Positions 1 to 38,695 of a stretch of 38,695 nt of DNA are shown piece by piece; position 1 is the stretch's first letter; every line of letters begins with the position of its first letter. The translations under genes and the position numbers were made by a program. This stretch comes from Pirellulales bacterium (lineage in GTDB: Bacteria > Planctomycetota > Planctomycetia > Pirellulales > Pirellulaceae), in the NCBI GenBank assembly GCA_022451045.1, contig JAKUOW010000019.1, forward strand, positions 1-38,695, read 5' to 3'. The notes under the pieces were generated by a model that was not told the origin of the DNA, did no database searches, and saw only the letters and a program-made list of their open reading frames with translations.

Positions 1-20
1 GATTTCAGGACTCCATCCCG

Positions 21-238
21 CCGTAGATCCGCGATAATGTCGTCAAGTCTCACAGGCCCTGCGGGTTGCGTAAAGACATTAATTCCCCGTAGGGGAATCA
101 GAGGGTAGCCCCAGGGGTTGTCCTGGAGTGATCGGCAGCGAACGCAACGGCAACACCTAGGGATATGAGGCTCAATATTAAATCGCCGTCCCGTAGAGGA
201 GGCTAGATCTCTATTATCGCGGACCTACGGGGACTTAA
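21..238. repeat. Non-coding element with nested inverted repeats
   Basis: An 18-bp inverted repeat (21-38 against 213-230, one mismatch) encloses about 174 bp. A second 15-bp arm at 79-93 also pairs with 224-238 (one mismatch), so the right arm could pair with either left arm. A perfect hairpin lies at 82-98 (7-bp arms, 3-nt loop) and another at 111-126 (5-bp arms). No convincing coding frame is seen. It resembles a MITE-like or interspersed structured repeat of the kind found between genes in planctomycetes, but its family is not identified. Bases 239-304 hold only a short direct repeat (cagtgcaa twice) next to the tRNA. Confidence 0.5.
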
Positions 239-304
239 TATCACAAGAAAAAAGCCACTTGCACGTTGCTGCATCTCAGTGCAATCCAGTGCAAATGGCC
301 TCAA

Positions 305-377
305 TGCCCCCACTAGGACTCGAACCTAGAACCCTCTGATTAAGAGTCAGATGCTCTGCCAGTTGAGCTATAGGGGC
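305..377 (-). tRNA. tRNA-Lys (anticodon CTT)
   Basis: On the minus strand the cloverleaf reads with acceptor GCCCCTA pairing with TGGGGGC (one G-U pair), a D arm, an anticodon stem TCTGA/TCAGA closing the loop CTCTTAA (anticodon CTT, decoding AAG), and a T arm CTAGG-TTCGAGT-CCTAG with the classical TTCGA loop. The discriminator base is A. CCA is not encoded, since the next bases are TTGA. The total is 73 nt. Confidence 0.96.
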
Positions 378-517
378 TGAAGTTTCTATCCTAGTCTCTC
401 ACTCATCATCGACAAGTCCCTTGAAGTGTAGATGGCTAAAACAGCTCTCGTCGCCTGACCGCTCCTTGAAAATACGTTGCAGTTGGGAATACTCCACACA
501 CAACACATCGTCCAAAC

Positions 518-2371
518 TTACGTGGGCTCATCTTCCTCAAGTTGCTTTAGCTTGCGATAGAGATTCGACCGAAACACGCCAAGTCGCTTCGATGCCCGTG
601 ACATGTTCCCACCGCAATTTTCCACAACCTTAGTTATGTACTGATGCTGAAATAGTTTCGTCGCTTCGTTCAACGAATAATCCAAACTCATCACCGGAGT
701 ACTCTCCGATGGCGAAAGTACAAATTCCAGATCTTTGGCATCAACCCGATCCTGATCGGTCAAATACACCACCCGTTCCATCACGTTGCGTAACTCGCGC
801 ACATTGCCAGGCCAGTTGTGCGAGATCAATTTACTCTTTGCATCAGCGGAAAGTTCCGGAACCGCCCTGCCCGCCTTTCGTGAAAGCGTTTCAAGAAAGT
901 GCTCCGCTAATAAAACGACGTCCTCACCTCGTTCGCGAAGTGGTGGCACCTCGATCGTCACGACGTTTAGCCGGAAATACAGGTCCTCCCGAAAACGTTT
1001 CTCTCGCACTAACTCTGTTAACTGCTGATTGGTCGCTGCAAGTACTCGTGAATCCGTGGAAATCGATTCGGAACCGCCCACACGTACAACCTGCTTTTCT
1101 TCTAATACACGCAGGAGCTTCGCCTGACCAGCCAGACTCATATCACCGATTTCATCCAGCAGTAATGTGCCGTTACTTGCTAACTCAAACTTCCCAGCAC
1201 GGTCGTCATGTGCATCAGTAAACGCACCTCGCACATGGCCGAACAACTCACTCTCGAGCAGCGTGTCCGGCAACGCCGCACAATTCACCGCCACCATCGG
1301 TTCGTGACATCGCTCACTGCGATAGTGAATCAGTTGCGAAACCACCTCCTTACCTGTGCCGTTCTCTCCCAAGATGAGAATGTGCAAATCCGTATTAGCA
1401 ATGCGATCAATCGTGTTACGTATCGCTTCAATTGCCGGACAGTCGCCGATTAACTGGACGGCATCTGCTGCCTGCTCCGTTCTCACCGCACGCGCACTTA
1501 CCAGTGACTCTAGCTGCTGTGTCTCGTCTAACGCCACAGAAGCGTGCAACGCTAATTCCCTGGCTATGCTCAAGTCACTCAATATAAAGTGGCCGTCAAT
1601 CTTATTAATCAATTCAAAAGCACCAATAATCTTGCCGTCGTGGTCAAACATCGGACAGCACAGTAAACTGCGCGTCACAAACCCCAGTTTCTCATCCACG
1701 CTATGATCGATCCGATCATCTGTCTCTCCGTGATTAATCACAACAGACTCACCCGTTTGAATCACGGAACCAACCACCCCACGATCATCTGGAAGGCGTA
1801 ACTCCCCCGACTCAATACCTAACGCCGGCCTGGCAACGAGTTCACCACGCGCTTCATCTCGCAAAAATAAACTTGCCCGTTCGGCACCAACTAACCGAGT
1901 CGACGCTTCTGCAATCTCCTGAAATAACTGTCCGGTATCCTGATACGACAGCCAACGGGCTGCGATATCCACAACAGCTTCTAATTGCTGTATCCGCTTT
2001 TCACTGCACTGCCGCTCCCACCAAATCTGGAATGCTGCAATGGCCTCTTCACCAACGTTATCCGGAATCGACTCTGTAGCAGAAAACACGACAACAGGAA
2101 TCGATTCGCCCTGCTGGGTGCCTGAATAAACAAATTGCCGACCGTTTGACTGATTCCCCTGACTGTCAATGGCCGCATGCAACAAGTCCGTGTCTATCGA
2201 CTCCATCGATAGATCCCCGCCACAGTAAATCCAGTCACCAACCTCAGCAATCAGGAATGCCACCTGCTCTACATTTGCCACGCGGCTCAGTATCTGTATC
2301 GCATCCGTTGCAAAAGAATCATTCCTATTAATAGAAGCGAGTAAATCAGCCCCAATAGTGCTACTAGCCAT
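518..2371 (-). CDS. GAF-domain sigma-54-dependent Fis-family transcriptional activator
   Basis: This is a 617-residue enhancer-binding protein that would activate RNA polymerase carrying sigma-54. In order it has a weak GAF-like N-terminal region (about 15-125), a clearer GAF domain (about 145-290), an AAA+ domain with Walker A GENGTGKE near residue 333 and Walker B LLLDEIGDM, then a Fis-type helix-turn-helix at the C terminus (GGNMSRASKRLGV, about 580-595). There is no receiver domain, so the signal is probably a small ligand or redox state sensed by GAF rather than phosphorylation. The sigma-54 contact loop near residue 381 reads GAFTDA instead of the consensus GAFTGA. Start at ATG 2371. 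It is not in an operon: a tRNA lies downstream and a divergent gene upstream. Family assignment is firm; targets are unknown. Confidence 0.93.
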   Translation of the reverse strand: MASSTIGADLLASINRNDSFATDAIQILSRVANVEQVAFLIAEVGDWIYCGGDLSMESIDTDLLHAAIDSQGNQSNGRQFVYSGTQQGESIPVVVFSATESIPDNVGEEAIAAFQIWWERQCSEKRIQQLEAVVDIAARWLSYQDTGQLFQEIAEASTRLVGAERASLFLRDEARGELVARPALGIESGELRLPDDRGVVGSVIQTGESVVINHGETDDRIDHSVDEKLGFVTRSLLCCPMFDHDGKIIGAFELINKIDGHFILSDLSIARELALHASVALDETQQLESLVSARAVRTEQAADAVQLIGDCPAIEAIRNTIDRIANTDLHILILGENGTGKEVVSQLIHYRSERCHEPMVAVNCAALPDTLLESELFGHVRGAFTDAHDDRAGKFELASNGTLLLDEIGDMSLAGQAKLLRVLEEKQVVRVGGSESISTDSRVLAATNQQLTELVREKRFREDLYFRLNVVTIEVPPLRERGEDVVLLAEHFLETLSRKAGRAVPELSADAKSKLISHNWPGNVRELRNVMERVVYLTDQDRVDAKDLEFVLSPSESTPVMSLDYSLNEATKLFQHQYITKVVENCGGNMSRASKRLGVFRSNLYRKLKQLEEDEPT

Positions 2372-2460
2372 AATGCACCTGTTTCAATCTATGATTCATC
2401 TGAAACACAACAAAACGACCTTACTGCATATCGTTTTGATAACATTAATTATAACTAATT

Positions 2461-2479
2461 GGTGTATAAATGATACACC
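2461..2479. promoter_or_regulatory. Perfect 7-bp inverted repeat in divergent intergenic region (possible operator)
   Basis: Arms ggtgtat (2461-2467) and atacacc (2473-2479) are perfect reverse complements around a 5-nt spacer. The site lies about 90 bp upstream of the sigma-54 activator start, in the 280-bp AT-rich gap between it and the divergent sulfatase-like gene. Symmetry and placement suit a dimeric regulator's operator. No T-run follows, so a terminator is less likely. I saw no clear sigma-54 (-24/-12) promoter in the gap. Confidence 0.35.
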
Positions 2480-2641
2480 CCTTCAGGATAATTGTTCATA
2501 TGCCTGCAATAGGGCATGTATATTCCTGCTGGAACACCCACTGTGAACCACTAATGGTTTCTAGCTCATGACGAATAGCCTCACATCAAATAAACTGACT
2601 ACTAGCAAGTCATGAAAATCGCACAAACCTAGCAAACTGTC

Positions 2642-2645
2642 GGAG
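2642..2645 (+). promoter_or_regulatory. Shine-Dalgarno GGAG placed for an ATC start codon
   Basis: GGAG at 2642-2645 is followed by 7 nt and then ATC AAG ACA at 2653. This is standard ribosome-binding spacing for a start at ATC. No ATG, GTG or TTG occurs in this frame between the upstream in-frame stop (2596-2598) and GTG 2764. The nearest ATG (2612) is in another frame and stops at 2630-2632. Confidence 0.5.
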
Positions 2646-2652
2646 CTACACA

Positions 2653-3804
2653 ATCAAGACAGTCGTAATTACCATCGATGGGCTATCTACCTCTGCAATT
2701 AGTGCATATGGCAACACATGGGTAAGAACACCGACTTTTGACGACCTTGCCGCCTCTGGTCTGGTGCTTGAGTCAGCATATTGCAGCGATCCTCGCCTTA
2801 ATTCCTCACTAGAACACCTCTGGTGCATTAACAACCCACAACGCGGTACTACATTAACCCCAATCACCAGCCACCTAATTACGGATGACGCCGAAGCTGC
2901 TCGCATAGCAGAACAAGCCGGATACGACGCAGTAACACCGATCACGCCTGTTATAAACAACCAAGCCGCTACTGAAGTGGAGGATACGGGATTCGCGAAT
3001 CTCACTGCCGAAGTAATTGATTATCTGGAAACCGGTGAATGCGCGGATCTCCTCTGGATCCACTCCTCAGGACTCTCTGGAAACTGGGATGCACCTGAGA
3101 CCCTGAGAGATCTTTACCATGACGAAGAGGATCCCGAAATAAAAATCGGAATAACAGCACCAGTTTCAGGCGTGGAGGATCAGATTGATGAAGACTACCT
3201 GGCTGCACTGCAACAAGCGTATGCCGCTCAGGTGACCATGATCGATTCGTGTCTGTCCGTTTTGATTCCTCTCTTAGAAGCCCGAGTTGATCGAATCATC
3301 ATCACTTCGCCTCGTGGCTATAACCTTGGTCATCACGGCCAAATTGGCATCAACACGGGCCAGCTCACCGAAGATGTAATCCATATTCCGTTCATTTTGG
3401 TGAACAACACATTTCGCAATAACCCCGTTCGCAATCAATGGTTGTTCTCAACAACACAGCTCGGTGAGTGGATCAACAGTTGTGATGATAACGGGAATCG
3501 AGATTTGAACTATGCCATTTTTCAATCAACAGACAGCGTATCACCGCACATTCATGACGCTCCGGTGATGCATCAAGTGATTCAACTGCTATCTGCAACT
3601 GAAAGGGCGATTAGAACACCGGCCTGGCATGCGCGGTATGATCTCAACACTCATGAAGTCATCGGGATCTTTGCCAAACCGGATGATCGATGGGAAGCCA
3701 ACGATATTTCGGATCGATGCGGACAGGCAGGAGAGCTGCTTGCTGATCTGGCAACCTCCAGTGATGACATCACAGAGTTGGATAACAGCCTAATTCTGTT
3801 TTAA
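2653..3804 (+). CDS. Sulfatase/alkaline-phosphatase-fold protein, apparently catalytically degenerate, with probable ATC start
   Basis: The first canonical start (GTG 2764, 346 aa) would cut off an obvious sulfatase N terminus: the frame upstream reads KTVVITIDGLS, then AYGN and TPTFDDLAASG, all hallmark sulfatase positions. I therefore place the start at ATC 2653 (383 aa), where a GGAG lies 7 nt upstream. The N-terminal metal Asp (IDGL) is kept. The region after AY, where sulfatases have C/S-x-P-x-R, reads CSDPRLNSS and has no recognisable nucleophile motif. The second metal site, normally (S/T)DHG, reads TSPRGYNLGHHG and so lacks the Asp-His pair. It is probably a non-catalytic member or a divergent enzyme. 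No signal peptide is seen, so it is predicted cytoplasmic. A frameshift or ATG-to-ATC mutation (recent pseudogene) is the alternative. Confidence 0.72.
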   Translation: MKTVVITIDGLSTSAISAYGNTWVRTPTFDDLAASGLVLESAYCSDPRLNSSLEHLWCINNPQRGTTLTPITSHLITDDAEAARIAEQAGYDAVTPITPVINNQAATEVEDTGFANLTAEVIDYLETGECADLLWIHSSGLSGNWDAPETLRDLYHDEEDPEIKIGITAPVSGVEDQIDEDYLAALQQAYAAQVTMIDSCLSVLIPLLEARVDRIIITSPRGYNLGHHGQIGINTGQLTEDVIHIPFILVNNTFRNNPVRNQWLFSTTQLGEWINSCDDNGNRDLNYAIFQSTDSVSPHIHDAPVMHQVIQLLSATERAIRTPAWHARYDLNTHEVIGIFAKPDDRWEANDISDRCGQAGELLADLATSSDDITELDNSLILF

Positions 3805-3911
3805 AACCAAATAGCGTGAGCTGCTATCACCGCTGGTACTGCCCAAAAAAACACCTCTTTCAGGTACCATAGTTAGGAAGCATTAAAGCCAATTAACAAA
3901 GGTCCAGCCGC

Positions 3912-4523
3912 ATGAAATTCATGAGCCGTTTGCTCGTCATAGTAGCCAAGCTACTCAGCGGCTACAGCGTGCGCTGGTTGGACTGTCAGCCGGACACTTG
4001 CCAGCGAATCTACTTTGCAAACCACACAAGTCATTTGGATGCACTAGTACTCTGGGCGTCATTACCGCATGATTTGCGAGCGCTTACACGGCCTGTTGCT
4101 GCCAAAGACTATTGGGAAGGTGGCCCTGTTAGGCGCCATATCGCCACATCGTTTAACGCCCTATTAATAGACCGGAAAGAGATTAAGGTACACCAAAGCC
4201 CAGTGGATCTCATGATCAGAGAAATGGGTAATACGTTTTCGCTAATAGTCTTCCCGGAAGGCGGAAGAAATTCAAGCGATGAAATGGGACGATTCAAGAG
4301 CGGACTTTATTACCTTGCTAAGAAACGGCCGGATCTCGAACTCGTACCAGTGTACCTGGACAACATGAATCGAATTCTTCCTCGAGGCGAGGTACTTCCC
4401 GTACCGTTACTCAGTTGCATCACGATTGGCGAACCGATTTGGCTGGAAAACGGCGAAGGTAAAGCGGAGTTCCTGCGACGAGCGAGACAGTCCATTATTG
4501 ATATCCGTGAAGCAACCACTTAA
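3912..4523 (+). CDS. plsC: 1-acyl-sn-glycerol-3-phosphate acyltransferase
   Basis: It transfers an acyl chain to lysophosphatidate to form phosphatidate, at the inner face of the cytoplasmic membrane. The 203-residue length fits compact PlsC proteins. The acyltransferase motif HX4D is present (NHTSHLD, His38 and Asp43), as is the substrate-binding FPEGGRN (Glu116, Arg119). A short hydrophobic N terminus (MSRLLVIVAKLL) can anchor it. It overlaps cdsA by one base (TAATG, stop 4521-4523), so the two are translationally coupled. That fits consecutive steps: PlsC makes phosphatidate and CdsA activates it with CTP. Confidence 0.9.
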   Translation: MKFMSRLLVIVAKLLSGYSVRWLDCQPDTCQRIYFANHTSHLDALVLWASLPHDLRALTRPVAAKDYWEGGPVRRHIATSFNALLIDRKEIKVHQSPVDLMIREMGNTFSLIVFPEGGRNSSDEMGRFKSGLYYLAKKRPDLELVPVYLDNMNRILPRGEVLPVPLLSCITIGEPIWLENGEGKAEFLRRARQSIIDIREATT

Positions 4524-5560
4524 TGCAACTCATTCCTAACAATCTGATAGGGTTCTTCCAGGAACCACTCGAATCGCTTAGCGGCGTGCTAGATAATACG
4601 AGTCTATTACTGCTGATCAGTTGCGTGCTTGGGCTGTTGCTCATCGCGTCCTTCATTGGCAGGATGCTGGAACGGCAAACGGATGACCGAGTCAATATAG
4701 CCGTTGTTCGCGCTTTTAATCATCGCATCCGCGCGTGGTGGTTGATGATCGCCATCTTGGTTGTCGGTTTCGTCACCGGCAACACATGCACCGTTATACT
4801 TTTCGGTTTAATCTCTTTCTGGGCACTGCGTGAGTTCATCACGATGACGCCTACGCGCCGAAGTGATCATCGAGCACTCTTCTGGAGTTTTTTCATTATC
4901 ACTCCGCTCCAGTTCGTCATGGTTGGCATGGAAAAATATGGCCTGTTTTCAACCATCATCCCTGTCTATGCATCACTCCTAATCCCTGCGCGCATTGCTG
5001 TCTCCAATGACCAAAAGCAGTTTTTAGAACGTTCTGCCAAAATACAACTGGCATTACTGATCTGCGTCTATGCACTGAGCTTCGCCCCGGCAACTCTATA
5101 TTTAGACTTATCGAATTCTCACAACGAGGATGTACGACCGGAAGGACTTCTATTCTTCTTTGTCCTGATTACACAACTAAATGACATATTCCAATACGGC
5201 TGGGGCAAACTGCTGGGCGATCGCAGGGTTATCGCACCGAATATCAACGCTCGTCGTAGTTGGGAAGGATTCATCGGTGGAGCAGCCACAACAACATTAG
5301 TCGGAGCGCTGCTTCACTCTGTTACTCCATTCGAATACTGGCAAGCGGCATTGCTTTCATTAGTCGTCGCTATCATGGGTTTTTTTGGTGGCATGGTCAT
5401 GTCTGCCATAAAGCGCGACCGGGGTGTGAGTGATTTCGGCACATTAGTACAAGGGCATGCTGGAGTTCTGGATCGAATTGACTCCATGTGTTTCGCTGCA
5501 CCGATCTTCTACCATGTCGCCAAGGCAATACTGGAGCACTCTGACAAAGTCACTGGGTAA
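4523..5560 (+). CDS. cdsA: Phosphatidate cytidylyltransferase
   Basis: It makes CDP-diacylglycerol from phosphatidate and CTP, the branch point to all phospholipid head groups. The 345-residue protein has roughly eight hydrophobic membrane segments. The C-terminal CTP-transferase signature is recognisable: KRDRGVSDFGTLVQGHAGVL followed by DRID. The usual K-D pair is S-D here, while H-x-G and DRxD are kept. An upstream conserved RRSWEGFIGG loop is also present. ATG 4523 overlaps the plsC stop. The length is at the long end for CdsA because of N-terminal membrane segments. Confidence 0.9.
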   Translation: MQLIPNNLIGFFQEPLESLSGVLDNTSLLLLISCVLGLLLIASFIGRMLERQTDDRVNIAVVRAFNHRIRAWWLMIAILVVGFVTGNTCTVILFGLISFWALREFITMTPTRRSDHRALFWSFFIITPLQFVMVGMEKYGLFSTIIPVYASLLIPARIAVSNDQKQFLERSAKIQLALLICVYALSFAPATLYLDLSNSHNEDVRPEGLLFFFVLITQLNDIFQYGWGKLLGDRRVIAPNINARRSWEGFIGGAATTTLVGALLHSVTPFEYWQAALLSLVVAIMGFFGGMVMSAIKRDRGVSDFGTLVQGHAGVLDRIDSMCFAAPIFYHVAKAILEHSDKVTG

Positions 5561-5682
5561 AGCAATTAGCTGTGAGCGTCATTGTCAGGAAATGGGTAAG
5601 GCGATTATCCTAAAGGACTAACCAACTCAGATTTCTAAGTCACTAATCACGGTATCACAAGAACAAATAGGAAACGCATCTC

Positions 5683-6420
5683 ATGGGATTGTTCGAAGGC
5701 AAAAAAGGTCTAATCGTAGGCGTAGCGAATGACCGAAGTATCGCTTGGGCAATAGCACGCACGATCATGGAAGAAGGCGGTGAATGCGGATTCACCTATC
5801 TACCTGACCGTGAAGACGACGAAAAGCAAAAGAATCGCCGTCGCGTCGAAAAATGCACAAGAGACTATCCGGAACAAACCAAGTTTCTTGTCCCGATGAA
5901 TGTTGCAGACGACGAGAACATTAAGCAAGCCATCGACAAGACCGTTGAAGAATTTGGAAAGATTGATTTTCTGCTTCACAGCGTGGCATTCGCAGATCGT
6001 GATGATCTAAGTCGCGATACCATTGAAACGAGTCGAGAAGGCTTCAAGATGGCAATGGAAATTAGCGCTTACAGCCTGATTGCCATCGCCAATGCGGCCA
6101 AAGGCATTTTCAACGAGAACGCCAGTGTCCGCTACCTGTCTCATGATCTCGGTCCGCAGGGTATCAGAGTCAACGCCGTCAGTGCCGGACCACTGAAGAC
6201 ACTAGCTGGTTCGGCAGCAGGTGTTGGTCCGATGCTTCAAATGTACGAACACATGGCACCGCTGGCCCGAAACATCACACATGAAGAAGTCGGTAGAACT
6301 GGTGCATTTCTACTCTCAGATTTTTCCGATGGTATCACTGGCGAAATCCTCCACATCGATGGTGGTTACAACATCATGGGACATCCAGGTCGTCTACTAG
6401 ATAAACTCGAAACCGAATAA
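5683..6420 (+). CDS. fabI: Enoyl-[acyl-carrier-protein] reductase FabI with apparent deletion of the catalytic Tyr-Lys segment
   Basis: FabI reduces the trans-2 double bond of enoyl-ACP with NAD(P)H in fatty-acid elongation. The fold is clear: the N-terminal cofactor loop GVANDRSIAWAIA, the HSVAFA strand, the C-terminal LGPQGIRVNAVSAGP segment and HIDGGYNIMG. Between AAKGIF and ASVRYLSHDLG, however, about 30 residues found in FabI are absent. That block normally holds the second active-site Tyr and the Y-x6-K catalytic Tyr/Lys (YNxMGxAK in E. coli). The junction is at residues 143-147 (6109-6123), in frame, giving 245 aa against roughly 260-275 expected. A good SD (AGGAAA, about 5670-5675) precedes ATG 5683. 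As written the enzyme should be inactive. It may be a decayed paralog, a repurposed binding protein or an assembly deletion. Confidence 0.85.
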   Translation: MGLFEGKKGLIVGVANDRSIAWAIARTIMEEGGECGFTYLPDREDDEKQKNRRRVEKCTRDYPEQTKFLVPMNVADDENIKQAIDKTVEEFGKIDFLLHSVAFADRDDLSRDTIETSREGFKMAMEISAYSLIAIANAAKGIFNENASVRYLSHDLGPQGIRVNAVSAGPLKTLAGSAAGVGPMLQMYEHMAPLARNITHEEVGRTGAFLLSDFSDGITGEILHIDGGYNIMGHPGRLLDKLETE

Positions 6421-6447
6421 CACATCGGTGATTTGGTAAGTCCAGCC

Positions 6448-6843
6448 ATGCCCGGAATAACAGAGATAGCCATCGCGATCGTTGAGAACGATGGCTTGAT
6501 TCTGGCTGGACCACGACCAATCGATAAACCACTTGGAGGACTCTGGGAATTCCCGGGGGGCAAAGTAGAAGGCACCGAATCCGTCGAAGAGGCTGCCGTT
6601 CGCGAATGCCATGAAGAAACGGGAATCGATGTGACAACTGAGTCCATCGTCTTAGTTCATGAGCACAAGTATGAACACGCGATCGTCCGTTTGCACTTTG
6701 TGAAATGTACTGTAAGCGACTCTCTTGAACCAAACTCACCATTTCAATGGCTAGAAATAGGTCGACTAGCGGAACTTGACTTCCCCGACGGAAATAAAGA
6801 AATACTCGAGTGGTTACTCCGAGGCAGCGACGAGCGGGACTAG
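6448..6843 (+). CDS. Nudix hydrolase, MutT-like
   Basis: This 131-residue protein has a complete Nudix box (GX5EX7REUXEEXGU) at about residues 38-60: GGKVEGTESVEEAAVRECHE then ETGI. It is preceded by GLWEFPGG, typical of MutT/8-oxo-dGTPase-like members. It hydrolyses nucleoside diphosphate-X compounds; oxidised dNTP sanitation is the likeliest role, but specificity cannot be read from sequence. I start at ATG 6448; an in-frame TTG at 6433 would add five residues (MVSPA). It follows fabI by 27 bp and is probably cotranscribed. It converges on the next gene with a 26-bp gap. Confidence 0.88.
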   Translation: MPGITEIAIAIVENDGLILAGPRPIDKPLGGLWEFPGGKVEGTESVEEAAVRECHEETGIDVTTESIVLVHEHKYEHAIVRLHFVKCTVSDSLEPNSPFQWLEIGRLAELDFPDGNKEILEWLLRGSDERD

Positions 6844-6869
6844 CGACCAAAGACTAACATTACAAGAAC

Positions 6870-9800
6870 CTAAAACGGCAGTAGTTGATCGGGGATATGC
6901 TGTCTAAACAGGTCAAGCACATTGGTAGGTGATGCCGTATCGCCTGTCTCACGGTTCTCTTGAAGTTCATCGGGCACATTTGCAACTCTTGAGAGACCCA
7001 GCGGAACATATTGCTGCAGATACCGCGGCCAATAGCTCTGCAAGTACTCCTCACATTCAAGCAAGTTACCGTGTTCCTGAAGTGAATACACCAGAGCAAC
7101 ATCTTTAATTAGCCCATGGAATTCCTGTTGCTGGAACCAGATATCAAACACTTCCACCTGATCTATCCACACTTCACCGGCGCTCATCAGGTCGAATCCC
7201 ACGCGCAGCTCACTCAGCCCATCTTTGGGTAGATCATCGAGAATCAACACGAACCGTGACCATTTTTCACCGATGGCTGTAATATTTCTAGCTTGTTGAC
7301 CTGATTCTTTACGTCCGATTGTTCGCGGCCGGTAATAGACTTGGCCATACAGTTTACCTTCCACAGCAATCCGAAATGACGGTTGTTGAGATTCATCTGG
7401 AATCCGAACCCATGCGGACACAGCTATTCGGCCTGTAGCGGGCGGTGCAAACGGTTCACTGCGGACCCATGTCACATCACGATCTGCTGGGCGCCGATGT
7501 AGCACCAGATGTTGTTGCCCATGAAACGCATTACCGGTTTTTGTTTGAATCTTGTTCTTTGCAGATGCGTTATGAACCCATCCATTTGGGAATAAATGTG
7601 TTTGCGTTGCTTCAAATCCAGAGTTTTGAAGCACTTGCATATGCCGCGGTTGAGTGAGGTTGTTTACGCGGCGATTAACCTCCCTTATCTCTTTTTGGAT
7701 TTTTGCGGCGATGGCCTCGTCAACGGTAACTCGCACATCAGCCACTGTTGGAACACCCCGCTCAACCTTGACCGCAACAATGTCATACGGCTTTAGATCA
7801 AAACTCCACGTAGCACCAATTCGATTCCATTGAATCGATTGTCTGCCCTGAGGATTCGTTGCAAGCGGCATACGGTTTAAGCGGCTTTCCTGCTGAGCAA
7901 GCAGATTTATCCTCGCTGATGGTTCCACCTTAAGCTCAACCGCTCCCCCAACAGACCACGGTGAGTTATTCAGCAGATAGTAGTATGTTACATCGTCTAC
8001 ACGAAGCTCTCTCAGCGTGATTGGACTCTTTGCAACGGAATCCGGCAATCGTACAGTCTGAAACCGATCCTTCGGCAGTCTCTTAATCGTCTCGAACATG
8101 TCCCGTAGCGATGACTCGCTTCCAAGCGGCAACAGCCAACCACCCTGCAACAGGTGAAATGTATCTGAATTAACAAGTGATTCGATAAATGGTTTTCTCG
8201 CATCGCCATGCGTAGCAGCGAGTGTATTGATCAACCACGTATTGGCTGATCCAGCGCCAAACGGACTTACTTTATCAAAGCCCGGAAGAGATCTTGAATG
8301 AGGAGTGTGCTGGATAACAGTTGCCGACTGCATATGCGTTCCCGACCAGCGTGAGAATCTTGCATCTCGCTGAATAGCAACGTCACTCGATTGCTTAGAT
8401 AGGTCGTGAATGGGAACGCACTTGTTTGGGTGCATCCAAACAAGTGTGCTACTTGCTGGAAAGGCATTTGGCTTAATTCCTTTTTCCAACATCACTTCAT
8501 CAAACGGCACGTCAACTGCCAGACGCGGTTGCAACTGACGCTTTACGAGCGGGTCGTTGAACAATTCCCCCGGTGACAAATACAACTTAGCTCCTGCAAC
8601 CTGTTCTTGAACGGTTTCAGCGATACGCGAATAAAACTCACTTAGCTTCTGACTTCGCCAGGTTAACCACTGCTGTCGCAATTCACCGTTAATCGCCTGC
8701 ACGCTTTGTTGATGGCTCATTAGTAAATCTGTACCACCAGATTTCAAATGATTCATAAACTCGCTGACTGTTTCGGTATCCTGCCCCCAATGCGACGAAG
8801 GAAAATGGGTATAACCATTCGGCGTCATGGCGAACATAACTCCACCAAAGCTCGGATGATGTCCATAGCGGTCAACCATTTCACGTACGATATCAATCAT
8901 GGCTTTTTGCACATGAACATTAAGTGGGTTGTAATAAGGACCGAGGCCTCGGTTTGTACTGAACCTTTGATTCCAGGTTCGTCCGACACCATCGCGCAAC
9001 AGCACACCTTCCATTCCGTCGCTACTGCTTGTCAGAGCATCGAGTTGGGCCAGTGGCATGTTGAATTGGATCGATGGAACGAGCTTTAAGCCACGAGCGT
9101 CGAACATTTTGAATAGCAATTCAACGACATCTTTTTGAACAGGATCTTGACCGCTACTTAACAGAGCACCGCTTTCATACTTTGGAGTGGAGCTAATTTG
9201 GGCGGTGGGATAAAGCGTACTCCCTTCGCAAACAACAGCCACCGATGCACCGCTGTAGCCAGCATACTCCAGATAATCCGTCAGGCGTTTGCTACTGCTG
9301 TAAAACGTGTGCCAGTCATCTAAGACGGCACGCGAAATTTCGTCCAAGGCACCCGATACACCAAAGAGTTCCGGAAAGAGCGGTTTTTCCAGCATTGCCA
9401 AAACATCACGCGAGTTGATAGTGGACCGCTCGAACTGACGATTAAGATCACCAAGATTTCCAAGCACCTGCTTTACAATAACTTCCTTGAAAACCGCGGA
9501 TTTGGACGGATGGTGATTCGTAAGGAGCATCACCGGAGATTGTGTTCGTGGCCAAAATACAATGCTTTGAACCTGCTGGCCATCTGCATTGATCCATCGG
9601 GTTGAATCCTGAAAGAATCCGAAGTCACGATGTACAGGATGTAGGCTCCCGGATGCATCCGGCTCCAGAATAGAAATACCAACAGATTGCTGTATCCCCG
9701 CTGGAAGAACGACCTCCAATACATGTGGCTGATATAAGTCTTCGCAATGCAGGGGATATGATTGCCATCCACTTACACCGATAGAGGTAAATAGCTTGTT

Positions 9801-10994
9801 GTCAGATTCGGCCTTTTCCAATGCGACCCATTTTCCATTCGCTTGAGCAAGGGTTGACGTTTTACCATTACTTTGTGGTTGGATTTTGACACCTGCCAGG
9901 ACATTCAGACGGTCTAGATGATGAAGGGCATTGAACTTATCCCACCAACTAACATCCGTTGGATCAAACCGCATCACTTCAACTAACTCTGGTCGCGACT
10001 CGCTACGAGTGTGTTGAGTAGGTGCTACAACGAATTGAATGCGTCGTTGAGCGATCGGGGTTAGCCTGACAAGCGAGTCCACGAATCTACTGCTTCGCAC
10101 ACTCACGTCAATATTGTAGATTCCCGGTTTATGAGGAATCGGCACCGTCACGTTCGAAATAGTATTTCCGATTTGATTTGCAATCGTATTAAAAGCAATA
10201 CTCTGTGTATTGATTACATCACTGCTGTGATACGGCATCACGTTAACATCCAACTGGTACTGCTGGCTTGGCCGCAGGCCAATTGCATACGGTTGGACAT
10301 TCATAACGAGAGACTCACCTGGTGAGAACACCAGGTTATTGCGTTGTAGCTGCACACGGATTTGATCGCCGGGCGACCGTCGCACTTTGATTCGATTACC
10401 TTCCTCATCAATCACGCGTTGAAACGGAGTGGTGAGAATTTCGGTAACAGCCAGCTTATAGCTCACGGGATTCGTTTTTCTGGCTTCATCAACGAGTTCA
10501 ACCATTACTTTTGTATTTACCGATCCGGCAATAAACACGTCGAATCCGTCGTAGCTACGCTCACCTACGTTTTTGATAAGAATCGATGTACGTGATTCTT
10601 CGATCACAGCGGAAGAGTTAGCTTCCATGGACAACGAAGTCAGTCTGGCAAAACGACCCGATTCCAGTGACAACCGGCCAGTCCAGGACTTCGGTGCCTT
10701 GCCGCCCCACATAACACGCAGTCGCACATACAGGGTGTCTTTGTTAGCAACATTACCTTCTCCATCAAAGACTGGAGTCTTGTCGATATAGGTTGCGGGA
10801 GATGCCATAGGCGGGCCGGCTCGACCACTATTCGCACTCGACTGCATTGGCGAGACCATCGGACCAACGGTGACATCAGAATCCATTGGACTCTGGGACA
10901 TGGGACGATTCACCGGCTGTTGTGCAAAAGCAGCGTGCTGCCAGGCCAACGACGAAAGGCACAACCAAACGCACATCGAAATGCATTGGCGCAT
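6870..10994 (-). CDS. Very large secreted protein with glycosyl-hydrolase-like (TIM-barrel type) core and C-terminal jelly-roll domain
   Basis: About 1374 residues from ATG 10994, which opens directly into a signal peptide (MRQCISMCVWLCLSSLAWQ, cleavage near AFA/QQ). An in-frame TTG at 11066 would add 24 polar residues and bury the signal, so I prefer 10994; neither has a clear SD. The N-terminal third is beta-rich. The middle (about 530-1000) has the pattern of planctomycete family-10-like glycosidases, e.g. NRGLGPYYNPLNVHVQKAM and VDRYGHHPSFGGVMF. The C terminus (about 1180-1330) reads like a carbohydrate-binding jelly roll (NSGFEATQTHLFPNGW, then SAWVRIP and EVWIDQVEVFD). It is probably exported for polysaccharide binding or cleavage. 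Catalytic acids could not be assigned, so activity is uncertain. Confidence 0.72.
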   Translation of the reverse strand: MRQCISMCVWLCLSSLAWQHAAFAQQPVNRPMSQSPMDSDVTVGPMVSPMQSSANSGRAGPPMASPATYIDKTPVFDGEGNVANKDTLYVRLRVMWGGKAPKSWTGRLSLESGRFARLTSLSMEANSSAVIEESRTSILIKNVGERSYDGFDVFIAGSVNTKVMVELVDEARKTNPVSYKLAVTEILTTPFQRVIDEEGNRIKVRRSPGDQIRVQLQRNNLVFSPGESLVMNVQPYAIGLRPSQQYQLDVNVMPYHSSDVINTQSIAFNTIANQIGNTISNVTVPIPHKPGIYNIDVSVRSSRFVDSLVRLTPIAQRRIQFVVAPTQHTRSESRPELVEVMRFDPTDVSWWDKFNALHHLDRLNVLAGVKIQPQSNGKTSTLAQANGKWVALEKAESDNKLFTSIGVSGWQSYPLHCEDLYQPHVLEVVLPAGIQQSVGISILEPDASGSLHPVHRDFGFFQDSTRWINADGQQVQSIVFWPRTQSPVMLLTNHHPSKSAVFKEVIVKQVLGNLGDLNRQFERSTINSRDVLAMLEKPLFPELFGVSGALDEISRAVLDDWHTFYSSSKRLTDYLEYAGYSGASVAVVCEGSTLYPTAQISSTPKYESGALLSSGQDPVQKDVVELLFKMFDARGLKLVPSIQFNMPLAQLDALTSSSDGMEGVLLRDGVGRTWNQRFSTNRGLGPYYNPLNVHVQKAMIDIVREMVDRYGHHPSFGGVMFAMTPNGYTHFPSSHWGQDTETVSEFMNHLKSGGTDLLMSHQQSVQAINGELRQQWLTWRSQKLSEFYSRIAETVQEQVAGAKLYLSPGELFNDPLVKRQLQPRLAVDVPFDEVMLEKGIKPNAFPASSTLVWMHPNKCVPIHDLSKQSSDVAIQRDARFSRWSGTHMQSATVIQHTPHSRSLPGFDKVSPFGAGSANTWLINTLAATHGDARKPFIESLVNSDTFHLLQGGWLLPLGSESSLRDMFETIKRLPKDRFQTVRLPDSVAKSPITLRELRVDDVTYYYLLNNSPWSVGGAVELKVEPSARINLLAQQESRLNRMPLATNPQGRQSIQWNRIGATWSFDLKPYDIVAVKVERGVPTVADVRVTVDEAIAAKIQKEIREVNRRVNNLTQPRHMQVLQNSGFEATQTHLFPNGWVHNASAKNKIQTKTGNAFHGQQHLVLHRRPADRDVTWVRSEPFAPPATGRIAVSAWVRIPDESQQPSFRIAVEGKLYGQVYYRPRTIGRKESGQQARNITAIGEKWSRFVLILDDLPKDGLSELRVGFDLMSAGEVWIDQVEVFDIWFQQQEFHGLIKDVALVYSLQEHGNLLECEEYLQSYWPRYLQQYVPLGLSRVANVPDELQENRETGDTASPTNVLDLFRQHIPDQLLPF

Positions 10995-11273
10995 GAGCGG
11001 GCGCGGATCCGCGCACGATCGAGATTGGTACTCATCGAGAGTAATCAAAGGGACATCCTTGTCCAAATCAATGACATCATGTCACAACCAGAGCAGGAAT
11101 TATATCTCGTCTGGACATTTTGATACGAGAGCGATTTTCGATGTATTTCAACAATTCAAGAAACCGCTCTAGGTCAAATCACTGCAAATAGATTACCTTC
11201 TAGCATTAGCCGTGAGCGGTATTTGCCGTAACATGTGCAACTGCAAGCAAGGATGCGATGCAGTCCTATCCTC

Positions 11274-11280
11274 AGGGGGG
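11274..11280 (+). promoter_or_regulatory. Purine-rich Shine-Dalgarno deciding the start of the zincin-like gene
   Basis: AGGGGGG at 11274-11280 lies 8 nt before ATG 11289 and only 2 nt before ATG 11283. Spacing favours 11289 as the true initiator; the GTG at 11235 has no such site. Confidence 0.5.
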
Positions 11281-11288
11281 GAATGAGC

Positions 11289-12767
<1,479 letters not shown>

Positions 12768-12819
12768 GAATTAGATCTTACGCCGAGGATCTCCTTAAGA
12801 AAAGTATTTGATGGCGCGC

Positions 12820-12850
12820 AAAAAAAAGGGGCTCCCGTGTCGGGAGCCCC
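12820..12850 (-). terminator. Rho-independent terminator for the small gene at 12893-13195
   Basis: Arms ggggctccc (12828-12836) and gggagcccc (12842-12850) are perfect complements and extend by one G-C pair to a 3-nt loop. On the minus strand the hairpin is followed by eight T (12820-12827 are A on the plus strand). This is the clearest terminator in the window, about 43 bp past the stop of the small gene. Confidence 0.9.
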
Positions 12851-12892
12851 AGAGATTCTGGAGATGTTCTGGTAAACGAGAGAGTCGAGAGT

Positions 12893-13195
12893 CTACTGAG
12901 CAATCTCCATGTCATTACTGCTAGATTGACGACGACGCTTGGGAGCGGACATTGCCCACTCTTTGGTCATTTGTTGAAACACATCGGGCGACTCATAACG
13001 AACTGCCTCAGCGCCATCTAACAGAGGACCAACCAAACCCCGCAGTATGGGAAGTCCACGCATGCTCAAATCTGTGTTGTAATCGTCAACACCGATCTGG
13101 CTATAGTCGCTTATCAGTTTCTTTTCGCTTGAGTAATCTTGCATTCGCAAGCTACCGTCGCGTCCTCGGGTCACAATTCGATATTTACGTTTCAT
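12893..13195 (-). CDS. Small conserved-looking hypothetical protein
   Basis: 100 residues, not recognised. The N terminus is basic and beta-like (MKRKYRIVTRGRDGSLRMQD), the middle has a glycine/leucine-rich LPILRGLVGPLLDG segment, and the C terminus is basic (APKRRRQSSS). There is no signal peptide or membrane span. Support for reality: start ATG 13195, a strong intrinsic terminator just downstream, and its own intergenic spaces. The KYRIVTRG opening could be a small beta domain, but no function is proposed. Confidence 0.6.
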   Translation of the reverse strand: MKRKYRIVTRGRDGSLRMQDYSSEKKLISDYSQIGVDDYNTDLSMRGLPILRGLVGPLLDGAEAVRYESPDVFQQMTKEWAMSAPKRRRQSSSNDMEIAQ

Positions 13196-13220
13196 GATGT
13201 CAATCCAAAAACCTTGTTCG

Positions 13221-13237
13221 ACGAGGCTCAGCCTCGT
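13221..13237. repeat. Perfect 17-bp palindrome acgaggctCagcctcgt
   Basis: Eight-base arms (13221-13228, 13230-13237) flank a single C, 26 bp upstream of the small unknown gene. It is either an operator for that gene or a copy of a dispersed GC-rich palindrome. The rest of the 13198-13567 gap (370 bp) holds a duplicated ttatgacg (about 13453-13473), the hairpin at 13479-13502, and no gene I can support. Confidence 0.45.
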
Positions 13238-13478
13238 ACAAGATGCAGAACGATCGATGCAAAAAGATGTCAGACCATTGGCCTGTTCCTTGTTGCGGCA
13301 GGTTTACTATCGACGCTGCACTTCACAAAAAAACAGAATTTAGTTATTTGGCTTTACGTTGCGACCATTTGCCAGAATCCGAACAGCAATTGCCAACGGC
13401 GCGAACGGCACAGCCGGACCTAATTGGGTAGCAAAGTAATATCTGGTCCGATTATGACGTTCCGGTTATGACGACCGC

Positions 13479-13502
13479 ACCGGACTTCGTATGCAGTCCG
13501 GT
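13479..13502. repeat. 8-bp inverted repeat upstream of tRNA-Ser
   Basis: Arms accggact (13479-13486) and agtccggt (13495-13502) are perfect complements with an 8-nt loop, 66 bp before the tRNA. It could be a hairpin in a leader transcript, a binding site or repeat debris. No T-run follows. Confidence 0.35.
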
Positions 13503-13567
13503 AAGAGAGGTTAGCACGGTCTGTCGTCTTGTTAAAAAGCACAGCTGAGATTATTAATAGAAGCACC

Positions 13568-13651
13568 GGAGGGTAGGCGAATTGGCTAGCAACCTGATTC
13601 GAAATCAGGCGCCCGTCTAACGGGTTGCGGGTTCGAGTCCCGTGCCCTCCG
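13568..13651 (+). tRNA. tRNA-Ser (anticodon CGA)
   Basis: An 84-nt class II tRNA. Acceptor GGAGGGT (13568-13574) pairs with GCCCTCC (13644-13650) with one G-U pair. Anticodon stem CCTGA/TCAGG encloses TTCGAAA (anticodon CGA, codon UCG). The long variable arm cgcccgtctaacggg is the serine hallmark. The T arm is GCGGG-TTCGAGT-CCCGT and the discriminator is G, as expected for Ser. CCA is not encoded. Confidence 0.96.
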
Positions 13652-13841
13652 CTTCTTTGGGTCAATTACGTGTCAGCTCGATCGTTTGCACTGACCCTCG
13701 ACCATATGCTTAATTGGCACCATGCGCTGAGTGGCTCACCAGATCGCATATTCGTTACAACCGTTCGCCGTTTTTTACGCATTGCTGAGGTTGTATATCA
13801 CAACAGCCTGAGTTCCATGCATCCGTGTTTATACTGAAAAA

Positions 13842-14459
13842 ATGGCTGGAATCCGCGATATTCTCGACTTGCCGATCATGTACAGGATCTGGCAATTTCC
13901 ATTTGCCTACCAAAAAATGAAACCGGTTCGCAAGGATCAATCCTTAGCTGAAGCGGTCAAAGTATTGGATGTGGGCTGCGGTCCCGGTACGAATGCTAAG
14001 TACTTCACTCACGTGGACTGTCTCGGAATGGATATCAATGAACGGTACATCAGCAACGCCAGACAGCGGTATCCCGGCGAGTTCCGTCAATGCGATATTT
14101 GTACATATCAACCGGAAGACGGGCAGGCATTCGATTACATTTTTTTAAATAGTTTTCTTCATCACATTGATGATGAAAACACCTCCAAAATACTTAATTG
14201 TCTTCATGGATTGCTAACACCCAACGGCAGCATTCATATTCTCGATTTGGTTCTTCCTGAAAATCGATGCATCGCGAAGTGGCTAGCAAAGAAGGACCGT
14301 GGCGACTTCGCAAGACCCATTAAGCGCTGGCGAGAAATATTCTCAGACGTGTTTTCCACAATCCGCTGTGAGCCATTTGCGGTAAGAGGACTTGGAATCA
14401 AGCTGTGGAGTATGGTGTACTTCAAGGGAGCACAACGTGCTACGGGAGTTGCTCTATGA
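13842..14459 (+). CDS. Class I SAM-dependent methyltransferase
   Basis: A 205-residue soluble Rossmann-fold methyltransferase with SAM-binding motif I VLDVGCGPGT (41-50), an acidic strand-2 end (LGMDIN), and FDYIFLNSFLHHIDDE as the post-II/IV region typical of the Methyltransf_11/UbiE-like group. The substrate cannot be read. It is first in the four-gene plus-strand operon and ends in ATGA overlap with the next start (14456-14459), so a role in envelope-glycan or lipid-linked sugar metabolism is inferred from context. ATG 13842 lies 190 bp after tRNA-Ser. Confidence 0.85.
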   Translation: MAGIRDILDLPIMYRIWQFPFAYQKMKPVRKDQSLAEAVKVLDVGCGPGTNAKYFTHVDCLGMDINERYISNARQRYPGEFRQCDICTYQPEDGQAFDYIFLNSFLHHIDDENTSKILNCLHGLLTPNGSIHILDLVLPENRCIAKWLAKKDRGDFARPIKRWREIFSDVFSTIRCEPFAVRGLGIKLWSMVYFKGAQRATGVAL

Positions 14460-15484
14460 GTAGCATTGAAAAGATCTCCATCGCCATTCCGGTTTTTAAT
14501 GAAGAAACTGTTTTACCGGAGCTCATCAAGCGAATCACCGAAGTGATCGATACATTGCCAAACGGTCCACATGAGGTTGTTTTAGTAGATGATGGGTCCA
14601 CTGACCAAACACTCGCGATACTTACTGAGGCTGCCAAACATAACGACCGAATAAAGGTGATAAAACTATCACGGAATTTCGGGCAACAACCAGCGTATGC
14701 GGCCGCCCTGGATTACGTTACCGGTGACGCTGTGGTTCTGATGGACGGTGATCTTCAGGATCCACCCGAACAGATTCCGAGCCTGCTCGAAAAACTCAAC
14801 GAAGGGTTTGATGTTGTTTACGCCATTCGCGTCAAACGCAAAGAGAATTTCCTGAAACGTACGTGCTATCGGCTGTATTATCGTTTGTTGAAATGGCTCA
14901 GCCGTACTCCGTTACCAACAGATAGTGGAGATTTTTCAGTACTTCGCAAACCGGTCATTGATGTATTGAGGCAATCTTCGGATCGCCATCGGTATTTGCG
15001 TGGTATTCGAAGCTGGGTTGGTTTCAAACAAGTTGGCCTTGAGATTGAACGCGATGCTCGTGCAGCCGGGACACCCAAATACAATCTTCGTGGGCTAATG
15101 AAACTGGCGATGGATGGAGTTTTCTCCTTTTCATTGCTTCCACTACGCTTCGCTGCATACCTAGGCGGGCTGACAATCTTATTCGCTATCGCGTTTTCAA
15201 TTTACGCGGTATTTGTGAAATACTATGGAGACGCCGGAGACGCTCCCACAGGATTTACAGCAGTCTATATCCTGCTTTCGTTCTTCGCCGGAGTGCAATT
15301 GCTATTTCTCGGGATCCTTGGCGAGTACATCGGCCGGATCTTTGAAGAAGTTAAGGGTCGCCCTCCGTATATTGTGCAACAAGTAATAACGAGCTCTGAT
15401 TCGTGGACTCAGAATACGCAATCAACTACAGACAGCTCTACAACCGGCACTGGTGGTGGCGAAGCCGCGAACGCTTCATCTTAA
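14456..15484 (+). CDS. Family 2 glycosyltransferase, polyprenyl-phosphate sugar transferase type (DPM1/GtrB-like)
   Basis: 342 residues from ATG 14456 (ATGA overlap with the methyltransferase stop); an upstream GTG at 14405 would add 17 unrelated residues. GT-A features: IAIPVFNEE, VLVDDGSTD and the metal-binding MDGDLQDPP (DGD 97-99). Two C-terminal membrane spans (about 220-240 and 255-285) and GILGEYIGRIFEEVKGRPPY are typical of enzymes that load a sugar from a nucleotide onto polyprenyl phosphate at the inner membrane face. The product would feed the GT-C protein two genes downstream. The last ~27 residues are a Ser/Thr/Gly tail encoded where the next gene overlaps by 82 bp. Confidence 0.9.
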   Translation: MSSIEKISIAIPVFNEETVLPELIKRITEVIDTLPNGPHEVVLVDDGSTDQTLAILTEAAKHNDRIKVIKLSRNFGQQPAYAAALDYVTGDAVVLMDGDLQDPPEQIPSLLEKLNEGFDVVYAIRVKRKENFLKRTCYRLYYRLLKWLSRTPLPTDSGDFSVLRKPVIDVLRQSSDRHRYLRGIRSWVGFKQVGLEIERDARAAGTPKYNLRGLMKLAMDGVFSFSLLPLRFAAYLGGLTILFAIAFSIYAVFVKYYGDAGDAPTGFTAVYILLSFFAGVQLLFLGILGEYIGRIFEEVKGRPPYIVQQVITSSDSWTQNTQSTTDSSTTGTGGGEAANASS

Positions 15485-16152
15485 ACACCCTCAGACGTTG
15501 GCATGAGCAAAGTGATCTAAGCACCCAATCCAGAGAAATCCTGGATGTTGGGTGTGGTGACGCTCTGTTCTTTCCCAAACTCAAGCAATTCGGAAATGTG
15601 TCTGGCGTCGAACCCGATACAAACTTAATTGATCCAGGCAATCCAGACTTCCCCGCTATCTATGCCGGGAATATCGACGAGACTTTTGAACCTGGTAAGA
15701 AATTCGATTGGGTGATACTGCTTGACGTACTTGAGCACATTGAACAACCAGCAAAGGTACTAGGTTATATCTGCAAGCATCTGAATCCAGGTGCACGACT
15801 GCTGATAACCGTACCCGCGTTTAATCTCCTCTGGACGAGGCATGACGAATACAACCATCACTTTACGCGGTACAACAAAAGGACGTTCGCACGCATGGCG
15901 AATGGATCAGATATTAGCATCGAAAAGATGAAATACTTTTTTCACTGGACGTTTCCAGCCAAGATGCTTGTTCGCGCCAAGGAAGCCGTTTTCCGCGGCG
16001 ACCCGAGGCCCGCTGAAGTACCACACTCCATCATAAATACATGCTGTTTTGCACTCTCCAGGATCGAGCAGGCTCTTATTACACCACTACCAATTCCGTT
16101 TGGCAGTTCCTTGCTGATCTCTGCCACAGTGAATCACGCGACGGAAACCTAA
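15403..16152 (+). CDS. Class I SAM-dependent methyltransferase (second of the operon)
   Basis: 249 residues from GTG 15403. The start lies inside the preceding gene, but the N-terminal pattern NYRQLYNRHWWWRSRERFIL is characteristic of this methyltransferase group, so it is preferred. SAM motif ILDVGCGDAL (46-55), then VSGVEPD and VILLDVLEHIEQP follow the Methyltransf_11/23 pattern. The C-terminal third contains FHWTFPAKMLVR and a hydrophobic stretch that may contact membrane. The stop abuts the next start with no gap. The likely substrate is a lipid-linked sugar or glycan intermediate; this is inferred from neighbours. Confidence 0.87.
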   Translation: MDSEYAINYRQLYNRHWWWRSRERFILNTLRRWHEQSDLSTQSREILDVGCGDALFFPKLKQFGNVSGVEPDTNLIDPGNPDFPAIYAGNIDETFEPGKKFDWVILLDVLEHIEQPAKVLGYICKHLNPGARLLITVPAFNLLWTRHDEYNHHFTRYNKRTFARMANGSDISIEKMKYFFHWTFPAKMLVRAKEAVFRGDPRPAEVPHSIINTCCFALSRIEQALITPLPIPFGSSLLISATVNHATET

Positions 16153-18072
16153 GTGAACTCAAGTAAATACAAATCGCTCAAACTCGCACTGCCGCTGATT
16201 TGCGTTATGGTCATTGGCGGAAGTTATCTGTATGGAGAGCTAGCGTATGAGTGGATTCCGCACGATGAAGGACTGCTCGGCCAGTCAGCCCATAGAGTAT
16301 TAAACGGTGAATTACCCCACCATGATTTTCAGGATGCATACACCGGTGGGCTGTCTTATTTGCACGCCGTATCAATGTCAGCATTTGGTGTTTCGCTATA
16401 CTCCATCCGTCTTGTCTTGTTTATCACAGCCCTACTAACAATTCCGGCATGGTATTTAATAGCTGCGTGTTTTCTTACTCCGATTGCAGCAGCGGCGACC
16501 TCGCTTGTTTGTCTGGTCTGGAGTTTTCCAAACTACCTTGCTGCACTACCGACGTGGTACACACTTGCACTCGCAAGTTGGACGCTATTTGCACTACTAA
16601 AATACGGTGATAGCCTGTCATGGAAATGGCTCGCAATTGCGGGGCTGCTGTGCGGAATTAGTATCTGCATAAAGATTGTCGGACTATATCCGCTTGCCGC
16701 CACCATGCTATGCATTATCTATCGGCAACTGAATTACCAGAGTGGGCAGGAGAGCACGGCAGTCGAAGCGAGTAAATCGACAAAGCTGCTTGTGGCTGCC
16801 ATTGGCCTGACACTGGTTGGGCTTGTCGCCTTATTGATCAAGCATCACCTGGGCATCAATGAGTGCCTGATATTTTTCCTACCGGTAGCCATTACCAGTA
16901 TTCTACTCATCCATGAAGAAGGCACAGCAGCTGTCGACCTGCGTGTTTTTACGGCTCGATGCGTAAAACCGTTATTAATCACTTTGGGTTGTACAGCTGT
17001 TCCAATCCTTATGTTTCTTACACCGTATTTAACGCATAGTGCTGTTGAAGACTTAATCCACGGAGTTTTGATATTACCTCTACAAAGACTCGGGCACGCG
17101 GAAATGGCGTTACCGCCAGTCATTTACATACTTCCTTGTGTTCTTTCACTATTCTGTTTCTACAAGAGCAATAGAAATTCTAAGCTCGATGACCGACTGC
17201 TCGCCGCAGGATTGGTAATTGTCGGTTCCTTGTTGTTTCTCATTGCATACTTCATTTTTCCCGGCACTGACTTTGCAAACAACGTATATATTTGGACATT
17301 TCATTCAATTCGTATGATCGTACCAGCCTTGTGCGGTCTTCTTGCATTTCAGGTAATCAAACACGGTAAGACGAGCAACCAGCGTTACATTTTGTTCGTT
17401 GGATGTTCAATGACAAGTTTGATTTCACTCGTCCAGTACCCGTATTCATTTGGAATCTATTTTTGCTACACTGCCCCGATTGTTCTCCTCACCGCAAACG
17501 TTCTATTACATACAGACCCCGGCGTTACGTCTCGTCCGAGGCCTAACAAGACGTGGTGGGCCACACAAACACTGCTACTGATGTTTGGCGTGATATGGCT
17601 CAATACGAGTCACATTCGTGGCTTCGGCGTGCAACATATACCAACGCCGCTCGCCAGATATACGCAAAGCCACGAGATCCCAAGGCTCGGGCTCGCTGTC
17701 CACCCAACAGATATCGCCGAATACAAATTCGTTAAGACACTTATCAGCTCATTAACCACTGACAACGACTCAATTCTGGCATTCCCTGATTGTCCGGAAG
17801 TGTATTTCCTATCAGAGAAAAACAATCCCACGGCGGTGATGTATGACTTCTTTGCCACCGCTGGGATGACAGTTGACGAAACAGAAGACTACTACATTGG
17901 ATTATTAGACAAGCATCAGCCTGCTGTCGTAGTCGTTAACAGAATTCCGGAGTTTTCCAGTAGGGTACCAGAACTAATTCCACGAATACTCTCTTCGCGT
18001 TACAGCAAGTCAGCAAGCTCTCCCGGGCTCCAACCTAAATTCACCGTTTATTTCCATGACTCTGGATTCTGA
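16153..18072 (+). CDS. GT-C fold membrane glycosyltransferase (PMT/ArnT-like)
   Basis: 639 residues starting at GTG 16153, immediately after the previous stop. It has about 11-12 hydrophobic spans. The first periplasmic loop holds the acidic motif EWIPHDEGLLGQSAHRVLNG, the conserved Asp-Glu of PMT/ArnT-type enzymes, which take sugars from polyprenyl phosphate and add them to proteins, lipids or glycans outside the membrane. A soluble C-terminal domain (~130 residues) follows. It fits as acceptor-side partner of the GT2 enzyme at 14456. It converges on and overlaps the kinase gene by 32 bp. Acceptor unknown. Confidence 0.8.
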   Translation: MNSSKYKSLKLALPLICVMVIGGSYLYGELAYEWIPHDEGLLGQSAHRVLNGELPHHDFQDAYTGGLSYLHAVSMSAFGVSLYSIRLVLFITALLTIPAWYLIAACFLTPIAAAATSLVCLVWSFPNYLAALPTWYTLALASWTLFALLKYGDSLSWKWLAIAGLLCGISICIKIVGLYPLAATMLCIIYRQLNYQSGQESTAVEASKSTKLLVAAIGLTLVGLVALLIKHHLGINECLIFFLPVAITSILLIHEEGTAAVDLRVFTARCVKPLLITLGCTAVPILMFLTPYLTHSAVEDLIHGVLILPLQRLGHAEMALPPVIYILPCVLSLFCFYKSNRNSKLDDRLLAAGLVIVGSLLFLIAYFIFPGTDFANNVYIWTFHSIRMIVPALCGLLAFQVIKHGKTSNQRYILFVGCSMTSLISLVQYPYSFGIYFCYTAPIVLLTANVLLHTDPGVTSRPRPNKTWWATQTLLLMFGVIWLNTSHIRGFGVQHIPTPLARYTQSHEIPRLGLAVHPTDIAEYKFVKTLISSLTTDNDSILAFPDCPEVYFLSEKNNPTAVMYDFFATAGMTVDETEDYYIGLLDKHQPAVVVVNRIPEFSSRVPELIPRILSSRYSKSASSPGLQPKFTVYFHDSGF

Positions 18073-19282
18073 TCGTCGGATGAGTCGAGCAAAGGTCTTT
18101 CGGAACCGGTGGTGATGGTTTCCGATTGAGCCACCGGCCAATACGTGCCTGAACCGACAATTGGCGATTTAAGTCGAAAAGCAATGCATCCACACTCTGG
18201 TAGCGGTCTTCTGGCAAGTACGCCAGGCATCTGGAGACTATTGATGAGATGCCATTAGAAGTATGCCTTCGCAAAAGACCGACCACCCTTTCGCTGGAAA
18301 GTTGTTGCTGCACGAGGACTCGCGCTTGTTCGAAGGAATCAGCCATAACATCGGTGCGTTCAAATGGACGATGTCCCATGATCATTTCAAATAGCATCAC
18401 CCCAAATGAGTAAACATCACTCTTTGCCGACAGCGATTGCGTTTTGCCATGCTTTAGCACCAGTGACTTGAGTTGTTCCGGTGCCATGTAGTGGAGAGTA
18501 CCACCAACATGAGAGTGTTTCGTGAGTCTGTCGGACGCCAGGTTAAAGTCCATTAATATCGGGCGGTCGTCTTGGTCAATCAGAATGTTATGCGGCTTAA
18601 GATCCAGATGTAGCACATGGCGGGAGTGAGCATGCTGGAGCGCATGTGCAATCTCAGTAGCAAATCTCAAAACCGTCGACATCGGAAGCGGTCCAACTCT
18701 ACGAATGGTACTTCCAAGTGTATCGGTTCCAAGAAAGGGCATGCAGATAGCAGATCGCCCATCTGGAATATCAAAGACACTGTGCACCGGCATAATACCA
18801 ACATGATCTAATTGCCCGAGAATACGTGCTTCACGATCACCGAGTGACGTCACTTTGATCGCGACGCGTCGCATGCCAAGTCGGAGTTCCAACGCTTCAT
18901 ATACAACTGCAAAGCTTCCACGGCCAATTTGCCGTACGATTTCAAACCCGGGAATCAGTGCACTTTCCACTACATAATCCGGCTGCAGATCTTCGGAAAT
19001 CATACAGTGGACATCAATTCGTCGATAAAGCGATTCCTGAAATACCGAGGAAAAGAGACCGCAAAACTGGCTCGTGTCTACGGACTCACCCGCCTCAGTT
19101 CGTAGGCAGTACTCCTCATATGCTAAGTCGATCACAGCCGACTTATCGTCGCGTAGCCAATCAAACTTGGTAATACATTGTTTAGCATCCGGTCTGATAC
19201 CGGATCTCCAACTGCTTATCAGATTTGCAACGAGACCTTGCCTCTGGCTTGGAGTGCTCTCGGCACTCATGTCTACTTCCAT
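18041..19282 (-). CDS. Soluble Hanks-type Ser/Thr kinase with altered HRD and DFG motifs
   Basis: 413 residues (ATG 19282; ATG 19270 has a better-placed GGAAG and may be the start). An N-terminal ~120-residue leader resembles those before planctomycete kinases. The kinase domain has a glycine loop IGRGSFAVVYEA, VAIKV lysine, catalytic loop HLDLKPHN (HLD instead of HRD, near residue 223), DFN instead of DFG, GTLHYMAPEQL and DVYSFGVMLFEM. The catalytic Lys and both Asp residues remain, so activity is plausible, but loss of the HRD Arg means activation-loop phosphorylation probably does not control it. No membrane span or sensor domain follows; cytoplasmic. No adjacent sigma factor. Confidence 0.9.
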   Translation of the reverse strand: MEVDMSAESTPSQRQGLVANLISSWRSGIRPDAKQCITKFDWLRDDKSAVIDLAYEEYCLRTEAGESVDTSQFCGLFSSVFQESLYRRIDVHCMISEDLQPDYVVESALIPGFEIVRQIGRGSFAVVYEALELRLGMRRVAIKVTSLGDREARILGQLDHVGIMPVHSVFDIPDGRSAICMPFLGTDTLGSTIRRVGPLPMSTVLRFATEIAHALQHAHSRHVLHLDLKPHNILIDQDDRPILMDFNLASDRLTKHSHVGGTLHYMAPEQLKSLVLKHGKTQSLSAKSDVYSFGVMLFEMIMGHRPFERTDVMADSFEQARVLVQQQLSSERVVGLLRRHTSNGISSIVSRCLAYLPEDRYQSVDALLFDLNRQLSVQARIGRWLNRKPSPPVPKDLCSTHPTIRIQSHGNKR

Positions 19283-19444
19283 GACGTCAAATGCCTGTCG
19301 ATCAGATCTGCCCCTGCTTGATCTTGCTGGTATTCTGACACAGTTTGAAATTCTGACGAGGGATTTGTGAAGTCGAATTCACAAAGGTGACATCACCTGA
19401 CAGGCCATGTATTGAAGGTAGATTCTCAGAATGATGTTTGAGAA

Positions 19445-21625
19445 TTAAGGATTCGATACGACTGCTTGGCTAGTCTGAAATCCTATTCGCGTGGCCACTG
19501 CTCTCACCTGCCCTGCTGCCTTAAACGATCCGTTGTAGAGCCGAGCCGGCATATTCGGCTGAGTTATTTGAATCGATGCACCCGGCGTTGCACATTTGAC
19601 AGTTACTGTGTCACCCTCACGGATTATTTCAGGCTTAGCCGTTCGCTGCATTTGATTCCCAGGTCGCATGTTCTCCATCATGATGGGTTCAGGTACAAGT
19701 CCAAGGTCGCCAATTTTGTCCTGCCATGCAATCGTTTCATTTCGCATTTTGGCTAGTACATCTTTGTATTTAGCCTTAGCAGCAAGGTTAACCGTCTCAT
19801 GAGGGTCATTCACTATGTCGTACAACTCTTCAACCGGTTTGGATTTACGCATAAAAGTTACTTCAGCACCTTTGAGCGTACCTTCAATATCCATTCGTCT
19901 TAGTTCACGGAGCGTCGGCATTTTGTCCATATAACTGATGTGCTGTGCATAGGGCTTATGTGGTTCATAATTCCTGATGTACTTAAACCGATGATCTCTA
20001 CATCCTCGCATTAGCTCATATGCTTCATCCATACGATCACGGTGAAAGTAGATATACTCCGGTGCAGGGTCTTTCTGTTCACCAACAATGACCCGGCCAT
20101 GCATGTAATCAGGTCTTTCGATGCCTGCCAGTGCAAGCGTCGTCGCTGTTAAATCTTCGGTATTCACCAATTCATCATTCACCGTTGACGGTTTAATCTG
20201 TCCCGGCCATCGAACGATAAATGGGATATGCGTACCGGAATCGTAAATCCATCGCTTTCCCCTAGGCAATCCGCGCCCGTGATCACTCCAAAAGATCACG
20301 ATTGTGTTTTCGCTCAGGCCATCTTCATCAAGTCGCTTGAGCACTTGACCAACTTGTTTATCCATCGCTGAGATGTTGTCCTGATAAAATGCCCAGTCCA
20401 TACGTGTCGCCGGAGTATTAGGATAAATCGGAGGTAAGAACTTCCCGGCTCGATCCGGGTCATGATGCTGCGATAGATCGAGTTGTGCGAGCACCTGTTT
20501 GTGCACTTCATGGCTGTGCCGAATCTGGCTCTCATGTGAAATCGTGAGATTAATAATGCTGAAGAAAGGCTGGCCTGGCGCGCGGTCTCTCCAATCCTGA
20601 TGATTGCCACCCTGTCGATCCCAGGCCGTAACGGGTGAATCGAATTGATAATCCGTCTTAGATTTATTTGTACAAAAGTATCCGGCTTCCCTCAGGTATT
20701 CACTAAAACAACGTACCCCATCAGGCGTCACGATCCGTGACCTCATGTGTTGTGATCCGATCGAAATTGGATACATACCGGTGATGATACCTGATCGCAC
20801 CACTGCACATACGCCTGCAGGCGTAAAGGCCTGTGAGAATCTCATACCTTGTTCTGCAAGCCTGTCTAAGTTCGGGGTTGATGCGTATTCATCGCCATAG
20901 CAGCCCAGATTTGGGCTAATGTCCTCGCAACTGATCCAGAGGATATTTGGGCGGTTGTTATCGCCAGCGAGTTCCGGTCGTGGTACAGATTTAGCGTTTA
21001 ACCAGGTACGGTACCTACCGCCCATCTTCGGGCGTTCGGCCGGCTCTGGCTTATACGGATTAGACTCAACCGTTCTTAGGGCATTAATGACCGCACCCTT
21101 TACGTGATAGTCGTTGTTTTGTTGCGCAGCTTTTAAAGCAGCCAATGCATGCTGACTGGCATCTGGACCAATGCGCTGGTACATCTCTGCCGCACTACAC
21201 GCCGCACCCCGCTCTTTCGAAGCTAATGCGGAATTTAAAACAGCTGCATATTTCTCTTTCACACCGTCAATTCGACACAATGCATATGCGGCAGCTACCT
21301 GAACTGATGCATGTTCGTGGTCAAGCAACTTTGTGAGTTTTCCTGCCACAGTGTCAGACTTCACTCTCGAATCTCCAATATGGCTAGCGGCGTGATAAAC
21401 GACGCTGACATCATCATGATCCAGCATTTGGTTAAACACATCGCCGGCTGATTCACCAAAGATTCCCAACGTCTTGGCAGCTCTCAAACGCGTTGTTTGG
21501 TTCTCTGATTGCAAATCTGCAGACCACTGTTTTAGTGACTTACCGGCAACTGTCTCAGCAGCATCTACAACACTGACAAGGGAAAGCAAAACGAACAAAC
21601 AAGCAACAAAACCAAAAGCACGCAT
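19445..21625 (-). CDS. Exported sulfatase with N-terminal HEAT-like repeats and atypical CAVVR active-site motif
   Basis: 726 residues from ATG 21625, which opens a signal peptide (MRAFGFVACLFVLLSLVSV, cleavage after VDA); TTG 21661 would add 12 residues and is rejected. Residues ~30-200 are alpha-helical HEAT-like repeats. The sulfatase domain has WISCEDISPNLGCYG, TPNLDRLAEQG, WSDHGRGLPRGKRW and DSGTHIPFIVRWPG. The residue converted to formylglycine (Cys at 20807-20809) sits in VCAVVRSG, where the consensus C-x-(P/A)-x-R is broken at +2 by Val. The C terminus has a small beta domain like chitobiase-type repeats. Probable periplasmic desulfation of polysaccharide; maturation is uncertain. Confidence 0.9.
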   Translation of the reverse strand: MRAFGFVACLFVLLSLVSVVDAAETVAGKSLKQWSADLQSENQTTRLRAAKTLGIFGESAGDVFNQMLDHDDVSVVYHAASHIGDSRVKSDTVAGKLTKLLDHEHASVQVAAAYALCRIDGVKEKYAAVLNSALASKERGAACSAAEMYQRIGPDASQHALAALKAAQQNNDYHVKGAVINALRTVESNPYKPEPAERPKMGGRYRTWLNAKSVPRPELAGDNNRPNILWISCEDISPNLGCYGDEYASTPNLDRLAEQGMRFSQAFTPAGVCAVVRSGIITGMYPISIGSQHMRSRIVTPDGVRCFSEYLREAGYFCTNKSKTDYQFDSPVTAWDRQGGNHQDWRDRAPGQPFFSIINLTISHESQIRHSHEVHKQVLAQLDLSQHHDPDRAGKFLPPIYPNTPATRMDWAFYQDNISAMDKQVGQVLKRLDEDGLSENTIVIFWSDHGRGLPRGKRWIYDSGTHIPFIVRWPGQIKPSTVNDELVNTEDLTATTLALAGIERPDYMHGRVIVGEQKDPAPEYIYFHRDRMDEAYELMRGCRDHRFKYIRNYEPHKPYAQHISYMDKMPTLRELRRMDIEGTLKGAEVTFMRKSKPVEELYDIVNDPHETVNLAAKAKYKDVLAKMRNETIAWQDKIGDLGLVPEPIMMENMRPGNQMQRTAKPEIIREGDTVTVKCATPGASIQITQPNMPARLYNGSFKAAGQVRAVATRIGFQTSQAVVSNP

Positions 21626-21725
21626 TAACAAAACACTTTCAATAGAAATCCGCGAACACAAATGAGCACAAAGTACGAATGCGACACACCGGCGTAGCTA
21701 TGAACCGTAAAACACTTCCAAAAGC

Positions 21726-22538
21726 TTACACTTCAATATCGGCTTTTACCTGAACCTGTAAAGCACCAAGCATTCGTGTAATCTGTTCTTCTTTTTTCCC
21801 GACGAACAGTACATTGTCCAGAATGAACACGCGAGCCTCGTTACTCGGATGAATAATCAGGCGACCGCTGCGAAGTAACATGAATTCGAACACGTCATTT
21901 ATCTCTTTGTCGATTCTCACATGCGGAGCTGAGAAACGCTTTACATTTCTCGGAAATCCCTGCACATGCAGAATCTCATTTGGATGAACTTCCCAATAGT
22001 CCAGAAAACGACTGCATCGAATAGCAATCCAAATCAATAAAAGGATGCTCGAGAACACCCAATAAAACGTGGCATTGGCAATCGGCTCCAAGTCCTCGAG
22101 CCACCCGGTAAGGAATGGCAGGATATCTGGATTGGCACTTGCGAGTATGGCTAAACCAATGACCGCCAGCACGATTACGAGAATCAGAATGAGTGAATTA
22201 GCTCTGGGGAAATCAAATGCCATCACGATCATGTTGATAAGGAACATACCCAAGAACAAGATCGATACAGTAATAGCTCCATCGCGAGGGACGAGAGATT
22301 GAGCCTCTTCAGAAACTGCGTATGCATCACCCGAAACCGTCATCCAAATCGCCGCAATTACGGAGACGATAAACGTTGGGTATAGAAAAATGACTTTCGG
22401 GTAGGTTACTAACCTTACACGATCTAGAATTCGCTCGCGTTCAAGATCACTTAAGGGTTCTTTAACCTCTGAGTTCTCGGGAGCAGCGACTTCAGCTTCC
22501 TCGGTAATTTCAGCCGAGGTATCGTGTTCTGAATTCAT
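21726..22538 (-). CDS. Four-span membrane protein with C-terminal PH-like domain
   Basis: 270 residues. An acidic N terminus (1-40) precedes four hydrophobic spans at about 49-68, 88-110, 114-135 and 153-174. A C-terminal cytosolic domain of ~95 residues (WEVHPNEILHVQGFPRNVKR, then RIDKEINDVFEFMLL, IIHPSNEARVFILDNV) has the look of bacterial PH-like (bPH2/YdbT-type) domains. Not otherwise recognised. It lies ~100 bp from genes on both sides in a co-directional set, without overlap. Localisation is inner membrane; function unknown. Confidence 0.72.
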   Translation of the reverse strand: MNSEHDTSAEITEEAEVAAPENSEVKEPLSDLERERILDRVRLVTYPKVIFLYPTFIVSVIAAIWMTVSGDAYAVSEEAQSLVPRDGAITVSILFLGMFLINMIVMAFDFPRANSLILILVIVLAVIGLAILASANPDILPFLTGWLEDLEPIANATFYWVFSSILLLIWIAIRCSRFLDYWEVHPNEILHVQGFPRNVKRFSAPHVRIDKEINDVFEFMLLRSGRLIIHPSNEARVFILDNVLFVGKKEEQITRMLGALQVQVKADIEV

Positions 22539-22636
22539 GATTAAAACCTAGTTCAATCTAGTGCAATCCCAACTCAATCCTAAACTGCAACTACATCCGC
22601 ATTCTGGAAACCGGACCGCCTAAACAGCCTGTATCC

Positions 22637-23758
22637 TTATATCCTGATTTTACGGTCTCGTGCTGTGATTTCCCATTGGTCCACCACTTCGCCGTTCTCT
22701 ATCACATAAACGGATTTATGCAGAGCAGACGTTGGGCAGACATGTGCAGGAATCGCGAGGATCTCATCGCCGGGAGTAAATCCTGCATGCCCGTCAGTCT
22801 TGACCACCAAGTGTTCTTCATTTTGAAGCACCGCATCGGCATCACTGATTTCAGGTATCACAACACGACTACCTGCCGGAGGATCAGAGGCGCACGCTTT
22901 GTATCCGAGATCGAATGTTACCCTGCCGTTACTTGGACAACTGATTACTCGCGAAAGTATCCGCATCGCTGGAATGTACTTCAAGTCCGGGAACATTCGT
23001 CCATAGTTTGAATCAAAGAAGATATTTGTGCCTGGACTGACCTCAACAACCGGATCACCCAGTGACGCATAAATTGGAAACGAACCTGTCCCACCGGCGA
23101 CTACACGCGGTACTGTCAGCCCAAGTGCTTCAACGTCACTCTTCAAAGCATTGGCCTGTTGCCAACATTCATGAACGGCGTCTGTTCTCTCCTGCAAATC
23201 TGTTTGGTGATTTTGTCCATCGTACAGGTGTATACCACCGGGAATAATTCCCGGCAGGTCACCCATCAATTGATACAACTCAACAGCACCGCCGCCGTAT
23301 TCGATTCCCGTACGATGCTGCCCAGTATCCAGGTCAATCAGGACTTCTATATCCTCACCAGCTGCCACTGCCGCTTCTGAAAGTTGTTGCAGGGGCACAG
23401 CATGGTCTGCCGTTACGATAAACGTCACATCAGGATAAGCACGTCTGAATTGGATCGCTCGGTCAACATTGGGGCCAACCAGGTTGTATGCAAGGCAGAT
23501 GTCCTTTACGCCACATTCAGCCAACATTTCAGCTTCGGCAAAAGTAGCACATTTGTGTTTGGTGATTCCACGACCGAGAAGAATCTTGATCACTTCCGGC
23601 ATCTTGTGAGTTTTACAATGTGGTCGTAATCGATTTACGTCACCCGCCTGACGCGTCATTTCATCTAAGTTAGACTCCATGATCTCTCGAAAGAGTACGA
23701 GTCCAGGAGAAATGATCCCGGATGTGTCTGAAATGCTGAGTGAAAATTCTTCTGTCAT
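22637..23758 (-). CDS. D-threonine aldolase/D-serine dehydratase-type PLP enzyme
   Basis: 373 residues, fold type III (alanine-racemase-like) PLP enzyme of the D-TA family. Near the N terminus is RPHCKTHK, whose first Lys (Lys49) is expected to bind PLP. Other motifs are IDLDTGQHRTGIE, GGIHLYDGQNHQ and VVAGGTGSFPIYA. The C terminus has HAGFTPGDEILAIPAHVCPT, where His and Cys suit the divalent-metal site of D-threonine aldolase and D-serine dehydratase. The reaction is retro-aldol cleavage or dehydration of D-beta-hydroxy amino acids. Exact substrate not determinable. ATG 23758. Confidence 0.88.
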   Translation of the reverse strand: MTEEFSLSISDTSGIISPGLVLFREIMESNLDEMTRQAGDVNRLRPHCKTHKMPEVIKILLGRGITKHKCATFAEAEMLAECGVKDICLAYNLVGPNVDRAIQFRRAYPDVTFIVTADHAVPLQQLSEAAVAAGEDIEVLIDLDTGQHRTGIEYGGGAVELYQLMGDLPGIIPGGIHLYDGQNHQTDLQERTDAVHECWQQANALKSDVEALGLTVPRVVAGGTGSFPIYASLGDPVVEVSPGTNIFFDSNYGRMFPDLKYIPAMRILSRVISCPSNGRVTFDLGYKACASDPPAGSRVVIPEISDADAVLQNEEHLVVKTDGHAGFTPGDEILAIPAHVCPTSALHKSVYVIENGEVVDQWEITARDRKIRI

Positions 23759-23828
23759 GGTTACAATCCAAATCTAATCGGTTTCTACGTACACCCGTAT
23801 GATATCAACTTTGAAGCAGCAAGCTGAG

Positions 23829-25013
23829 CTATTGCACGAGCACATCTGCAAGTTCAGCAGCCACGATCGCCGAACCTCGAGCATTTAAGTGCGTGTCGTA
23901 AATGAGATTAAAGGGAATCTCCCCGTCTCTGGCAGAATCTATTAACGCTGAAGTGGTATCGATAAAGGTCACATTATTTTTCTGACACTCACGGTTAACC
24001 CATTGCGGCAAATCTGATGGCATCCACGCCTTCAGCAAAGGATTAACATCAACGTCAAATCGTAGTCCAAGTGGGTGAAGTACTCGATGTTTACACGGCA
24101 AGTACACAAGCCACGGTTCAAGGCCCTGACTCTGACACATCTTGGCCCAGTCGCTGATAGCCGTTTGCATCATGACACCAGCTTCGCCAAGCTGAATTTC
24201 ATTGAGCGGCATGTAGTTAATACCAACTCTCGCAGTATCACCATTGGGTAATTGCACTGCAGCGTTGTCACGAGTGATCGCTATTTTTTCGACTGGTGAG
24301 TCTGTAATTCGATCAAGAATAAACCCAACGAGAGATGTTTGTATCAGGTTATCTCCAAAGAAGTCATTTAGCGACAATTCTCCCAGATCAATGTTGACTT
24401 TACGATACACTTCGCTAACGGTCTCTTCGATATCGTTGCCCTCGAAAAATGCCAGAACCGCAATTCTGGTTGTATCAGACTTACCAAAAGACGAGAGGTA
24501 CTGGATCTGCGTTCTTGTACCTGTATAGGATGCTCCTAAGTTCTTTACTCGTTTCCCAACGGTACTAGCTAGAATCGACGTGAATAGCTGATCGTCAGAT
24601 AAGTTCCCCAATTCAGTGAATGAATCCCCTACAACGACGATTTCCCAGTCATCAAGCGCACTAGGATTCCTAAAACCATCTGAGTCATAGTTAAGGGCCA
24701 CCGTTGCTTCAACTTGATAATCGCTCGAGTCGATTCCTAATACATCCATCTGAGATCGAATTACCTGACCATTCCAGGACGTATTGGCCGGACGCTTAAA
24801 GAAATACTTAGCAAAGGGCTCAGTAGGGATGCGGTAAAACGGAGGGATCGCCTCCAAACGTGCCGACGTCTGATTAAAGTCATATCCAATAATACGAAAA
24901 CAGACTTCCGCGATGCCAACGCAACATAAAAACGCCACGAAGCCGAATAGCAACCGTTTATGTACTGGCAGCTTTAGAGAGCTGTCGGCTATGTGTGATT
25001 TATCGTTAGTCAT
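23829..25013 (-). CDS. Membrane-anchored SGNH/GDSL-type hydrolase or acyltransferase
   Basis: 394 residues from ATG 25013 (SD-like GTGAG 4 nt upstream; TTG 25028 is less likely). One N-terminal span (RLLFGFVAFLCCVGIAEVCF) anchors an extracytoplasmic domain. All SGNH blocks are visible: GDSFTELG with Ser131, Gly in NLGASYTG, Asn in FFEGNDIE, and Asp373/His375 in YDTHLNARG. Such proteins deacetylate or acylate envelope polysaccharides (AlgX/AlgJ-like) or hydrolyse esters. Context with sulfatase and glycosyltransferases suits polysaccharide modification, but this is inference. Confidence 0.82.
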   Translation of the reverse strand: MTNDKSHIADSSLKLPVHKRLLFGFVAFLCCVGIAEVCFRIIGYDFNQTSARLEAIPPFYRIPTEPFAKYFFKRPANTSWNGQVIRSQMDVLGIDSSDYQVEATVALNYDSDGFRNPSALDDWEIVVVGDSFTELGNLSDDQLFTSILASTVGKRVKNLGASYTGTRTQIQYLSSFGKSDTTRIAVLAFFEGNDIEETVSEVYRKVNIDLGELSLNDFFGDNLIQTSLVGFILDRITDSPVEKIAITRDNAAVQLPNGDTARVGINYMPLNEIQLGEAGVMMQTAISDWAKMCQSQGLEPWLVYLPCKHRVLHPLGLRFDVDVNPLLKAWMPSDLPQWVNRECQKNNVTFIDTTSALIDSARDGEIPFNLIYDTHLNARGSAIVAAELADVLVQ

Positions 25014-25188
25014 GTTCTCACGCGGCAATACAAAAACGCGAAGGTTCTATAATCGCCATCCTATAGCACCATGACAACACCAATCCTCGTATAGTCACGT
25101 TCCTAAATGTGGATTAGGATGCACGCATTCTTGAAGTCATCATATTTCATTCTCTCCTTGCAATATTGATTTACACCACGACAGTCAA

Positions 25189-26130
25189 TTGAACGTATCA
25201 TCTGAGCAGAAATCGAACCTGAATGCGAAGGAACTCGAGTCGCCCAGAATGTCATTGGCAGCCATTATGCTGACACTACTCACCTGTGTACTGTGGGCAG
25301 GAAATGCAGTCGCAGCCAAGTTCAGCGTCGATACTATTCCACCCATCACGGTGTCCGGTATTCGATTTTCTATGGCCGTCGTTGTAATGTTGATCTGGTG
25401 TCGCTTTGAAAGGTGCACATTACGGATTTCGAAAGACCACATTCCGTTGATACTCATCGGCGGTTTTTTGCTGTTCAGCCAAATAGCGCTATTCACAATC
25501 GGCGTGGCTGAATCAAACTCTTCTCACACTACCCTTTTAATCAATACATTCATTTTCTGGGTAGTGTTGTCAGATCACTACGTTTCTCGACTCCATAGAC
25601 TTAATGCATCACGAATGATCGGAATCGGTTTAGCTGCGGGTGGAGCGATTCTAGTTATCCTTACAAAGCCGGAACCGGCTGGAGAAACACCGTCATTAGA
25701 CGAAGCTACCTTGCTCGGCGACATATTGTTAATGGCCAGCGGATTCGTGCTGGCTGTGAAAATCCTGTTTACCAAATACGCTTTAAACAAGATGGACACG
25801 GGGCCGTTCATGGCATGGCATGAATTGATTGGTGTTGTGTTCTTTTTTGTCGTGGCAGCATTTACTGAGGATGTACAGTCTGAGCAATTCACAACACCGG
25901 CAGTGTTGGGGCTCGTTTACCAGGGGGTACTCGTGGCAGGAGTTTGCTTTGCGATACAAGCGGTATTACTTAAGACATATGCCGCCAGCCAAATATCCAT
26001 GTTCTCATTTCTCACACCCGTTTTCGGGATCGCCTTTACTGCAATGTTCCGAAATGACGAAATGAGTTCATGGCTGTTCGTAGCATTGGCCATGATTGCG
26101 AGTGGTCTCTTCTTCACCAACCGCGATTAG
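25189..26130 (+). CDS. DMT-superfamily (EamA) transporter
   Basis: 313 residues with about ten hydrophobic spans in two EamA-like halves; the first half has LWAGNAVAAKFSVDTIPPIT, typical of drug/metabolite exporters. The start is TTG 25189 or ATG 25249 (MSLAAIML); neither has a strong SD. The ATG form still keeps the first span. Substrate unknown. It converges on the ATPase gene with a 26-bp gap and is the only plus-strand gene between 18072 and the window's end. Confidence 0.87.
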   Translation: MNVSSEQKSNLNAKELESPRMSLAAIMLTLLTCVLWAGNAVAAKFSVDTIPPITVSGIRFSMAVVVMLIWCRFERCTLRISKDHIPLILIGGFLLFSQIALFTIGVAESNSSHTTLLINTFIFWVVLSDHYVSRLHRLNASRMIGIGLAAGGAILVILTKPEPAGETPSLDEATLLGDILLMASGFVLAVKILFTKYALNKMDTGPFMAWHELIGVVFFFVVAAFTEDVQSEQFTTPAVLGLVYQGVLVAGVCFAIQAVLLKTYAASQISMFSFLTPVFGIAFTAMFRNDEMSSWLFVALAMIASGLFFTNRD

Positions 26131-26156
26131 CAAACTCTCTATGAATAGACAAGAGG

Positions 26157-29100
26157 TTATTCTTCCTCGTCAGAGCCGCGAATATCATCGGAATCTTCAA
26201 GTTCGCCGAGTAGTTGTTGATAAGAGGTCAGGCATTTTTCCACGGCACTTTTCAGTTCGGAAACACCTTCCTGATTTGCCTGACTTACATCCATCAGAGG
26301 CTTTAACCAACCTCGCATAATATCAAACTGGTTTTCCATTACATCGAGTATGGATCGCGGAACCTTGTGCATTACAGCAACACGCTGTACAGCCTGATTT
26401 GTGTCGACTGGTATACTGCCGGTTGTGTAGGCTCGTAATTCCTCTGCTAACAACCGAAGGGCCTCTGCTGTTTCTCCACCACTTTCGGGTGCCACTTCGG
26501 ATTGATCTGACATTTTGGAGATACCACCGGAAATCGTATCTTTGATATCCTGCAAACCGCTGCTAAAGTCCTGTAATTGAAGCAGGAGGGCAGCCGTTTG
26601 GTCATCGGAACCGATTCCTTTTAGCTTGACCGCCTGGACAAATGCTTTCTTGATATCATCCCAGCGTTGTTGCTCTGTTTCGGAAAGGAGATTCATCATT
26701 TCCTTGATTTTGAGCATGTTAGATTCTGTGTCAGACGTAAGTGTCTGAGAGTCATTTTCATAATTACTGAGGATTAGCGTTTCGAGTTCCTTGTCATTCA
26801 TAATCGGCACGACTTTTTCAGCGATGCGATTCATATTTCGATAGGAACCCTGAAGCTTAAATGGCGGCTCTGTACGGTACTCATCCGCTTGCGAAGCACT
26901 ACGGATATACTCGCGATTAACTGTGAGGATGAGATCTCGCACTGTCATAAGTTTTTTCATGGTGTCTACCATCTCATTCACTTCGACAGCAGAGTAGCTT
27001 CCTTCAAGTTCAATACCTTCACGGCTACCTGTTTGAGCAATCTTGATGACTCCATGCACATCTTTCTGACTGCGACTGGCAAGCGGATTAAGCGCCGGAT
27101 TACTTGTTAGGCAGTTTTCGAGATAGCTGAGTTCAAATACTTCTGCGCTATCACCAATGATTTCACCGAGGTTATAGATATCTGCACGGTTGGCAAGCAT
27201 ATCTGGAATCTGGAACTTCTCACCACTTTCCGTATATGGGTTTCCAGCCATTACCACGCAAACTTTACGTCCACGCAGATCATATGTTTTTGTCTTACCT
27301 TTATATACACCTTCAATTTTTCGCTGAGCGTCACACAACGAAATGAACTTCTGCAAAAATTCCGGATGACAGTGCTGGATGTCGTCGAGATAAATCATGA
27401 CGTTATCACCCATTTCCAACGCTAGATTTAGCTTTTCAACTTCTTCTCTTGCCCCTGCATTAGGTGCTTCTTCCGGATCTAACGAAGTAACAGCGTGACC
27501 GATGGCCGGGCCATTAATCTTCATGAAGATAATACCCAGACGATTGGCGACGTATTCCATCAAAGTCGTCTTACCATAGCCTGGTGGCGAGATGAGCAAC
27601 AACAAACCCATTAGGTCTGTTCGTTTGTCTTCACCAACAACGCCCATTTGCTTAGCCAGGTTGTCACCAATAAGCGGTAAATAGGTTTCATCAATCAGGC
27701 GGTTACGCACAAATGAAGTCATGACTCGTGGTGTAAATTCACCGAGACGCATCTCATCGCGTGCAACATCTACAACAGATTTTTTAATGTCGATATAGTC
27801 CCGGTATCGCGGAATAACTTTGGATTCGTATTGATTGAGCTTCGTTACGAAATCGTTGAAGTTCAGTTTGTAAACGCCGCTGTCGATCGTTGAGTGCGAT
27901 CCAATCATGCCCTCAATCGATTTATCAACCGTTCCATCAATTACGTGCTTACGATCCGGCTCTCCGGCCATCAGGATAACAGCCAGTTCAGCGATATAAT
28001 CCTCTGCACGTTCATGCTGTGGATGTGCAGCCAGGAATGCTTCGATCCAGTCGCAAATGAGTACAAATTGGCTAAAGGGATCATCTTTGACACCATTTAG
28101 CGATTCCTGAAACTTCCCAACAAAGCTATTTTGTTTCAGATGGCGTTCAAACGCATCGAACAAGTCGATAGCCTGACGAGCAATTACAAAGAAATCGTTC
28201 GTTGTCAGTTCTTCGTATAGGTAGTTTGCGACCTGCGATGCAAATTTCGAATCTATGATGCCCGTCGTCTCAACGAACTCGTCTACAAGTGGTTGGAGTT
28301 CTGCTACATATTGTGCTTGTTCCTTTACATCCGGGAACAGTTGACCAATCGTACCTACACCCTTGAGGCGTGCTGTCATCAGGTTTCGCTGTTTCGGGTC
28401 ACAGAAGTGATTCCAAAACAATCGGGCGGCCGCACGGGCTCTAGCGTCATACCTGAGTAACCCGATCGTTGCATCCATCTCGATTAGGCCAAGTAGGATC
28501 TTCTCGGCATCGAGATCGTGTACACCCTTTGCATAGGCTTCCGTATAGCGCGGCCCCATGAATTGCTGTAGTGCGGACAGGCGTTCATCTTCACCAAGCC
28601 GTGCATAGTCTGACTTCGACATCTCAGCGGACTCAGATAGATGTTCGAACATTTTTGATGCAAGATACTCTGCTCGGTAAACGTCGCGATTCTCTGATAT
28701 GACCTCCTGGTCCCAAACATCCCGCGTTGATTCAAGCGTCTCATCGACAAGTCGTTCAAAGAAATTCGTACCTGTTAGATGCAGATACATATCGTCGTCA
28801 CGCATCACCGTGGTGAGGTCCAATGCTTGAACATTTACCGAGAAATGGTGTTTTCCAAACTTAATGACATTTTCACCATCAACAAACAACTCTTTTCGGT
28901 CTTTGAGTTGCCGAACTGCATCTTCGCGAATGGACTTAAGACGACTTTGAACGTCATCAACTTTGACCGTATCTTCCAAATCCCTAAGCTGGTCGACTAA
29001 ATCACGAATCTTCTCGATCATCAAGTCTGATGCAAAGTACGCATTGATGTCGTTCACCGATTCAAGGCTATCAATACGGGACTTAATACCGCCAAGGATT

Positions 29101-31442
29101 CTATCCGCTGCTCGCATTAGTGCTTCTGCACGTTTATTGCGTGCTTCAATCAACGACAGCTTTCGAGTTTCAAATGCGTTGTAGATTTCCTCACGTTTAT
29201 CTGTCAGTTGGACAACAAATTCATCAAACTCAGCAAATCGGCCTTCCAGCTCTTCAAGCTGAATCATCACCTTGGTCAGGAATTCTTCGCACTTGTCCGG
29301 TGTATCGCAGATATCCAGATAATTCACGACTGCTTGATTTAGCAGTTTCATTTGCGAATTAAACTCCGCAATACCTTCGACGCTCATCAAGTCTTTGATC
29401 TTTGTCTTGAGCGTGGCACGAGCGGTATTTACGCGACCAAAAATAGCAGAGATATTATCGATGATCTGGGTACGGTGCGTAGCATCTTCGATATTTAGAT
29501 TGCTGACAATATCGACCAACATTTCCAACTCGCCGGCACCGCTGGCAATGTCTTCTTCGAGATCCCGTGCATCTGTGACTTTCTTAAGGTCATCGATGGA
29601 CGCCGTTTGTTCCTGGATGCGGTTTTCATAAGGCGCCAGAGCATCATCTCGTAACAGAAATTCAACACAACGTGTCGCCAGGCGGTCACTTGCCTCGGAG
29701 ATCTCTTCCCCGAGTCGCTCCACCAATTCCATGTCGATGTAGCGTAGTTCTTTTAGTGAAATGATTTCACCGCGAACTGTGCGCATTTCTGCCAATGACT
29801 TAACGAAGTCATCAATGTTATCAAACCGCTTGTTCTTGGCTTCACGCAGTACTTCCGAGGATCGTTGTTCTACTTCGGCAGATTGCTTTACGGTGTTTTG
29901 CTTAACACGGACAACTTTTTCGAATTCATCTATTGCGGATTCCGCAGCGATGCGGATTTCTGCTAGCGGCGCCGAGAGATTAGCACATTGCTCGTCAGAT
30001 GCCCAAAAGTAGCTGTCAACAATGTCACCGGATTTCTTGACCAGATCGACATAGAGATCTGCATACGTGTCATCCTTCTCAATCAGGCCGATGACCTCAT
30101 GACATTCAGCCATGCCGCGAACGATTTCTTTGTTTCCGATCTTAAACAGGAAAGAGTCGGATTGAGATTCCGGACCAAGACCGTCTTCAACGTACGGGGT
30201 TTGCCAGATCTGTAGCGTGTGATGTTTTTGTGCATCAGGTTCTGCCCTGAAGCAGATCATTTCGCCGGCTGGGAAAAATGCAGCACCATGACAAATTACA
30301 GGGGTGTCTACTTCCTGATTAATCAGGTTATATCTCAACTGAACGTATACACCGGATTCAGGATTGTAGAACACGTACAGAAAATCTTCACCGTTTGATG
30401 CTTCAAGTCGACTGTCAAACAGCATTCCCTGTAAATCGGTATCAAATGTCTTATGTTCTCCTGTAACCAGAGAATAGCCATTAGAAAAAATGACACCGTG
30501 GTCATCCGGCAACAAGACGCAACTCGTTTCCAACGAATCAACTCGATAGACCGATTGCACCTTCTCATTGAAGATAAAGTAGCGATATACATCTTCCTGG
30601 TATGGTCGAATCTTGAGTAATACCAGACTGCCAACGATCGCATAGTAGATCTCTGAATCATCAAGCGTTTGGTCGGTATTCTGAACAGGTTCTGAATACA
30701 ACCCGACGCCATCCGATGTGTTGTTTTCAACTTTGATCGTCAAATCCCCACCAATAGTTTCCACGAAGACATGATCTTCGATCGATACATGGGGATGTTC
30801 ACCTTCTACAAACAGATCACGTGATACACGCTTCCAGCTGAAGTCGTGTTGACTAGGGAATCGAACCTCGTGATCACTTCGGTTGTCGATGTAAATCAGC
30901 GAGTCATCTTCGATTCGCCACTTGAGACTTTTCAGCTCTGTGACATTCTTCCCGACCTGAAAGGCCATATAAAGGAAGGGTCCGATTACGAAGAACTTGG
31001 CAAACTCTGCGTTCTTGTAGTATTTGTAGATCTCTTCAAAGTCGCGCTGAAACTGCGGATCCTGTGAGAATTCTGACTCGGTCGCTTGAAAGTGCTCACC
31101 GTTGAATTTGTATGTGGCAAATACATCGTTCGGATGGGTTGTTGCTTTGAGCCCAAAATGGATGTTGTATCCAAAGATGAAGTGGTCGCCGATGGCGATC
31201 ATATCGCGGGGCGTACAATTATGCTCCGTGGTAACCCGGTCGGTGCCCTTTAAAGTCGTTTCGATTGCCCCGAACACATCTTTTCGGGAAGCATTTAGCC
31301 TGCCGAGTCGGTCACGCAGGTCAGATGCGTGATTAGCCAGCCGGTTTCGAATGATTTCGTACGTTCCGCTCTCCAATTGCTGAGATTGCGGTTCGCCATC
31401 CGGCTGTTGTTCAGGTGTTTGGTCGAGATCTGCTTGTGACAT
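26157..31442 (-). CDS. Giant AAA+ ATPase of the flotillin-associated 'DNA repair ATPase' (DUF3686-like) type
   Basis: 1761 residues. The N-terminal ~470 are beta-rich, propeller-like and resemble the DUF3686 region. About 480-880 is alpha-helical coiled coil, and a helical region runs to ~1230. The AAA+ domain follows: Walker A PPGYGKTTLM (near 1286), Walker B MIYLDDIQH (near 1345), sensor region VVMAGNPYTESGE (near 1400). A C-terminal helical segment ends acidic (EDSDDIRGSDEEE). It is annotated elsewhere as a DNA-repair ATPase, but I see no nuclease or helicase motif, and family naming is from memory. It is the last gene of the six-gene block, 123 bp after the flotillin gene with a strong hairpin in the gap. 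Probably a remodelling ATPase working with the flotillin scaffold. Confidence 0.82.
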   Translation of the reverse strand: MSQADLDQTPEQQPDGEPQSQQLESGTYEIIRNRLANHASDLRDRLGRLNASRKDVFGAIETTLKGTDRVTTEHNCTPRDMIAIGDHFIFGYNIHFGLKATTHPNDVFATYKFNGEHFQATESEFSQDPQFQRDFEEIYKYYKNAEFAKFFVIGPFLYMAFQVGKNVTELKSLKWRIEDDSLIYIDNRSDHEVRFPSQHDFSWKRVSRDLFVEGEHPHVSIEDHVFVETIGGDLTIKVENNTSDGVGLYSEPVQNTDQTLDDSEIYYAIVGSLVLLKIRPYQEDVYRYFIFNEKVQSVYRVDSLETSCVLLPDDHGVIFSNGYSLVTGEHKTFDTDLQGMLFDSRLEASNGEDFLYVFYNPESGVYVQLRYNLINQEVDTPVICHGAAFFPAGEMICFRAEPDAQKHHTLQIWQTPYVEDGLGPESQSDSFLFKIGNKEIVRGMAECHEVIGLIEKDDTYADLYVDLVKKSGDIVDSYFWASDEQCANLSAPLAEIRIAAESAIDEFEKVVRVKQNTVKQSAEVEQRSSEVLREAKNKRFDNIDDFVKSLAEMRTVRGEIISLKELRYIDMELVERLGEEISEASDRLATRCVEFLLRDDALAPYENRIQEQTASIDDLKKVTDARDLEEDIASGAGELEMLVDIVSNLNIEDATHRTQIIDNISAIFGRVNTARATLKTKIKDLMSVEGIAEFNSQMKLLNQAVVNYLDICDTPDKCEEFLTKVMIQLEELEGRFAEFDEFVVQLTDKREEIYNAFETRKLSLIEARNKRAEALMRAADRILGGIKSRIDSLESVNDINAYFASDLMIEKIRDLVDQLRDLEDTVKVDDVQSRLKSIREDAVRQLKDRKELFVDGENVIKFGKHHFSVNVQALDLTTVMRDDDMYLHLTGTNFFERLVDETLESTRDVWDQEVISENRDVYRAEYLASKMFEHLSESAEMSKSDYARLGEDERLSALQQFMGPRYTEAYAKGVHDLDAEKILLGLIEMDATIGLLRYDARARAAARLFWNHFCDPKQRNLMTARLKGVGTIGQLFPDVKEQAQYVAELQPLVDEFVETTGIIDSKFASQVANYLYEELTTNDFFVIARQAIDLFDAFERHLKQNSFVGKFQESLNGVKDDPFSQFVLICDWIEAFLAAHPQHERAEDYIAELAVILMAGEPDRKHVIDGTVDKSIEGMIGSHSTIDSGVYKLNFNDFVTKLNQYESKVIPRYRDYIDIKKSVVDVARDEMRLGEFTPRVMTSFVRNRLIDETYLPLIGDNLAKQMGVVGEDKRTDLMGLLLLISPPGYGKTTLMEYVANRLGIIFMKINGPAIGHAVTSLDPEEAPNAGAREEVEKLNLALEMGDNVMIYLDDIQHCHPEFLQKFISLCDAQRKIEGVYKGKTKTYDLRGRKVCVVMAGNPYTESGEKFQIPDMLANRADIYNLGEIIGDSAEVFELSYLENCLTSNPALNPLASRSQKDVHGVIKIAQTGSREGIELEGSYSAVEVNEMVDTMKKLMTVRDLILTVNREYIRSASQADEYRTEPPFKLQGSYRNMNRIAEKVVPIMNDKELETLILSNYENDSQTLTSDTESNMLKIKEMMNLLSETEQQRWDDIKKAFVQAVKLKGIGSDDQTAALLLQLQDFSSGLQDIKDTISGGISKMSDQSEVAPESGGETAEALRLLAEELRAYTTGSIPVDTNQAVQRVAVMHKVPRSILDVMENQFDIMRGWLKPLMDVSQANQEGVSELKSAVEKCLTSYQQLLGELEDSDDIRGSDEEE

Positions 31443-31512
31443 CGAGACCGTTCTTTCACCGACATGTTTGAGACAATAACCAGCCCGAGTTACTACACAA
31501 GCTGGTAACCAT

Positions 31513-31547
31513 GCCTCAGCCTGGTGGTTTACACGTCAGGCTGAGGC
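31513..31547. promoter_or_regulatory. Strong 11-bp hairpin between flotillin and ATPase genes
   Basis: Arms gcctcagcctg (31513-31523) and caggctgaggc (31537-31547) are perfect complements with a 13-nt loop; flanking taacca/tggtta can extend the stem imperfectly. It lies just past the flotillin stop (31566, minus strand). No U-tract follows, so it may be an mRNA-stabilising 3' hairpin or partial attenuator setting flotillin:ATPase ratio rather than a full terminator. Confidence 0.6.
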
Positions 31548-31565
31548 GATTGGTTACGAATTCAA

Positions 31566-33740
31566 TTAGACATCCGAGCTTTCATCAGTAGCCGGCTTAG
31601 TTGGAGCCGATGCAGCTGTGACCGTTCGGATAACCGACGAAGCCTTGTTATCAGCTACACCAGAGGTGTGTGCTAATCCAAGCATTCGTTGGAGTTCTTC
31701 CCGCATCGAGTTATTGCTGGTCAGGCCAAGCATCTTGGCGATCAAAGCAGCGATGGAGAGATCTTTCACGTCGTCCGTGCTCAGGTTGAAAGTATCGGTA
31801 AGTTCGGTAATTCGAGCCTGGAAGTACTCCGGATCGCCATTAAAGAACGTGTCCTTGATGTCGGTAGCAACCTGACTGTTGTAGACGAATCTATCAACTG
31901 CCTTACCACCTTTGACTGAATCAACGATCTTATCGAAGAACGTGGTTTCACCGCCGACGATATCGATACGGGCGGACTTAAGAGCCTCACCAACGATATT
32001 CGACTGGGCTTCTGCGATTTGGCGTTGAGCGTCGATTGCAGCTTTTTCGATTTCCAAATCTTTGTTCAGTCGTAGCTTGAACTCTTCGTGGTCTTTACCA
32101 ACTGCATCGAAGAGTTTCATAGCACCAGCTTTCTCTTCGATACCGTTCGCTTCACTTGAGTACTTAAGACGCATGACTTCTGCTTCCGCTGTACCGTGTT
32201 TTTCGACACCAACAGCCTTGGCTTCCAGTCCTTTTGCTTCGGCTTCGGCTGTACGCTGTACAACGGCAGCTTCTGCAAAACCTTCTTTTTCAAGAGCGGT
32301 TGCTTTAGCTTCCTGCACTTGTGCTTCCGCTAAACCATCTGCAGCCACGTCGGCTTGCTTTGCTTCAGCAAGCATTTTGATAGCCTGCGTTTCCTTCTCA
32401 GCTTTCTGGCGATCTGCTTCTGCAATCGTTATAACTTGATCAGCAGTGAAGATAGCAGCTTTCTTCTCTGCTTCCGCGGCTTTCACGTCTTTTACCAAAG
32501 CTTCTTCCGCGTCGCGTTCTGCATTAGTAATGGCAACTCGCTTATCACGATCTGCTCGCTTGAACTCTTCAACGTCACGGATGTTTTCTTGTTCTTCCAC
32601 GACGGTTCGTTCAACGATCACACGCTCACGAATAACTTCCTGGATGTTTCGTTTCTCAACTTCGATCTCTTTGTCTTTGTTGATATCAGCCAGAGAGACG
32701 ACTCGTTCACGTTCAGTAGCTTCCAAGCCACGATCCCGTTCGACGCGTTCGGTTTCGACCGCATCGGTACGTTCTTTGTTCTTGGCAGCAACAATGATCT
32801 GTCGCTGTTTATTTTCTTCACGAACAGCAACTTCTTCCTCTGTAGCAATTCGAGCATTTTCAGAACGCAGGAGTTCTTCCTGTTCAATAACTTGCCCCTG
32901 AGCCACTTCGCGTGCAGTGACTTCGGCGATTTCACGCTTTTGGCGTTCTTCCGCTTCGACCTGTTGACGTTCAAGTGCGAGAATGGCTTCCCGTGCTTCG
33001 ACGTCCTGCTTTGTAATTGCTTTTTCTTTTTCTCGTTCAATGTCGTTTGAGCGAATTGCCTCACGGCTAGTGAGGTCGGTAATCTTCTTGATACCTTCCG
33101 CATCGAGGATGTTGTTGGGGTTTAGCATCTCGAGCGGTGTTTGTTCAAGGTAATCAATTGCAACGCTGACCATTTCGTAGCCCTGCAAATCTTCCGTATC
33201 TGTACCGATGATGTTCATGATCTCAACCTTGAAGCGATCACGTTCGGTGTACAGTTCCACGAAATCAAATTGTTTACCAATTGTCTTAAGTGCTTCTGAG
33301 AACTGAGCGTCAAACAATTCGATAAGAGCCTGACGATCTGAAGCACGGGCAGCGCCGAGTTTCTTAGCGACGTCTTTCACGCCACCTTCTGAAACACGCA
33401 CGTAGAATGCAACTTCAATATCAGCACGGATGTTATCGCGGCAAACTAGCCCGTCTTCGCCCAAACGCTTAATTTCAATGCGCTTTACGGACATGTCCAT
33501 GAATTCCTTCTTATGGAAGACTGGAATTACGATCATGCCTTTTCCAACGGCTTCCTTGAGACCGCCGAATCCCGTACGGATCACCGCACGTTCTGGTCCA
33601 ACCTTGACGTAGAATCGCGAAAAGATCGCGATCAGGATAATCAGGAACAGGAACACTGCTCCAATTCCAATACCAATGCTGGTTAATGTCTCAACCAGAT
33701 CAGCGAACAGACTTGTTGTAAACATCGTACTAAACCCCAT
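31566..33740 (-). CDS. Flotillin-family SPFH protein, YqiK-like
   Basis: 724 residues. An N-terminal span (about 20-42, GIGIGAVFLFLIILIAIF) is followed by an SPFH/Band-7 domain (FYVKVGPERAVIRTGFGG to about 230). A long charged Ala/Glu-rich coiled coil (~235-530) contains repeated EA/AEA heptads, and a C-terminal domain ends near SSDV. Flotillins oligomerise into membrane rings marking ordered microdomains. The start is ATG 33740, or ATG 33725 which has GGGG at better spacing. Only 8 bp separate it from the YqiJ-like gene, matching the yqiJ-yqiK pairing in E. coli. Confidence 0.92.
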   Translation of the reverse strand: MGFSTMFTTSLFADLVETLTSIGIGIGAVFLFLIILIAIFSRFYVKVGPERAVIRTGFGGLKEAVGKGMIVIPVFHKKEFMDMSVKRIEIKRLGEDGLVCRDNIRADIEVAFYVRVSEGGVKDVAKKLGAARASDRQALIELFDAQFSEALKTIGKQFDFVELYTERDRFKVEIMNIIGTDTEDLQGYEMVSVAIDYLEQTPLEMLNPNNILDAEGIKKITDLTSREAIRSNDIEREKEKAITKQDVEAREAILALERQQVEAEERQKREIAEVTAREVAQGQVIEQEELLRSENARIATEEEVAVREENKQRQIIVAAKNKERTDAVETERVERDRGLEATERERVVSLADINKDKEIEVEKRNIQEVIRERVIVERTVVEEQENIRDVEEFKRADRDKRVAITNAERDAEEALVKDVKAAEAEKKAAIFTADQVITIAEADRQKAEKETQAIKMLAEAKQADVAADGLAEAQVQEAKATALEKEGFAEAAVVQRTAEAEAKGLEAKAVGVEKHGTAEAEVMRLKYSSEANGIEEKAGAMKLFDAVGKDHEEFKLRLNKDLEIEKAAIDAQRQIAEAQSNIVGEALKSARIDIVGGETTFFDKIVDSVKGGKAVDRFVYNSQVATDIKDTFFNGDPEYFQARITELTDTFNLSTDDVKDLSIAALIAKMLGLTSNNSMREELQRMLGLAHTSGVADNKASSVIRTVTAASAPTKPATDESSDV

Positions 33741-33748
33741 ATTACGAT

Positions 33749-34417
33749 TTATGAAACATCCGTCGCTGTGTCTCGGTTCTCACTCGACTCAACGACAATA
33801 TGAACTCCACGTGATTCGTCATAACCCACAATTAGTACCGGCTGACGTGATTTAATCTCACCTTCAGTCGTAACAGCCTTGAGGATTACGTCTGAGTTAT
33901 CTTTTGGCTGTCGCACGGATACTCTCCCTACTTTCGATGAATTCACAGGCACACGTGTCATACCAGTCATATCAACAAAAGAATTCGGATCAAACTCATC
34001 AATCCTGAACCACTCCCGCATGGGATTCGTCAGGAATTTGGTCGGTAACAACGCAATAGCAGCATTTCGCAAGCTCAGCAGGGTTACGTCCCAGGTTGTT
34101 GAAGCATCTGTGTAGTGATCGAATCCCATACGCATGGCATAAGAAACGATAAACCAAAAAATTCCAAAAATAGTCAACCAAAGCATCACAGGAATCACAC
34201 CCAGATTAAGCCAACGCAGTGGCACCAGGCCGATCCCCATAAACATGTCGCCGGCATCCAATTCAGCATCTACGTCAAAATCAAAGTCGATTGCATCGAA
34301 TCCAATTCCACTGACGAGCGAAAACAACCAGTAAGCGACAATAAATAGAATCGACGATGTAGCCGGGATCAATTCACCGCTAAGCGCTGTTTCTGCGAAT
34401 TGTTTGAAAGCGTCCAT
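33749..34417 (-). CDS. YqiJ/NfeD-like membrane protein with C-terminal OB-like domain
   Basis: 222 residues with hydrophobic spans at about 19-40, 69-95 and 112-129 and a soluble C-terminal ~80-residue beta domain (MTGMTRVPVNSSKVGRVSVR) suited to an NfeD/OB fold. Such proteins sit beside flotillin-like genes and are thought to partner with them. SD AGGAA precedes ATG 34417. The gene is coupled by an 8-bp gap to the flotillin. The conserved acidic stretch DFDFDVDAELDAGD between spans 1 and 2 is unusual and faces one side of the membrane. The 209-bp upstream gap shows no gene. Confidence 0.82.
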   Translation of the reverse strand: MDAFKQFAETALSGELIPATSSILFIVAYWLFSLVSGIGFDAIDFDFDVDAELDAGDMFMGIGLVPLRWLNLGVIPVMLWLTIFGIFWFIVSYAMRMGFDHYTDASTTWDVTLLSLRNAAIALLPTKFLTNPMREWFRIDEFDPNSFVDMTGMTRVPVNSSKVGRVSVRQPKDNSDVILKAVTTEGEIKSRQPVLIVGYDESRGVHIVVESSENRDTATDVS

Positions 34418-34626
34418 AAGGTTCCTATTTTCCTTATCTAGTATGAATTACCCCAAAGAAACACTCGGAAAATCCGATTCGTAGCAAGCTACAAAGTCTG
34501 GAAAATCTATGATTCCTTTTCCAGTCGTACTGGTTGTACGGGTTATTTCACGCCAACGCGAACTCAGGCTACACCTGGGTCCACGAATCAATCCGCATGA
34601 TTTGGTGAAATTCAGCGAGGACGTTG

Positions 34627-35310
34627 TTAAGAGAGGGATTTCCAGAGTTTTTCAAATTCATTGAGAAACTGCCTGGTGATCCTGCTGTCAGCAGTGATAA
34701 CGAAGTTTTCCTCGTTGTACTCGGCTGCACTACGCGTCCAGTTATAACTGCCCGTTAGAGTTGTTTTCTCGTCGAAAACCGCATACTTATGATGCATGTG
34801 GTAATTCGTGTGATCTACTCTTACAGCTATACCGAGGTTCTCAAGACGTTGGATATCAGATCCTTCATCATGAGCTTTGTCATTATCACTAATAACACGG
34901 ATCTTGACCCCTCTCGCATGTGCATCACGAATAGCATCCGAAATTCGGTTGTCTGTTATCGTGAATACACACACGTCTGCCGAATGCCTGGCCTTTTCAA
35001 ACTGGCGGCGAATGGCGTTTAAACACTCGCTTCCAGGACTGAAGTAAGCCTCCGCATCAGGTAACGCAGATTGGTCACGAATCTGAAACAACTTAACGAC
35101 ATCCTCGAGCCAATCGATCAATTGCAGCGTTTGCGCGTCGGTTGTCTCAGCCCGTGCCACATCAAACGCTCGGCTTCGTAGAACACCAATCTGATGATCC
35201 GCGTCGCCATATTGTCGAATAAGCCCTTCAAGCAGCTTTCGTTCACCCCGGGAGACCCGGAAATCACTAAGCGTGCGTTTTAGGACATCATCAATCTGAT
35301 TCTGATCCAT
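34627..35310 (-). CDS. Single-HKD phospholipase D-family protein with N-terminal helical (TerB-like?) domain
   Basis: 227 residues. The N-terminal ~80 are helical with a D-x-x-x-S-x-x-E pattern (DVLKRTLSDFRVSRGERKLL) like the metal-binding TerB group, which is tentative. The C-terminal PLD domain has one HKD motif (HHKYAVFD: His173, Lys175, Asp180) and GSYNWTRSA, with the preceding DNRISDAIRDAHARGVKIRV strand-helix. Single-HKD proteins such as Nuc dimerise to form the active site and cut DNA or phosphodiesters. No signal peptide, so cytoplasmic. It is the probable effector of the block; substrate (DNA, RNA or lipid) is undetermined. Confidence 0.83.
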   Translation of the reverse strand: MDQNQIDDVLKRTLSDFRVSRGERKLLEGLIRQYGDADHQIGVLRSRAFDVARAETTDAQTLQLIDWLEDVVKLFQIRDQSALPDAEAYFSPGSECLNAIRRQFEKARHSADVCVFTITDNRISDAIRDAHARGVKIRVISDNDKAHDEGSDIQRLENLGIAVRVDHTNYHMHHKYAVFDEKTTLTGSYNWTRSAAEYNEENFVITADSRITRQFLNEFEKLWKSLS

Positions 35311-35359
35311 ACCGTGCTATTCGCTAGTTAGTAAAGAATATTAGATAAAAACCGGTAAT

Positions 35360-37594
35360 TTATTTCTCTAATGAGTAGAAGCGTGCTGCCGATGGATGAA
35401 ATCTTACAGAAAACTCCCTCGCTAAAGGACGCTTTATTAGTCCTAGTTTACTCACTACCGACTCACTGTCGATTTCGTCATACAATGCATGCAATGTAGA
35501 TTCCACAAGCGCATCTGAGCTGTCCACGTGCGTAATTAGGAATGCCATCGTTGAAATGGTGGGGATTCCTGCCGGACCAACCAAGTCGGGAAAGTCTCTC
35601 GATATTAAACGATCCCGGCGGTATCCTGTTTGCAGAAGTTTCTCAATTTGTTCGAGTGAAAATTTTATCAACTGAAAACGTGAATCGGCAAGTAACCCAT
35701 GTAAGACCGGATTCGAACTGCTCGTTGTGACAATCGCCGCTTCCATTTGTGGGAGTGTTAGTAAATCCTCAAAGGACCTATCCTTTTCTCCGATTGTAGA
35801 TGCATCCACTTCGCACACTCTTAAGATCCTCTCTGAGGTGAGCCGCATACCGGAATTCGGCAGTCCAAGTGATACATTTCTACCTTCGAGATCCTCCAGA
35901 GAACGTATATTACTGCCCTGCTTCACGACAAAGTGGACTTTATCAAGGAAAAGCGGAGCAACGATTGAGATTTCTTCCGATTGAGGAATCGTCTCCCATT
36001 GAGCAATGGCCAGATGCACTGAACCGTCGACTACCAGATTGACGTTTTCCTGAGATCCTGCTGTCGTTCGCACGATCAGATCACGCGCATCTCTGAGTGC
36101 AACAGCACGATGCAAGCTTTCTCCAACCTCGTGGTAAAAGTGGTGACGCTGACCGGATGCAAGCGTAACCTCTGCCGGCACGAGCATATTCCGAATCACT
36201 CCCCAACCAAATATCCCGAGTACAATCAGCAGCGGTACGATCCACAAACAGTGATTAACCACACGATGAGCCCGCTTTGGCCGAATCATTGTGTTTCCCG
36301 TAATACGCCCGATTGCTGGGACATTTCTGAACCAGCGTAGTCCTTGAAGCAATTTGTTGGGTAATTCTGCCAATACCGGTGCACCGGACAGAAATCTACT
36401 AAACTCCTCGGCAAGTTCCTCCGCAGATTGATATCGGTCCGCTGGGTTTTTTTCAAGACACTTAAGACAGACCGCCTCTAACTCCGGACTGACTTTACTC
36501 TGCACCCGGCTTGGTGGCGTTGGGTCGAGATTAAGCACTTCCATGACTGTACTAGCAGCAGACTCTGCGTGAAATGGAGGTCGTCCACTAAGCATTTCGT
36601 AGAGTATGGCTCCAATAGAATACACATCGCTTGCCGCACAAAGCGCATCCGTCTTAGCCGAAGCTTGTTCGGGTGACATATAACTCGGAGTTCCAACCGT
36701 AACACCCGGACGAGTGAGGTTTTCCGGATTGGTAACCTGCCTTGCTAATCCGAAATCAGTGACGAGTGCGGATCCGTCGGAATTCCGTACCAGAATATTG
36801 GCTGGTTTTAAATCGCGATGCAGTACACCATGTGTGTGGGCCGCATGTATACCTTCGGATATATCCCGCAAGATTTCCGCAATACGGTTGTTTGAAAGCT
36901 TGTCTTGTCGTAGTAATTCGGCAAGATCTGTACCGTCAACAAACTGCATCGCATAGTAGTGTCGGCTATCAAGTTCACCAATCTCGTATACAGAGGTCAG
37001 GTTTGAATGAACCGCCCTACCAGCTTTTTGAGCCTCGCTGTAAAAACGGCTGATTTCATCATCAAGAGCGAGGCTCCCTACACGGATCATTTTCACGGCA
37101 ACGATTCGATCTAAGTTTCGCTGCCGTGCTTTGTAGACGATTCCCATTCCGCCCTGCCCAATCACCTGAAGCAATTCATATTCGCCAAACTGATAGCCTT
37201 CTGGTTCGGCAGGTTCCTTTCCTGGTAAAGAACCAGATTGGTTCGGATCCCGTGCTGTCGTAGACACCACTGTTCCCGTATCGACTCCCGTTGCAGACGG
37301 TGCATCATCTTCTAATTCACTAGCGGCCAGATTGGATACAGATATTTCATTAACCTGCTGGTCATATACGGAGTCTTCTTCTAGCAGGGGCCCGGCCATG
37401 TCCTCAATTACACGACCCATATCAAGCAACATCCGGAGGTCATCCGCAAATTCCGGGTTCGCCGCAAGAAAATCTTCCTCCTCGCCGGCCTCGCCTTCAT
37501 CACGATCTCGCAGGTATTGCGCCAGTAACTCGCTGATGCGCAGTTCCCTGTCTGATGGTTCGTCCTTAAATTCCTGCATAGAGTCGTCAGACAT
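35360..37594 (-). CDS. Receptor Ser/Thr kinase with extracytoplasmic TAXI-like solute-binding domain
   Basis: 744 residues. An N-terminal leader (1-60, ELLAQYLRDRDEGEAGEEED) is typical of sigma-linked planctomycete kinases. The kinase domain (about 138-400) has IGQGGMGIVYKA, VAVKM, HRDLKPAN (near 256), DFGLA, GTPSYMSPEQA and DVYSIGAILYEM, all intact. One membrane span lies at ~447-466 (CLWIVPLLIVLGIFGWGVI). The extracytoplasmic part (~475-744) reads like a TAXI/TRAP-type binding protein: TTAGSQENVNLVVDGSVHLA, IAPLFLDKVHFVVKQGSNIR and LGLPNSGMRLTSERIL. SD GAGAG precedes ATG 37594. With the sigma gene 55 bp upstream it should form the sensing unit of the block. Confidence 0.9.
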   Translation of the reverse strand: MSDDSMQEFKDEPSDRELRISELLAQYLRDRDEGEAGEEEDFLAANPEFADDLRMLLDMGRVIEDMAGPLLEEDSVYDQQVNEISVSNLAASELEDDAPSATGVDTGTVVSTTARDPNQSGSLPGKEPAEPEGYQFGEYELLQVIGQGGMGIVYKARQRNLDRIVAVKMIRVGSLALDDEISRFYSEAQKAGRAVHSNLTSVYEIGELDSRHYYAMQFVDGTDLAELLRQDKLSNNRIAEILRDISEGIHAAHTHGVLHRDLKPANILVRNSDGSALVTDFGLARQVTNPENLTRPGVTVGTPSYMSPEQASAKTDALCAASDVYSIGAILYEMLSGRPPFHAESAASTVMEVLNLDPTPPSRVQSKVSPELEAVCLKCLEKNPADRYQSAEELAEEFSRFLSGAPVLAELPNKLLQGLRWFRNVPAIGRITGNTMIRPKRAHRVVNHCLWIVPLLIVLGIFGWGVIRNMLVPAEVTLASGQRHHFYHEVGESLHRAVALRDARDLIVRTTAGSQENVNLVVDGSVHLAIAQWETIPQSEEISIVAPLFLDKVHFVVKQGSNIRSLEDLEGRNVSLGLPNSGMRLTSERILRVCEVDASTIGEKDRSFEDLLTLPQMEAAIVTTSSSNPVLHGLLADSRFQLIKFSLEQIEKLLQTGYRRDRLISRDFPDLVGPAGIPTISTMAFLITHVDSSDALVESTLHALYDEIDSESVVSKLGLIKRPLAREFSVRFHPSAARFYSLEK

Positions 37595-37649
37595 TTTCTC
37601 TCAATTACATTTGCAATGAAGAATGAGAAGCGGGTCCCGGTGGTCTAAA

Positions 37650-38270
37650 TCAATTCCGGGAGTCCATTGCACCGATATCCGAATCATCCCTGAGGTTTCG
37701 CAAACCACGTTTGAGCAATCCGGCCACTGCCGTTTCACTGCGGCCGAGACTTTCTGCCAACTCCTTAAGCGATCGGCCTTCCAAATACCGAAGTCGAATT
37801 GCCTCGCGTTGTGACTCTGGTAAGTTATGGAGCATCAAGGCCAGTTTCACAGTTCGTTCGGAATTCAATGCACGCTTACTTGGCGACATTTCTCGTGATC
37901 GTAGCCCACCTTTTACTGAATGAACCGCTGAATTGGATTCATCCAGGTAGACTTCACGCCGTGCACTGCGCTTCTGTGTAAGAAGATGGCGTCTGATCGC
38001 TTGTGCCGCATTGTTTTCAAGGATTTTTCGTACCCAGGCTACCCATTCCCCTTCGCTATCTCCACGGAACCTGTCAATTCCACGATGTGCCTCTAAACTT
38101 GTTTGTTGCACCACATCCGATGGATCTAATCGAACTTGAATCGCCGCATCCATGTGCCGCTGAGCTAGAATACGAAGATATGGTCGGTATCTGATCAGCA
38201 GTTCACCAAGTGCACTCTTGTCGCCTTTTTTGGCTTGTTCGAGTAACTCCAGATTCGTTTTTGACTCCAT
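37650..38270 (-). CDS. ECF-type RNA polymerase sigma factor, kinase-linked
   Basis: 206 residues. Region 2 covers about 10-90 (LLIRYRPYLRILAQRHMDA, LDPSDVVQQTSLEA, FRGDSEGEWVAWVRKIL), and region 4 about 145-198 (LPESQREAIRLRYLEGRSLK, then ELAESLGRSETAVAGLLKRG). This matches the planctomycete ECF groups encoded next to Ser/Thr kinases instead of an anti-sigma factor. Regulation is probably by phosphorylation from the neighbouring kinase. No anti-sigma gene is seen. It is first in the minus-strand block and may direct its own transcription; no promoter could be assigned. Confidence 0.92.
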   Translation of the reverse strand: MESKTNLELLEQAKKGDKSALGELLIRYRPYLRILAQRHMDAAIQVRLDPSDVVQQTSLEAHRGIDRFRGDSEGEWVAWVRKILENNAAQAIRRHLLTQKRSARREVYLDESNSAVHSVKGGLRSREMSPSKRALNSERTVKLALMLHNLPESQREAIRLRYLEGRSLKELAESLGRSETAVAGLLKRGLRNLRDDSDIGAMDSRN

Positions 38271-38307
38271 TCCGAAGTTGTGCTTTACCTAAGAGGTGCG
38301 TATACAT

Positions 38308-38338
38308 CGCCCGATGGGCGGCGTTTTTCAGAAAAAAC
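38308..38338. promoter_or_regulatory. Two adjacent hairpins upstream of the sigma-factor gene
   Basis: cgccc-gat-gggcg (38308-38320) is directly followed by gttttt-cag-aaaaaac (38323-38338). They lie about 38-68 bp before the sigma start, on its promoter side. They may be an operator or leader structure. As a plus-strand terminator they would have no gene to serve. Confidence 0.3.
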
Positions 38339-38487
38339 AAGTAATTTGTAACTGCCTGCTACTGCTCTGATTCAGCATAACGCTTCTGTTTAAGAAACAC
38401 AAAATTATTTGTTGATGCGTTGATCGGTTGAATACAGGAGATATATATATGAAGCTGGATTGGAATGGATGCTGAGGGTACGCCCTA

Positions 38488-38509
38488 CGGCTTCGGCTGC
38501 GCCGAGCCG
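38488..38509. repeat. GC-rich imperfect hairpin after the partial gene
   Basis: cggct/agccg and cggc/gccg arms with a single T bulge and tgc loop form a GC-rich hairpin in otherwise AT-richer DNA, 42 bp downstream of the partial gene's stop on the minus strand. No U-run, so terminator function is doubtful. It could be a dispersed palindrome like the one at 13221-13237. The rest of 38271-38550 holds the hairpins at 38308-38338 and no supported gene. Confidence 0.4.
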
Positions 38510-38550
38510 CACGGTTGCAAATATCCCATCGTTTGCCAAATTTCCCGCAA

Positions 38551-38695
38551 CTACATCCAGTCGTCCAAACCAAGTCCGTCATCGTGGCTATCCGAGATGT
38601 CACCAGCAATGTCATCAAGCAGATCTTCGAGCAACTCACCACGAACTGTACTCAATCCAGCTGCACGTTGCGATCTCAAGTCAGTTACACTCTTT
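38551..38695 (-). CDS. C-terminal fragment of a gene running off the window
   Basis: The minus-strand frame from 38694 to the stop at 38551-38553 encodes 47 residues ending in LLDDIAGDISDSHDDGLGLD then DWM. It is acidic and regular (LRSQRAAGLSTVRGELLEDL), unlike random sequence. The 5' part lies beyond the window. Not recognised. It is upstream of, and co-directional with, the sigma-kinase block, separated by about 280 bp. Confidence 0.55.
   Translation of the reverse strand, partial: KSVTDLRSQRAAGLSTVRGELLEDLLDDIAGDISDSHDDGLGLDDWM

Follow-up and report, generated by a model that had tools for sequence, protein, structure and literature searches.

Enoyl-ACP reductases of the FabI type are NADH/NADPH-dependent members of the SDR superfamily, recognized by a catalytic Tyr-x6-Lys motif and a further Tyr that precedes it. 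In the enzyme of E. coli, catalytic roles have been assigned to Y156, which corresponds to the second Tyr, and to K163 (PMC9260719). The closest solved structures to the protein described here are the FabIs of Bartonella (5tf4) and Bacillus (5ycx). On both sides of a gap it belongs to the same sequence family; unlike FabI, it lacks 29 residues, including both active-site Tyr residues and the Lys.

The fabI locus and its 87-bp gap

The analyzed stretch of DNA (the window; 38,695 bp) is contig C101 in a draft assembly (G000) that comprises 398 contigs with a total of 4.59 Mb and is 91% complete. The nearest named relatives of this genome are marine Pirellulaceae. The main reference for comparisons was Rhodopirellula sp. 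SAT12 (G001), a metagenome-assembled genome of the same genus, in which fabI (G001:C76, L058) has the same gene neighbourhood. The features of the window locus are as follows.

4523-5560, + strand: upstream gene (345 aa), intact, resembling by eye a phosphatidate cytidylyltransferase; collinear with SAT12, no indels or stops
5666-5675, + strand: purine-rich stretch (AGGAAA) 5′ of the fabI start, a possible ribosome-binding site, intact by direct reading of the sequence
5683-6420, + strand: fabI (FabI-A; 245 aa) without the catalytic segment; FabI models match in two stretches, and the protein is 100% identical to that of SAT12 outside the gap
6120-6122, + strand: junction at which 87 bp (29 codons) are absent in the alignment with SAT12; 1-bp ambiguity (shared G)
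6433-6843, + strand: downstream gene (136 aa), intact, resembling by eye a MutT/Nudix protein; collinear with SAT12, no indels or stops

NCBIfam and PDB entries for FabI cover the 245-aa protein in two stretches (residues 1 to ~150 and ~146 to 234), which bears out the proposal of an earlier note that the gene is a fabI on either side of this site (around residue 146). FabI sequence is present at both the N and the C terminus, including the cofactor-binding start (GVANDRSIAWAIA), and the segment carrying the Tyr-x6-Lys motif and the preceding Tyr is absent. The best NCBIfam FabI score, which covers the shortened protein alone, is 231 bits, below the cut-off of 391.

In the nucleotide alignment with SAT12, a single clean gap at 6120/6121 spans 87 bp; because one G is shared, it may also be placed at 6121/6122. 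Identity of the two genes is 97.1% upstream and 93.6% downstream of this gap. Exactly 29 residues are missing, among them Tyr154, Tyr164 and Lys171 (SAT12 numbering). The earlier note had described a clean in-frame deletion of about 30 residues, with both active-site Tyr residues and the catalytic Lys, in a gene whose frame, SD and downstream domain are intact; the alignment and the AGGAAA stretch agree with this description, and both flanking genes are undamaged.

When 32 intact FabIs are aligned, four positions of the lost segment (Y154, Y164, M167 and K171) show no variation. A comparison with the FabIs of relatives, as the earlier note had proposed, found the segment kept in all 109 relative loci scanned (in which some genes are counted twice, having been retrieved with two tools) and a shortened FabI in none of them, and 58 of the 59 relatives contain a FabI-A match. 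The missing segment, together with the invariance of Y154, Y164 and K171, supports the predicted lack of catalysis: the known mechanism is excluded because its catalytic residues are missing and, judged by its sequence, the 245-aa product cannot be a working enoyl-ACP reductase.

Selection on fabI and the origin of the gap

Outside the gap, fabI differs from its SAT12 counterpart by 16 synonymous changes and no replacement (dN 0, dS 0.103). With random change, ~77% of the differences would be expected to be replacements, and the probability of finding none in 16 is ~5e-11. The gene was therefore needed until very recently; as indicated by this comparison, strong purifying selection acted on it throughout almost all of the time since the two lineages split. 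Any loss of function must either be unreal, have happened very recently or affect just part of the population. An old pseudogene is ruled out by the dN of 0 and by the absence of stops and frameshifts. Synonymous differences are in slight excess near the junction (P 0.02-0.05, uncorrected), a weak signal that was set aside as evidence.

Since the gene is otherwise free of decay, a new kind of enzyme is a less likely explanation than a fault in the assembly, a variant carried by a minority, or a break of very recent date. We infer an origin of the gap in the assembly, in the library or in a minority of molecules, and we favor, with some reservation, the reading that it misdescribes the living population, either because the library or the draft assembly contains a chimera or a misjoin, or because the sequence stems from a minority deletion molecule; the cells of the population would then keep an intact fabI. 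The earlier note had listed a loss of ~90 bp in the assembly among its alternatives. This explanation draws support from (i) the flanks of fabI, which carry no replacements despite their synonymous divergence, (ii) the conservation of FabI-A, of its catalytic segment and of the four invariant residues among relatives, and (iii) the nature of the source, a fragmented draft in which scaffolds are joined elsewhere by runs of 10 N, and which is the only assembly from which the gap is known. If this is correct, a new enzyme should not be concluded from a single draft genome in which an active site is lost cleanly, in frame and without repeats.

Several observations count against an artefact. The window is otherwise clean, with no N, and its 22 other genes show neither frameshifts nor stops relative to SAT12. 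The ends of the gap share 1 bp, and there is no repeat that might explain a misjoin. The gap is in frame, although this is expected in one of three cases by chance, and a second FabI-type protein, described below, could make a real loss tolerable. Nor is there a general excess of deletions in the source genome. In a 210-kb sample of its alignment with SAT12 (~95.4% identity), on which the base rate of deletions rests, we counted 76 indels, including three deletions of at least 20 bp in the source genome. The fabI gap is one of these and the sole one inside a conserved gene, and the second (31 bp) lies in or near a 107-aa ORF; a generally deletion-prone assembly is thus unsupported.

Three further candidate origins were rejected: (i) repeat-mediated deletion or repeat collapse, made unlikely by the mere single bp that the two ends of the gap have in common, (ii) polymerase skipping at a strong hairpin, the fold energy being no better than that of shuffled sequences (z 0.13), and (iii) the presence, on a different contig, of an intact copy or of the lost fragment, since a DNA search of the assembly with the SAT12 segment matched only the two window flanks, and the 87-bp segment was not found elsewhere in this assembly.

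The comparison with SAT12 yielded some minor observations. The third deletion of at least 20 bp (156 bp, a multiple of three) affects a small ORF (L155:17255; G000:C223), and SAT12 has an N at its junction. Within the window, the comparison of the 22 other genes showed one 27-bp in-frame insertion, at 10861-10891, near the N-terminus of a 1398-aa gene (6870-11066). A 222-aa gene on the minus strand (33749-34417) shows no difference from SAT12 (dS 0), whereas the dS of adjoining genes is 0.04-0.07; recent exchange or very strong constraint is possible.

Predicted structure of the shortened protein

In the SDR fold, strand beta-5 is an inner strand of the central sheet. The gap takes out this strand and roughly one half of the active-site helix, together with the catalytic Tyr and Lys, and a stable native fold of the shortened protein is therefore doubtful. 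In an AlphaFold model of the intact SAT12 FabI (pLDDT 90.0) the strand spans residues 143-153 and the helix residues 165-188; in that of the shortened protein (mean pLDDT 85.5) the strand is gone, a helix is kept at 150-159, and confidence falls below 50 at residues 147-150 and 228-234. The latter model matches FabI structures with a TM of about 0.85. Both predictions used the same family alignment, made of FabI sequences, so a FabI-like model was to be expected anyway, and this likeness was discounted as a sign of folding.

The earlier note had also considered a repurposed SDR. In this reading, the shortened protein would still be functional and use its remaining fold for binding or regulation. 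The preserved reading frame and the retention of most of the Rossmann core in the AlphaFold model are compatible with this idea, which we nevertheless regard as very improbable. It is disfavored because the flanks match the sister species in every residue and the shortening is not shared by any relative; removing a central strand and half of a helix would be expected to require compensating changes, and the predicted loss of beta-5 and the two regions of low confidence also speak against it.

FabI-B, a second FabI-type protein

The source genome encodes a second, intact FabI-type SDR of 271 aa, designated FabI-B (P0002; G000:C214:2823-3638, minus strand, L273), which shares about 32% identity with FabI-A. 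FabI models match it over its full length, below their cut-offs (best 169.6 vs 370 bits, NCBIfam), and every strong match in the PDB is to an enoyl reductase. FabI-B retains the motifs GVANRKSIA and YGFMAPVK, the latter containing the complete Tyr-x6-Lys, with Ile in place of the first Tyr of FabI. Orthologues (57-98% identity) occur in 53 of the 59 relatives and extend to part of the phylum beyond them. A tree rooted at the midpoint places these orthologues on a separate branch next to all other FabIs that were sampled (support 91/80). Between the source genome and SAT12, the dN of FabI-B is 0.011 and the dS 0.126.

The surroundings of FabI-B were inspected in relatives, since contig C214 ends just beyond the gene and the cluster is not seen in the source genome. 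The loci are listed below.

SAT12, G001:C21 (L276:8209-16949): FabI-B cluster
L281, L284 and L277: further FabI-B cluster loci

In SAT12, G003 and G031, FabI-B adjoins genes for (i) a FabZ-like dehydratase, (ii) two phytoene-desaturase-like flavoproteins, (iii) a FabF-like synthase and (iv) an OleD-like protein, the names in G003 and G031 resting on similarity clusters. The cluster also includes an ACP gene in SAT12 and G003 and an OleC-like gene in SAT12, and in G018 an OleA-like gene is adjacent to FabI-B. For Kuenenia and Desulfotalea, a similar gene mix has been proposed to direct the synthesis of polyunsaturated hydrocarbons or ladderanes (PMC2649909). Like those clusters, the one around FabI-B in relatives contains an extra FabF-type synthase, an ACP, FabZ and two phytoene-desaturase-like proteins; in Kuenenia and Desulfotalea FabI is found in unrelated clusters, whereas FabI-B lies inside its cluster, with Ole-type genes. 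This comparison, which concerns FabI-B and not the window gene, suggests that FabI-B possibly acts in a dedicated pathway of the polyunsaturated-hydrocarbon or ladderane type. FabI-B could in principle cover a loss of FabI-A, but it probably serves a specialized lipid pathway.

Other enoyl reductases were sought in the same 91%-complete assembly, as the earlier note had envisaged reliance on such an enzyme. This search revealed no second close FabI, no match to FabV (PF12241) and no convincing match to FabK (TIGR03151; best 24.8 vs a cut-off of 453.1 bits) or FabL (NF005975; best 200 vs a cut-off of 328 bits, the level of general SDRs). As a positive control for FabV, PF12241 matched in 12 of 199 genomes of the phylum. 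The suggestion found no backing from FabK, FabV or FabL in this assembly, but it may hold through the intact FabI-B.

The presence of FabI-B lends some plausibility to a real, very recent null allele, in which a spontaneous 87-bp deletion would have inactivated FabI-A in this strain, the cells surviving on the enoyl reductase activity of FabI-B. In favor of this reading, the contig around the junction is clean, the neighbouring genes are undamaged, and FabI-B is intact, keeps its Tyr-x6-Lys and matches FabI over its full length. One relative (G016; Pirellulaceae, 89% complete; G016:C279, L282) has FabI-B and no FabI-A match, a state that possibly reflects natural loss of FabI-A or an incomplete assembly. 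Both proteins are nevertheless present in 52 of the 59 relatives, and their low identity suggests different jobs. The enoyl reductase activity of FabI-B is putative, its gene lies within a specialized lipid cluster in relatives, and, given the absence of any decay in fabI, such a loss could only have happened very recently. We consider this null allele distinctly less probable than an artefact or minority molecule. Less likely still is one part of it, namely that the deletion is real and fixed, so that a free-living planctomycete without a housekeeping FabI would run its fatty acid synthesis with FabI-B, an enzyme normally tied to a specialized polyunsaturated-lipid pathway. Were the loss real, it would represent an essential enzyme being lost as a paralogue takes over, and would give FabI-B a function. 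FabI-B is a more useful by-product of this analysis than the gap in fabI: whether the gap is real or an artefact, the FabI-A/FabI-B pair of the Planctomycetia poses a testable question.
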